Shown piece by piece: positions 1 through 64,000 of a stretch of 64,000 nt of DNA (the stretch's first letter is position 1; each line of letters opens with the position of its first letter). Source of the stretch: Incurvaria masculella (taxonomy: Eukaryota > Arthropoda > Insecta > Lepidoptera > Incurvariidae). The translations under genes were made by a program, and so were the position numbers. The stretch spans positions 9,000,001 to 9,064,000 of the forward strand of contig OX335665.1 of assembly GCA_946894095.1 (NCBI GenBank), given 5' to 3'. Below the pieces are notes generated by a model. The model saw only the letters and a program-made list of their open reading frames with translations. It ran no database searches and was not told the DNA's origin.

Positions 1-692
1 GCCCACTCATAGGTTAAGATAAATAACTAGTCGTAACAGAACTAAGGCTGAGATAAATAGTCGTAACAAAAACTAAGACTAACGAAAAGTAGTACTTTCT
101 GACGTCACTCTGACACATTTTGTATGCACGAAATCTCAAAGTAACGTAAATTGACGTCACAAAGTACTACTTTTCGTTAGACTGAGGCTAAGATAAATAG
201 TCGAAACAGAAACTAAGACTAACGAAAAGTAGTACTTTGTGACGTCACTTTGACACATTTTGTATGGACGAAATCTCAAAGTAACGTAAATTGACGTCAC
301 AAAGTACTACTTTTCGTTAGACTGAGGCTAAGATAAATAGTCGAAACAGAAACTAAGACTAACGAAAAGTAGTACTTTGTGACGTCACTTTGACACATTT
401 TGTATGGACGAAATCTCAAAGTAATGAAATTTGACGTCACAAAGTACTACTTTTCGTTAGTCTCAGGCTGAGATAAATAGTCGTAACAGAAACTAAGACT
501 AACGAAAAGTAGTACTTTGTGACGTCATTTCGACACACATTGTATGGACGGAATCTTAAAAGTAATGCAAAATGACGTCACAAAGTACTACTTTTCGTTA
601 GTCTTAGTTTCTGTTACGACTATTTATCTCTGCCTTAGTTTCTGTTACGACTATTTATCTCAGCCTTAGTTTCTGTTACGACTATTTATCTC
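1..692. repeat. Palindromic tandem array with TGACGTCA sites
   Basis: About four units of roughly 137 bp. Each unit is itself an inverted repeat: the arm ctaacgaaaagtagtacttt runs into TGACGTCA and is mirrored about 60 bp later. The units are joined by a short subrepeat (gataaatagtcgtaacag...). The same subrepeat stands three times in inverted orientation at 600-692, so the whole block is also bounded by inverted termini. This suggests tandem amplification of a foldback MITE. A single copy lies at 29190-29470. The left boundary is outside the window. Confidence 0.85.
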
Positions 693-962
693 GGCAATAA
701 AGTATGTATGAGTTATAAGAGCGCTGGCAAGATTATTTACAGTGGTGCTTCAGAAATAGGCGCGGTGTAAGTATTTGTCTACTTATTATTTTTCAGAATA
801 GCTACAAGTTGCCAGATACGCGTACAAAAGAAAACAAAATTTTAAACAATATCAAAGTTGCTTGTTCTTCGTTGTTCCCTCGCTTGCAAATATAAATTCA
901 TCAACAATTTAAATTTTTATTCTGTTACAATCAATCTTACAATTTACATTTAAATCAATTTT
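693..962. other. AT-rich spacer
   Basis: No open frame, repeat or splice-like exon recognised between the palindromic array and the SINE. Confidence 0.5.
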
Positions 963-1352
963 AGTCAGCCTCAATGGCCCAGTGGCGCGACACTTCGGCG
1001 ATCGCTTTCCGAAGTTAAGCAACGCTGGGTCCGGTCTGGTCTTGGATGGATGACCATTCGACTGTTGAGAGAGGCTGGCCGTGGTTCGGATTCCACGTTA
1101 AACTGTAGGTCCCCTTCCTTACTTACTAGGTGGTAGGGTTTATCCCGTCCGGGTTGGTACCATCGCATTGGATGAACGATGGTCGAAGCGGCAATGAGAA
1201 TTGTCCGTGTTTTCCATCCAGTTCAATGTAGCCGTGCAATATAAGGAAGGTCCTGGCATGGCACCTAGTTCCCATGGCGTGTGTTGGGCTTATACTATGA
1301 CAGAAGGTGTGGTATTAGCCATCCATGTCCAGTCACATAAAAAAAAATATGG
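963..1352 (+). mobile_element. SINE with 5S rRNA-derived head, full length
   Basis: The head at about 995-1065 reads like 5S rRNA: ccgaagttaagcaacg, then a GGG/CCGGT stretch, then cttggatgg.tgacc, which is the internal control region of 5S genes. A body follows (tggtagggtttatcccgtcc, ttccatccagttcaatgtag, ggtcctggcatggcacctag, ggtattagccatccatgtcc) and a short A-rich tail. The body and tail also occur in elements of this window that carry a tRNA-like head. The name SINE3-like comes from general knowledge; the 5S likeness is read directly. Confidence 0.8.
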
Positions 1353-2214
1353 TTAAGGTCCCTACTATACGTTTTCTGGGCCATCAAAAATATGATATTG
1401 CAATAGAGTGCAATCCGTGGGCACTTATAACAATTATCTCGAAGATGACTTTTGAGCTATAGAATTTGAATTGGCCTTTTAATGAAAATACAAACATCAT
1501 TTGCGTAAATTGCAGGTAAAGGCATTTAATTATTTGCAAGGATTACAAAGAATCCAATTTGTCCACTCCACGCATGCGATGTACCCGATTTTTCTGAACT
1601 GTAAGTATAAAGTTCGGTTGAGTTGAGTTGCCCCATTACAAAAGGGCACATTTCAAGACAGACTTACCAATTTTCTTAATTTCTGATTTTTTTTTTCTTG
1701 TGCTTTGATTGATTTGACCGCAACATCTATGGCTATATTTTAACTATATTACGGCCCGCACAAGTCCGTACTTTACTAACCATATACCTAGCATAGCGCT
1801 ATGTGCTTTCAAGACGAACAAAGCGTGGGAGTGAGACGTCAACTCAAGTACTGCTACCGAGAGTTAGAGGGAGATGGAATACATCTGCCCGACGACACCA
1901 CTTCGGAAATCATTATTAGTACATTGGAGTCGCGCTCATGGAATTATAAATGTTTTTTGCGAAATCTTTATGATTTCTCTAGGTTTTCTTAAATAAAGCA
2001 TGGTAGATAAAGCATATATGTAGATTGTTTAACGAACGGGAGTAAAAACACGGACAAAATATTTTTTGATGGCAAATAAGGGTTTGATGACCAACTAATT
2101 CCTTGTCGATCAAATTTCGTAACTTTTTATCAGTATTTCAAAGTAAAACTTGAAACATAACTTCAGATAATTATTTTGAAGCTATACAGCGATTAAGAAA
2201 AACATTTAAGTTAA
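1353..2214. other. Spacer without recognised gene
   Basis: AT-rich. A 63-codon open frame at 1801-1992 has no recognisable domain and no splice context, so I do not call it a gene. Confidence 0.45.
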
Positions 2215-2330
2215 AAAAAGCCTATGGTACTAACAGACCATAGGCCGGGAGGACTGGAGAAGGATTTGAGAGGCGTATGTCCAGCAGTGGACGCAAACAC
2301 GCTGACTGACTGACTAACAGACGAACAGAC
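2215..2330 (+). mobile_element. RTE-type LINE tail fragment
   Basis: Contains gaggcgtatgtccagcagtg followed by gacgcaaac and a ctgactgactga run. The same end stands at 51850-51900 behind a recognisable RTE-like reading frame, so this is a short 3' remnant. Confidence 0.55.
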
Positions 2331-2574
2331 AAACCAAAAAAGCAGTCTAACCTTTCTTCTAAAGCGATGAATCCGCTTACAGAACAAAGTCCCCTTCTTC
2401 ATATTATTGCTGATTATTTTCAAACGGCCAAACTGACGTGGCGACGTTCAGCGGATTCAACGGTTTTAACCGTTTAGACAACGTTTAGACCTTGTTAATG
2501 GAGTTTAAAGTAGGTAGTTAACTTCTTATCATTCGATAAAAGCGCAGAGGTAACATCTGGCCTCAGAGTGGTCA

Positions 2575-3155
2575 GTCCGAGTTCTCACCTAAATTAGCGT
2601 TTACGGAACTTCGAAGTTACGTAAAAACGTCAAACTTCAAACAAGTTTTTACTAGATATTCTGTCGTTTTGCTTCTTCAAGCTGTCAAAGTGAAACTCGG
2701 ATTTCCGATTTGTATGAAAACGCGGAGTCGGCGTAAACAGCGACGTCATCGTATTTACGGCGACGGTGAGTAAACTGTCAAATCAAACTCGGACTCTCAA
2801 GCGCGTTCTTCAATTTCTCCATACATTTGAAAACGCCAGTCGATCGGTTTGCCGTAAACGCAATTTAAGTGAAAACTGGGATTAGGGTCTGTAGTCCCAG
2901 TTGCTACAATTTGCGAGTCCGAGTTTGATTTGACAGCTTTCTCAACGTTGCCGTAAATACGTCGACGTTGCCGCTTACGCCGACTCCGCGTTTTCATAAA
3001 AATCGGAAGTCCAGGTTTGACGTTGACAGCTTGAAGAAGTAAAACCACAGAATATCTAGTAAAAACTTGTATGGAGTTTGACGTTTTTACGGAAAACGCC
3101 AGTCGATCGGTATGCCATAAACGCCAATTAAGGTGAGAACTCAGCCTGACTGGCA
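2575..3155. mobile_element. Two copies of a ~310-350 bp foldback MITE, inverted
   Basis: Left copy about 2578-2885, then an inverted, partly deleted copy about 2900-3150. The family has ends of the type tcacctaaattggcgtttac and its inverse gtaaacgccaatttaggtga. Other copies are at 4335-4630, 8140-8450 and 55640-55985. Non-coding. Confidence 0.75.
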
Positions 3156-3184
3156 TTAGATAAAAATATGATCCAAGCGGCAAA

Positions 3185-3260
3185 GTTCAGTGTTTTCGAT
3201 CCAGGTCAATGTGGCCATGCGTATAAAGAGAAGGTCCTGGCATGACACCTAATTCCTTCG
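3185..3260 (+). mobile_element. SINE body fragment
   Basis: Only the middle of the common SINE body is present (ccaggtcaatgtggcc, aaggtcctggcatgacacct). Head and tail are missing. Confidence 0.6.
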
Positions 3261-3427
3261 AAATTGAAGGGTGTTAAGAAAGTCGTTACCCTATCAATTT
3301 CCAATACTAAGGGCGATACCTGTTACCGTGCTGTTCGAAATGTTGGATTCTAAAATATGTTATAGAAATCTATGTCGGTATGTTTTTTTAAAATACCTTT
3401 TAGATTGGAAAATATTGGCTAATAAAC

Positions 3428-3818
3428 ATTTCTTTTTTTTTTGTATGTGACTGGACATGGATGGCTAATACCACAAGTTCTGTCATGGTATTAGCCCAAC
3501 ACACCACATGGGAACTAGGTGCCATGCCAGGACCTTCCTTATATTGCACGGCTACATTGAACTGGATGGAAAACACGGACAATTTTCATTGCCGCTTCGA
3601 CCATCGTTCATCCAATGCGATGGTACCAACCCGGGCGGGATAAACCCTACCACCTAGTAAGTAAGAAAGGGGACCTACAGCTTAACGTGGAATCCGAACC
3701 ACGGCCAGCCTCTCTCAACGGTCGAATGGTCACCCATCCAAGACCAGACCGGACCCAGCGTTGCTTAACTTCGGAGAGCGATCGCCGAAGTGTCGCGCCA
3801 CTGGGCCACTGTGGCTGA
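3428..3818 (-). mobile_element. SINE with 5S rRNA-derived head, full length, inverted
   Basis: Reverse-complement copy of the element at 963-1352. The 5S-like head is at the right end (gttgcttaacttcgg at about 3758) and the tail is the T-run at 3428. The two copies are nearly identical, which suggests fairly recent activity. Confidence 0.8.
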
Positions 3819-4334
3819 CAGATTTTCAAAACAGTTGTCTTTTTTACGTCAATTTTCGAACCTTTTTTGCTGGAAAATACAGATAAATACAATAAAAATC
3901 AAGACATACGGACATATAATGAAGCATTTTCAACATCTGACAACGTTTAGGGTTAGGGAAACGTTAGGGCCTCAAAGACGCAGTTGCCATGCAAAATTGT
4001 GCCTTGCCCAATGTACAAGGAATGCATTTCTTAAAATTTTCAAATCTTAAATTTCTTGTGACTGCCCGCGGCTAAAATTGGCTCTGAATAATAACTAAGC
4101 CATTATCCCAAATCGCAATACTTATATCATCCTATATTTAGTGAACCACTCAAACAACAGCGTGTTAAAATTGTCTACCAGCAAAAACATGTTTGCCTTC
4201 AAAAAACGTGTCTGCGCCGCGCAGTAATTATCCTTTTCAAGTCGAGTAAACCTACGCATAGACTTATAAAACATGATCCTTAAGTACGTACATATATGTG
4301 ATCAGATATACATATATTATACACGACGATCAGA
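3819..4334. other. Spacer
   Basis: No gene or known repeat recognised; short open frames only. Confidence 0.45.
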
Positions 4335-4630
4335 GCTGCTAGTCCACGTTGTCACCTAAACTGGCGTTTACGGAACTTCGAAGTTCCGTAAAAACGTCCA
4401 ACACCATACACGTTTTTGCTAGATATCTTGTGGTTTTACTTCCTCCAGCTGACAAAGTCAAACTCGAACTTCCGATTTGTGCGAAAACGCGGCAACGTCA
4501 ACGCACTTACGGCAAAACTGGGAGTCGCAAATGCTGCGCGCGCTCTTCAATTTCTCCATACATTTGAAAACGCAAGTCGATCGGTTTGCCGTAAGCGCCA
4601 ATTAAGGTGATACCTGGGTCTAGGGTCTCA
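4335..4630. mobile_element. Foldback MITE copy
   Basis: Same family as at 2575-3155, with inverted ends tcacctaaactggcgtttac and cgccaattaaggtga. Confidence 0.7.
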
Positions 4631-4702
4631 GACATTTAATCGGATAGGCTAGAGTTTTTTCTAAATACCAAATTATTGTCAAAGAATTGGCCTACTGATC
4701 CT

Positions 4703-4950
4703 TTTTAGGGTTCCGTACCCAAAGGGTGAAAACGGAACCCTATTACTAAGCCTCCGCTGTCCGTCCGTCCGTCCGTCCGTCCGTCTGTCATAGGGCTGTA
4801 TCTCATGAACCGTAATAGGTAGGCAGTATTTATCTTGCCGCTATAACAACAAATAGAAAATTTTAAAATTATTATAATTAAAGGGGGCCCCCATACAAAG
4901 GAAGTGTTTTTTTTTGTGTTAAATCTTGTACGTTGGTACGGAACCCTGCA
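4703..4950 (-). mobile_element. GGTTCCG-type MITE with CCGTCCGT run
   Basis: Starts tttttagggttccgtaccca and contains gcctccgctgtccgtccgtc, agggctgtatctcatgaacc and a ggtacggaacc end. This element is widespread in Lepidoptera. It is followed directly by a SINE tail. Six loci in this window. Confidence 0.75.
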
Positions 4951-5100
4951 TGAAAATTGTCCGTGTTTTCCATCCAGTACAATGCAGACGAGCAATAAAG
5001 GAAGGTCCTGGCATGGCACCTAGTTCCCATGTGGTATGTTAGGCTAATATCTGACGGTCAGTTTGGTGTCAGCCATCCATGTCGAGTTACATAAAAAAAA
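4951..5100 (+). mobile_element. SINE 3' part
   Basis: Carries the common SINE body from gtgttttccatccagtacaa to the A-tail at about 5098. The head is absent, consistent with 5' truncation at insertion. Confidence 0.7.
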
Positions 5101-5529
5101 ACATGCATACGTGGTTCCCAAGAATATATGCATAGATAAATGGAAATATGTTTTCTTCTTCTTTTCATTTCATTTATTACATACACTCAGATACGTCAGA
5201 TGGTTGCAAGAAGTAACATACAAATTTTTACACTACACTACTCAGATCACTACACTACTACTACACATCTCAGATCATATAAACATGTCTATTATTATAA
5301 AGTTTTACTTTCATCATCAGCTGTAAAGAGGCCTTGTCATAAATAGAGAGTCAGATAAAAAAGAATACATTAATGATTAGATTGTCCAATGGAAAGTGAT
5401 CGACTCATTTGTAGACTAACATTTTAACATCGTCAGCTGTAAATAGGCTTTGTCAATGATTAAAAATAGGTTACATTCAAGGAAACAATAGTGGCAGCTG
5501 TAAATAGGCTTTGTCAAATAGAGTAAAAG
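5101..5529. other. Spacer with a short repeated motif
   Basis: The motif cagctgtaaataggctttgt or a close variant recurs three times (about 5320, 5434, 5494). Nothing else recognised. Confidence 0.4.
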
Positions 5530-5700
5530 TAGTTCTTCAGCCTTTTGTTGTCCACTGCTGGACGTAGGCCTCCCCCAGACTTCGCCAAGTTGTGCGGTCT
5601 CCTGTTTTTTCTTCGCCAGTTTTCACCAGCTGCCTGATGTATATCGTCTGACCAACGTGCTGGCGGTTCGCCGACGCTTCTTTTCTCTGTGTCAATCTCC
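5530..5700 (-). mobile_element. RTE-type LINE 3' end fragment
   Basis: The minus frame gives PPARWSDDI followed by W..K...R....LAKSGGGLRPAV, the usual C-terminal region of RTE-clade reverse transcriptases, ending in the cgtccagcagtggac signature. Only about 60 residues remain. Confidence 0.6.
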
Positions 5701-6009
5701 ACATCAAAACTTCAGTGCTCTTATTTATTTTGATCATTTGTTTGGTTTGTTTTTAAACTAGACGTATTGCAAATCAACTCGGCAGGCCTTCGAGCATTGT
5801 TGCGCCGGAGTCGAAAGTAATTGGTGCTGTGACAGATAGGCGTTACCCAAGCAACCACAGCGGCTAGGCTGCGGCGCCGCCTGCTGGCTGACCTACATAC
5901 CATGTTTCATGCCATGGCTAGGTTGCGGCCCACACCATAACGAAATCACAATACTTAGTTGTCGGTGCAGCTAGATCTAACACGAAAGGCAAAGCGGACC
6001 TAAAATAAT

Positions 6010-6488
6010 TTAAGGCGCTAGGACTAGCCAACTACACGCGTCATACAAATACACCTTTTAACAAATGTAATAATGTGTAGTGAAACGCTTCAGCAAATCC
6101 AAATAGAACTGCCGACTGATAATGGATTGTTAATATTTTTTGATTCCATCATTTATTTAAATAATAATCAATAAAAAAAAGTTGATTTTTCTCATTAGAA
6201 ATCTGGAAGTAATTCTATTTTTAGATATAAGCAAAAACAGCATATATGCATAAACAAAAAATTCCATTTGCTTTTAGGTTTCTACATTTAGTCAAAAAAG
6301 TGCGAAAATGGACACCGTTTCCGCAATGTATTTTGTATAGAAAAAGGAAACATACATTAACGAAAATATGTTGATTTCTAGACAAGGAATCATATATTGT
6401 AAGAATGACACTTCTAATCGTCCGACTTAGTTAGTTAACTTGGGGTGCCTCGTCTAACTTTGCGATTTGGCTAGTACCAGGGCCTTAA
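6010..6488 (+). mobile_element. TTAA-flanked MITE, family A, copy 1
   Basis: 479 bp including both TTAA sites. The ends are ttaaggcgctaggactagcc and the inverse of ggctagtaccagggccttaa. Flanking TTAA is the hallmark of piggyBac-type transposition. No open frame, hence non-autonomous. A same-length inverted copy is at 18863-19341 and a shortened one at 62509-62949. Confidence 0.8.
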
Positions 6489-6559
6489 TCAATTGTCTTG
6501 GGTTACCAAAATTGCGTTCTCTGCATTGAAATAGCATGCGCGGTAAAACATCCCATTTC

Positions 6560-6785
6560 TATTGTTCCCTGCCTGTACCGCGGATCCATTCACAGGCGAC
6601 ATTTCCGAATTAAGAACCAACCGATCCTCTAGATCCTTTGTCATTAGGCTTGGTAAACTATGGAATGGACTCGCTGCCAAGGTATTTCCTGTGAAGGAGT
6701 TAAGGTGTGAAGAAGCACCTGGCCGGGCGGCATCGTTATATCAGCCCCCGTGAAAGCTCGAAGATGGGAGGGCCTGGCATACGCC
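6560..6785 (+). mobile_element. LINE 3' fragment (reverse-transcriptase C-terminus)
   Basis: The plus frame reads ISELRTNRSSRSFVIRLGKL followed by WNGLAAKVFP, the typical C-terminal tail of CR1/jockey-type ORF2 proteins, then non-coding 3' sequence ending in a catacgcc motif. Two related fragments are at 20940-21250 and 24970-25245. Confidence 0.6.
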
Positions 6786-7010
6786 ATATGCGGCCCGTGG
6801 CTCAGGGGCGGGTGAAGCTTCCTTCATGCCAGAGGTCTGGGTTCAAATCTGAGCCCGATCGTGCACCACTTTCTTTCTCTGTTGAGTTGGATAATTACAT
6901 TTCGTCACGAATGTAAACTGTTCCATGGTTCGGAATCCATGATAAACTGTAGTTCCCCTTCCCCTACTACGTGGTAGGGTAGGGTAAGCCCGTCCGGGTT
7001 GGTGCCATAT
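6786..7010 (+). mobile_element. SINE with tRNA-derived head, 3' truncated
   Basis: The head has an A-box-like tggctcaggggcgggt and a B-box-like gggttcaaatctg 40 bp further on. The shared SINE body (gtggtagggt...cccgtccgggttggtgcc) follows and is cut at 7010 by an unrelated repeat with a ttattgtttattg terminus. Confidence 0.7.
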
Positions 7011-7330
7011 TGTTTATTGTTTATTGTTTATTCATCATCCATAGACAGTACACTGCACTCGGACTTGTCATATTTTAGCATTGGCCAGTGCAGCAAAACA
7101 AAACACAGTTTTCCTTTTCAACGTCTCTAAGTTTACAAAAGTGTTTGTCAATTATTTTAACAAAAACATAGAATACACAAAATTTACAATCCATGCCGTA
7201 TGCAACAGCTCATGACAAATATCACTTTATTTGCAAAGACAATCCCCTCCAACTAATATGTTGCCAATTGGAGCAGGCCACTTACACACAGCCATTAACT
7301 CTTTCAACCATATTTTAGCGAAAGAGATAA
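7011..7330 (+). repeat. Dispersed repeat with TTATTGTTTATTG end
   Basis: Starts with three ttattgtttattg-like units, then catagacagtacactgcact and, further on, a segment containing gttgccaattggagcaggcc. Copies at 11230-11545, 13160-13620 (inverted) and 63240-63640. Class unknown; probably a LINE 3' end or MITE. Confidence 0.6.
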
Positions 7331-7489
7331 CCCGAGCCAAGCGTCACCGTAAGCAAGGACCTTTAAGCGATGCACTGCTCCAGTGCACATTGCACATTAG
7401 GTTTTAATACTATAAGTTTTGTCATAAACTACTACTGTCAGCTGATCACATAGTTACATATCCCTTTAAATGCTAACATTGAGTGAAAA

Positions 7490-7640
7490 GATCGTCCATG
7501 TTATCCATCCAGTTAAATGTAGTCGTACTCACATAGGGAAGGTCCTGGCTGACACCTAATTCCTTCCTGAATACGGTGTGTTGGTCTAATATCATGACGT
7601 ATGTTTAGCTACCAATGTGTTGCTAGGTATTGAACCCAAA
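7490..7640 (+). mobile_element. SINE 3' fragment
   Basis: Diverged body (ttatccatccagttaaatg, aaggtcctggctgacacct, tggtctaatatcatgacg) without head. Confidence 0.55.
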
Positions 7641-8139
7641 CTCGAATCCCACGCGGGCGAAGCTCGGGTCACAGCAAGATCCATCTATAATAAAGCATGA
7701 CATCGCTAGACAGAGAACAACAGGCAACCTTGACCGCGTGGGAACAGACGATCATTAGTTTGACGACTCATTATTAGAAACTTGTGTCGTCTGTGTGGTC
7801 TGGGGGCCCATTCAGGTAAGAGTGAGTTCGAGTTCGGGAGTGAGTTAACCTAAAAATAACTGGGAAATATATTATTATTTAAATAACGGAACCGTTATTT
7901 ATACTTCCAACGTATTTACGGGACAGACCAGATTTTTACCTAACTGTAATGATGTTCAAGAAGTGTGGAAACATTGACTATTGAAAAAAGTGAGTTGATA
8001 TTTAGTGACAAATTCGAACTCACTCTTGCCCTGAATGGACCCCCCTCTGGGGTAATTTATTATTACCCCAGAAACATTATTTGTGAATTCTTGGCGATGA
8101 GATAAGTCAATGATTATTTTTATGTAACTGAATGGTCAG
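7641..8139. other. Spacer with an imperfect foldback
   Basis: Two inverted segments (gggcccattcaggtaagagtg at about 7802 and ttgccctgaatggaccccc at about 8024) bracket about 200 bp, probably a small MITE. No gene. Confidence 0.4.
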
Positions 8140-8450
8140 TCTGAGCTCTCACCTAAATTGGCGTCCAATCCATACAAGTTTTTACTATATATTCTGTTGC
8201 TTTACTTTTTCAAGGTGTCAAAGTCAAACTCGGACTTCCGATTTGTATGAAATCGCGGAGGCGGCGTAAACGGCAACGTCGACGTATTGTCGGCAACGGT
8301 GTGTAAGCTGTCAAATAAAACTCGGACTCGCAAATGTTAGTTCGCGTAACGCCCACTGCGCGCGCTCTTCAATTTCTCCATACATTTGAAAACGCCTCTA
8401 AGATCAGTCTGCCGTAAACGCCAATTTAGGTGACAGCTGGGACGAGGGTC
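8140..8450. mobile_element. Foldback MITE copy
   Basis: Same family as at 2575-3155. Ends tcacctaaattggcg and cgccaatttaggtgacagct. Confidence 0.7.
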
Positions 8451-8969
8451 TCAGAAATTCTTCTCGTGTTCACTTCCCTGAATAGACCCGCTCGAAATTC
8501 GAGTAGATGGCAAAGCAATATCATAATCGATGTTCACAAATTAGTACATCCGTTGCTTCGGATTATGACGACCTGTGCAATCTTGGCCGCCCATTCACTT
8601 TTGAATTTACTTTGCGGACATTTTTTCCCATCGATCTCTGTAAATAGTTGCAACTATGGAAACCATAGAACACAATATTCCGTGATGGATACATCCCTTG
8701 GGTAAATGCACGTAGTACCTTCCAAAAAGCAAGGAGTCCCCGCTGTCTCCATTTTTCTAAGGGTAGATTTTTAAATAGGCAGATAAACAGCCAGATAACT
8801 ATTCGACGGATGTATTTATGCTTCAGCTTATTCATTAGATAACAAGTACATATGTTTATTAGTAAAATTATAGTCCGATTATTGTGATAGAAGATATAAT
8901 TTCTCCGGCAATGACTATCCGTGCTACTATTGACAAAAGTGAATGTATACTATTAGTCCGATAAGTAGG

Positions 8970-9415
8970 TACTATCGGTATCGGTATCGGTATCGGTAAG
9001 TCGGTACTCATTCCCGGGGACAGCACAAATTCTGTTGCACTCTGGCACTGTCTCTGTTTTAAAGAAAAAGACAGTCTTCGTGATGAGAAGGATCTAGGTA
9101 ATACGTCCACAAAGCAAACAATGCGCATAGTGTTTGATTTGATAAGATTATATATTTTTTTATTACAAAACGACTTAATTTTGTTAATTTTTTTTGTTGA
9201 TTTTTTTTTTATCGTTCAGTAATCCACGACCGCATAAAACGTGCGAACATTTCGGACTTTCGGACCTTATAAGTTAAAAACCATCAATTTTACAATGTCA
9301 ACGGTCATTAAACATCTAGTTTGATCATATAAAGCTGTTTTGAGTATAATTTTGGATCTCCGACAAGAAATGTGCGCATGATCTTCTTTCCACGTTTGTA
9401 TTTGGAGTTTAGAAA
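8970..9415 (+). mobile_element. Partial TTAA MITE, family B, with (ATCGGT)n
   Basis: A short atcggt microsatellite (about 8973-8998) precedes sequence matching the complete family-B element at 9906-10456 (cactctggcactgtctctgt, gtgatgagaaggat, tttcggaccttataagtt, tccgacaagaaatgtgcgca). The termini are lost. Confidence 0.6.
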
Positions 9416-9509
9416 AAAAAAGAAATAAAGTTCAAATAAAAATATTGTAAAATAGAGCGGAGATGTGCTAACAGCGCGCCTGCTATGGAATCGTAGGGCT
9501 ATGGAATAT

Positions 9510-9585
9510 GGAATATGGGCTAATATCATAACGGTAGTTGTTTGGTATTAGCCATCCATGTCAGGTCCCATAAAAAAGGCGGGCT
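9510..9585 (+). mobile_element. SINE tail fragment
   Basis: Only the last ~75 bp of the SINE remain: gggctaatatcataacggta, ggtattagccatccatgtca, short A-run. Confidence 0.6.
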
Positions 9586-9841
9586 TATCCCTCAAAGAGA
9601 TTTCTTCCAGCCGACCTTTGGGTGTTTGAGAAGTTCAATAGGATATATTCGTATTTGGCATCAGACGTGGAAGTCTTCAGAGTTCAAATGAGTATTTGAC
9701 ACCAATTTGATCAAATATCAACCCGATGCTTGCGCAGTCACCTCTGCTCACCCTTGTTATCTAATAACTTCATTATCTAGGGTTGCCAACTCAGGAGAAC
9801 AGATGAACTAGAGACTGAAACTGTGTGCAGTAAGGACAAAT

Positions 9842-10666
9842 GAATAAAACCGGCACAGTGCGAGTCGGACTCGCACACGAAGGATTCCGTATCATTGTAA
9901 AAGATTTAAGGTGGCCCAACCCGGCGGGCCTAACTCATTCGCGGGCACGGTACAAAACCGTGCTGTTGCGCTCTGGGACCTTCTCTGTTTCAAGGAATAA
10001 GACAGGTTCCGTGATGAGGAAGATGCAACATGTCCAAAAAAAAAGACAATGTGCATAGTGTATGATTTGGTTAGATTTACGAAAATTTTAATTTCAAAAC
10101 GACTTATAGCTAAAAGTAAACCACGACCGCTGTAGTCAAAAATCTAACAAACACCAAATAGATTATAAATCTTGATTAAATAAGCTATGTCTGATGACTA
10201 ATCTTTTTAAGATGTTCTTACTTTATCATTGCGTAATCCACCTCCAAAGTTATTGTATAAAATGCGCAAAAAATTCAAACTTTCGGACCTTATAATTTAG
10301 AAACCAAACACAATTTTACAATGCCAATGGTCATCAGACATCCAGTTCGATCAAATAAAGCTATTTTGAACAACATTTTGAATCTCTGACAAGAAATATG
10401 GGCGTGATCTTCTTTCCCCTTATGTATGGGGAGATGAGCGGGATGGGCCACCTTAATACAAAAATCACGTTTTTTATTTTGCCTAATTGTTGTTATAGCG
10501 GCAAAATAAATACATAAAAAGTGAAATTTTCAGCTTCCTACCTGTTACGGTTCATGATATACAGCCCTGTGACAGACGGACGGACGGACGGACGGACGGA
10601 CGGACGGACAGCGGAGGCTTAGTAATAGGGTTCCGTTTTCACTCTTTGGGTACTGAACCCTAAAAA
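9842..10666 (+). mobile_element. GGTTCCG-type MITE split by a nested insertion
   Basis: The left part (cacagtgcgagtcggactcg ... gtaaaagattta) and right part (acaaaaatcacg, a run of GGAC repeats, agcggaggcttagtaatagg, gaaccctaaaaa) are the two halves of one element. A 551-bp TTAA-flanked MITE separates them. Confidence 0.75.
9906..10456 (+). mobile_element. TTAA-flanked MITE, family B, nested in another MITE
   Basis: 551 bp with the flanking TTAA at both ends. Termini are ttaaggtggccca and its inverse tgggccaccttaa. It sits inside the GGTTCCG element and therefore came later. No coding capacity. Degraded copies at 8985-9415 and 11925-12805. Confidence 0.8.
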
Positions 10667-10689
10667 TGTCGTCAATCACGTCGTAAATC

Positions 10690-11200
10690 ACTTGGCCGCG
10701 ATTTAGCCATTCATCGATTTCTTCTTTAATATCGATTTTTTTGGAATATCAGAGTCGCAATCGAAACTCTTTTGTACGTGAGTGGCGACGTAGCCAGCCA
10801 CTTTGACGTACAATGGCGGCCCCACCGCCGCATGTGAGTGAGCTCGCTCACGAATTCTCTCACTGCTGATGTCCTCGAGTTCCAATGACACGTAAAAACT
10901 CTGGACGCTATTTAGTGCAACGGACATATTCACAGTCGTACTTAAAGTGAACTGTAAAAAAATAATATGGAATTATCACCGGACTAACCATACGGAATGT
11001 GAATAAGTACGTACAAAATCCGCGTATTTAAGTTAGTCCGCCCACTCCGAATACTGCTGTCAATGTTGTGCTCTTGCAGTGCGAGCACCAAAACAGTGCA
11101 GCGGGTTACTGCGATTGCTGCGGTGATTTCTGCGATGATCTGTCAGTTGAATACATTCTGAGCTGTCAAAATTCAGTTTGCGTGAAGATACTTGACTCAA
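10690..11200. repeat. Diverged MITE family D
   Basis: Related sequence (gctcgctcacgaattctctc, ttagtccgcccactccgaatactgctgt) recurs around 19380-19520, 23990-24095, 26830-27000, 47920-48040, 55490-55640 and 61920-62040. The recurrence marks it as a transposable element. The 76-codon minus frame inside is not taken as a gene. Confidence 0.5.
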
Positions 11201-11229
11201 AATCGTTGCGACTCTTACGGTGCCGAAGC

Positions 11230-11545
11230 ATAATCAGTGGTTTTACTCGTGGCTGGGCTGCGATGTCACCATCGCAGCACAATGTACTCGGATTTGTCAT
11301 ATTTTATCATTAGCCAGTTCAGCATTCAAGAAGTTTCGCTGGATTTTTTTCAACGTGGACAAAAATTTACTATTCATGCCGTATGCAACAGTTCATGACA
11401 AATATCAGTTTATTCTGCAAAGATTGTCAGCCATCTTGCAATGTTGGCAATTGGAGCAGGCCAGTCCCCACAAACAGCACCCGTTCACGAGCATAACGCC
11501 GTTGATATTGGATACAATTGGAATAAAAGGGTGCCTTGTCTAACC
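11230..11545 (+). repeat. Dispersed repeat copy (TTATTG family)
   Basis: Matches the family at 63240-63640 (ggatttgtcatattttatca, gcaacagttcatgacaaata, cccgttcacgagcataacgc) but lacks the ttattg end. Confidence 0.6.
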
Positions 11546-11924
11546 TTCATTCGTAACTCTGCAAAGAGTTCCGCAAACACAGCAGCTGTCACCGGACTTG
11601 AACTATTCTGTGCTTGAACTCCTACATCCGACCTTGACATTATAAATAACACGCCCCCGATTCATAGAGAATAGGCTGCGAGCGCAGTTCCGCACTCAAT
11701 TTATTTTTGTCCGGATCTACTTAGATAGTTAGGTATTGTCGATTGGACAAGTGCGAATCCAACTCACACACCGAGAGTTCCGTACTTTGATTGAAGATAA
11801 TTAGTCCATCGGTGCTGTGAAAACTAGCAATGGGTCGTTCTGGCTCCAAAAAACAATGCATTACCATTCCTACCACACATGTTACATCGAGAACCCACAA
11901 AAATCTGGAATGGATACAATTTCC

Positions 11925-12805
11925 ACTCCAGCATGATTATATTCCACCCCGCACGGTCCAAAACAGCGCTCTGGGACCTTCTCTGTTTCAAATCAAATAG
12001 ACTAGGAGGTCGCGACAAAAATGGTAACGATAACGTAAATGGCTGAAACTGGGTTCACGAGATAAAGACCAGCCCTCTGAAGCTAAATGTCTCAGTCTGC
12101 CTATTCCAAGTGGTTACGTTAAATAGATAACGCGCCTGAAAAAGTAGATATGGTGACGAAAAATATATATGATAAGGTAAATGTATGCAAATGACGAAGC
12201 ATGAAAGTATCAATACATACTTTGTTAGCAATACAAAAAATGAACAAATATTTGATTGTAATATCAAAGTTATAGGCAATTTAGTTCACAGATATAAATT
12301 TTGGTATATTTAAGTATTTAATTAAAAAAACGACTGGTTATTGTTGCATAATTAATAGGTATCAATGTTTCTAGAAAATCAATACATTCATTAGCAGGTA
12401 CATTCCAACATTTATTTTATATAGCCAATCTAGATAACGCAACCACTTGGAACAGGCAGACCGACATATTTAGCATCAGAGGGTTGGTCTCTAACATGTG
12501 AACCCAAATTCAGCCATTTACCTTATCGTGACCAAAAATGTCGTGACCTCCCGGAATAAAAAGGCAGGCTCCGTGACGAGGAAGATGCTGCATCTCCATA
12601 AAGCAGACAATGCGCATATCGTTTGATTTGGTAAGATTTACTAAAGAACGAGAAGATTTACACTATTTTACAATGCCAATGGTCATCAGACATCTAGTTC
12701 GATCAAATAAAGCTGTTTGGAGTAGGTACAATCTTGAATCTTTGACAGTAAATATGCGCATCATCTTCTTTCTACATTTGTATGGAGCGGAAAGGCCCAC
12801 CTTAA
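11925..12805 (+). mobile_element. TTAA MITE family B, split by a second MITE
   Basis: Left part ending at about 12006 (gctctgggaccttctctgtt) and right part from about 12556 (gtgacgaggaagatgctgca ... ggcccaccttaa) belong to family B. The intervening ~550 bp is a different long-TIR element. Confidence 0.6.
12004..12556. mobile_element. Long-TIR foldback MITE nested in a family-B element
   Basis: About 120 bp at each end are inverted repeats of each other: left ggaggtcgcgacaaaaatgg...ctgcctattccaagtggtta; right taaccacttggaacaggcag-like...aaaaatgtcgtgacctccc. The centre is AT-rich. No open frame of note. Confidence 0.75.
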
Positions 12806-12846
12806 TTTAACATCATAAAAGGATAATGAGGTTTTTTGTTTTGTTT

Positions 12847-13140
12847 ATGCGACCTAACATGGATGGCTAACACCACACAACTACCGTTATGATATTAGCC
12901 CAATACACCACATTCCTGAAGGAATTTGGTGCCATGGACCTTCCCTTTATGAGCCGCTTCAACCATCGTTCATTCAATGCGATGGTGCCAACCCGGGCGG
13001 GATTAACCCTACCACCTAATAAAGTAAGGAAGGGGATCTACAGATTTACGTGGAATCCGAACCAAGGCCAGTCTCAACGGTGGAAAACGGCCAGCTATCT
13101 AGAACCCAACTGCGCTCAGAGTTGCTTCACCAAACTTACC
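12847..13140 (-). mobile_element. SINE with diverged 5S-derived head, inverted
   Basis: The tail is at left (atggatggctaacaccacac) and the head at right. The reverse complement of the head (gaagcaactctgagcgcag.tgggttc) resembles the diverged 5S-type heads of the copies at 50850 and 55064. The body is internally shortened. Confidence 0.65.
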
Positions 13141-13159
13141 GTGATGATTGAGCCGTGAA

Positions 13160-13620
13160 ATGTGGCTTCTTCACGGCTTATCCTACATGCATACACTTGC
13201 GGCGACGCTGGGTTCGGGTCTCCTCTTTCCCTAAAATATGGTTGATGGAGGCGATGGCTGTGCCTGGCGTGATGCTCATGAACGGGTGCTGTTTGTGGGG
13301 ACTGGCTTGCTCCAATTGGCAACATGCTAGATGGCGGGCATGGTCTTTACTAATAAACTGATATTTGTCATGAACTGTTGCATATGACATGAATTCTTGA
13401 TTCTCGTCAATTCATATTAATTTAGCGTGTTTATCTGTGAGTCTAAATACTTTTGTAAATTTAGACTAAGTGGACGTTGAAAAAAAAACCAGCGGAGTTT
13501 CTTTCCAGTTCTTCTTCGCTGGGATTTCCCCGAACTGGCTAATAATAATATATGACAAATCCGAGTGCAGTGTACTGTCTATGGATGATGAATAAACAAT
13601 AAACAATAAATATGATGTGA
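13160..13620 (-). repeat. Dispersed repeat copy (TTATTG family), inverted
   Basis: Ends at right with aataaacaataaacaataaa, the inverse of the family terminus. It contains gaagaactggaaagaaactc and the cccgttcatgagcatcacgc core in inverse orientation. Confidence 0.65.
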
Positions 13621-13939
13621 GTGTCAATGCTATTTTAGGTGGAACTAGTCCAAACAATGAAAACGAGCAACAGAAAGAGAACCAAATCCAGCCTTTCGTT
13701 GCGACACTGAATGGAACGCACGCGAGAAAGCAGCTCATTATATGCAGACGTCTAGAAAATTCTACAGTCGCACTCACTGCTCCATTCATCGATGCAATAA
13801 TCGCTGCGGTATACTGCAGTTAACCTTGCGAGTACAGGTGCAACACCTGATGGGCAGTGACGTGTTTTGATGTCGTTGCACCCTCGGTTGCACCATGTAG
13901 ATAAGGCCTATTGATGTGAGTCATCAATCATCTCGGAGC

Positions 13940-14270
13940 TCCGTGTTCAGTAATCAGGAATATTTCAGTCGAGACATAGATTAAATAGGAAGGGATCGAT
14001 TGCTAACGTGATGGCAGTGTGAAATAATCGCGCTGAAATGTGCTACTGGACTTTTGAATGCGACAATGACGTTAGCTATCTGTTACTGCCTTCCTTTTTA
14101 ATCTATGATCGAGAAAACCATGAAAGAAAACCTTGAATCATTAAAATACCCTGCTCAGGAATATTTCTGACGAGAAAACTGCTTTGACAACCGCTACATA
14201 TAAACTCCGTTTTCTCGACTGAACTATTCCTGATTCCTGAGCATGGAATTCCAAGAATTCCAAATTACAA
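13940..14270. mobile_element. MITE carrying a nested smaller MITE
   Basis: Outer ends aatcaggaatatttcagtcg (13951) and the inverse cgactgaactattcctgatt (14217) form terminal repeats. Inside, at about 13976-14108, is a second element with its own ends (atagattaaataggaagg / ccttcctttttaatctat). A relative of the outer element is at 58520-58745 and of the inner one near 61800. Confidence 0.6.
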
Positions 14271-15174
14271 TTTACTGCTCTTTAAATTGGCCTCGTTGTT
14301 CTTTCATCACTTTCGCAATTCTGGTCACTTTATATTAGGTATACGGTATTCGTTATGTTGTAATATTTTTATAAGTTAGTGATTCTTATAACACTTCTTA
14401 AGCGTACGTTATATTCTAAAAAAACATAACGTAAGTGCACCATTTATGAACACTGACCCAATTATGAACACTTGAAATTAAAAACTCATAAAATTACTTG
14501 CTAATTCCCGAAAACTAATACTGGCAATACCGAAATCGGAAGTCAATTTCGTTAGCTGTCAATTCAGATTGAAATTTCTCTTGGTCGTCCATTTTCTCCA
14601 GTGACAAGCTGAGAAGACAAAGGGCTCGTATCTAATTTCCGAATTCATCCATGTTTACTAGCGCAATCGCTAAGCAGGTGAGTTAGATTTTTATTTCATC
14701 AATCCCAGAGTTTTATTAGTTAAAATTTCTGTTAGTTATTTATAGATTTATATGCCTTTTAAGAACTGGAAAATAATGCTTAGATATGTAGAATCTTGTT
14801 CTTAGCAAGGTAAAATTTTAGTGTTCATTACTGGACCTGAAATTCTATGAAGTTCCTTAAATGAACATTATTTTTTTTAATTTGTTGGATGCACTAATTT
14901 TCTGTTCCTAATATGATCCGAATTGGCTTTTTATGGGATATGAAAACAAAATCTTAAACTCATACACACACAAAATAAACGTCTCATTATTTACTTCTAT
15001 ATTGTATAGTGTGAAAAACTCGTATTTTCAATGTATTTCATACATTCCAAAATGAAATAAATTGTAAAGCTACCAAAACGAAAACAAAAGAGAGCGTCGG
15101 CGTTCTTTTGTTCTCCAGGCTGAATTCTGAGACGAAATGCATAGGTATCTATTTAGATTCCATTTTTTATTTAG
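14271..15174. other. AT-rich spacer
   Basis: No gene or recognised repeat. A splice-donor-like gcaggtgagt at 14674 has no adjacent open frame that I can support. Confidence 0.4.
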
Positions 15175-15545
15175 AACTAGCGGCCCGCTCCGGCTTCGCA
15201 CGGGTATAAAATTCGTTTTAAAAAGTAAGTGCCAAAAAAAAATATTGCGGGATATCCATTAGAGATAGACATATACCATAGCGAAGTTTTCTGTAGACCT
15301 TTTCAATGTGTACATTACTGAGTACATTATTTTAACAAATCTCGTAGGGATCAGCCTGCGCTTGCAATGTAATTATGTAATTATTTACGACATCACATTA
15401 GAAACCTTAAAAATAACAGTATTTCTCCACTATTTAATGGATGTTATTATACATAAAAAACCGCATCAAAATCCGTTGCGTAGTTTCAAAGATTTAAGCA
15501 TACATAGGGATATAGGGACAGAGAAAGCGACTTTGTTTTGTAGTG
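15175..15545 (+). mobile_element. Lepidopteran dispersed repeat (GCCCGC...CTTCGCACGGGT type)
   Basis: Begins ctagcggcccgctccggctt cgcacgggta and ends with aatccgttgcgtagtttcaa agatttaagcatacatagg. This arrangement is familiar from many insect genomes. Non-coding. Confidence 0.6.
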
Positions 15546-16805
15546 ATTCCAGTGCAGGCAGTTTCGATGGACTATTTATTTGAAATGTTTGCTACAAAAT
15601 GACGGCTAGCCATTGGGAATACCGACTCTGTCGGTTCGCATTAAAAAGTAAAAGTTTTCCCGCCTTTCTGTCACTGAGCGCGACCACGCGAGCATTTCCG
15701 TCCACTAACATTTTGGTGGCGGTAGCGAAAAGTTAAGTTTTTGCGATCTGAGTGAACTCATTCAAAATTAAAATTTAAAATTGGCGAAAACTGTACAAAT
15801 TTTCAAAGCAGGCCTAGGCCTCTAGATATGTACACAATTCAGTTTGGAAAAAAGTGTGCGACAGATTATATTAGGTGATCAAATGTCCTAAGCCCAGAAG
15901 GGTCACTCGTGCAAATCATTTTCACAGGTGAGAGAGGACTTCACCGTTTTATGCGTGTGACAGCTATGTATTTATTCAGGTCATAACTTTTCTGTAGCTT
16001 GGGGGGTTACCATTGTAAATAGCACTCCAGTTTAAGAGGCAAAAGAGTAATTTAATCTGAAGTTTAGTTGCACTTCGTACCATGCCAACTGGTAAATTTC
16101 AGTTCACTTGGCCGAATAACACGTCGTTTGACAGTTAACATGGTACTAAATGCAACTAAACGTCTGATTTATTCGCTCTCTTGCCTGTTCAAGTTCTATT
16201 CACCCGGTGAGTGAACTGACTATGGTAACTACCCTTTTGGTATTAAAAATGTACAAATATCGAAATAATTAACGTAAATTTAGAAAAACTTTTGGAAATG
16301 TTTGCAATAAATAAATACATTAAGGTAATTTTTGTTATTCACTAATTCTGATAAATATTTTAAAGTTTGAATAGGTAACATAAGCGTTAGTTGTAGAAGC
16401 TAGGATTAGTGTTAGAGATTATTTAAGTTTACTAGTGCTAAGTTTAATTTTATATCGAAGATTTATTGGTTTATGCTTTTTTCTGTTATGATTATTTTAT
16501 ATGTATGTGTACAAACTGTTTTCTTCGCGAATAAAGTAAAATAAGAAAAATGTATTTCGTAGGTAGGTAGTGGTTATCTCATTATACAAAAATATCGTAG
16601 TTAGTAATGGCGGGAGCCAGGGCAATTCTGCCGGCTCAAGCCGTAAATTATTTGAAAATTATTAACGATGAACATAGCGTGAATATTAGGCGAAACTTGT
16701 AAGTTTTTTAGTAGGTAGCACGATTATATTAAGTCAAAAAGCAATCTTAGGTTTTTTTTTTCCAGATATTCGGGAATCGTGAGTCGTGAGATTTGACGTT
16801 TCGAA
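15546..16805. other. Upstream region of the Kunitz gene
   Basis: AT-rich. No clear TATA box or initiator could be assigned. A pair of inverted segments around 16020-16200 (gtttaagaggcaaaagag... / ...gctctcttgcctgttcaagt) suggests another small MITE. Confidence 0.35.
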
Positions 16806-16902
16806 ATGTGGAAAGCTGTCATTGTATCGCTCGGTGCGTTGATTGCGACGGTACTAGCGAGACCCGGGACAATTGAGGATTATATCGAAAGCTTTATGAG
16901 CG
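16806..16902 (+). CDS. Secreted Kunitz inhibitor, exon 1 (signal peptide)
   Basis: First coding exon of a small secreted protein. It begins at an ATG and encodes MWKAVIVSLGALIATVLA, a standard hydrophobic signal peptide, with cleavage predicted before RP, then a short acidic linker (GTIEDYIESFM). It ends AGC G|GTAAGT, a strong donor in phase 1. The next exon (18157) starts in the matching phase. No earlier in-frame ATG leaves the leader intact. The open frame running on to 17012 is intron read-through. The three exons together encode 107 residues. Confidence 0.8.
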
Positions 16903-17519
16903 GTAAGTGTTTGTTTCATTCACTAAAGTACAGTGGCATTCTAATGTTTTCATATTTACATTACACCAAGTCATTTAATAGCTATATGACGCCAAACCAA
17001 GAATGCTCGTAGAGAATACTTCTTCTTCTATAAACATCTCTTCGCGCAGGGTTGTCGCAAAATTGAACTTACGAAGAACACGGCAATGACATTGTGAAAC
17101 ACCAATTTCTATGTGGAATTTTCTAATCAACCTAACAGCTCGACGAAAGACCCTGCTTCTCATAACACAGGTAATCCCAACATAAGAAGCAGGATTACTA
17201 AGTATAAAGCAGCCTAGCTGTTAAAAGAAATAAAAAATATGAATGATGTACTATTAGGCTAAGTTTTTTGGTAAATTTGAATGGGTTCTAATGGTCCTTT
17301 TCTAAAGTATACCCAATTGACGGAATGGGTATCGGCGTATATGGAATATCGGCTATGGGGATGTGCAAAATCAGTAGATTGATGCCTGGGGGTCTACTCG
17401 TGAAAGCGAACATGAGAAGTTCTCGTATTTAGAAAAAAATAAGTGGGCATAAATTTTTCTATATAGTCTCTGACAGAACCAAACACGAGAACTTCTCGCT
17501 TTCGCTTTCGTGAGTATAT

Positions 17520-17712
17520 ATGCTGGTATCCACACAGACCCACCAACCATTTGGATTATATTACATGTAATCCAAAGGTCGCAGATTCGATTCCTGCTTC
17601 CAGAGCAACAAAAATTAATTATTTTCATTAACATATTGCCAGGTTTCAATATATTGTTGTTGTATAACCTAAAATGATGAGATAATGATAATGTCGTATC
17701 CATTAAATACAT
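17520..17712 (+). mobile_element. SINE with tRNA-Thr-like head, partial
   Basis: Contains tgtaatccaaaggtcgcaga ttcgattcctgc, a tRNA anticodon-arm to T-arm segment, and the tail aatgtcgtatccattaaata. The same head and tail occur at 38690-38890. It sits in intron 1 of the Kunitz gene. Confidence 0.6.
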
Positions 17713-17721
17713 CAAATTGTC

Positions 17722-18130
17722 AAGGTTTTTTATGCAACCTGATATGGATTGGTAATACCACAAAACTACCGTAATGATATTACCCCAATACACAACGTTT
17801 CCAAAGGATTTAGGTGCCATGCCAGGACATTACCTTTTTGAGCACGGCTACATTGACACTGACAATTTTTCATTGTCGTTTCGACGGTCTTTCCATCCAA
17901 TGCGATGGACCAACCCGGGCGGGCTTAAACCACCTAGTAGGGGAAGGGGATCTACAGTTTACGTGGATTCCGAACCATAGAGCAGCTCACCTTCGTGACG
18001 AAACGCATATGTATCCAACTCGGAAAGAGAAATTTCTCTTTCCGAGTTGGCAAGGCGCGCAGACAGCGAGGATTTGAAGCCAGACCTCTGGTATGCTAGG
18101 CAAGTCCCCGCGCCACTAGGCTACGAGCTG
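17722..18130 (-). mobile_element. SINE with tRNA-derived head, full length, inverted
   Basis: The tail is at 17722 and the head at about 18060-18130, whose reverse complement carries A-box-like agctcgtagcctagtggcg and B-box-like ctggcttcaaatcct. Body shared with the 5S-headed SINEs. It ends only ~25 bp before the exon 2 acceptor of the Kunitz gene. Confidence 0.75.
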
Positions 18131-18156
18131 CTCAAGTGTTTTGTTTCTTTCATCAG

Positions 18157-18250
18157 GTGCCATAGGTGAACGAGAGGAGAAAGAGATAAACCCAGCAGTG
18201 GATTGCCTCCTGCCATCGCAGAGGGGACATTGTCGCGGTCTAATATTAAG
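18157..18250 (+). CDS. Secreted Kunitz inhibitor, exon 2 (N-terminal half of domain)
   Basis: Acceptor tttctttcatcag|G, phase 1 in, phase 2 out (TTA AG|GTACCA). It encodes a charged spacer and the start of the Kunitz/BPTI fold: CLLPSQRGHC gives Cys1 and Cys2 with the expected eight residues between. The residue after Cys2, the P1 position of the inhibitory loop, is Arg, which in this family usually means inhibition of trypsin-like proteases. A SINE has inserted just upstream, leaving a pyrimidine tract of only ~20 bp. Confidence 0.85.
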
Positions 18251-18302
18251 GTACCACATATTCCTATCAACACTACAGAATAACGAGAAATAAATTAATT
18301 CT

Positions 18303-18764
18303 TTTTAGGGTTCCGTGTCTGAAAAGGAAAAATAGAAACCAAGACCACTTCATTGTTCGTCTGTTTGTCTGTATGTCTGTCGAGACCTCTCAGGAATACA
18401 AGAGGTATTCAGTTTAAATTATTATTAAATTCTTAGGTCTATGATATTGAGCTGTACTAAAAAATTAAACTTAGTAATGTGATCAAAAAAACCCGGCCAA
18501 GTGCGAGCGACTCGCACACGAAGGGTTCCGTACCGTCGTACAAGATTTAACACAAATAAATCATGTTTAATTATTTTTAAATCTAACCTATTTGTTGTTA
18601 TAGCAGCAAAATCATTACTCACTCGGTGAAAATTTCAGCTGCATATATTACGGTTCATGAGATACAGCCCTGTGACAGACGGACGGACGGACGGATGGAC
18701 AGACGAAAGGACGGATGGACAGCGGAGGCTTAGTAATAGAGTTCCGTGGGTACAGAACCCTATA
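18303..18764 (+). mobile_element. GGTTCCG-type MITEs, one diverged and one typical
   Basis: A diverged fragment at 18303-18420 is followed by a nearly standard copy at 18487-18764 (cccggccaagtgcgagcgac ... agcggaggcttagtaataga). Both lie in intron 2 of the Kunitz gene. Confidence 0.65.
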
Positions 18765-18862
18765 AACGGTTATTTTGACACCGCAAATAAATCAAAACCT
18801 ATGCGGTACCTACTTTATTAGCACTGTTCTGATTTGAAACTTGATTAACAAAAAAAACTATA

Positions 18863-19341
18863 TTAAGGGCCTGGTACTAGCCAAATCGCAAAGTTAGACG
18901 AGGCACCCCAAGTTAACTAACTAAGTCTGACGATTATAAGTGTCATTCTTACAATATATGATTCCTTGTCTAGGAATCGAATTATTTTCGTTAATGTATG
19001 TTTCCTTTTTCTATACAAAATACATTGCGGAAACGGTGTCCATTTCCGAACTTTTTTGACTAAATGTAGAAATCTAAAAGCAAATGGATTTTTTTGTTTA
19101 TGCATATATGCTGTTTTTGCTTATATCTAGAAATCGAATTACTTTCAGATTTCTAATGAGAAAAATCAACTTTTTTATTTTTATTATTATTTAAATAAAT
19201 GATGGAATAAAAACATATTAACAATCCATTATCAGTCTGGAGTTCTATTTGGATTTGCTGAAGCGTTTCACTACATATTATTACATTTGTTAAAAAGTGC
19301 ATTTGTATGGCGCGAGTAGTTGGCTAGTCCTAGCGCCTTAA
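18863..19341 (-). mobile_element. TTAA-flanked MITE, family A, copy 2
   Basis: 479 bp with TTAA at both ends, inverted relative to copy 1 and of identical length. Ends ttaagggcctggtactagcc and ggctagtcctagcgccttaa. It is in intron 2 of the Kunitz gene. Confidence 0.8.
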
Positions 19342-19651
19342 ACAGAAACAAACACATACACCTATTCTAACAGTCTTAGTTACTAAATTAGTTCACTCTG
19401 AATAGTGAACTAATTTAGTACGCGAACTAGCACAGGACTATAATCATACAAAATTCGATTTTGGTCCAGCGATAACCCGCGTTTTAACGTTAGTCCGACC
19501 ACTCTAAATACTACTGTATAGGATTAAGCCTGCGATAGTATGAGGTAGACGGTGTTTCCTATTTTTTTGAAATACCCTACTACCGCGTGGGAACTTCTTC
19601 TAAACATTAGTTTTACATCGTTTACATGTACGTATACGTTGTACTATACAG

Positions 19652-19784
19652 ATGGCGCTATGACGTTGGTTCAGGAGATTGCCGCGAATTTAAGTTTGGA
19701 GGCTGCCGCGGGAACGCAAACAATTTCCTGTCAAAGAAACTGTGCCTGAAGTCATGTAAAGGTGATGGTCTTTACCACATTTAA
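19652..19784 (+). CDS. Secreted Kunitz inhibitor, exon 3 (C-terminal half, stop)
   Basis: Acceptor ctatacag|A completes the Arg codon left open by exon 2. The exon continues WRYDVGSGDC, REFKFGGC and GNANNF to CLKSC, then GDGLYHI and TAA. Cysteine spacing over exons 2 and 3 is C-8-C-15-C-7-C-12-C-3-C, exactly the Kunitz/BPTI pattern, with the conserved FxxGGCxGNxNNF region intact. The single domain follows a signal peptide and ~30-residue spacer, so the product is probably a small hemolymph, venom/saliva-like or silk-gland protease inhibitor; the tissue is not knowable from sequence. An alternative donor (AAAG|GTGATG at 19761) could add another exon. Confidence 0.85.
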
Positions 19785-20935
19785 ATTATTTTATAGTTGA
19801 CTTCAAGATTCAGTGTTTATTTTTAAAGTCGGACATTGAGGAGTATTATATACCCATAGTGATCATAACAGATGTTTTGCCCGTTGTCGAAAGCTCATAC
19901 ATAATACATAAATATCTGCTCTTCCAATCTCCAGACTCCACACCGGATTCATCGCATATAATAATTAAATAACAATCTGACGTTCCAGTAACATCCCAAC
20001 CCTTGTTTCCCGCCGAAAACATTGCCTTTCCGCCATCGCCTGGTGTTGCCACCACAAATATGTTGCCAATGTATTAAGCTCATTTTTTTTTGTTTGTTTA
20101 TCCAATGGACAGGCCAAAGCTTTCGCTATACAGCCTTGTATTAAGCTCATTGACAAGATGACAAAGACTAGTATAATGGCTTCCATGTAGTCATCTTCGG
20201 CAAAATATTTCTCTTTCGCGGTTATGAACACTAATATATTTTGTTCCAGCAGGCATATAAATGGTGGCGAGGTGTGACGGAACGGTTGAAGAAAAAAGAA
20301 TTTGAAGGAGCAGAGTGCATCCGACTCCACGCGCCAGCATATTCTTTGCTTTCATGCAGTATAATTCCTACGTAACACAAAGCAGCCAGTGACCATAACT
20401 TAGTACCTGCCTAATTAAAATAAGTAAAGTTATGAACACAATGTTTCGGCAATTTAACACATGGGCTACTAGAAAAAGGTATTGAATATTATGTCGGTGC
20501 AAATCTTCCGAAATTGCAACAGCGGGTCTCCTCGTGAGATTCTGTGTGATTTTGTTGATGTGTGGGCAATTCTCGAGAGTCACAGAACTTTCGTTCTCAA
20601 TGAGTACGAAAGTTTTGTGACTCATCGGTGATTCACAGATAAGAATCTTATGATACAGTTAAGAGCTGGACCAAGAGTATTCCTAAATCATGTAGTAATC
20701 GGTAACGTAATCGAGTGTTGTGTTTATCTCTTTGCGTATAGAATAGTCAGTAATTGTTATGACTCTGGTTCATGTGTTGGTAAAGGACGTAGTTCGTGGG
20801 CCCTAAATTCGTGCAATGTGTAACGTATCTGCACTTTAGATTCACCTTGGGGTGAATCACTAGGTAGTAAGTAATTTCCAAAAACATGAATAGGACAAAG
20901 TTGCTAGATTTAAGCAAAATCTAGTAACTAGGGCC
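19785..20935. other. Spacer
   Basis: Several ~60-120-codon open frames exist on the minus strand (for example 19965-20330), but they lack domains and codon character. No clear polyadenylation signal is visible within 100 bp of the Kunitz stop. Confidence 0.4.
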
Positions 20936-21250
20936 TTGTTCTATGGTGTCCTTTGCATTAGCATGCAGGGAACGCGAAACAGGCAGGAAATGCACCCGTT
21001 GATTGTCATCATTCCCAAAATAAGAACCCACCGATCCTATAGATATTTTATTATAGGCTCGGTAAACTATGGAATCAACTCCCTTTCGAAGTTCTTCCCT
21101 CAAAGTACTACCTGGGATCCTTTAAACATGGTGTGAAGAAGCACCTGGCCGGCCGGCATGGTTGTCGCAGACGCTGTGAAAGTATGAAAGCCCATGGGCG
21201 TCATCGGACGCCTCAATGTGAGGTCCTGACGTACGCCGTATGCCGCGCCT
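20936..21250 (+). mobile_element. LINE 3' fragment
   Basis: Degraded relative of 24970-25245: PKIRTHRSYRYF, then gtgtgaagaagcacctggcc and a gtacgccgtatgccgc end. Confidence 0.55.
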
Positions 21251-21949
21251 AACATTTAAAAAAGCATCTGAAGAAGCCGACACCTATGAATTGTACAAAG
21301 ATTAATAAATGAGTAATACATATGTTTCGGTCATCTTTTGTAAATAAGTATCCTTGTCTTCACTTATAGTGGGTTCATTGTATTAATGTTTTATAGTACC
21401 TATGTATTTCTTTGTTGATATACTTATACAGTTACTTGTAAGTTACTTATTTATTTGTTGTTGAAGATAAATCTTAGTTGTCTTGATCAAAATAAAGTGT
21501 GGAATAACAAAAAGTATTTCTGTTGAACGCGGAAGTTCAATTCATTCTGAAAAAGCCTGGACTAGAAAAGATACGCACAAAATTTTCAGCGGTAATGCTG
21601 AATCTCGCGCTTGCGGTGCCACGCTTCTGTTTAAAAAGTTTAGTGAACGTAAAACTCAAACAGAATCAGACTTGGGCCTACAGGACAGTTTTGACGTTCC
21701 TGCGATCGTAGTGTGCGTCGTAAGTAGCAAAATATCCGTGCTAGAGGTGGATATATTGGAGGTACAGATCGGCGATGCATATGATAGGCGATGAAGAATG
21801 GCGACGGAGATATTGAAGATGTAGATTCAGGGCATCTGTCAGTGTCACTGTCACCATATCTCTCTTTAGTCTGTGGTCACCATAAATAAATATCACAGCA
21901 TGGCGGGTGGCGGCCAAAGTTTCAGAAACAAAAGTAGGTAGGTACTGCA

Positions 21950-22083
21950 AAAAACGGATTTTTTTAATTGCATACCAAAAAAGTGTGGATACGACAAATG
22001 GTTTTACCGCATATGCTGTTTGCGGACCATTTAAAGCTTCTATTGCTGAATGTAATCAATTGACCGGTCATTTGCTGCATGAG
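21950..22083 (+). CDS. Possible exon of the downstream disordered-protein gene
   Basis: Open frame VDTTNGFTAYAVCGPF...HLLHE ending at CATGAG|GTAAAT, a good donor in phase 0. The next supported exon (22467) needs phase 2, so the two cannot be joined directly. Either an unseen exon lies between or this is not an exon. Confidence 0.2.
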
Positions 22084-22466
22084 GTAAATACATTTTGAAA
22101 ACGGGTTAACCTTCACAAATAAATTAAAGATTTAGTTAATTCACTAGGGGTGTATCCAGGAATCATTGACAATAAGACTTTTTTCAATAAGAACTTTATT
22201 GGAAATCCCCACAAAGATATATTCTAAGTTGTCTTGTACATGAACTTCTTACCAACAAATTGTTAAAAGTCAATGTATGGCAATGTAATAAAGTATGTCA
22301 AAACAAAGTGGACAAATATAGGTATATTATAATAATCGTAGCAACCTACATTTGAAAACCATTTTTAAATGTAGGTAGCTACCTATTTCTTGGTTGTTAA
22401 ATGGTAAATGTTGGTTGAAATCGTATCTGTCAGTGTCGTCTTCTGTTCACAAGTCAAAAAACCCAG

Positions 22467-22598
22467 CTCCCGAGTTTGCCATCGAGTGGTGCGCAGCATT
22501 ATGTGGGGCGCCCACGGAGACTCCACGACTGTGGCCTCGCTGCACCGGTTGGAGTTTTACCGCCACAAGGGTGACTGGCAGCTTTGCAACAAGGAAAG
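22467..22598 (+). CDS. Unidentified disordered protein, internal exon (first supported)
   Basis: Likely exon with acceptor aaaaaacccag|C and donor GAAAG|GTTGAT, phase 2 to phase 2. It encodes a compact, non-repetitive stretch including IMWGAHGDSTTVASLHRLEF and HKGDWQLCNKE, the only part of the known protein that looks folded. Its end phase fits the next exon at 24588. I do not recognise the family. The donor is weak, and the other two frames give implausible protein or stops. Confidence 0.55.
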
Positions 22599-22997
22599 GT
22601 TGATATCTGTTGCCTCACTTATCAGCACACCTAGATGGCCGAGGAGTTGAGATGCAGAAATGATCAAAAAAGATAAAAGATTAAAAAAAAATCGAGTAAG
22701 GAATGTGATTTGTATGTATGTATCGACCGTGACGCAAGGACACATTAATTGAAGAAAGAGCCCAGTAAAAAGAACTACTTTACGAATATACTGCAAGAAT
22801 GTACCCTTTCAAACCTTTGAATGTTCAATCTTTGTAAGGTTAGTAGGAGGCATTCATTACGGGAGGAGGGACTGTAGGAGAATTCCAAATTATGGGTATA
22901 CAATGAATTCAATTCTACAATGAATTTATCCTCGCTTCACGGTCGATTATCACATTCCTTGGAATAAGCGATGTAAATGCTAAGTACGAAAAAGTCA

Positions 22998-23138
22998 ATG
23001 CAACTTGTCCGTGTTTTCCATCCAGTTCAATGTAGCCGAGCAATATAAGGAAGGTCCTAGCATGGCACCTAGTTCCCATGTGGTTTGTCAGGCTAATATC
23101 TGACGTTCAGTTTGGTACTAGCCATCCATGTAGCCAAA
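22998..23138 (+). mobile_element. SINE 3' part
   Basis: Body from gtgttttccatccagttcaa to the tail tactagccatccatgtagcc. Headless copy in an intron. Confidence 0.65.
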
Positions 23139-23554
23139 ATGTGCATTATGCTTACGCATCATGGCAGTACATAGGAAACTTATTTTAAAAATACATTTAT
23201 ATGTAGAGTTTAAACACGTCGCCTGCATCGCATAGTTAGACAGTCGTATTGATATCAAACGAAAATAATAAAAATATTCTAAAGTGTTAATAAGTAACTG
23301 ATCGCAAGTGTACAGAAACCTGCATGACCCAACAAAATTTGCTGGTCATTGATTGCATTTGTTATTCCTACATAGAACATTGAATGGTAAATCTACATAC
23401 ACGTATTGGAAACATGTTTGTAAGCTGATCTGTTTACACTGCTATTTAAATGGGAGCATTGTTCTCGTGTTCATTGCGAAATATCTTAGAGTTAGTATAC
23501 CTACCATAATTGCAATTTGCAACTTGTGGTATTGCTATGGTGCATTTTTTTTAG

Positions 23555-23955
23555 GAAACCTGACATGTATGGCTAATACCACACAACTACCGTTATATTA
23601 TCCCAATACACCACATTCCCGAAGGAATTAGGAGCCATGCCAGGACGTTCTCTTTACGAGCACGGCTACATTGAACTGGATGGAAAACACGGGACAATTG
23701 TTCATAGCCGCTTCAACCATAGTTTTATCCAATGCGGTGGTACCAACCCGAGCGGGCTTAACCCTACCACCTAGTAGAGAAAGGGGATCTACAGTTTTAT
23801 ATGGGTTCCGAACCATGGAACAGCTCGCATTCGTAACGAAATCCACTTATCGAACTCAGAAAGAGAAAGAAAGTGGTTCATGACCGGGTGAGGATTTGAA
23901 TCCAGAACTCTTGGATGAAAGGCAAGTCCTCTAGCCCCTAGACCACGAGCTGTTC
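23555..23955 (-). mobile_element. SINE with tRNA-derived head, full length, inverted
   Basis: The best tRNA-headed copy. The reverse complement starts gaacagctcgtggtctaggg (A box TGGTCTAGGGG), has the B box GGATTCAAATCC about 35 bp on, then the common body and a tail at 23555. Confidence 0.8.
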
Positions 23956-24587
23956 ATTACTGAGTAGGTAGTTCTAATTGTGAAATTTTGACTGACTTTA
24001 GTACACATTTTAAGGTTGGACTAAACCGGTTTTTGTATGGTTAGTCCGGTGCTAATCTCGTACTAAATTTTGACAGGTGTTTTCTGAATACGACTTTTAT
24101 AGCTTGGGATAAACAAAAATTCCATCACTCTAACGCTTACTCGAGATGCAAGCAATTGTGACAAAATATTATATGAATATGAATATTTGAATTTTTCAAG
24201 TGGGCCTCCAGGGCTAAATCTGAAACTATAAGAACTAGCGAAAAATACTAAAAGGAGTCATGAGGCCGATTTTGACAAAAGCTAACACTGCATTATTAAA
24301 TTTTTGGAAACATTGTTTTCCTAGCTGGGAATCGAACTCGTTGATTTTGAGACAAATAAAGCACCAGTCCATCGTGTCGCTTATAAGAAACAAATCCAGT
24401 GAAGTAATGTTATGTATGGCAAACTCAAGAAAAGGGTTGATTTTTAATAAACTATTTCATATTTTCCCATACCATCACAAATCTAATAATTCGAAATGTA
24501 GCTCAACACACCTGCATTAACGAACGACAGAAAAAAGTATTTTAGACAATTTCATTATTGAAGGTACGGTTAATGTTGTTGGTCTAG

Positions 24588-24806
24588 CCCGAGTCCGCCC
24601 CAGCCGACTGAGAAGGCGCGCCGGCCGGCCTCCGCGTCGCGAGGCCCCCGCACGCCGACGGTGGCGCCGCCGCCGGCGCGCGGCCGCGGCCGCGGGTACC
24701 GCAAGATGGCGGCCGTGTTCCCGCAGCCCGCGGCCCGCGAGTCGCGGCGGTCGCAATTCGAGGCGCACTGCGGCGCGCGGAAGGTGGACCTCGATGTCAC
24801 ATACAG
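24588..24806 (+). CDS. Unidentified disordered protein, GC-rich exon
   Basis: Acceptor gttggtctag|C (phase 2) and donor ACATACAG|GTATAT (phase 2). It encodes a Pro/Ala/Arg-rich, clearly disordered stretch (TVAPPPARGRGRGYRKMAAV) with an RGRGRG-type motif that could bind RNA or be arginine-methylated, then SQFEAHCGARKVDLDVTY, which looks more conserved. GC content is far above its surroundings. The overlapping minus-strand open frames are shadows. Phases agree with the exons on both sides. Confidence 0.7.
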
Positions 24807-24969
24807 GTATATGATTTCTTGATAACACGTACAGGTATTTAATACTTAATGACACATACAGGTATTTTAATACTTAATGTCAGGTACAGGTATTTTAATA
24901 CTTAATGTCACATCCAATGTGAAAGTATCAACGCGGAGTGGCTTAAATCTGCCACCTCGAAAGCTCTGT

Positions 24970-25245
24970 CTCCTTTCTACCACCGCACAACGCGAAACAG
25001 CAGGGAACGCTGAAATTCACTGTTGACATTCCCAAAATTAGAACCCATCGATCTTCTAGATCTTTTATTTATAGGGTCGGTAAACCATGGAATCATCTCC
25101 CTGCTGAAGTTTTTTCCTCAAAGTACAACCTGCGGTCCTTCAAACCTGGTGTGAAGAAGCACCTGGCCGGCCAGCATGGTTCTCGCAGCCGGGTGCTGCC
25201 GGGCGCCTTTTTTGTAAGGTCCTGGCGTGCGCCATGCCGCACTTA
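24970..25245 (+). mobile_element. LINE 3' fragment
   Basis: The plus frame gives IPKIRTHRSSRSFIYRVGKP, WNHLPAEVF and FKPGVKKHLAGQ, typical of a LINE ORF2 C-terminus. It lies in the intron between 24806 and 25447. Confidence 0.65.
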
Positions 25246-25257
25246 ACATAAAAAGAT

Positions 25258-25410
25258 ACAGTTTCACACGGTTTCCGAACTACGAAACCACTGCATTCAT
25301 GATGAAATTCACTTATCCAACTCAGAAAGAGAAATGAAGAGGTGCTGGAACCGATGACCTCTGGCATCAAAAGCAAGTCCCGCGCTGCTGAGCAACGAGA
25401 CCTCACATCG
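25258..25410 (-). mobile_element. SINE tRNA-type head fragment, inverted
   Basis: The reverse complement has cagaggtcatcggttccagc in the B-box position and aaccgtgtgaaactg from the start of the body. It ends ~35 bp before the next exon's acceptor. Confidence 0.5.
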
Positions 25411-25446
25411 TAGCCTTTACTCCACATGTCACTTGAACGGTCACAG

Positions 25447-25541
25447 TGTGGAGTCCGATGGCAGTAGCGGGGCATCGCCGCCGCCGGGGGACCGCGCGAG
25501 CCTATCGAGCGCTGGCGACGACTCGTCAATGCTCAACACAG
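25447..25541 (+). CDS. Unidentified disordered protein, Ser/Pro-rich exon
   Basis: Acceptor gaacggtcacag|T (phase 2 in) and donor ACA G|GTGCGG (phase 1 out). It encodes VESDGSSGASPPPGDRASLS and GDDSSMLNT: acidic, Ser-rich, disordered, with likely phosphorylation sites. Both phases match the neighbouring exons, which is the main support. Confidence 0.65.
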
Positions 25542-25857
25542 GTGCGGTGCACTAGATCTTCACTTTTAACAACTTTTGGGAACAACGTTAATGTTCATGT
25601 AGAGGCTGAAGTGCACAATCTCGGGTTAGTATTATGTATAGTTGCTTGGTTTTCGTAACAGTCAAATTTGTAATTTGCCTGTCACATTTATTTGTATCAA
25701 AATTGACGAGGGATCTGTACACCCGACATAGCTGTTAAGTTGATGAAGGCATTTACGCCCAAAAAACCTTGCAATAAATACTCAATATGTATAATACCCG
25801 CAAAGAAACTTCACTAGTCTATACATTATATTTTTTTTTGTTTACATTAATGATATA

Positions 25858-26090
25858 ACTACTAGGTGGTAGGGTTTAAGCCCGCCCGGGTTGGTACCAT
25901 CGCATGAAAAGATGGTCGAAGCGGCAATTAAAAATGGTCCGTGTTTTCCATCCAGTTCAATGTAGCCGTGCTCATAAAGGGAAGGTCCTGGCATGGCACC
26001 TAATTCCTTCGGGCATGTGATGTATTGGGCTAATATCATAACGGTAGTTTTGTGGTATTGGCCATCCATGTCAGGTCGCATAAAACAAAC
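25858..26090 (+). mobile_element. SINE, head missing
   Basis: Body from actaggtggtagggtttaag to tail gccatccatgtcaggtcgca taaaa. It is in the intron directly before exon 26134, and its end is only ~45 bp from the acceptor. Confidence 0.7.
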
Positions 26091-26133
26091 GTATACAACC
26101 CCTTACAATCGACGTTAATTTCGGTCGGCACAG

Positions 26134-26292
26134 CGTTCCTGGCCGGCGACGCGCCCGCCCCGGAGCCGCTGGCCGGCTCGCACCGCCAGCACCGGGCGCT
26201 CTCACTCGCCAGCCTGCCGGACGAGGCGGCCTTTCTCGCCGGCGCGGCGGCGCGCGGCCACTCCTCGCCGGCGGCGCCGCGCCGCAGCTACG
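26134..26292 (+). CDS. Unidentified disordered protein, Ala-rich exon
   Basis: Acceptor gtcggcacag|CG (phase 1) and donor CTAC G|GTGAGG (phase 1). It encodes FLAGDAPAPEPLAGSHRQHR, LSLASLPDEAAFLAGAAARG and APRRSY. The repeated FLAG-like start and end (FLAGDA / FLAGAA) hint at an internal duplication. Strongly GC-rich third positions. The phase fits the last exon at 27310. Confidence 0.7.
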
Positions 26293-26324
26293 GTGAGGCC
26301 TGTCATGCTGGGACAGACGCAACT

Positions 26325-26670
26325 ATAATACTTTATAACCGACTTCAAAAAAAGTAAAAAAATAATTTCCATTTTTTTAGTTACGATTATTGTTTCTTGA
26401 GTCGACGTCAGCCGGGCATTCGCTGCGCCAGTCAAGAGAACCTTAGCTACCTTGGCTGACACCGACTCAAAAAGTAACAATAATCGTCAGTGCTTTTTCT
26501 TTGAAGTCGGTAATTTTTTTGTTATTTTTTTTTTGTTTGTTTATTTTTATTGAATCTGAAGTACACTAACTTTTTTGTGCACGTGCTTTCCAATAAAAAA
26601 AGAGTCATCAAAATCGGTTGAAAAAAAAAACATACAGACGAATTGAGAACCTTCTCCTTTTTTGAAGTCG
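26325..26670. repeat. Lepidopteran CGACTTCAAAAAA-type repeat
   Basis: Bounded by aaccgacttcaaaaaaagta at left and ttttttgaagtcgtagtt at right, i.e. inverted ends. The interior is AT-rich with A/T runs. Confidence 0.55.
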
Positions 26671-26829
26671 TAGTTGAAAGAAAGTGGTGCAAGCCCGGGG
26701 CGAGTATTTCAACCCAGACTTCTCGCATGAAATAATATAATCTCGCATATAATAGTCAAGGAATAAACTTAAACCTGCAACGGATCAGAACATCGAGTAA
26801 GGAAGATCGGAGTACCAACGAAACTCATC

Positions 26830-27000
26830 TGTACAGCGGCTAAGTTACGAACTCGCTCACTCCTAATGTACTCGAGTTCCCACGTTATGTAAGAACTACA
26901 CAGGACGCTATTTAGTGGTACGCGAATGATCACAAATTCTTAAGCGAACTAAATGGCCGGCCATACGCTATACGGATGAGTATCCGTCGCTACTCCTGTC
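26830..27000. repeat. MITE family D fragment
   Basis: gaactcgctcactcctaatg, ggacgctatttagtggtacg and ttaagcgaactaaatggcc match the family noted at 10690. Confidence 0.45.
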
Positions 27001-27019
27001 TTTTCTTACCTGATTGTTA

Positions 27020-27223
27020 TCATAGTACAGTTCTTGCAATCCAAGAAGTCTAGCGGGCTTTACTTGTGGTAAATACGTATCTGCATAAGTGTCGAAGTGT
27101 GTGTAAGAAGGAGCTTGGATATGGTTAGCATCAAAACAATAAAGATTTAATATACAATAAATGTATTGTTGTTTACAACAAATAAAGCCTGCTAGACTTC
27201 GTGGATTGCAAGAATTATATAAC
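27020..27223. mobile_element. Short foldback MITE
   Basis: Ends agttcttgcaatccaagaag tctagcgggctttac and the near-perfect inverse taaagcctgctagacttcgt ggattgcaagaat enclose ~130 bp. It ends less than 100 bp before the terminal exon acceptor. Confidence 0.7.
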
Positions 27224-27309
27224 TCATAAATATAATCACTTATTCTTACACACTTTGATAATATACGTTCAAGAGGTCCTTAACAAGTTTAATAATCTTT
27301 TTCTGACAG

Positions 27310-28661
27310 CAAGCGTTGCCAAAGCATCTCAGGCGGTTCCGGCCAAGGATCGACCGCCACTACAGGTGAACGACCCACAGCTCTTGTTCAAATTGCTTTC
27401 TCCGGGATCAAAGAACAGAGACCAAGTCACAGAAGACATGAACTATGAAGAAAATCCCCTAAGAAACCAGGACGACTGTGCTAGTCTTCAAAAAAATACA
27501 AGCATTTTGAAAAATGATCCTCAAAATGTCTTGTACCAGGAAGATCTAGTTTCCCAAGACCGAGCCTACGATACAAATGTGATTTCTCAATATCCAATGT
27601 ATCATACAGATCTTGTCCCTCAATATCATGAATATTTTTCTGATAATATTTACCCTAACAATCAGACATACTTTTCAGAGGAGAATCCATTCGAACCATT
27701 AATCTTCAATGATGTTTCTGACAAAGCTTATGTACAAACATTTTCAGAAAACCAGGAAAATTATGATTTTAATAATGTACGCATTTCTGAATGTTATCCC
27801 CAAAGTCCAGATAATGAGTACAATACATGGGATATGAACAATAATCATCAAAATGAGACACGTTTCAAAGATAGCAAGAACCTGCCACTAATAATGGATA
27901 GTTATTTCGACGATACACCCAAAAAGCAACTGTCTGTTGATTCTCCCGAATTCTATCCTTACATGCTTCACTCAGGCATTAGTAAACCGATTCCCCAGAG
28001 TGAAGGTAATGAGCCCCATTTGGATTCATTTATGCGAATGTTCACAGAAACCCAACAGCAGAGTGAGGATACCTTCAATTCTGACGCTCAGAATTGGATG
28101 AGTAATCAATATGAGGACAATGTCTTGAAAGTAGACTCTGGTCCATTTAAAGGTTTTAAACCTGTCTTTCCCCATATGGGAAATCTAAATGCTAATCAAA
28201 ATAATGTCAATGACATAGGATATGGACCTGGAATTCCCAACACACAGAACAAACAGTCAGAACTGACTCTGTTTCCGAACCGTCTTAATGAACCGAATGT
28301 TAAAATTGACGAAGAGTTCTACAAGAAGACCTCAGTGCGATACAGACAGGCAGAGAAGGTAGAGGAAGTTACACGCGAAAGAAACACTTCTCAAGATAGA
28401 CAACAGAATATTTTTGCGACTAACTGTCATTTTATCAACTTTGTGAGTTGCAATCCTGGTCAACAGGCACCATTTGGTAACATAGCCTGCAGTGATTATA
28501 ATCTGAAAACGCAACACCCATTCAATCAGACTCGTAACGAAAATAATCCAAGTCATCGGCAGTTTTCAACCCAAACCATTAATGATGGTGACAACGCAGG
28601 TTTTCCTAAACGAATTCCCGCCAGGGATAATCGTAATCGCGAGATACATAATCCTCCATAA
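27310..28661 (+). CDS. Unidentified disordered protein, terminal Asn/Gln-rich exon
   Basis: Acceptor ctttttctgacag|CA joins in phase 1 to the previous exon (APRRSY-ASVAKASQAV). 450 codons follow without a stop, to TAA. After a short motif (PPLQVNDPQLLFKLLSPG) that looks conserved and may be a docking peptide, the sequence is rich in Asn, Gln, Asp, Ser and Tyr with no recognisable fold, as in RNA-granule or germline regulators; that role is inference only. The upstream ATG at 27201 lies in the intron and should not be taken as the start. With its exons back to 22467 the known part is 651 residues. Confidence 0.75.
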
Positions 28662-28847
28662 AATGTTGGTTGCTTTCCATAAAACTCTAATTTTTTAAAA
28701 AACGCCACCAAAAAACTAGCCAAAGGTAAGCCGTGCATTTCTTAAAAATGAGTGGCTTTAAGCGCAGCTTCTTCAAGACTATGATGGACGAATAATTCTC
28801 AAGTGTGTTTTGTTTTAATTTAAGGTCAAATTAGGAGTTGTATGATT

Positions 28848-28853
28848 AATAAA
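28848..28853 (+). terminator. Polyadenylation signal AATAAA
   Basis: Canonical AATAAA 187 bp after the stop codon at 28661, followed by T-rich sequence. The most likely 3' end signal of the 22467-28661 gene. Confidence 0.55.
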
Positions 28854-29189
28854 ATTCTGTTTTTGTATAATAAAAAAAATGTGGTTTCTGTCGGCTGGGC
28901 TGTGGTTTTAACTTTATCGCCATTTAAAAAGATAATTAGATTTTTGGTTGTGTCGGATCCAAATGCGTCCATTGAATATGAAGGAAAAATACTATCATTT
29001 ATTTTGAAAACTCGAAATTAAGAAATACTTTAAAAGTTATTGGTGCTGTCATAAATGTGTCAAACACATTAAAAGACTTTATTTTACTGTTGGTTTTCCT
29101 ATTGTAAAAGAATTGTGATTTTAAAATATGTGCTGAATAGAGCACTTTATTTTCATAGATAGATTCCTTTTCAATACTTTTATTAATAG

Positions 29190-29470
29190 TAATACTTTGT
29201 GACAGCACTTTGCCTTACTTTGATATTTCGACCATACAAAGCGAGCCGAAATGACATCACAAAGTACTACTTTCGTTAGTCTTAGGCTGAGATAAATAGT
29301 CGTAACAGAAACTAAGACTAACGGAAAGTAGCACTTTGTGACGTCAATTTGCATTACTTTGAGATTTCGTCCATACAGAATGTGTCAAAGTTACGTCAAA
29401 AAGTACTACTTTTCGTTAGCCTTAGGTTTTGTTACGACTATTTTAGTTAGTTTAGTTAGTTTCTTTTATA
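29190..29470. repeat. Single copy of the 1-692 palindromic family
   Basis: Contains gataaatagtcgtaacagaa actaagactaacg, a TGACGTCA-like site and the inverse aaagtactacttttcgttag. Supports a dispersed element as origin of the array at the left edge. Confidence 0.7.
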
Positions 29471-30736
29471 ACTATTTCTCTCAGCCTTACTTATACTTTA
29501 TTTTCTAGGTTAACTCGAGAAGACTGAAGCGGTGGTACAAATATTGTTTTTTTTACTGATTGTGGTGTTTCTCTGCGACGAACACAAAAAACAACGATTT
29601 TTAAGAAACATTTATGTAACCTTTTTATAAACAGGAAAACTACTACCACACTATTGGGTCTAAACGGAATGATTTTTCCAAGTAAAATAATAAATTTCAG
29701 TACATTTTGTATGAAATAATTTTGGTCTCATCCGTCCGTTGACTCTGTGTGTCTTTAGATTCTAAGGCTATGGATTGTAGCAACCCTTAACCCAAAGAGC
29801 ATCGAAAGACGAGAATAGCGATCGAAGTTAGTGGAAAACTGTAGTTGATTTGCTTATGAATGGGAAAGAAAACTGCTATTTATCCCAACAGCTGGCCTCT
29901 AAGCGAGCTCACCTAAAGATCTGTCAAAGCTGTCAGATACCATACAAAATCTAACAAAATAGATTTGAAAATTGTATTTACTCAATCTGTGTAATTGAAA
30001 TTACTAAATTTTCGCAATTTTTTTCCGAAAATGATTGATCTAAATTATGCTAATCAAAAGAAGTTTTGGGAATGAAAATATCACAAAACATTAGAAATAT
30101 TATAGGTTACTATAATGTTTCGTTTCATACTATGTGCTGGTCAATGACATTTAAATTTGTTTGAAAACCAAACAAAAGCTATTCTCTTCCTCAGTGGTTT
30201 TCAAATTATTAGTAAACTACGTTTGTATGGGAGGTGCAATTTTCTGATGCTTACGGGCCGACCTTAATTGGCTACGCTGTCGCCTCCAAACGGGCTTTGG
30301 TTGCTACCCTCGTGATTTCGCGCTCACTGGGCAAAATAGAGTAGTAGTCTTGCTGCAGATTGGCTATAGGCTTACCTTAATGTTTATTATGTTTTTTTAG
30401 TATGTAAGCTATTGTTAAGTACCCCATTTTCTAAGCAGACAGGGTAAAATAGAAATAGAACATAAGTTGGTCTTATTTTCTTATCGGGTATTTCATAGAT
30501 CTTGCAAAGAAGCTATTTTGCACATGAAATGTTACACATAAATTTCAAGCTTATTTCTTAAGTTCAAACATATGTTCACCCAGATTATGTGGTTTTTTTT
30601 CATATCATGAAAAACAAAGCTATGATTATATTTTATATATATATAAAATCGTTTATTTTAAACGATACCTTCTTTGAATCAATAAAACGTTTTGAAAAAT
30701 TAACAGTGAGAATTTATTTGTACTATGCATAGTTTT
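29471..30736. other. AT-rich spacer
   Basis: No gene recognised. A short (TA)n stretch at 30637-30648. Nothing else supported. Confidence 0.45.
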
Positions 30737-31006
30737 TTAGGGTTCCGTACCCGAAGGTTGAAAACGGAACCCTATTACTAAGCCTCCGCTGTCCGTCCGT
30801 CCGTTCGTCTATCACAGGGCTGTATCTCATGAACCGTAATAGGTAGGCAGCTGAAATTTTCACAGAGTGTGTATTTATTTTGCCGCTATAACAACAAATA
30901 GGTAACATTAAAAAATAATTAAAATAAAGGCCCCATACAAAAAACAATCTTGTACGATGGTACGGAACCCTTTGTGTGCGTGTCCCACGCGCACTAGGCC
31001 GGTTTT
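30737..31006 (-). mobile_element. GGTTCCG-type MITE
   Basis: tttttagggttccgtacccg, gcctccgctgtccgtccgtc, agggctgtatctcatgaacc, and a right end with ggtacggaaccctttgtgtg. Confidence 0.7.
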
Positions 31007-31392
31007 TTTATGTAACTGGACTTGTATAGTCTATAACACCCTCCATCATATTTTCCCAATACACCGCATTCTCGAAGGAAATATGTGCCATGCCAGGAGG
31101 ACTTTCCCTTTATGATCACGGCTGCATTGAACTAAATGGAAAACACAAACAATTGCCGCTTTGACCATCTTTTATCCAATGCGATGGTACCAACCTGGGC
31201 GGGTTTAACCCTACCATCTAGTGAAGTAAAACCTACAGTTGTACATGGATTTCGAATAATGAACCAGCTCGCATTTGTGACGAAATGCACTTGTCAAACT
31301 CAAAAAGAGAAATAAAGTGTAAAAATGAATAGGGCGGGGATCATAAAGGGAAGGCAAGTCCCCGCGCCTCTGAGCTACAAACCACTCATGGT
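31007..31392 (-). mobile_element. SINE with tRNA-derived head, inverted, full length
   Basis: Tail at left (gtaactggacttgtatagtc), common body, tRNA-like head at right (reverse complement tggtttgtagctcagaggcg, ccttccctttatgatcccc). Diverged, especially in the B box. Confidence 0.65.
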
Positions 31393-32005
31393 ACAAATAC
31401 TGTAATCATTATTTAGTACGCAACCCACGTTATTCCATCTTTGAAGGAAGCAGTGTATAACAATAATTAAAACATAAATCAGTCTTAATTTTTTATTGTA
31501 AGTCAACATTTCATACATATATATAACAGACAGCTGGGATTTCTAGCACTCAACACTTTTTATTATTGCTCATACACATGTATATAAATTGTTTAAAAAA
31601 GATCATAACCCAAAAAATGCTACGTGAAATAAATAAAAAAAAATAAACAATTTTATTTTTCTTGTAAGACAAATGCAAAAATAATACATGTACTTTTTTC
31701 ACAACATTCATAAAAACTAAAATATTGCTAACACAAACAGATTCGTAAATACTAGATTAGCAATTTTCTTCTACCGTGACAGGTTGACCTTATAAATACC
31801 TGCAACGCTTGAGGTGTCTGTATCGCAAACGAATCAACCTACTTTAATCAAAATATTCATTCAAAACAAGGAGTCTGTCTGTATTTTTGGACACTTGACA
31901 TTTTTTAACATTATTATTTATTATCGAACGCTCACAATATTTCACGATAATCGGTTGAGAAAGGCGACCTGCAGGGAGTCTATTATATGCTATTCTACTC
32001 TATTC
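31393..32005. other. AT-rich spacer
   Basis: No gene or repeat recognised. Confidence 0.4.
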
Positions 32006-33545
32006 TTAATTTTTTTTTTTTCGTGTAACATCTGCAATCAGTCCTTAGACTATAATCAGATTTGTTTTGAGGTATAAGGTCGTGAAGAGTGTGCCCCACA
32101 CTGGGAGCAGCTACTCTCTATAATTGTGAAGCTACTGCCGATTTTGTAGCTCCAGGATGTTGTGTCGTTTGAGCCTTTTGGGGTAGCCTTGGTGCGTCAG
32201 CTGAGCTGCCAGGACGTTGGGGTGATTAATCAGTCTTTTCTGATATGTGCTTGCAGTGGACCGAATTTAACAGTGTTAATTTGCAAATGTTCGTGGATCT
32301 CACTGTTGGTGACAAACCACGGAACATTTGCTATGGATCGATGGATTATGTTTTGCAGTCGTTGCAGCATAGCAATGTTGGAGTTACTGGCGCTTCCCCA
32401 AAGTTGTACACCGTACATCCATGCGGGTTTTAAAATACTTTGGTATATGAGCAACTTGTTGTCTGTGGATAGTTTACTGTTTCGTCCAAGCAGCCAGTGT
32501 AGGGTTCTGTAGCGTATATTCAGTTCTTCTCTCTTAGCCTTGATGTGAGCTTTCCATGTTAGTCGACGGTCGATGTGTAGGCCTAGGTACTTCACACTGT
32601 CGCTGTGGGGTAGCAAAGTATTTTCAAGGCATACTGGCGGACAGTTTCCTTTTCTGAGAGAAAACGTAACATGGACTGATTTGGTGGCACTAGCTTTTAT
32701 TTTCCAAGTTTGTAACCATTTTGTTATTTCGTCCAGTCCGTTTTGCAGTGTTTTTGAAGCAATTTTGGGATCTTTGTTGCTGGCAAGTATGGCTGTGTCA
32801 TCAGCGAATGTTGCAGTAGTGACGTCTGGCATTACTGGGAGATCTGCAGTGTAAATCGTGTACAGTATTGGTCCTAGAACCGATCCTTGGGGTACTCCTG
32901 CCTTGATTTCGTGGAATGGCGATATTGCTCCTGATTCCTTAACTTGGAACAGTCTCCCTGTGAGGTAAGATTGGAATATTTAAAAGTAACTGTGTGGTAG
33001 GTTTTGCTTAATTTTGCAGAGAAGTCCTTTGTGCCATACTTTATCAAAGGCCTGTTGAATATCAAGGAAGACTGAGGAACAGTATTCCTTTTGTTGCAGC
33101 GTTTTTCTTATCGTGTTACACACCCTGTAGACCTGTTCGACTGTTGAGTGGTTTTGCCTGAACCCAAACTGGTGGCTAGGAATAGTCTTATTCGCAGCCA
33201 AGACGGGCAGGATTCGGTGCAAAAGGGTTTTTTCGAACAACTTTGATAGAATTGGTAACAAGCTGATTGGTCTATAGGGATGTTACAATGTTTGCGGGTT
33301 TTCCAGTTTTATGTATCATGATGATCTGAGATACTTTCCACAAGTCGGGAAAGTGTTGCACCCTTAGGATACCATCAAACAGACTCGTTAGATAGACAAC
33401 GGCTTTTTTAGGAAGTTCTTTCAATACCTCCTTAGTAATAAGATCAAAGCCTGGCGCTTTTTTGTCATTGAGTTCCCTAATTAGCTTCTTGACCTTTTGT
33501 GGCGTGACTGGTCTATTCTTAATTAGAATCGATTCGATAATAAGA
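32006..33545 (-). pseudogene. Jockey-clade LINE, 5' truncated and frameshifted
   Basis: Three minus-strand frames read in order as a reverse transcriptase: KKAPGFDLITKEVLKELP (RT start), SKLFEKTLLHRILP, FLDIQQAFDKVWH (motif A, catalytic Asp), VPQGSVLGPIL (motif B) and FADDTAIL (motif C), then the C-terminal region ending IHRSIANVPWF. The order and the FADD box place it in the jockey clade. The endonuclease and ORF1 are missing, and breaks near 33265 and 32980-32830 make it inactive. The T-run at ~32008-32021 is the poly(A) tail on this strand. Confidence 0.85.
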
Positions 33546-33640
33546 AGGAAAACAGGAGACCGCACAACTTGGCGAAGTCTGGGGGAGGCCTACGTCCAGC
33601 AGTGGACAGCAAAAGGCTCAAGAAGAAGAAGAGGGAATTC
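33546..33640 (+). mobile_element. RTE-type LINE 3' end
   Basis: The plus frame gives RTTWRSLGEAYVQQW, the RTE C-terminus, ending in cgtccagcagtggac and an agaagaagaag tail. It abuts the truncated 5' side of the jockey element. Confidence 0.65.
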
Positions 33641-33699
33641 TGAGGATATGTGCAAAAAGTTGCCATTTACCATTCGCAACATCTTGCAGTGTCCTACTA

Positions 33700-33945
33700 A
33701 AAAAAAATTTTTTAAATATTTAAACAAAACATATTATAAAGTTTGTATGTTTGTATTTATGGATGTTTGTTACTCAATTACGCAAAAACGGCTGAACGCA
33801 TTTGAATGAAATTTGGTACAAAGATAGTTTTTTACCTGGATTAACACATAGGATACTTTTTATCCGGAAAAGTTTCCTATGGGATTATCATAAAGTTCGT
33901 CTAAAATAAGATTTACCCGAGAGGGGCCGGGTACGTCAGATAGTA
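33700..33945 (+). repeat. Dispersed lepidopteran repeat
   Basis: ttgttactcaattacgcaaa aacggctgaacgcatttgaa and cgagaggggccgggtacgtc are typical of a widespread non-coding element (Helitron or MITE; class not decided). Confidence 0.5.
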
Positions 33946-35354
33946 CATATTATTTCCCAAAAGGAACTTAATTCCTACCGGTGTCTGGATCCCTATTAAA
34001 TGTTTTTAAACTTTTAAAGCCTTATGCTTTTAGGGGCTTCACTGCCGCAGGTATCTTTAAGGTCACCCTGTATATTTAATTATTTTAGTCAAAAATACAT
34101 ACAATTCGTTGTAGTTCCTACCTATCGAAGCCCGTGTGAAATGCCTACCAAGAAGTATGACATTATAGCACCTTTTTTAAACACCACTTTAACCTAAACA
34201 GTATGTACAAAAGTATACAGGCCTGGAACCGATAACGGTTACTAAAAATAAATGCAGTCAGTCCTTGCGTTACAAATTGCACTCCGGTGAGCCATCTGAA
34301 AAAAAAAAACGGTATTTTATTTCATGAAAAGTACGTATTGGAATCATGGGTGGATATATCCCACCCACTATAGGCTTAACAAAGGCTTTTGTCTTTTTTA
34401 GCACAAACTATAGATTTTAATTTTTAATTCTTAAAACACTAACAATTTGTTTAATTGATGTGGCAGTGTTTTTGTATTATACTATTTTTCAAAATGTAGT
34501 TCTTCCAACATATTGAATGCCAAAACTCTTGTCAAACTGTCAATGTCAAAAAGCTGTGGTAGACAATTCTCTATTCTGTGTCTAAATCTTCAACATTGTC
34601 TTAACAATTTCTAAATTAATATTATTTAAAAAAAAATACATTTCCTTGTGTCAATAACATATTATAGGTGCACCGGAAAAGGACATACTGCCTTCTTCTA
34701 CATCTTGAAAAAAAAATCAACACCTCGATACACTTCGCTTTACATAATTTCAGAAAATTCAAAGAATTACTCTTTATACGTAAAAATCAGCACTTTAATT
34801 GAATGACCTTAATATATCCTAGGTTCAAAAAAAGATAGCAAAAGAGCCCACAATTTGGTCCATATTTGGGGAAATTATTTGAATCATCCGTAGGCAAAGA
34901 TTCAAAAATATTTCTTCGACAACGGATAGCACTTGCTATTCAGCGGGGCAATGCAGCATGCAGCTTTCGGAAAACTTAAAATAAAAGAAAGAGGAGATAT
35001 TTTCTTAGTTTAATTTTATTTAAATACTTTTAGTTACTTTTTTTTAATTACTTTGAAAAAAGGGTGTTGCTCAATTGTATTGTCACATGTATTTTAAAAA
35101 TAAATTATCATACATATATTTTTTTTAATTTTAAAAAATTTTCTCGATAAGATTTTTTTAAATTGGTTCGGGTAAACTGTGACAGGTCAGGTTTTAGTTA
35201 ATGCCAGTAAGAAAATATGAGTGTGCAGTCTGATCCCTTTTGTTCCTTCGTACTTGAAGGATATTTTAATAGTGCTACCTACATAGAATAAGAATAAGAA
35301 ATGCTGAAGTCATGACAACATTGATATAGAGATTACTGTAGCCACATATGAGAA
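33946..35354. other. AT-rich spacer
   Basis: About 1.4 kb without a gene or a repeat I recognise. Confidence 0.45.
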
Positions 35355-35765
35355 GGTAGTCCCCAGTACCTGTTAGCGTCCTTGGGTTCAATTCAGCGCC
35401 GTGCGGTCCGTCTTATTGGGGACCCACAATTCACTGCTGGCTTGGAGTCCCTGAGCCACAGACGGTTTATGGAGTCGCTTAGTCTGTTCTACATGTACTA
35501 ACATGGACGTTACTCTATGGAACTTGCATCCCTTATTCCTCCCCATTCTACCTATATCCGGAGCACCAGCCACAGAGAATCTGAGCACCCTCTTGTGGTT
35601 GACATAAGGCTTTTGATATCGAACCGTTTCTCAAACTCATTTCTCAGCCGCACCGCCCAGAAATGGAACTGTCTGCCGGCGGGTGCCTTTCCTAATACCT
35701 ATAACCTGGAAGTTTTCAAGCGTCATTTGAACAAACTCGATAGCTCAGCAATAGTCCGCAAATCC
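35355..35765 (+). pseudogene. LINE ORF2 C-terminal fragment
   Basis: Frames read LASLGSIQRRAVRLIGDPQF, ESLSHRRFMESLSLFYMY, then after a frame break MELASLIPPHSTYIRST and FSNSFLSRTAQKWNCLPAGA. This is the usual end of a non-LTR reverse-transcriptase ORF2. Only the last ~130 residues remain and they contain a stop and a frame break. Confidence 0.7.
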
Positions 35766-35941
35766 GCTGGTATGGTGCCTCGCTGGGCGTGGTTCGCGAG
35801 GACACGGATAATTTATCATTGCCGGTTCAAGCATAGTTATCAACACTCAAGCATAGTTATCAACGACAGAGGTGTCGACCGCTCGAACGCGGCGGATGCA
35901 TTATCGTACGCTCCGCGAGAGATATTTTGTATTTTATCGTT

Positions 35942-36883
35942 ATGTCGCAGATTGACATGGATGTGTTATTGAGTGTCTTCAAACAATGTGTGCTCCCACT
36001 GGAGCTAAAGTTAAATGAACTATGTGAACGTTTCGATTCCATTTCCGAATTAATAACTGGATTGAAAGAGGAAATTAAAGTGCTTCAAACGGGGGCTAAT
36101 CCGAGTGCTAATTTGAATATCGGTAAGCCGACAAAATCATCAACAAAGCCAAAACCCATCGTTGAAATCCCCCGTACCATTACGACAAAGTCATTGAGTG
36201 CGGGTAGGCTGACAAGACAGCGGACTGCGGCGGCAGCAGCGAGACCTGCTACCGGTGACGACAGCGGGAGGAGCGGGGAGGGCCCCGTCTCCCCCGCAGT
36301 TCAGAGCTCACGTCACGGCCCCCCACCCCCGCATACCGCGCCTTCCGCGACACCTGAAATCACTTCCCCCCCGCCACCGACCGCACCTACTATCGCCGAC
36401 GACGTAGCAGCAGAGGCGGAGCCGGCGGCGGAGGCGACTGGCGGCGATCGAGGTGGTCAAGCGGTGCAACAAGAACGGGATTCGTACGGATGGCAGCAAG
36501 TCCAACGCCGTCGACGCACCACTCACCGTCCTCCGATTACTCAGCGTGTTACCGTAAGGGGATCTGGACCCGAAGATGGTGACCTATGTGCGGTTGAGCC
36601 AATAAATTATAAGTTCATCCACGCATGGAATTTTACACCATCCACATCAGAGGAAAAAATCAAAGCCTATTTGGATAAGAAAAGGCCTGGAATAAAATTG
36701 CGAGTAAATAAAATTACTCTAAAGCACAACGAATATGCTTCGTTTAAAATCGGCATACCGGAACAAGAGTCTGATTTTTTCTTATCATCGGACGCGTGGC
36801 CTCCCAACGTCGAAGTAAACGAATGGTTTTTTCGACTCAACGATGTCAGAAGATCCACGCATCACCGAACGATGTCGAACTAA
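35942..36883 (+). CDS. Non-LTR retrotransposon ORF1 (gag-like RNA-binding protein)
   Basis: 313 codons from MSQIDMDVLL; an in-frame ATG at 35927 would add five residues. Residues ~15-50 form a predicted coiled coil, then a Pro/Ala-rich linker, and at ~225-305 a compact domain (IHAWNFTPSTSEEKIKAYLD, ASFKIGIP, AWPPNVEVNEWFF) as found in ORF1 proteins of CR1-like elements in insects. There is no CCHC zinc knuckle. The end overlaps the ORF2 start by 41 bp in another frame, a usual arrangement for such elements. Confidence 0.7.
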   Translation: MSQIDMDVLLSVFKQCVLPLELKLNELCERFDSISELITGLKEEIKVLQTGANPSANLNIGKPTKSSTKPKPIVEIPRTITTKSLSAGRLTRQRTAAAAARPATGDDSGRSGEGPVSPAVQSSRHGPPPPHTAPSATPEITSPPPPTAPTIADDVAAEAEPAAEATGGDRGGQAVQQERDSYGWQQVQRRRRTTHRPPITQRVTVRGSGPEDGDLCAVEPINYKFIHAWNFTPSTSEEKIKAYLDKKRPGIKLRVNKITLKHNEYASFKIGIPEQESDFFLSSDAWPPNVEVNEWFFRLNDVRRSTHHRTMSN

Positions 36884-37553
36884 CGTGCGTACGCGTAAAT
36901 TGCGCGAATACAGTTTAGACATAATGTACCAAAATACGAGACGTCTGAAAACGAAACTGAAACAACTCTACGACAGCACTTGTTTATTAGAATCTCAGAT
37001 GTTTGCTATAACAGAGAGCTGGCTAGACGAATCTGTTAGCGATGCTGAAATATGCTCCCCCGGCTGGAACGTATTGCGTCGCGACCGGCCTACGAGAAGT
37101 GATGGAGTCATACTGGCCGCGCGAGAAGAACTTGCGCTAAGGAGACGTCCCGACCTGGAGTCCGCTATCGGTGAAGATCTGTGGGCTTTTTTTTTACTCG
37201 GGATTCTGGGCTTCAACTCACTTGAACTTCGGAGATCCCGGGCATTAATGCTGTTTGGTTTCAAAATTCTGATTGGGAAAGTTGATTCGCAAGCTTTACT
37301 ACAGCTGGTACTAGCACTGAACGTGCCTGATGGTTACGCTCGACGGCGGAACGCACGTTTGTTTGCCGAGATCGTGACGCGCACCCGCTCTCACTACTGG
37401 TCGCCCATATGTCTCGTCCTGAGGCTGTTCAATGCGATGCATCTGTCAACACCTGAATGTGATGTGTTTGTAAATCTGAGAAGGACGTTTGAGAGAGTGT
37501 GCACGACATTTTTGGAAGGCCATTTGAAAGTTAACTCATCCATAGTTAATTAA
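36843..37553 (+). pseudogene. ORF2 remnant: endonuclease start fused to ORF2 end
   Basis: Residues ~20-110 resemble the start of an apurinic-like endonuclease (DIMYQNTRRLKTKLKQLYDS, ITESWLDESVSDAEICSPGW, RRDRPTRSDGVILAAR). At the T-run near 37187 the sequence jumps to FKILIGKVDSQALLQLVLAL and NVPDGYARRRN, the C-terminal tail of ORF2. The rest of the endonuclease and all of the reverse transcriptase are absent. 236 codons without a stop. Confidence 0.65.
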
Positions 37554-37660
37554 ATGTCTGTTTTTTTTTTCTTCCATATTGAAATTAAGTTTGCTACATT
37601 TTACGCCTTGGTTTTCTGTTATGTAAAATGTATGTATTTGTCAAATAAATAAATCAAGTA

Positions 37661-37790
37661 AGCGGTTCATCCAATGCGGTGGTACCAATCCGGGCGGGTT
37701 TAACCCTACCACCTATTAGGGAAAGGTAACCTACAGCTTACCATGGGTTCCGAACCATGGTACTGCTTGCATTCTACTTGGTACTACTTA
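37661..37790 (-). mobile_element. SINE body fragment, inverted
   Basis: ttcatccaatgcggtggtac, gggcgggtttaaccctacca and gggttccgaaccatgg match the middle of the SINE body only. Confidence 0.6.
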
Positions 37791-38065
37791 CTGTCTTGGA
37801 ACTACTTTTAAAACTATGTTATTATCACTGTAAGAATTTTTATAAATTTGAGTTTTACGTATTCTGAGAGTTCAAGTTTTTTAATATTTTTTTTAAAATA
37901 ATGACGAAAGACGCAGTTAATCGTTTTAGTTAATTTTGATTCAAATTAAATAATGATGTTAAGGTAAGCAAAATATTTACTCATTTATTCGTTTTCATTT
38001 ATATCTCGCATATTTATTATATTCATTGCTTAAATACGCAAATTTTGTAACTCACTACAAACTCT
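37791..38065. other. Spacer
   Basis: AT-rich, nothing recognised. Confidence 0.4.
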
Positions 38066-38535
38066 TCCAGTGCAAATCAAGTGCGGACGTCTGCAGACCT
38101 TACCAACCATACGAAAATAAATTTATTTACCTACCTTAACATACCCCTCCTTTATCAACTGCAAGTAAAGTGCGGACGTCCGCACAATCTGATGAGCGTA
38201 CGAACATTTACACACTTGACATTAACAAATATACGATACTATATTTTTTACCTACTTCAACACACTCCTCCTGTACCAACTACGAATAAAGTGCGAACGT
38301 CCGCATAATCTGATAAGCGTACGAAAATTTACACACTTTGGACTGGTGGCGCCAGTTGCGGACACACTCTGGAACTAAAAATTTAGCGTGTGTTAACCAA
38401 ACTAGACCAAAACAAGTATTATGCGGACGTCCATTTGGAAACGCCCATATTTCATCAGTGAACCAATCAGAACCTGAGGATTCGATCTATATATTTGAAA
38501 CAGCACCTTAAAATTGTGCGGACGTCCGCACAATC
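38066..38535. repeat. Repeat built on the palindrome GTGCGGACGTCCGCAC
   Basis: A 16-bp perfect palindrome occurs at 38170-38185 and 38516-38531, with degenerate versions at ~38090, ~38290 and ~38420. Between the first three, flanking sequence (cctaccttaacatacccctc-like, gatgagcgtacgaacattta) is repeated with a period of ~110-120 bp. Confidence 0.7.
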
Positions 38536-38639
38536 TTCCGGCCCGCATAAGCGTGCGTTCTGTCAAGCTTGCGCCCGCACAATACTTGACACGCGAACGC
38601 ACCCCATCTTCATGGGGAGGTTATAACTGACATATCCTC

Positions 38640-38890
38640 TTTTAATTTAAGTTTCAGCGACACCTACATTTGAAGCATTGTAATCAGATTTTAACCAACC
38701 AGGTTAGAGCAGTGGACATGTAATCCAAAGATCGCAGGTTCGAATCCCGCTTCTGACGAATTTCACGACCAATACTTTTTCAGATTATTTTCAAAATCTG
38801 ATTGCTTCTCAATGCTTCAAATGTAGATGTCGCTGAAACTTAAATTAATGAGATAACGGTAATGTCGTATCCATTAAATACATAAAATGA
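38640..38890 (+). mobile_element. SINE with tRNA-Thr-like head
   Basis: The head ggttagagcagtggacatgt aatccaaagatcgcaggttc gaatcccgc has a D-arm/A-box-like part, a TGT-containing anticodon-loop region and a perfect B box (GGTTCGAATCC). The acceptor stem does not pair, so it is not a functional tRNA gene. The tail aatgtcgtatccattaaata is shared with 17520-17712. Part of the body (gcttcaaatgtagatgtcgc) is repeated inverted just before the head. Confidence 0.65.
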
Positions 38891-38964
38891 TCTCCTCTTT
38901 TACCCACTATTGTCACATCTCTTTTCTAACACATCACTGTCACCCGATGTTCAATATTCTTTAC

Positions 38965-39125
38965 CTTCCATGGGCGTCACTTGCCCGCCGGTCGCGTTTG
39001 CTCGCGCCGGCGCTTCCGTCGCAACTACGGCGGTGCGCGACGACAACTGTTCCTCTGATGACCCTTCCAAGGTGCTATTGTCACTACGCTTGGTGGATCG
39101 GTCGTCGGGAGGAACGTCCGGTTTG
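38965..39125 (-). CDS. Isolated exon of an unidentified gene
   Basis: Minus-strand exon with strong splice sites: acceptor aatacctttttag|C (phase 2 in) and donor ATG GAA G|GTAAAG (phase 1 out), exactly 161 nt. It encodes a disordered stretch (KPDVPPDDRSTKRSDNSTLE, RTAVVATEAPARANATG) with N-x-S/T sites. GC-rich relative to its surroundings. Its partners are not identified. The 41639-43175 exon upstream on the same strand ends in a stop, so a link would need an alternative donor there. Confidence 0.5.
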
Positions 39126-39144
39126 CTAAAAAGGTATTGTGAGA

Positions 39145-39600
39145 TTAGTTCATAGTTCATAGTTCATTTATTTGATAGATTTTTCTACAAGTCACAATTA
39201 TTTTAATTAGCAATTTCAGAACAAGCATAATTATTTAAAATAGGTACAATACATGGCACAAATGATTAACAATGAGAAGCAGTCAAATGAAAATAATAAT
39301 AATAATGAAATAATTAAATAAATAGATTAAGTTTACGTTTTAAAAAAAGTTCAGACATAGTGCAGTTGGGATTGATGGAGTGGTATGGGATCGCCTTTGA
39401 GGAATTCCTCCACACTGTAGTAGGCCTTATCAAGAAGATGCACTTTCAGAAGCCTAGTGAATTTTTGCAAAGACTCTGTAATACGGATTGCATTGTCTAT
39501 CTTATTATAAATCCTTGGACAAGCTACATGTGGGAATCTCTCAGAGCGGGCCAGCCTATGCTCCACAGGCCGAAGACGGTTCCTGCGATTTGAGCACTAC
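39145..39600 (-). pseudogene. LINE 3' end, 5' truncated
   Basis: The minus frame reads RLARSERFPHVACPRIYNKI, FTRLLKVHLLDKAYYSVEEF and stop, a common C-terminus of insect CR1/RTE-like ORF2 proteins. AT-rich 3' region and tail reach down to 39145. Confidence 0.65.
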
Positions 39601-39639
39601 AATTGTTTTTATCTAGCTGGAAATGTTTGGCATGACCTA

Positions 39640-39960
39640 GTGTAATGATATTAGCCCTACACACCGCATTGCCGAAGGAATTAGCACTTTTTATGAGAAT
39701 GTCTAAATTGAAATGGATGGAAAACTGACAAATTATAAATTGTTAGTTTGTGGAAGGTACCAGGTAACAACCCAGGCGGGTTTAACTGTACTTCCACTAA
39801 GGCTAAATTGAACTGGATGGAAATTATAAATTAAGTAAATATACTTTTTCTTACTAAGCACATACGTCGCTTTTTCCAAGTATAAAATGGCAGTTCGACC
39901 ATGTTATGGTGCGATTTTTGATGCGATGGTACCAACCTAGATGGATTTAACTGTCTAAGG
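39640..39960 (-). mobile_element. Scrambled SINE fragments
   Basis: Pieces of the common SINE body (aatgatattagccctacaca, gaaatggatggaaaactgac, ggtaccaacctagatggatt) occur out of their normal spacing, with a partial duplication. No head. Confidence 0.5.
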
Positions 39961-40153
39961 CTTGTGGGATTACGTGAAAAGGATTATGATACTTTTGAGG
40001 TTACCGCGGTCGTTAGACATGTTTGAAAAATTTTTACGGCTTTTCACGCGGCAAAGTAGAGATATTCTCCGACGTTTCGAGCTAATCATTCAGCCCGTTG
40101 TCAAGGAGGCATCCGCCGCGCTCGTGCGCAGCAGACGACTGAGGTGACCGCTA

Positions 40154-40741
40154 GGCTCGCCGTGGGCGTAGATCGTAACTGTGAGTGGGGGCGGATCCGG
40201 AAATGTGTCTGGCTGCGGTCCGAACTTCAGACGACAGGCAATATGAGCTGACAATATCGTCGCCGATATTATCGTCTCGTTGGCCCCTTCTAAGTGGCTG
40301 AAGCACGGGGTTCCACATTGCAGAGAGCTTAAATGAGTCTTCTCGATTGAAGTTGCTGTGCTTCTTAATCTCGATAGCTTCTCGGACTAATCTTGGTATA
40401 GTTCGTTTTTCGGCGGCGATTATGCCAACCTGATCGAAACGTATCCAGTGATTTGGTCCTGATTCGCTATGCTCACACAAAGCTGACTTCGCGGAGTCCT
40501 TCTTCTTTACCGCTCGAATGTGTTCCGTAACCCGTGTCGCAACACTTCGCTTTGTTTGCCCAATATAATATTTCCCACAGGAACATGGAATTTTGTACAC
40601 GCCAGGAGACTGCAAGGGGAGCTGATCTTTCACTGAGCGTAAAACTTGTGAGACCTTTTTTATAGGTATGAAAACTGTATCAATCTGCAGTTTTTTCAGC
40701 TTACGCCCAATGATGTCTGTTACTCCCTTTACATATGGCAA
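40154..40741 (-). pseudogene. Penelope-like GIY-YIG endonuclease, 5' truncated
   Basis: 196 codons to a stop. After a short linker the GIY-YIG domain starts at GVYKIPCSCGKYYIGQTKRS, with the CxC spacing characteristic of the Penelope-type linker/endonuclease, then TRVTEHIRAVK, ALCEHSESGPNH and IPRLVREAIEIKKH (family helix with Arg and Glu). The C-terminal tail SYDLRPRRA is typical. The reverse transcriptase that should precede it is missing, so it is a remnant, but the endonuclease part has no stop. Confidence 0.8.
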
Positions 40742-41054
40742 GAAAGACGAAAGGCATTACATACGTTTCGATCAGGTTGGCATAATCGCCGCCGAAAAAC
40801 GAACTATACCAAGATTAGTCCGAGAAGCTATCGAGATTAAGAAGCACAGCAACTTCAATCGAGAAGACTCATTTAAGCTCTCTGCAATGTGGAACCCCGT
40901 GCTTCAGCCACTTAGAAGGGGCCAACGAGACGATAATATCGGCGACGATATTGTCAGCTCATATTGCCTGTCGTCTGAAGTTCGGACCGCAGCCAGACAC
41001 ATTTCCGGATCCGCCCCCACTCACAGTTACGATCTACGCCCACGGCGAGCCTAG
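40741..41054 (+). pseudogene. Inverted partial copy of the Penelope-like endonuclease C-terminus
   Basis: The plus-strand frame repeats the last ~100 residues of the minus-strand copy identically in translation (RFDQVGIIAAEKRTIPRLVR ... SYDLRPRRA). It starts inside the domain, after the GIY-YIG motif, so it has no catalytic N-terminal part. Confidence 0.8.
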
Positions 41055-41187
41055 CGGTCACCTCAGTCGTCTGCTGCGCACGAGCGCGGCGGATGCCTCC
41101 TTGACAACGGGCTGAATGATTAGCTCGAAACGTCGGAGAATATCTCTACTTTGCCGCGTGAAAAGCCGTAAAAATTTTTCAAACATG

Positions 41188-41638
41188 AAAAGGATTAGCA
41201 AAACAAGCCAGCTGTGTCAGTGCATTTGTAATATGAGAAGGAGTGGTGCAAACAGTTTAAAATACCGTAATATGGGGTCACTTGCGCCACTTTTAAATTG
41301 TCAAAGCTGGGATGAAAGCTCGATTGTAATGTATTCTTCGGTCCAGATAAATTTAAATATACAAGAATATTCTAATTTGTATGATTTTTATGAATACTAT
41401 AGCCATGTATAAAGTTTATTCCAGGAACAGAGAGGGAGAGACAATATGAGATAACTAATTTACAGCTCCTGTCAGCTTTGTGGTGCAAGCCACCCGGATG
41501 TTAAAAATAGCTTTTAATTGATTCGAAAATACGAAATAAAATTTACATATATTTTTCATCAGATTAGGCGCAGAAGAAATGACCCAAGTCACAATAGAGT
41601 GTTTTTCATGTGGCAATATTTTCAATTAATGATCCAAG
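41188..41638. other. Spacer
   Basis: No gene recognised; presumably includes the 3' untranslated part of the minus-strand gene at 41639. Confidence 0.4.
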
Positions 41639-43175
41639 TTAACCCCGTGTTACGATACGTACAAAGATGATATTAATTATAATAGGTTTTGAGACATTAT
41701 CGTCGAAATGTAACGTCAAATTGCTTTTAAAAATCAACCTGAGTATATTTTCCGCTATCTGTTGTGGTTTTTCTGCTTTTATTCGATCATCTTCTTTGGA
41801 TTCTGTCAGATAGTTCTTGTCTACTTCTTTACCATTGCTTTCTTTGGAGCTTGCGTCCTTGAATGATCTTCTATGTCCATTGGATTCGTGGGATGATGTA
41901 AGATGGACTGGATCCTTGTACTGAGCAGTTTTCTTATATTTGTCTGAATCAGTATAGTCAGCGGATGTTTCGATATTCTCTATAGATGTGACATGTCCAT
42001 GTATCTCTTCTAAAGTTTGTTCAGTTTTATTACCATCTGGTTTTGAGTTTTCGGTTCTGTTATACTTTGATGATTTCTTTAGGAGAGTTATGCGGTCATT
42101 CGGTGTTTCCATAGCTCGAAAACGGGACTTGCCGACTTTCCAGACTTCTTTGTCAGTCATATAGTAATTGGCTTCATTGGATTTGTCGGTGTTATCAGGC
42201 AAGTAATCTTTGATTTTAGAAATTTTCATTGTTAAATCTGAGTCATGTCTATCTGAAACTTCACTGATATTTTGTAAATGTATTTTCTTTTTCAATTTCT
42301 TCTTAGTTCTGATATTGGGATCCAATCCATCAGAGTATTCATGTTGATCCATTTCAGTATCCCTGTCTCTGGTTTCTTTCTTTTTAGGTTTCATGGTGGT
42401 TTTTGTTTCATGACGCACGCCCCAATCTGTTTCTGCATCTGATTCGCTTTCAGAAAATGAAACTTTTTCTTTTCTCTTTGACTTCTTAGTAGTTTTCGTT
42501 TCTGGGCCTATTGTTTTGAATACATTGTATGAATGTAGTGGCTTCTTCTTTCTGATAAGTTTTTCGTATGTTTTCGTGGTGACTTCCAATTCGGACAATA
42601 AAATGTCTGGAAATACATTAAAATGATTGTGACACTTCTTATCTCTACCTCTATGTACTTTCTCTCTAACAACATTTTTCTTATCATTCATGCTTTTGAG
42701 TATATGTTTTTGTTTAGGATAAATGCCAACTATTTTGTTTTGATGTGTTGTTATATTTCGAAGGATTTTATTTTCATGTATTTTGTTTATCTTTTTTGTG
42801 AATATTTTATTGCTTTTAGGACTATCCCTCTTCTTTTTTTGTTTTTTCATTGAGGATGAACGATAAACATTAGTTTTTTCAAAAACTCTCCCATTATTTA
42901 TAACTTTAATGTTGTTATTATTCAAAATTGTCACTAAATCTCTAACGAATGTGTTGTTTGGATGGAGCTGTATATGTTTGCAGTGTATGTCTACTTCTAG
43001 ATGTTCCTCGGCATGGTTTGGAAGTGTCCTTATCAATTGGAGTACGAACTTATTTCGGATCTTTCTGCTTCTTCTGATTTTGCTTTTCGCTTTGGCACTT
43101 CTAAAGTTTTTGTTCCTTTTCGTTTCCTTGTGTTCCAGATCAGTGGCACTCGCATGGATTGACCTCGATATTCGC
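41639..43175 (-). CDS. Unidentified Lys/Arg-rich protein, terminal exon
   Basis: Minus-strand exon with a very good acceptor (attacattatttacag|G, phase 2) and 511 further codons to TAA. The first part is basic (KSKIRRSRKIRNKFVLQLIR). A segment around FVLQLIRTLPNHAEEHLEVD and TFVRDLVTILNNNNIKVI looks folded. Then come ~400 residues rich in Lys, Glu, Ser and Thr with repeated KKKKR-type clusters. No known domain seen. The basic clusters suggest a nuclear protein, but this is inference. The ATG at 43201 is in the intron; the 5' exon(s) were not found. A GTACGT donor just before the stop could link to further exons. Confidence 0.6.
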
Positions 43176-44045
43176 CTGTAAATAATGTAATAAAGTTTCA
43201 TGTAAAGTTTATCGGACTAACTAGCTGCTTCCAGTTTCATCTTAAATTCTGTAATTACTAATCATTTTATTAATGCATTGTGAAAAATAACTATAGGAAC
43301 TATAAAGTTTAAAGGACACGAGGACTCTAGTCTCTAGACCAATTGTCTATGTCGAAACACAATGTTTAGTTAAAATTTTATAAGATATTTGATTAATGAC
43401 AAAGAATTTGGACTTTGTAATAAATATGAACTATTATAAAAAATTTTGGGCGCCAAATAATTCAAAAATAAATTATTATTTTGCAGCCATTCATTAGTGT
43501 AGTAAATTATGGATTAAGATAAAACTTAATATACAAGTAATTATGTTTAAGCGTTTTGTCCACATAGGCTAGCGACCAAAAAGGTCAGGTCCAACTTTCA
43601 CATTCAGAGCCAATATAGTAAGTAATGTTCTAATTCATAAATTGATTTTATTTCAAGCAAAATTATTGCAATGCCACATTTTACTAATAAGCCCAATATG
43701 TCCCAGAGGAATAGATAAATAAATAAAAAAATCATATTTAGTTAAACGGTTTACCACGTAGCATTAGTCAGTCGCTGGATACCATTTCAGTATCCCTGTC
43801 TCTATTTATTTATTTATTACGCTCTAAACCTCGGTTTACTGCGCGTTCTTTGTGTTGTTAGAGGCAATGTATTTTAACCATGAATATTATAAATGACAAT
43901 TTCAAGTGTAGTTTACTACCATATGACTGCTGATTTAAAATAAAAAATAAAAATTACCCTAAGACCGAACTTGGGATCCAGAAATGGCACCCGTGATGAG
44001 TGTTTGTTTTTTAAGGTTAAATGGAAAAGTAGAGTGAACATCAAA
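43176..44045. other. AT-rich spacer or intron
   Basis: No exon or repeat could be supported. It should hold the upstream intron of the gene at 41639-43175. Confidence 0.4.
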
Positions 44046-44660
44046 AATCACGTTTATTGTATGGGGACCCCCCTTTAATTTTTAGATTTTTTTTTATTTT
44101 ACCTATTTGTTGTTATAGCGGAAATAAATACACATTCTGTGAAAATTTCAGCTGCCTACCTATTACGGTTCATGAGATACAGCCCTGTGACGGACGGACG
44201 GACGGACGGACGGACGGACGGACGGACGGACAGCGGAGGCTTAGTAATAGGGTTCCGTTTTCACCCTTTGTATTGTATTGTTTTATTGCATTCATAGGTA
44301 GGTAACCTACACTTAAACATGTCAAGAATCGTTATGCTAGGTCTATGTCAAAAATATAAATGTCGCATACTCTATTTCCATGCATATAAGAACTGGCAAA
44401 CATATTTTGCCAGTCACAAAATAAGTTTAAAACTTAAGTAGTTGAGTAATCAATGCCACCGCTCGCAAGAAAAACATAAGGAAAAACGTAAAAAATAAAT
44501 ATAAAAAAACCAAAGATAAAAAAATAAAACAATAATTATGATTCTGAATTATGAATATTGAACTTAACCTAAATCTGGTGTATAGTGCCATCGTTAATGT
44601 AATTCTAGTCAAAATTATTTTACGAACTTAATCTAATCTTTGGGTACGGAACCCTAAAAA
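44046..44660 (+). mobile_element. GGTTCCG-type MITE split by an insertion
   Basis: The left half (44046-44270) contains nine GGAC units, cagcggaggcttagtaatag and gttccgttttcaccctttg. The element resumes at 44641 with ggtacggaaccctaaaaa. The ~370 bp between are foreign. Confidence 0.75.
44271..44640. mobile_element. Insertion with 5-bp target duplication inside a MITE
   Basis: Begins tattgtattgttttattgca and is flanked by ctttg on both sides (44266-44270 and 44636-44640), which looks like a target-site duplication. The terminal TATTG units suggest a retroposed LINE or SINE 3' end. No homology recognised. Confidence 0.55.
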
Positions 44661-44753
44661 TGAAGAAGATTGGCCTGACATGATATTGAATGTCGCGCCT
44701 ATGACGGTAATTTCTCTTGACTATATTTGACTTGCCGAAAAGCATTGAGTTGG

Positions 44754-44821
44754 TCACCTGTGCTCGCCGGCGTTACGAATGATTTCCAGATTTTTCTGTT
44801 GCTGTTTCATCTCCACACCAT
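44754..44821 (-). CDS. GALNT-family transferase, terminal exon
   Basis: Last exon of the polypeptide GalNAc-transferase gene. Acceptor ttttcctttacag|AT completes an Asp codon left open in phase 1 by exon 46178-46346, then GVEMKQQQKNLEIIRNAGEH, Arg and TGA. The match in phase with a strong acceptor is the evidence; the short charged tail itself has no family signature. If this exon were skipped, the previous exon would read on to a stop about ten codons into the intron. Confidence 0.6.
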
Positions 44822-46177
44822 CTGTAAAGGAAAAGAATAGTTTTGATATTTAGTAGTCTACCCCGAACTGTCTACTGCTTTAAGAAATATGAGGTAGAGA
44901 AAACATATGTTTGGTATGGAAATTATGGTATAATATGTTACGGTATAACATTTTTGTATTTGTAAGATGGAGGCAGTGCCAACTAGTTTTACTTAGAGAA
45001 ACATAGTTTTCAACCTATGAAAGTTTTTCTTTTTTTTATTATATATCATCAATCTAAAATATTTTTTTCTAGTAGAATTTTCGTTCGCATTCGATATTCC
45101 GGCCACCTCTAACCCTATATTTCGGTAACCCCTCGGCCGATTTGGCTCATGTTATAACCTAAAAATATTTTTGTCTTTGGTGGCTCATAATTGTACTATA
45201 TTTTGCATAATTGTGGTCCGTCCTGCTTGACCAACATTTTTCGGATTTAAAAAAGGATTATGGTTACAAACTATGTTGGGGATATTGTAATGGTATTGGT
45301 GTTCTGTTTGATTGAGGATGTTTTGTTAAGTTGGGGATATGATTTTATTGGTGGAGACATAGATTTAGTTGGTTTGGTTAGATTTGGTTCTGTTAAGTTT
45401 AGAACATGGTTTTACTAAGTTAGGGATATTAGTTTTCATGCTGGAAGTATTGATTTTGTTAAATTGGGGTTATTGGTTTTGTTAGGCTGGTAATATTGAT
45501 TCGGTTGGTCTAGATAGATTTGTAATAATGGTTTAGTTAGGTTACGGACATGTTTACTAGGCTCGGGATATAAGTTTTTATGTTGGAAGAATGGGTTTTG
45601 TTGGATTGGGGATATTGGTTTTGTTGGATTGGGGATATTGGTTTTGTTGGATTGGGGATATTGGTTTTGTTGGATTGGGGATATTGGTTTTGTTGGATTG
45701 GGGATATTGGTTTTGTTGTATTGGGGATATTGGTTTTGTTGGATTGGTGATATTGGTTTTGTTGTGTTGGGGATATTGGTTTTGTTGGATTGGTGATATT
45801 GGTTTTGTTGAATTGAGGATATTGGTTTTGTTGGATTGGGGATATTGGTTTTGTTGGATTGGGGATATTGGTTTTGTTGTATTGGGGATATTGGTTTTGT
45901 TGGATTGGTGATATTGGTTTTGTTGAATTGGGGATATTGGTTTCGTTGGATTAGGGATATTGGTTTTGTTAGGTAGTGGATATTGGTTCCGTTAGGTTGG
46001 GTAAGGTTAGGTTAGGTAGAAAATATTGGTATTGTTAGATAGTTTTGTTAGGCTGGGGATGCATTTTTTGTTCAGAAGCGACTTTCGCCTTTCTACAACT
46101 GTTGAAACTCAAATTTTCCAATCAATTTAAAACCATTAAGCGTTGCTACGCCGCAGCCCCAGCGAGCCCGCACTCAC
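44822..46177 (-). other. GALNT intron containing a 23-bp minisatellite
   Basis: Between the terminal and gamma-repeat exons. The tandem repeat occupies ~45580-45985, with degenerate units back to ~45260. Confidence 0.6.
45580..45985. repeat. 23-bp tandem repeat (ggggatattggttttgttggatt)n, written with unit split
   Basis: About 17 units of 23 bp, consensus ggggatattggttttgttgg plus att. Because 23 is not a multiple of three, every frame cycles through one 23-residue pattern, producing an artificial 106-codon open frame. A second array of the same type stands at 48600-49620. Confidence 0.9.
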
Positions 46178-46346
46178 CGACCACCCCGAAGTTGTTCCCC
46201 TCCCCGTACTCCACCTCCCAGCGCTGGCTCTCGTCGCCGTCGCAGAGCCTCGCTCGCACCTTGTCGCCGGTTTCCAGACCGCGCACGTCCAGGCACAGCC
46301 CGGAGCTCGCGTGCTTCAGCTGTCTCGTGGGCAACAACTGCCACTC
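46178..46346 (-). CDS. GALNT-family transferase, lectin gamma-repeat exon
   Basis: Acceptor cgttcgccttcag|GAG (phase 0) and donor GTC G|GTGAGT (phase 1). It encodes EWQLLPTRQLKHASSGLCLD followed by VRGLETGDKVRARLCDGDES and QRWEVEYG. The CLD and QxW motifs mark the third repeat of the ricin-type lectin domain, which binds GalNAc on glycopeptides already modified. GC-rich, well conserved in style; high certainty that it belongs to the gene. Confidence 0.85.
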
Positions 46347-46920
46347 CTGAAGGCGAACGCACGAAATTTCATTTCCGTCTACTTCAGACTGTCGCCGACG
46401 ACCAGGGTGAATTTGTCCGTGCCTTCAAGGGTAAATCCGTATAATAAATACGAGAAACAATCAAAGGACACATGGGCCCGATTTTGATAAAATTAAAACT
46501 GCATTGTAATTTTTTTGGAATATTATGTTTATGTGTTGTAATCATTTGAAAGTATCATTTTATTAAAAGCCAAAACTTTTATTTAGTTTTCCATTAAACA
46601 ATACTATACAGAATGTGGTCCTTAGAAGCGACACTATTGACTGGTGCATTGGTATTGCATGGATATATTTTTTTTAAATCAACAAGTTTGATTTCCAGCT
46701 ATAAAATGTTTTTTTTTGTTTAAATGTTTTTATTCAAATCAACCCCATGACTCCCTTTAGTGTTTTTCGTTATGTCTTATAGTTTCGGATGTGGCCATTG
46801 AGCCTCACTTGTAAAATTTACCCTGTATACTTTGAACCACCTGGCTTCTGTTCATCGTTTTTACTGAAAGTGTACCTTAAACTTATCACAGCCATACATT
46901 TTTCTGTACTTAGAACTGTG

Positions 46921-47310
46921 TGGTTTTTTTTGTACATCCTTTTGCGATAAGTTTTCAGACTATAATCAGATCTCTTGAGTGTGCGTGGTTTTGTAGGTCC
47001 ACATGTCCAGTAACATTAGACCTTCCTCCATACTTGGATCAGTCAGAACCGGTTGTCATTCTAGTATGTCATAACTTTTAAGTCGTCGTTGCTTGTGATC
47101 TGAGATTAGTAGGTTTGATACGAGTATGTTGACATGGTTATTAAGTCGGGTTTTGTATTTGGTAGAGACCATTCTTAATTCATCTTTCACAGTAGGAATC
47201 TCAAGATGTTCGCGTACTTCAGTAGCCCGAGTGAACCAGGGAGCTTTTGCTATCTGCTTGAGCACGTTATTTTGAAATCTTTGTAGAATTTCAATGTTAT
47301 GTATTAATAA
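46921..47310 (-). pseudogene. Jockey-type LINE 3' fragment in GALNT intron
   Basis: The minus frame gives LKQIAKAPWFTRATEVREHL EIPTVKDE, aligning with the C-terminus of the jockey element at 32006-33545 (IHRSIANVPWFVTNSEIHEH LQINTVKF). The T-run at 46926-46933 is its poly(A). Confidence 0.7.
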
Positions 47311-47372
47311 AATCGGGCTGACATAGTCACTATTTTTTTACTAAGCCTCACGAAAAGACAAGATGATCTCAC

Positions 47373-47499
47373 CTGCTCCCGTTTCTTGCCGTGACAATCC
47401 ATCATCGTAACCTCTCTTTCCGTTCGCTTGTCTACAATGCCGTCCTCTCTGTACATAACACGCTTGATAAATTCACAAAAATTGTTAACCCGAAACATG
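47373..47499 (-). CDS. GALNT-family transferase, lectin beta-repeat exon
   Basis: Acceptor actatatcag|C (phase 2) and donor GAG CAG|GTGAGA (phase 0). It encodes MFRVNNFCEFIKRVMYREDG and VTMMDCHGKKREQ, joining to EWQLL of the next exon to complete the Cys-His...QxW pattern of the second lectin repeat. Phase agreement on both sides. A SINE-free, AT-rich intron lies on its 5' side. Confidence 0.8.
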
Positions 47500-47749
47500 C
47501 TGATATAGTATCACTAGTGATTTTTTTATTTCACTGAAAATAGTAGTGACGTCTCTTTATTTTTGGGACTTTAAGCGATGGAGAGATGGCAGTAACATTT
47601 TACTGTAGCAAAAAAATATTGCTGAAAAATATGGTTAATTTAAATTCATAACAAAGAGACGTCACTACTATTTTTGAAAATATATAACTAAATTAGTTGA
47701 GTGTTTCATATTAAGGGGTAATTAAGGAATATTTATTAGATTTAAAGTA

Positions 47750-48380
47750 AGACAGAGATGATTAACAATAATTCAGTGAAATAACAAAATCACTAGTGAT
47801 ACTGTGAAATCACTGGACTTTTACTGGACAGATTTCGGTTCCGTCAAATTTATAGCCAGTTAATAATTCAGTGAAATAACAGTATTACTCCAGATATTAA
47901 GAAATCACTGGACTTTTACAGCCCTATTCAGAGTGGGCGGACTAACTTCAATAAGGCTAACCAAACCGGGTTTTGTATGGTTAGTCCGGTGCTAATCTTG
48001 TACTAAGTTTTGACAGGTGCTCTCTGAATACAACTGTCAGAGGACAGAGTTTGGTTGAGTTGTATTAGGTAAGATGAATAATATAAGGCAAGTTAGATTT
48101 ATGGTGATGGTTACAACCACTAGTGATATTTAAAAATCACGGCTTTTACAATATTTCAGTGAAATTACAACCAGTAGTGATATTTTAAGATCACAGCTTT
48201 TACAATATTTCAGTGATACTTTAAAATCACGGCTTTTACAATATTTGAGTGAAATTACAACCACTAATAATATATTTTAAAAACACGGCTTTTACAATAT
48301 TTCAGTGAAATTAAAACCACTAGCGATATATTAAAATCACGGCTTTTACAATATCACAGTGACATATAAACAGAACTGAT
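47750..48380. repeat. ~55-bp tandem repeat in GALNT intron
   Basis: Units of the type cacggcttttacaatatttc agtgaaattacaaccactag are repeated about seven times with variation at 48110-48380. Looser copies extend down to 47750, interrupted by a MITE-D-like segment at 47930-48040. Confidence 0.7.
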
Positions 48381-48408
48381 ACAATTTAAATAGTGAGACA
48401 TTTCTCAC

Positions 48409-48570
48409 CTAGAGTAGCGTATCTCGGCGCACTTCTCCTCGGTGCGCAGCTCGCCGGAACGCGAGAGCACAAGGTACTGCGACGCGAGCAGCGTCGTGTG
48501 GCACCCGTACACGCCGAGTATGTTGCCCTGCAGCGTGTCCAGGCAGAGGTTGCCCACCAGATTGCGGAAC
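48409..48570 (-). CDS. GALNT-family transferase, lectin alpha-repeat exon
   Basis: Acceptor ggttcgccgcag|G (phase 2) and donor TCT AG|GTGAGA (phase 2). It encodes FRNLVGNLCLDTLQ, LGVYGCHTT and LSRSGELRTEEKCAEIRYS. The order CLD...GVYGCH...GELRTEEKCAE is the first repeat of the GALNT lectin domain. It is GC-rich and sits between two tandem-repeat arrays. In Drosophila pgant9, as I recall, the equivalent region is alternatively spliced; only one copy is visible here. Confidence 0.85.
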   Translation of the reverse strand, partial: VPQSGGQPLPGHAAGQHTRRVRVPHDAARVAVPCALAFRRAAHRGEVRRDTLL

Positions 48571-48599
48571 CTGCGGCGAACCCGACGATTTTTCGTGTT

Positions 48600-49620
48600 G
48601 TGTTTATATTTATATGGTTGGATATTCGTTTGGTTAGCTGGGGATACTGGTTTTGTTAAGTTGGAGATATTGGTATTGTTAAGTTGAGAATTAGTTAGCT
48701 TGGGGATACTGATTTTTTTAAGGTTGGAATTTTTTTAAGTTAAGTGCAATATAAGGAAGGTTCTGGTTCCCATGTGGTGTGTTGGGCTAATACCATGACA
48801 GAAGGTGTGGTACTAGCCATCCATGTCCAGTTACAAAAAAAATATATATTGACTTTGTAAGGTTGGGGTTATTGGTTTTGTTATTATAGGAAAAGGGTTT
48901 TATAACGTTGGGGATAATGGTTTGTTGTTATGTTGGGGATATTGGTTTTGCTAAGTTAGAGATATTGATTTTGTTAGGATGGGGATATTGATTGTGTTAA
49001 GTTAGGGGTATTGATTTTATTAGGTTGGGAAGATAGGTTTTGTTATGGGGGATACACGTTTGGTTGTTATGGAGATTTAAATTTAGTAAGGTTGGGGATG
49101 TTTTGTTTTGTTATGTTGGTGATATGAGGTTTGCTACGCTGGGGATATTTATTTTGTCAGGTTGGGGATATTGGTTTTGCCATGTTGGGGATATTCGTTT
49201 TGTTATGTTGGGGATTTTGGTTTTGCTATGTTGGGGATATTCATTTTGTTATATTAGGGATATTGGTTTTGGTATGTTGAGGATATTAGTTTTGCTATGT
49301 TGCGGATATTCATTTTGTTATATTGGAGATATTGATTTTGATATGTTGGGAATATTAGTTTTGTTATATTGGGGGTATTGATTTTGCTATGTTGCGGATA
49401 TTCATTTTGTTATATTGGAGATATTGATTTTGATATGTTGGGAATATTAGTTTTGTTATATTGGGGGTATTGATTTTGCTATGTTGGGGATATTCGTTTT
49501 GCTATATTGGGGATATTGTTTTTGCTATGATGGGGATATTAGTTTTATTATATTGGGGATATTGGTTTTGTTAAGTTGGGCATATTGATATTGTTGGTTG
49601 GGGATATTAATTTTGTTAGG
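48600..49620. repeat. Degenerate 23-bp tandem repeat array in GALNT intron
   Basis: Same unit type as at 45580-45985 (ggggatattggttttgttat- and ggggatattcgttttgctat-like), about 1 kb, interrupted at 48740-48846 by a SINE tail. It begins within 35 bp of one exon and ends within ~40 bp of the next. Confidence 0.85.
48740..48846 (+). mobile_element. SINE tail inserted in the minisatellite
   Basis: gtgcaatataaggaaggttc, ctagccatccatgtccagtt and an A-run; headless. Confidence 0.65.
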
Positions 49621-49656
49621 ATGGACATGTTCCACCTGTTCATGACCAGGGCTCAC

Positions 49657-49793
49657 CTGCCGTAGCCGTGCACATCCCGAACGGGCACGAACTTGTCCCT
49701 GTACACGTTGTCGAGGTACCACTGGAAGCTCTTACACTTGAGTTTCTCGCGGAGGATCTTCCGGTGGGTCACGTCGCCGATCTTAGGGTTGTT
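49657..49793 (-). CDS. GALNT-family transferase, catalytic-to-lectin linker exon
   Basis: Acceptor cttccgcatag|AAC (phase 0) and donor GGC AG|GTGAGC (phase 2). It encodes [34 protein letters not shown] and [13 protein letters not shown](S/T)xRKxLRxxLxCKSFxWYLxNVY is a signature of the end of the GALNT catalytic region. Confidence 0.9.
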
Positions 49794-50084
49794 CTATGCG
49801 GAAGACAAAAATCAACCTATTAAGCCCCTATTGCACGAAGAGACGGCTGAGTTAATCAATGTTTAAGCACGTCACTTTTTGTGAACGGAATAGAGTTCCT
49901 TCCATACTGTCCATACAAAGTGACGTATTTAATCATACGTTGACGTTGATATGAATTTTTTGTTCTTTCATGCACTCGGCCCTATGTGAACGCATTCGAA
50001 AAATATGGCCTTTTATGCTGCACATTTTAACACTTACAAATAAACGAAAACCCGGTAGTTTCCGTTGACTCAGAATCATATAAT

Positions 50085-50812
50085 TTATTTATTTTTATTT
50101 ATTTATTTAGGAGGAAATACAGACACGAACAATAAAAGCAGTAACAATAACAAGTAATTAGAATTTGCTCGTATCCAAAGCTATTCCTCACTGATACATA
50201 AGAATACATTAAAGAAAAGGTAGTGCATGCGGAATTACAAACTAGGAACATACATGTAAATAGGAATAAGATATATAGTTGGTACATATGTTTGCTTACA
50301 ATAGCTTAAGATTTCTGACATTATATTTAAAAGTACGTGTGGAGTCGAAAAACAAAACTGAGTTAATCGTCTTTTCATTGTACAGCTGGCACATTCGTCT
50401 AACAGGATCTCTAACACCAGCATTTGTACGTACGTTACTAAGGTGGAATAATGCATTAAATCTAGTGCTTCTTAGCGGGACTCTAAAATCTATCAGTTCG
50501 AGAAGGCTAGGGGAGTCGATTATATTATTACAGATCTTATATAGAGTAACTAGATCAAGTTGAGAACGTCTTTCGAGAAGAGTACATATCTTATAGCAAT
50601 TGATCGTTTTGGCATATGAGCTTTTTGGGTCACTCAATCTATAGCTAAGACATCGCAGAATTTTTTTCTGTACACCCTCTAACTTACTTACATAAACTTC
50701 ATAAAGTGGATTCCAGACAACGGTGCAGAATTCCAGCTGGGATCGAACAAGTGTAAAATACAAAAGGAGATAAGTTTCAAGTTTGGCCAGAAGCAATCTC
50801 TCACAGCACAAA
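50085..50812 (-). pseudogene. CR1-like LINE ORF2 end, 5' truncated
   Basis: 171 open codons on the minus strand: LVRSQLEFCTVVWNPLYEVY and KLEGVQKKILRCLSYR (thumb region), ICNNIIDSPSLLELIDFRVP and GVRDPVRRMCQLYNE. This order is the C-terminal third of a non-LTR reverse transcriptase. The 3' end runs to a TTTATTTATTT-type tail at ~50088. The catalytic core is missing. Confidence 0.75.
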
Positions 50813-50849
50813 TAAAGGAAAACAACAACAACAATCGTTCATTATTACT

Positions 50850-51193
50850 TTTTTTTATGTAACTGGACATGGATGACTAATACCAAACTGAACATTAGAT
50901 CGTAGCCTAACACACCACATGGTAACTAGGTGCCATGCTAGGACCCTCCTTATATTACTCAGCTACCTTGAACTGGATGGAAAACACGGACAATTTTCAT
51001 TGCCGCTTCGACCATCGTTCATTCAATGCGATGGTACCAACCCCGGCGGGATTAACCCTACCACCTACTGAGTAAGAACCACGGCCAACCTCAACGGTTG
51101 AAATGGTCGCCCATCCCGAACCCAACCGCGCTCAGAGGTGCTTACCCATCGAATTGCAAGGCGTCGCACCACTGGGCTACCGAGGCTGACAAA
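50850..51193 (-). mobile_element. SINE with diverged 5S-derived head, inverted
   Basis: Tail at left (tgtaactggacatggatgac), full body, head at right (reverse complement cagcctcggtagcccagtgg, then gcaa..tgagcgcggttggg, then gggcgaccatttcaa). Less 5S-like than 963-1352. Confidence 0.7.
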
Positions 51194-51323
51194 TTTCACT
51201 TAAAAATCGTGTGATGGACGAACTATCTACATACAAATTAGTACAGAACCCTCAGTGTGCAAGTCAGACTTGGATTTGTCCAGTTTTTTTTAAACTGCCG
51301 TCCTCCTATTGCTAAGGACTCAC

Positions 51324-51403
51324 CCGTAGGTCTGGCCGGTTTAGGTAGAAAAGTTCCGCATATTCGTCCATCCACACCTCGGCGAGACGCGCAGTGTTGA
51401 TAC
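51324..51403 (-). CDS. GALNT-family transferase, catalytic exon
   Basis: Acceptor atcgtgttcag|GT (phase 1) and donor CTA CGG|GTGAGT (phase 0). It encodes INTARLAEVWMDEYAELFYL and NRPDLR. xxRxAEVWMDEY is a strongly conserved GALNT catalytic-domain motif. Joins in phase to the exons at 53064 and 49657. Confidence 0.9.
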
Positions 51404-51699
51404 CTGAACACGATTACAAAATTAACTGTGGATCAAATGAGCTTGGTTACAGAAAACCCGCCATTTAACAACGAGTTACTCACTATATCCCGTACAATAC
51501 TCTTGAAGGTGTATGACCATAAAACACCAAGTTGGCCAAGCGTGTTGGCGAGTCTTCCGCTCTCGTCAGCCTTAGGATTGTAAAGCCTATCTGAAGAATT
51601 ACGCACCTAAGTTTGAGGAATTGAGGAAAGATTGTTTTCTCTGCTACTACTATAAATACTATAAATTCAATTCTACGTTTATATCTGGCTTAGATATAA

Positions 51700-51905
51700 T
51701 GCGTAATGCGTATAATGAAGAAATCGATAAAAGTAGTCGATATTGGACACCGAGTGGCTAAAGTCAAGTGGCAGTGGGCTGGTCACGTCAGCCGAAGAGA
51801 CGACGACCGTTGGAGTGGTTCCGTACTGCTGAGGGCCTCTGGAAAAAACATGGAGAGGCGTATGTCCAGTAATGGACGCAAACTCGCTGACTGACTGACT
51901 GAATA
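51700..51905 (+). mobile_element. RTE-type LINE 3' fragment
   Basis: The plus frame reads KVKWQWAGHVSRRDDDRWSG, the GH(V/I)xRxxDxRW motif of RTE-clade ORF2 ends, then the gtatgtccagtaatggacgc signature and a ctgactgactg tail. Confidence 0.65.
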
Positions 51906-53063
51906 ACGAGTTGCTGAACAAACAAGTTTAGCATGCACGACCTAAGTTGGCATATGTTGTGGAAAAGTTAGAGTCTGGTACAGCCACCGGCGCGAGACGG
52001 CGCCTTCCCCTTCAGTGCATCAACGGCTGCGCAGAGACAAAATTGTATCGGATTTGGTTACTGCGCACCGCTGGCGCTTGGAAGGGGAACGCATCGTCTC
52101 GCGCCGGGGTCTACATGCCCTCTCAATTTAGTTTGTGGTTCTGTGAGTTTACAACAGAAAAATTATATCAAGTATTTATCGGCGACTAGATAAATTGTCA
52201 ATCCTAGCCTAGTGATCATCGTTGCTTACTCTGTGCCTAATGCTGTGTGAATAGTGACACCTACGTAAAGATGGATTTCTTTAAATGATTGTTATTGTTA
52301 TTGTCTCGATACACTAGCAGCTTAAAGTTGATGCGTGTACGTCTGAGTTGGTAACTGGGGGGGTGCACTTGTTTTTTTTTTATTCCTGTAAAAAGTCTAA
52401 AGTTTATGATTTTTTGTATAAGTGTCAAATTATGTTTCATTTTTTCTTCAGTTTCAGACAACACTAGCATACCAGCATACTATTATTGTTGCAATTTCGA
52501 ATAATAAAGTCTGAGATAAGAACTTAAGTAGACTATCCGCCATCACACCTAAGTTGCGAATTTCATTCAACTATTTCATAACCTCATTTTCCATCTTGAA
52601 ATAACAGTTCTAAATCATCGGATAAACATATATTTATATATATAGCTTTAAGTGGTCAGCAAAAAGGAGCCATTAAAAATGTGTTATAACTTTTATAATT
52701 TTGATAAATTATTAACAAAATTGGACGTAGATGTGACCCTTGAGGGCCTCCAAAGTGGCAACATCGTGCATGGAGTTGTTTACGGTTGCAACCACTTTTT
52801 GTAATACATTTGTGAGGTTAGATGCAAACCAGCTATGGAGGGATGCATATAAATCTAAATTAATAATCTTGATAAACAAAATGTTGTGATGTAGATTATC
52901 AAATGCATTACTAAAATCACTTTAAATTTTTTTCTATTTTAATACATCCATCAATATACAGTGGCTGCAGTTTTAAATGCAATAATGGGCCAATTCAATT
53001 AAGTTTTTCATGTGGCAATTTGTTTTGGGGCCAATCATAGCTTATAACAATTTTGATACATAC
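51906..53063 (-). other. GALNT intron, no further feature recognised
   Basis: A GC-richer patch at 51975-52120 (cgcgagacggcgccttcccc, cgcaccgctggcgcttggaa) has an 80-codon plus frame but no splice context; probably another repeat. Confidence 0.4.
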
Positions 53064-53159
53064 CATGAGTGTCCGAGTCACCGGGAAGTGCGTAAGGATG
53101 GAAACTCCTGAATACGTGGCCGACACGAGAACAAGGTATTATCTCTAGGGTTCCACCGC
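53064..53159 (-). CDS. GALNT-family transferase, catalytic exon
   Basis: Acceptor ctgatgttctttcag|GC (phase 1) and donor CAT G|GTATGT (phase 1). It encodes [20 protein letters not shown] and [11 protein letters not shown]. GGxLEIxPCSxVGHVFR is a family signature. The His in VGHVF lies in the active-site region. Confidence 0.92.
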
Positions 53160-53324
53160 CTGAAAGAACATCAACAGTTACACCTTAAGCAATGTGATGG
53201 AAACAGCTGATCATTTGGTTAAGGTTGCAGTTAGCTACTGAAGGAATTGGCCTATTAGAAGATCTGATTGAGTTCTGCTAACTTTTCATAAAAAAAACTG
53301 CTAAGGAAAACGATTTTGGTCCGT

Positions 53325-53400
53325 ACATTCGTCAGAAGCAGGATTCGAACTTATGTCCTTTGGATTATAAATCTCTACCGCTGAGTTATCCCGAAAATAA
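53325..53400 (-). repeat. tRNA-like SINE fragment
   Basis: The reverse complement shows tccaaaggacataagttcga atcctgcttctga preceded by a degenerate A-box; related to the tRNA-Thr-like heads at 17520 and 38690. Confidence 0.45.
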
Positions 53401-53537
53401 TGGTATAATGATACTTAAAATCAGTACCAGAAATTTCTCAACTTTTTGTCAATATTGCACAAGAAATCCGGTATGAGACAGAGGCACAGAGTACCTGTGC
53501 GGGACAGACAGACAGACGTGTCACTGACAGCACTCAC

Positions 53538-53665
53538 ACTGCCACACGCGGAAGGACATCTCCAGGTTCTCGCCGCCCCACCCGTTCATCTGCTCGTCGT
53601 AGGCGCCCACCTCCCAGAAGTAGTTCCGGTTGATGGCGAACAGACCGCCGGCCATCGTCGGCGAC
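53538..53665 (-). CDS. GALNT-family transferase, catalytic exon
   Basis: Acceptor gtgcacgggcaag|G (phase 2; poor pyrimidine tract) and donor GTG TGG CAG T|GTGAGT (phase 1). It encodes [40 protein letters not shown] and WQ. The TMAGGLFAI and [17 protein letters not shown] motifs are among the most conserved in GALNTs (Gal/GalNAc-transferase motif). Confidence 0.93.
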
Positions 53666-53699
53666 CTTGCCCGTGCACAATCATCATTTTTTAATTAAT

Positions 53700-54075
53700 T
53701 AATACCACCACACCGCCCTATTAGGTGCCATGCCAGGAAGTCCCCTTTATGAGCACGGCTACACTGAACTGGATGGGAAACATGGACAATTTTTCATTGC
53801 TGCTTCGACCATAGTTTCATCTAATGCGGTGGTACCAACCCGGGTGGGCTTAACCTTAACACCTACTAGGGGAAGAAGACCTACAGTTTTAAATGGGTTC
53901 CGAACCATGGAACAGCTCGCATTTGTAACCAAATGCATTTATCCAATTCAGAAAGAGAATGAAAGTGGTAACCAAATGCACTTTTCCACGTGCATTTGGA
54001 AAGTGGTGCATGACCAGGGCGAGGATTTGAACCCATGAAAGGCAAGTCCTCTAGCGACTACACCACGAACTGTAC
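53700..54075 (-). mobile_element. SINE with tRNA-derived head, inverted
   Basis: Body from caggaagtcccctttatgag. Head at right, reverse complement acagttcgtggtgtagtcgc tagaggacttgcctttcatg, followed by the B-box-like gggttcaaatcctc. The 5'-most body segment is partly duplicated. Confidence 0.7.
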
Positions 54076-54581
54076 AATTACCTATAACTAATAAGGTTGC
54101 ACACAACAATTCAGCCCCTCGCTTGACAAAGGTCCTGATCCGATTTGAACCTACTGAAAGCGCGTTGACAACTAGTCCGATTCGCGCTTACAGCCCTCAA
54201 AATGGCGTCCCGTGAATTGTATGACGTCATCAATACGTCCATTGCTCACGCTTTGGAGGTAGGGCACTGTGTGTGCAACTGTCAGCGTCACATTTCGACG
54301 TACCTATAGCGTTACCTATCGTCTTTCGATCATGATTTTTTGCAAACAGTTGAATATCCCTCAGGTAAAAACAAGTTCAGCTTAGAGGAATTGATTCGAT
54401 TCAAATTTGTGAGAGCTACTACAACAAATGTAATTTGTTCCATATTTGTTCTTTTGTTTCCGTAAGCGCGTACACAAACGGTCCAAATCGTTTGAGCGTG
54501 CAATCTCATTCGGGACGTTTTTATACGCTTTGAGCACTGTAAGCGTTTACAGTTCAAAACAGACCACGGCAAAAGACTCAC

Positions 54582-54673
54582 CAAGTTGGAGAGACATCGC
54601 TGCCTCGGCGGCTCTTCTCTCGCTCCGGCACGTCGATCCAAGTGAAGTGGCCGGCGAAATTGAACCCTCCCAC
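54582..54673 (-). CDS. GALNT-family transferase, catalytic exon after the alternative pair
   Basis: Acceptor acctcacgttaaag|GTG (phase 0) and donor CCA ACT TG|GTGAGT (phase 2). It encodes VGGFNFAGHFTWIDVPEREK and SRRGSDVSPT. GGFxWxxHFxW is conserved in the family just after the segment encoded by exons A and B, so this is the common acceptor exon for both. Confidence 0.88.
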
Positions 54674-55063
54674 CTTTAACGTGAGGTAACATTCAATACG
54701 TATAACTGGTTCGATTCTACGCCTGCGAACTTTGCTATTGGACTTTCAGCCGAGGTTATAAAACGGCATTTTATTTTATTTTAATTTTAATTTTATTTTA
54801 TTCAGGAAAACAAACAGTCTTAAAACTAACTAATAACAAAATTTTTAATAAAGTTTAAACCAGCAAAGTTTCCATTAACATAGTAATGCTAAATACATAG
54901 GCAAACAAAGAGAAAAATGAAATGCTTGAATAGCAGATCTAGAAAATAATATATTTGAATTTACTTTTTGAATTTAATATATTTGAATTTCATTGAAAGA
55001 ATAAACTTAACAGTTAGGTATTGTAAGGGCTTAATGAATTACGAGGAAAGGAATTTCGTCATA
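54674..55063 (-). other. GALNT intron, AT-rich part
   Basis: TTTTA-rich stretch at 54770-54800; nothing else recognised. Confidence 0.45.
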
Positions 55064-55395
55064 AAATTTTTTTTGATGTAACTGGACATGGATTTCTAAT
55101 ACCAGGCCGACCGTCACGATATAAGCCTACCACACCACATGGGAACTAGGTGCCATGCCAGGACCTTATATTGGACAAACAACAAAACACGAAAAATGAT
55201 CATTGCCGCTCCGACCATCGTTCATTCAATGCTACCACCTAGTGAGTCAGAGGCCTACAGTTTTACGTGGGATCTGAACCATGGCCAACCTCAACGGTTG
55301 AAAACGGTCACCCATCTACAGCCCGCGCTCAGAGTTGCTTCACCCAGAGTATCGAATCGCAAGGCGTCGCGCCACTGGGCTACTGAGGCTGACAA
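55064..55395 (-). mobile_element. SINE with diverged 5S-derived head, inverted
   Basis: Tail at left (tgtaactggacatggatttc). Head at right: reverse complement cagcctcagtagcccagtgg cgcgacgccttgcgattcga, then gaagcaactctgagcgcggg and gatgggtgaccgt. Body internally deleted. Confidence 0.7.
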
Positions 55396-55489
55396 AGCAA
55401 ATGCAACGAGAAAAACATTCCGAGAGAGAGTCTAATATTTAAATTAACAATTTGAAACATTAGAATACATGTACCCAGCGAGCATTGGA

Positions 55490-55985
55490 GGACGAGAGTA
55501 GCAACCAAACTCGTTTGTATGGTGGCGGCGTAGCCATTTTACCATACAAAGGCGGCAGCGCCGGCGAGTGAGTCCAATTACAAATTCGCTACTACTGGTT
55601 TTCTCCGGTTCCAACGGCGCATAAGAACTTTACTGAGCTCCCAGTCCCAGCTGTCACCTAAATTAGCGTTTACGGTACTTCGAAGTTACGTAAAAACGTC
55701 AAACTTCATACAAGTTTTTACTAGATGTTCTGTGGTTTTACTTCTTCAAGCTGTCAAAGTCAAACTCGGACTTTCGATTTTTATGAACACGCGAAGTCGG
55801 CGTAAACGGCAACGTCGACGTATTAACGGTGGCGGTGAGTAAGCTGTCAAATCAAACTCGAACTCGCAAATGTTAGTTCGCTTAACGCCCACTGCGCGCG
55901 CTCTTAAATTTCTCCATACATTTGAAAACACCAGGCGATCGGTTTGCCGTAAACGCCAATTTAGGTGACAGCTGGGACTGGGGTG
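55490..55985. mobile_element. MITE family D fragment next to a foldback MITE
   Basis: 55490-55640 matches family D. 55640-55985 is a fairly complete copy of the foldback MITE described at 2575, with ends tcacctaaattagcgtttac and gtaaacgccaatttaggtga. Confidence 0.65.
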
Positions 55986-57377
55986 TTGGGGACTCTATTT
56001 GGTGCAACGAACATTCGATGGTACGCGTCCCACATTCTTAATCGAACTAACTACAGTTAGAAGTTTTTTACTAACTCGTGATAACGCTGCCGCCATACGA
56101 ATAAGTGTCGATCGCACCTCGCATCCTTCTGTGTTCGCTGTTAGACTTAGATCTTTATTTGAATGCATAAAAAAAAATCTGTTTTTATTCGAGCCAAAGA
56201 CTTATAAATTCTTACGTGAGTACATAAACAACTAACTTTTTAAAACCTTTTTGGGACCTTACCTTTTATACAATTTTTGAATGTAACTAAATACAGTAGG
56301 TATTCTACTATGTAATACAGTATTCTACTATAATCAAACATGCTCTTGCAAATATATTTAGTAATATTAAAAGTTGCTTAAGACTACAAATACTATGTTT
56401 AGTTATAGAGCATTACTGTTGAAAGATTTTCCTAATAAATAAATAAAAATATAAAGAAATAATACATAATGGGATTGGGTCATGAAAAAGGGGTTTTGCA
56501 GGTCGTTCTCTCTTTCAGTTTTCTTAGGAGAAAAGCAGAAATATGTCATGTGACTTTAACAAATGTGCAAGGAATTGCCATAAGCATGCAGCGCCATATT
56601 AACGTATCTCCTGTTGCTTGATTTTTTACCAGTTTTCTTATAGAAGTGTCATTTTAACAATATGAAAATTATGAAGTACTTAGTGTTTGCATAGACAGCT
56701 CAGGTGGCTTGATAAAGAAGCTACGGGTAAATCAGAAGTCGAACGTGGTTAATGGACATCGAATTCGTTATAAATAGATTTTTAGAGCACTCCGTTGAAA
56801 ATGTGATGGACTATTTAACTTTCATAAACAATTACATTACGTTAATATAGCATTTTAAATGGTTATTATTCATAAATATTTGGTTTGATTATAATCTAAG
56901 TCACTGAACAAATTTTTATTTAAATATGTATAAGCAGAATCTGTTTTTAGTTAGTTGATGTGTATAAGCTTCGACTACGAGTAAGAATTGCTAAGAATAA
57001 CTCAAGCACTTATTTGTTATTTCTAACACCAACTCTTAGATGTTTTTTTTTCTCATTTACCATAATAACTGCACCCCACCCCGCCACCATTTATACATGC
57101 TCACTCAAGACACTTTCACACACACCCCCTCAACTTTTCACATACACACTAAACCGCCTCATACACCCCTCACCACCCTTCACGCACACCTTACACACAA
57201 ACACATAATAACACACTTATCTCAGCCTTTTGATTGATTTATATAATTGTATCAATAAAATTCTTGAATTAGGAATAATGTTCAGATTTAAGTATTATTG
57301 TAAGACTAACATAACGCTGTTAAATCCTTTTCAAGACGTATGTATATTTAAAAAAATGCTACTCCCCAATACAGTTT
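55986..57377 (-). other. GALNT intron, largely unassigned
   Basis: A 78-codon plus frame at 55999-56235 (HPSVFAVRLRSLFECIKKNL) followed by an aataaataaa end may be a LINE remnant, not proven. Cytosine/adenine-rich (cacaccccc) low complexity at 57080-57215. Confidence 0.4.
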
Positions 57378-57735
57378 TTAGGGTTCCGTACCCAAAGGGT
57401 GAAAACGGAACCCTATTACTAAGCCTCCGCTGTCCGTCCGTCCGTCCGTCCGTCCGTCCGTCCGTCCGTCCGTCCGTCCGTCCGTCCGTCCGTCCGTCCG
57501 TCCGTCTGTCCGTCTGTCACAGGGCTGTATCTCAGTAACCGTAACAGGTAGACAGCTGAAATGTTCACAGATTGTGTATTTATTTTGCCGCTATAACAAC
57601 AAATAGGTAAGATTAAAAAAATATTAAAATTAAAGGGGGCTCCCATACGAAAAACGTCATTTTTTTGTTTTATTTTTTACGATGGTACGGAACCCTTCGT
57701 GTGCGAGTCCGACTCGCACTTGGCCGGTTTTTCCA
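57378..57735 (-). mobile_element. GGTTCCG-type MITE with long (CCGT)n
   Basis: tttttagggttccgtaccca and an uninterrupted ccgt run of about 20 units at ~57432-57507. Right end ggtacggaacccttcgtgtg cgagtccgactcgcacttgg. The best-preserved copy in the window. Confidence 0.8.
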
Positions 57736-58015
57736 AAGTCTTAAAACTGTACTTGTAAACTCCGTTAAAGCCTGTATAATAATGTTGTTAAATGTTGTTG
57801 TTAAAGCGATAAAGTACATATAAATAACTTATACTACTAAGATACTAAGATACATAAATTTAAATTTCTAAACAGCGCCACCCATCATTCACCATTTTCC
57901 AGCAGTCAATTCATGCAAAAATCCAGCATTCGTGTTAGTAGTCGAGCGTTTTCATCTACCTTCAGCCCAATCAACTCCGCAACGCGCTCAACCATAGCCA
58001 ATAGAAACACATTGC

Positions 58016-58223
58016 CTGCGCATTTTTGACAGCGTCCAACTGAAACGTCGTCTGGTCTACGATGTCTATGACGGGACATACGACCGCGTCGCGCTTCTCC
58101 TTGACCCTCTGAAGCAGGGGTCGGAGCCAGTCCGGCGTCGTCTCGCAGTGGGCATCGAGAAATATCATGGTATCGGAGCGGGCGATACGCGCGCCTCTGA
58201 GGCGGGCCTTAATGAGACCGTTC
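58016..58223 (-). CDS. GALNT-family transferase, alternative catalytic exon B
   Basis: Acceptor acgaaactttccag|G (phase 2) joins RLEE-AG from exon 63045 to give Arg, then NGLIKARLRGARIARSDTMI, FLDAHCETTPDWLRPLLQRV and AVVCPVIDIVDQTTF. D-A-H is the DxH motif that binds manganese and UDP in all GALNTs. The last residues before the common exon differ from exon A (QLDAVKNAQ). The end is placed at CAG|GCAATG, a GC donor in phase 0; a weak GT alternative (GAC GCT|GTCAAA, also phase 0) would shorten it by five codons. About 31 of 60 aligned residues equal exon A. Confidence 0.8.
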
Positions 58224-58519
58224 CTGGAAAGTTTCGTTACAGGTGTTACATCCGTGCGGACCGTCCTCGCGGCGGTGGCGAATCGAGTGGGTGAGTGAAA
58301 CGGGTGATTCTGTAGACAAAACTAAGAATTATCTGTATCCAATTCTTTTGTTATCTCAAATACTATTGGTACAAAGTTGTGTGGACCCAATTGTGTTTTT
58401 TAGTCGGCGACAAATTTATATGCGCCTCGCGCGTACGATAAACGCTCTTGAGACAAGGGCATAGATAGCGTGACCATTTCTGTTTTAGCCCAAAACGAGA
58501 TACCGGCTTATTTACTCCC

Positions 58520-58745
58520 CTCGCTGCTATTAATTCAGCGCTCAGGAATCAAGAATCTTTCAGTCGAGAAAACAGCTTTTATCGCAGTGTCAAAGCGGAC
58601 TTCTCGACGGAAAAAATCCGCAGCAACTATATTTCAAGTAATCAACGTTTTCCGTTCCCAATCCATTCGACAACCACTATAAAAGCAGGTTTCTCCACGG
58701 AAACTGAAATATTCCTGATTCCTGCGCACGGAATTCCAAGAATGG
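58520..58745. mobile_element. MITE related to 13940-14270
   Basis: Inverted ends ctcaggaatcaagaatcttt cagtcgagaaaac (58540) and gaaatattcctgattcctgc gcacggaattcc (58705). Confidence 0.55.
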
Positions 58746-58944
58746 GCCTCCTGGCCGCGACCTTTTTCTTTGAGTCGATGCGTAACGAAGCCCCGGTCGA
58801 ATAATTTTTGCGCGGGTTGGAAAAACGGTACAATTTTGCGTCCCGAAGCTTCTTTCGGTCCCAAAGTATAAACAATAGATAAAAGTCCTTGCAGAATGTG
58901 CGGGATACACCATGAAAACCAAAATAAATTTACCAAAACACGCA

Positions 58945-59256
58945 CAAAATTTAAGAATCAATTGATTTAAAAGATTTGCATAAAAAGGATACCTGCAAAC
59001 TAAAATAAGGAATGAAACAACACAAGCTCAAAACATAGGACATATATATAATATTGGAAATCAATTGATTTAAAACCTTTGCAGAAAAAGTGTGCAGGAA
59101 ATCCCCTGAAAGGCGAAAGAAGAAATAAAACAAAACAAGCACTAAATGTAATGATATATCAATGGAAAACAAATCATTAAAACTCTTTGTTGAAAAAGTG
59201 TGCGGGAAACGACCTAAAACTTGGATGAATAAATACAACAACACAAGAAATTAATG

Positions 59257-59300
<44 letters not shown>

Positions 59301-59470
59301 CAATAGAAAACAAATTCATTGAAACTCTTAATTGGAAAAGTGTGCGGGAAACCCCCTGAAAGCCGAATGAAGAAATAAAACAACAAAGTATAAAATGTAA
59401 GGATATAACAATGAAAAACCACAATTAACTGAAACTCTTTGCTGAAGTATGCGGGAAACCCAATGAAAAC
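58945..59470. repeat. ~110-bp tandem repeat with an internal (AT)n tract
   Basis: About five units containing gtgtgcgggaaaccccctga, gaataaataaaacaacaca-like and aacaatagaaaacaaatcat. One junction has expanded to a pure TA run at ~59254-59299. It lies in the intron between exons A and B. Confidence 0.75.
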
Positions 59471-60583
59471 TCAATACAAACATTAAGCCTGGAGTTAATT
59501 ATGATTATTATAGATCTATCTACTTTCTTATTCAGGCGAAGAATAAGGATAGATATATTTATAATAAACATAACCAGATATGGTGCGCTCCACCCTAAGC
59601 ATTCCGAACACAAAACGATGTAACGTACACGTATAGTACACGAAACAATAAACTAAAAATGAACGTCGTCAGGGGCAGAAAAACAATTTTAAAAGACCAA
59701 ATAAATGTGCGACAAGGACTAAAAAGTCTAAATTAAATTGCACAATAAAACTACCATTCAAATACATTAAAATAACATAAAAAAGCAATAACAAGACTTG
59801 GTGGAGTGCGCGAAGCTAAGGTTAAAATAGGCGACTTCCCTCTTCAACCGTGATTTATCTGTTTGGATATGAACTTATTTCTTCGCTATTTAAAGTTAAT
59901 ATACCACTGTGGTAACAAAGCTTAGGGCTCGTACCCATAACGTTTGACCAATTTTTGACACTTTTGACCGGGGAGGGGGACCCCTTGTGACCTACTGTGA
60001 TATGTACCAATTTACCAATCCCAAATTTTTTTTATATAACCGAACGCACTCTGGGAAAAATGAAATTCACGCATCAGCTTTAAGCTGTTAGGGATATAAA
60101 TAAAATAATAATAGTAATAAATAGCCCCCCTTCTGCATTTTCACGTATTATTTTAAATACTATTTGATAGTGATTTCTTTATAAAGAAATGGCTATTATA
60201 TATTTCATAAATATTTGTGTTTTTCCTGTTGTGAAAGGTACAAAGGTACAAGTAAGTGAATCGGCAGGAAATGAAATGGTTTCACACTAGCATTTACGAC
60301 GAATATTATCCCCCTCAATCGGTCACGTAGTATGGGTACGAGCCCTTAGGTAATCCACGAAAACGATGTTTGAACTCCAAAGGAGCGTGGGTAATTATTG
60401 AGTGTGTAATACTGCTATGTGCATGTTTCCGCATCATAACACCAAAACAATTGAACATCAAGGGAGAATGTCGCAAATTTTAAACACCGCTAATAAAGCT
60501 CAAAGTAACAAAGGAGACAAACAATGTACAACGTGCATAGACTAAGTAGCGACCCGACAATGCGACCTCAATTGGAGAACGAC
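59471..60583 (-). other. GALNT intron between exons A and B, remainder
   Basis: Nothing recognised apart from short A/T-rich stretches. The whole A-B intron is 58224-60583 (2360 bp). Confidence 0.45.
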
Positions 60584-60794
60584 CTGGAAACCGTATCCCT
60601 GGGTGCTGTAGTGAAAGGTCCTTGATTCAATGACATCGATGATGGGCACGACCACGGCGGACGGCGAGTCCGAGATCCTCTGCAGAAGCGGTCGGAGCCA
60701 GTCCTCGTCCACTTCGCAGTGCGAGTCCAGGAAGACAAGGGCTTCGGCCGTCGCCGCCTTGGCGCCTTGAAGCCGCGCGCGCGTGAGGCCGATT
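60584..60794 (-). CDS. GALNT-family transferase, alternative catalytic exon A
   Basis: Acceptor accgccgtgccttttag|A (phase 2) gives Arg with exon 63045, then IGLTRARLQGAKAATAEALV, FLDSHCEVDEDWLRPLLQRI and AVVVPIIDVIESRTFHYST. D-S-H is the manganese/UDP-binding DxH motif; WLxPLLxRI and PxIDVI are standard. 70 full codons against 69 in exon B, same phases. The donor CAG|GTCGTT (phase 0) is weak. Joining A to B would read four codons and then TAA. A minisatellite begins ~9 bp upstream of the acceptor. Confidence 0.85.
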
Positions 60795-60802
60795 CTAAAA
60801 GG

Positions 60803-61445
60803 CACGGCGGTGTGAAGCGCGCTGTGAGACGTTTAAATCTGGCATATTTCATCCCGGCGAAGTGAGAATCTCGCAGTAGTGTGAAGCGCGCTGTGACATG
60901 TTTTTAATGTGGCATATTTATTCCCAGCAGAGTGATAATTTTTCAGTGGCGTGAAGCGCGCTGTGAGATGTTTAAGTCTGGCATATTTCATCCCAGCGGA
61001 GTGAGAATTTGCACGGTGGTGTGGAACGCGCTGTGAGATGTTTAAATCTGGCATATTTCATCCTAGCAGAGTGAGATTTTTTTGCAGTGGTGTGAAGCGC
61101 GGTGTGAGACGTTTAAATCTGCCACATTTCATCACAGCAGTGAGGATTTTGCAGTGGTGTGAAGCGCGCTGTGAGATGTTTAAATCTGGCAAATTTCATC
61201 ACAGAGTGAGAATTTTGCAGTAGTGTGAAGCACGCTGTGAGATGTTTAAGTCTGCCATATTTCATCACACCAGTGAGAATTTTGTAGCGGTGTGAAGCGC
61301 GGTGTGAGACGTTTTAGTCTGGTATATTTCACTCCAGCAGAGTGAGAATTTTGCACGGGTGCGTGAAGCGCGCTGTGAGATGTTTAAATATGGCATATTT
61401 TATCCCAGCAGTTTGAGAATTTTGTACGAGTTGCGTATGTGTGAA
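60803..61445. repeat. ~66-73-bp minisatellite abutting exon A
   Basis: About ten units of the type gtgtgaagcgcgctgtgaga tgtttaaatctggcatattt catcccagcagagtgagaat. The last unit overlaps the pyrimidine tract and probable branch-point region of exon A on the minus strand. A decayed unit is visible near 61857. Confidence 0.9.
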
Positions 61446-62508
61446 GCGTGTCACTCTGGGCCAGTTTAAAAACAAATTGGAAAGTAATGTTGGATGTTTT
61501 AGTGCCCGGTGTCATAGATTGAAGATGAAGGGATAAACTGCTAACATCATACCAATATTGAATAGGGAACAGGTGGCGCTGCAATTCACATTTTTGATAA
61601 CATTTAATAGAAACCAATGAATATCAATGAGATTTTTTATTTATAATGACGTTACTTAATTTATAGCTAAATTGAAAAATTATAATTACACCTACCAAGG
61701 CAAAATTTGGAATCAAGCTTAGTTTAATGGTTCTGGCAGTGACGGGAGATGGCGCTGGTTAGAAATGTCATAGCACCAGCGAGAATAAGCAGTTTTCGGG
61801 GAGTTTTGTACGTTGTATGACGTTAGCTATCTATACCTTCCTCCTTAATCTATACTGGTGTGAAGTGTGCGAGGTGATGTTTAAATGTATTGAACCTCAA
61901 AAAACAACAAGATAGGTAAATAGTCGCATTCAGAATGAACTGTCAAAACTTAATACGGGATTATCACCCAAATAACCTTACAAAATGCGACATAATCCAC
62001 GTATTAAAGTTAGTCCACTTACTACTGTTAAAGTTAATCACATTGGTACAGTTCGTGTGATGAATTTATTTGAATTTCGCACATTCCATGAGAGCCAAAT
62101 GCCATCTATCTTGTTAATATGACGGTATAAGGGTGTAATCAAGGTTTTATAAAATATGAATGCACCCATATTGTGCTAAAGAATGAGTGAAAACGTTCAA
62201 AACATGTGTCTTCATGTACAAGTGTATACACCCATATCGGTGTATAATATGAGTGAAGATTTTCAACACATGTCGACAATGACATTTTGTATGTCGATCT
62301 CATCTGTTGGAGGACATTAAGCGTACATACGAAATAACCCTATTTAAACTACCATTTCACTACTCTAAAACAGAGCATAATCAACCTGTGTATATTGGTT
62401 TCGATATTATGGAGGAAGTGTAGTTTTGGTTGTAAGCAGCGATATCAATTCTGGAAACACCTATTCACTGCATCCGTGTAGACTGTGAACGCAATTCGGA
62501 ACATAGAG
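61446..62508 (-). other. GALNT intron with MITE fragments
   Basis: Includes a segment similar to the inner element of 13976-14108 (gacgttagctatct, ccttcctccttaatctat near 61818-61853) and a family-D fragment at 61920-62040. Otherwise unassigned. Confidence 0.45.
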
Positions 62509-62949
62509 TTAAGGCACCTTTAAACAGGTGTAAAAATATGTAGTGAAACGCCTCAGCAAGTCCAAATAGAACTCCAAACTGATAATGGATTGTTGATATT
62601 TTTAAATTCCATCATTTACTTCAATAATAATAATAATAAAAAGTCGATTTTTCACTTTAGAAATCTGAAAGTGATATGATTTATAGATATAAGCAAAAAC
62701 AGCATATCTGCATAAACAAATAATTCAATTTGCTTTAAGATTTCTACATTTAGTCAAAAAAGTTCGGAAATGGACACCGTTTCCGCAATGTATTTTGTAC
62801 AGAAAAAGAAAACATACATTAACGATAATAGGTTGATCCCTAGACAAGGAATCATATATTGTAAGAATGACACTTCTAAGTGTCAGACTTAGTTAGTTAA
62901 CTTGGGTGCCTCGTCTAACTTTGCAATTTGGCTAGTACCATGGCCTTAA
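62509..62949 (+). mobile_element. TTAA-flanked MITE, family A, copy 3 (shortened)
   Basis: TTAA at both ends; right end ggctagtaccatggccttaa. The left end lacks ~35 bp of the TIR region found in the other two copies, so total length is 441 bp. Confidence 0.75.
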
Positions 62950-63044
62950 TATACCTAGGGTCTTTACATTTTTGGTCAGCTTTGAGAAAAGTAACAAAAA
63001 AAATCTACCCGCGTGACGTTCGAAAGCAACATTGACATGAATAC

Positions 63045-63204
63045 CTTTCTTCCAGTCTCACAATCTTTATCATATCCTTCGGCATTCTCGTGTCAACGTA
63101 GTAGTCCAACTTCCCTAACAGCTCCGGCAGATCGGAATGGTCGTCCACTAGGATGATCTCCTTCAGGTAGACGTACGGCGAGTTGGGGTCCTGGCCGGGA
63201 TAGC
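63045..63204 (-). CDS. GALNT-family transferase, first catalytic exon in the window
   Basis: Acceptor tcatgacttccag|GC (phase 1) and donor CTG GAA GAA AG|GTATTC (phase 2). It encodes YPGQDPNSPYVYLKEIILVD, DHSDLPELLGKLDYYVDTRM and IKIVRLEE. LKEIILVDDxSD is the start of the GT-A fold nucleotide-binding core. The linker before it (YPGQDPNSPYVY) is longer than I would expect for the family. The split Arg codon is completed equally by exon A (A) or B (G). Transmembrane anchor and stem must be encoded beyond 64000. Confidence 0.9.
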
Positions 63205-63239
63205 CTGGAAGTCATGAGAATGTGATTAGTGTAAGAAGA

Positions 63240-63640
63240 CATTTATTAGCATACTTTGTATTTTTACGAATTTGTTTATATATTGTTTATTTATCATTCA
63301 TAGACAGTAAACTGCACTCGGATTTGTCATATTTTATCATTAGCCAGTTCGGCAATCCCAGCGAAGAAGAATTGGCAAGAAACTCCACTGGTTTTTTTTT
63401 TAACATCCACTTAGTCTAAGTTTACAAAAAAAACACTAAATTAATATGAATTGACGAGAATCAACTATTAATGTAATATGCAACAGTTCATGACATTAAA
63501 TCAGTTTATTTGTAAAGACAATGCCCGTCATCTCACATGTTGCCAATTGGAGCAAGCCAGCTCCCACAAACAGCACCCGTTCACGAGCATCACGCCGGGC
63601 ACAGCCATTGCCTCTCTGAACCCTAAAATATGGATTTTTT
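63240..63640 (+). repeat. Dispersed repeat copy (TTATTG family)
   Basis: tatattgtttatttatcatt catagacagtaaactgcact ... ttgccaattggagcaagcca, cccgttcacgagcatcacgc. The most complete copy together with the one at 13160. Confidence 0.65.
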
Positions 63641-64000
63641 TATGAACAGGGTGTCGTACCCTACAGCCCCAATCGGTGTCAATAGCTCGATGTCACTGCG
63701 ACCTGAAAAGATCTATTGAGACTTAGTTCATGGGGAGCGATCGATCTAATCTCATCTGGGTGCTTCTAATGCCCGCCTAGGTGGATACTTCTTTTGCCCA
63801 GTCGGAGAAAATGTAAAGTTTTCTTTTTCCTCGCGATAAAACCTGCAAACGTCCGTTTCGGACAAGGACAAGGCGAAGGCATAGCGCAACTACAAAACCA
63901 AAGCGCGAAAATCATTTGCTCGCGGACTGAGCATGTTCAACAGATGGCGCCACTTACCTTATTCAATGGCGAGCGGATTGCTCATTAGAACAATCTCTGG
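63641..64000 (-). other. GALNT intron continuing past the window edge
   Basis: No exon found. A donor-like AATAAG|GTAAGT on the minus strand at ~63957 is preceded by stops in all three frames. Confidence 0.4.

Follow-up and report, generated by a model that had tools for sequence, protein, structure and literature searches.

Gene and exon layout

The window, a stretch of 64,000 nucleotides from Incurvaria masculella, carries on its minus strand a gene that is, by its predicted product, a lepidopteran GALNT1-like polypeptide GalNAc-transferase (family GT27), an enzyme that places the first sugar on mucin-like proteins. Relatives of this gene bear the name GalNAc-T 1; its fly homologues of that name are presumably pgant1. 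The gene starts outside the window, above its upper end, and extends down to the lectin exons at about 46178. Further upstream exons lie outside the window, with matches at L009 positions 5766-5683, 3355-3242, and 435-241.

Exon positions come from splice-site reading and from tblastn with six homologous proteins; all lie on the minus strand. The constitutive exon E1 (63045..63204), upstream of the switch that is the subject here, is 67-70% identical to the lepidopteran homologues P0132, P0001, and P0045, and ends in phase 2 with the donor AAG/GTATTC. Downstream of the switch, splice reading together with tblastn places the constitutive exons E3 (54582..54673, VGGFNFAGHFTWIDVPEREKSRRGSDVSPT) and E4 (53538..53665, SPTMAGGLF...). 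These are followed by constitutive E5 (53064..53159), which encodes both the third metal-ligand His (in CSRVGHVF) and the flexible-loop segment. Three more exons were located by tblastn, with their ends set by eye: E6 (51324..51403, INTARLAEVWMDEYAELFYLNRPDLR) and E7 (49657..49793), both constitutive; and E8 (48409..48570, FRNLVGNLCLDTLQ...EEKCAEIRYS), the single lectin alpha exon. A further lectin exon, E9 (46178..46346, approximate 3' end; EWQLLPTRQLKHASSGLCLDVRG...), was likewise found by tblastn. A small lectin exon is placed tentatively at 47373..47417 (approximate ends; REVTMMDCHGKKREQ), on tblastn matches of E 0.014-0.11 only.

A C-terminal ricin-type lectin domain is thus present: E8 and E9 match the lectin parts of the homologues in tblastn. 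PF00652 occurs in most of the best 120 of 5937 homologues. The window gene also shares a GYPGQD insert with P0001, P0006, P0045, and P0132.

With the six homologous proteins as tblastn queries (E up to 0.01), every exon except the pair described below maps to one place only in the window. The initial annotation had called all other exons single, and so are all those found. Elsewhere in the window, the open reading frames at 41642-43216, 40154-40756, 32398-32748, and 50299-50838 have no Pfam match. The first of these, on the minus strand, is an open frame of 525 codons that by eye is rich in Lys and Ser.

A duplicated exon pair held apart by reading frame

One segment of the catalytic domain is encoded twice. 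Exon A (60584..60794, minus strand, 211 nt) reads GLTRARL...FLDSHCE...PIIDVI...GYGFQ and ends at the donor CAG/GTCGTT. Exon B (58016..58223, minus strand, 208 nt) reads NGLIKARL...FLDAHCE...PVIDIV...KNAQ and ends at the donor CAG/GCAATG. The initial annotation had presented the two as diverged duplicates with about 31 of 60 residues identical, and with DSH in A and DAH in B. Both descriptions hold, and the count comes to 31 identical residues over the first 62 codons. Nucleotide differences between A and B number 22, 18, and 37 at codon positions 1, 2, and 3, respectively; this skew toward third positions is the pattern of constraint at the protein level. The GC content of A (0.63) and of B (0.59) compares with 0.37-0.38 in the three introns.

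Splice reading confirms that both exons are entered in phase 2 and left in phase 0, with E3 (at 54673) next. Each completes the codon that is split 2+1 across the E1 junction, giving AG/A or AG/G and hence Arg either way. Spliced in silico, E1+A+E3 and E1+B+E3 are in frame throughout. When A and B are spliced together the product reads ...GYGFQ-ERSH-stop, a stop after four codons; when neither is included the frame shifts. (Phases, stop, and frameshift had all been predicted correctly.) Single inclusion alone therefore keeps the frame. Thus, in the spliced products as read from the DNA, exclusivity is enforced at least by reading frame.

The pair stands alone in the window. In tblastn, A finds B at E 1.5e-21; the only other hits are two stretches at E 0.009. 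No third copy in the window emerged with 14 lepidopteran query segments of the A, B, and C types (next best E 0.009), and the C segment of Papilio (see below) found no counterpart there (best E 0.053).

The genome to which the window belongs (552 Mb, 31 contigs) provided a control. Twenty candidates were scored and 14 PF00535 matches obtained, among which A and B are the sole neighbouring pair over the same PF00535 stretch. At six other loci, a pattern search covering about 1.5 kb on each side found one DxH motif in four and none in two; given so short a flank per locus, the genome-wide list carries more weight.

Splice sites and possible regulation

The donor of exon B is GC instead of GT, and lacks G at +5. 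Donors match the consensus at six of nine positions in E1, A, and B; at seven in E3, E4, and E5; and, read by eye, at eight in E6, eight in E7, and seven in E8. Among the nine exons scored, E1, A, and B have the weakest donors. In relatives, the B copies stop at the same aligned residue, so the boundary assigned to B in the window is probably right.

What might enforce exclusivity beyond the reading frame? The distance between A and B is 2360 bases, which makes steric interference unlikely. An ungapped scan of the three introns for intron-intron pairing, of the docking/selector kind, found no pair above the highest of 20 shuffles. The best scores were 27.5 for introns 1-2, 33.5 for introns 2-3, and 37.0 for introns 1-3; the corresponding 20 shuffles each gave mean best scores of 30.1, 32.6, and 31.9, with highest values of 37.5, 38.0, and 38.5. 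The pairing of introns 1-3 is about two standard deviations up, yet within the shuffle range.

A 70-bp minisatellite (60809..61424, 8.9 copies, 81% match) ends 14 bp from the A acceptor, and makes up the presumed branch-point region of A. We speculate that it might affect the recognition of A. The intron following exon B contains a GTCC tetranucleotide microsatellite (57432-57518, 21.8 copies).

Copies in other Lepidoptera

The best 120 of 5937 protein matches, plus further searches, gave 155 proteins for comparison, clustered at 90% identity. Seven other lepidopteran rows are among them: Ostrinia, Spodoptera, Leptidea, Papilio, Plutella, Pectinophora, and P0001. Three protein models show an A-like copy immediately followed by a B-like one: Spodoptera P0004, Leptidea P0006, and Papilio P0132. 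These rows are gene models, not transcripts. Papilio machaon P0132 has three consecutive copies of the DxH segment, in the order C, A-like, B-like.

The remaining rows differ. Ostrinia nubilalis P0003 has A only, preceded by a foreign stretch of about 155 residues. (By our own reading this N-terminal stretch is reverse-transcriptase-like; the window at 32398-32748 resembles it, with 26% identity and E 1.9e-5.) P0001 has B alone, within an unbroken 592-residue open reading frame on a contig of 2143 nt. Because the gene has many introns, the simplest account of this contig, to judge from its lengths, is an mRNA in which E1, B, and E3 are spliced together and A is absent. Among the 155 proteins, none with a lepidopteran A copy came from a transcript-like contig, though clustering at 90% identity could hide one. 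Plutella xylostella P0044 has a truncated copy before an intact B; this copy reads FFDGGFE, without the metal-binding His, where FLDxHCE stands elsewhere, and is nearest to the A of Leptidea and Papilio (27 of 49 residues). Pectinophora P0045 has one divergent copy only.

The tally over the seven rows is therefore both copies intact in three, and one row each with A only, B only, a DxH-less copy plus B, and a divergent single copy. Conservation of both exons in other Lepidoptera, to which the initial annotation had looked, is seen in the three rows with the intact pair.

Age of the duplication

In a tree of the constitutive part downstream of the switch (29 rows), the window falls in a clade with the seven other lepidopteran rows (100/99) and outside those seven (93/95). 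The segment tree, built from 38 segments and 71 columns, is hence weakly resolved. Within it, one clade unites the six B copies (96/88), and the A copies group with fly and beetle forms, including single-copy ones (98/91). The data do not reject a single clade of the five A copies (p-AU 0.49). A single clade of lepidopteran A plus B is not favoured, and not clearly rejected (p-AU 0.056).

In the free tree, B and Papilio C sit closer to the forms of cricket and cockroach. Contrary to this placement, A, B, and Papilio C share Asp 232 and Arg 235 (GalNAc-T2 numbers, used throughout), residues found in 5 and in 1 (the cricket) of 25 other arthropod rows, respectively. The motif DW[LM]RPL follows the DxH position in 12 of the 155 proteins: the seven lepidopteran rows, the cricket, and four others. 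Its presence in the cricket and those four means that the mark is not unique. As far as these alignments can date it, duplication in the lepidopteran stem is more likely than an older origin with many losses. Under either dating, the sampled copies place B before the split of the window lineage from the other Lepidoptera sampled.

What differs between A and B

In 12 of 72 alignment columns, the five A copies and the six B copies have no state in common; one of these columns is a length gap. The discriminating positions before DxH are 205, 210, and 216; those around or after PxIDxI are 244, 246, 250, 258, 262, 263, 264, and 265. After about position 265, A and B differ in length by one or two residues. 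Position 263 is Tyr in all five A copies and Tyr (once Phe) in 25 other arthropod rows, but Leu (once Phe) in B. The Asp and His of DxH are invariant in 38 of 38 segment rows. The middle residue is Ala in all six B copies and also in two of the five A copies, so Ser versus Ala at this position does not mark A from B.

In GalNAc-T2 the metal ligands are Asp224, His226, and His359, and the acceptor groove includes Val255 and Leu270 (PMC4432651). The Mn ligands of the window gene are DSH (A) or DAH (B), along with the CSRVGHVF His in E5. As mapped by sequence alignment and not by coordinates, the equivalents of Val255 and Leu270 enclose or adjoin much of the A/B-specific stretch. Because the differences cluster by the acceptor groove and the metal ligands are the same, the switch should have a greater effect on the peptide side than on the metal side. 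The proposal in the initial annotation that the two enzymes have different active-site walls can thus be narrowed: the consistent differences are concentrated near the acceptor-peptide groove, and the metal ligands do not change.

Both forms score as members of the family. For the GT-A catalytic domain, PF00535 gives 77.6 bits with A and 83.2 with B, and PF02709 gives 40 bits in both, all above cut-offs; the PF00535 match is lost when the A/B segment is omitted. By sequence, the best solved relatives are GALNT1, PGANT9, and GALNT4 for the A form, and GALNT1, GALNT4, and GALNT12 for the B form. The GALNT1 score is 254.6 bits with A and 272.5 with B.

AlphaFold2 models of two relatives were also compared. 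The B-form relative P0001 has a mean pLDDT of 90.8, with segment blocks at 92-98; the top Foldseek matches of this model in the PDB are PGANT9, human T12, and human T4. The A-form relative P0003, with its foreign N-terminus, has a mean pLDDT of 79.1, and its segment blocks lie at 73-96. The predicted P0003 segment has the same main helices and strands as that of P0001, minus one short strand of the B form.

A proposed model for the exon switch

We think it probable that A and B are used in a mutually exclusive way, enforced by the reading frame, and that this exon pair tunes the choice of acceptor in a GALNT1-like GalNAc-transferase. Mutually exclusive use, as the initial annotation had it, finds support in the tandem homologous exons; their equal phases; the frame logic; the copies in other Lepidoptera; and the likely mRNA contig with B alone. 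The spliceosome would join E1 to A or to B, and then to E3. Mis-spliced RNAs, with both exons or neither, would presumably be lost to nonsense-mediated decay. Splicing factors may decide between A and B by way of their weak sites, the donor of B being GC.

Since the split Arg, the DxH ligands, and the remaining catalytic core are present in either isoform, both are probably active enzymes. The consistent A/B differences, most of them at about T2 244-265, flank groove residues, which makes acceptor preference the property most likely changed. From position alone, then, the most likely effect of the switch would be to change acceptor-peptide preference by tissue or stage. A resembles the fly and beetle forms, and B is the faster-changing duplicate.

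A broader scheme is possible, if doubtful. Lepidoptera may possess a cassette of two or three interchangeable catalytic modules (A, B, and the C of Papilio), so that the DxH core is chosen by splicing and B serves lineage-specific acceptors. In some species a module without the His, such as that of Plutella, may even give a non-catalytic, lectin-only isoform.

It is unlikely, in our judgment, that one exon of the window species is instead a fading, unused duplicate and that the other alone makes the enzyme. The candidate would most likely be B, whose GC donor with its poor +5 fits such decay. End branches in the segment tree (0.61 for B and 0.36 for A) exceed the 0.18 of the constitutive part, a comparison made over different column sets, and Plutella holds a copy without DxH. 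A disabling change in relatives was among the signs that the initial annotation had named as telling against the pair; the Plutella copy is such a change, though the Plutella gene is divergent. However, B in the window is open, keeps its DxH, and shares 47 of 68 residues with Leptidea B; the A/B differences are biased to third positions, as described above; and it is B that stands alone in the mRNA-like P0001.

Could A and B instead both be spliced into one long protein, as the back-to-back copies in the Spodoptera, Leptidea, and Papilio models (P0004, P0006, and P0132) would have it? This is very improbable. A plus B with homologous boundaries stops in the window, and the models need shifted junctions: an extra VRVR in Papilio, and a later start in Leptidea. 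The long protein would also have to fit two DxH modules into a single GT-A fold, and P0001 has one copy. This suggests that the gene models joining the copies are wrong.

Tandem duplicates can give such a picture in part of a locus, but that A and B come from two interleaved paralogous genes, or from an assembly duplication, is scarcely credible: the remaining exons each occur once in the window; only half of the residues of A and B agree; three other lepidopteran models have the two copies in this order as well; and no other same-stretch neighbours occur among the 14 genome-wide PF00535 matches.

Comparison with known systems

The family switches known earlier affect the lectin domain and, in a 2025 preprint, a flexible loop. 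Drosophila pgant9A and pgant9B arise by a switch between exons 8A and 8B and differ in acceptor preference (PMC6115407), in agreement with the statement in the initial annotation that lectin-domain exons of pgant9 are used alternatively. Like pgant9, the window gene has two versions of one exon; unlike it, the window gene does not switch the lectin alpha repeat, and its lectin alpha exon E8 is single.

The stretch that distinguishes Drosophila pgant5A from pgant5B, residues 398-457, belongs to the catalytic domain (PMC12776162, preprint Dec 2025). There, pgant5A predominates in salivary glands, and rescue and kinetics show that the acceptor choice of the two isoforms differs. The likeness to the window gene lies in alternative splicing within the catalytic domain of a GalNAc-T1-like enzyme, with tissue-biased isoforms in the case of pgant5. 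The switched parts differ, being a flexible gating loop plus helix I-II in pgant5 and the DxH segment in the window; the matching exons E5 and E6 are single in the window. Going by sequence names, the two are different genes, the fly homologues of the window gene being named GalNAc-T 1. The initial annotation had named no catalytic-core switch in this family. As to kind, one is already in print with pgant5, though for a segment other than that with DxH.

An alternative version of part of this catalytic segment is annotated in gene models of the crayfish Procambarus clarkii. Between GalNAc-T 1 models X1 and X3 (P0029 and P0081), the LLQR...GGF half of the same segment is swapped; the boundary of the swap differs within the segment, so its origin is probably separate. 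Between X1 and X2 (P0029 and P0035), the lectin alpha part is swapped instead. Both cases are NCBI gene models only. Taken as they stand, the models put two switches within one crustacean gene.

Mutually exclusive exon clusters have been catalogued for Drosophila and humans, and the window pair shares their general features: tandem, homologous, of near-equal length, and of equal phase. The sections of that literature covered here hold no entry for this gene, and the words GalNAc, pgant, and transferase are all absent from the main text of the Kassiopeia paper. No report of this lepidopteran exon pair was found in the open-licence literature searched. A human case, GALNT7 (PMC13039441), involves reduced inclusion of exon 6, not an exon pair, in the portion of the paper considered. 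Among Lepidoptera, a paper on the Plodia silk gland describes enrichment of Pgant5 in the middle silk gland; no Pgant5 splicing was found in the part of it consulted.

Catalytic-domain splicing is thus already known in kind, from pgant5, and the DxH-segment pair in Lepidoptera would add a further segment. With a switch of the exon for DxH and one groove flank, retained in several lepidopteran lineages, nature provides its own swap experiment, in which one gene puts two cores on the same scaffold. Acceptor choice by that groove flank becomes directly testable.
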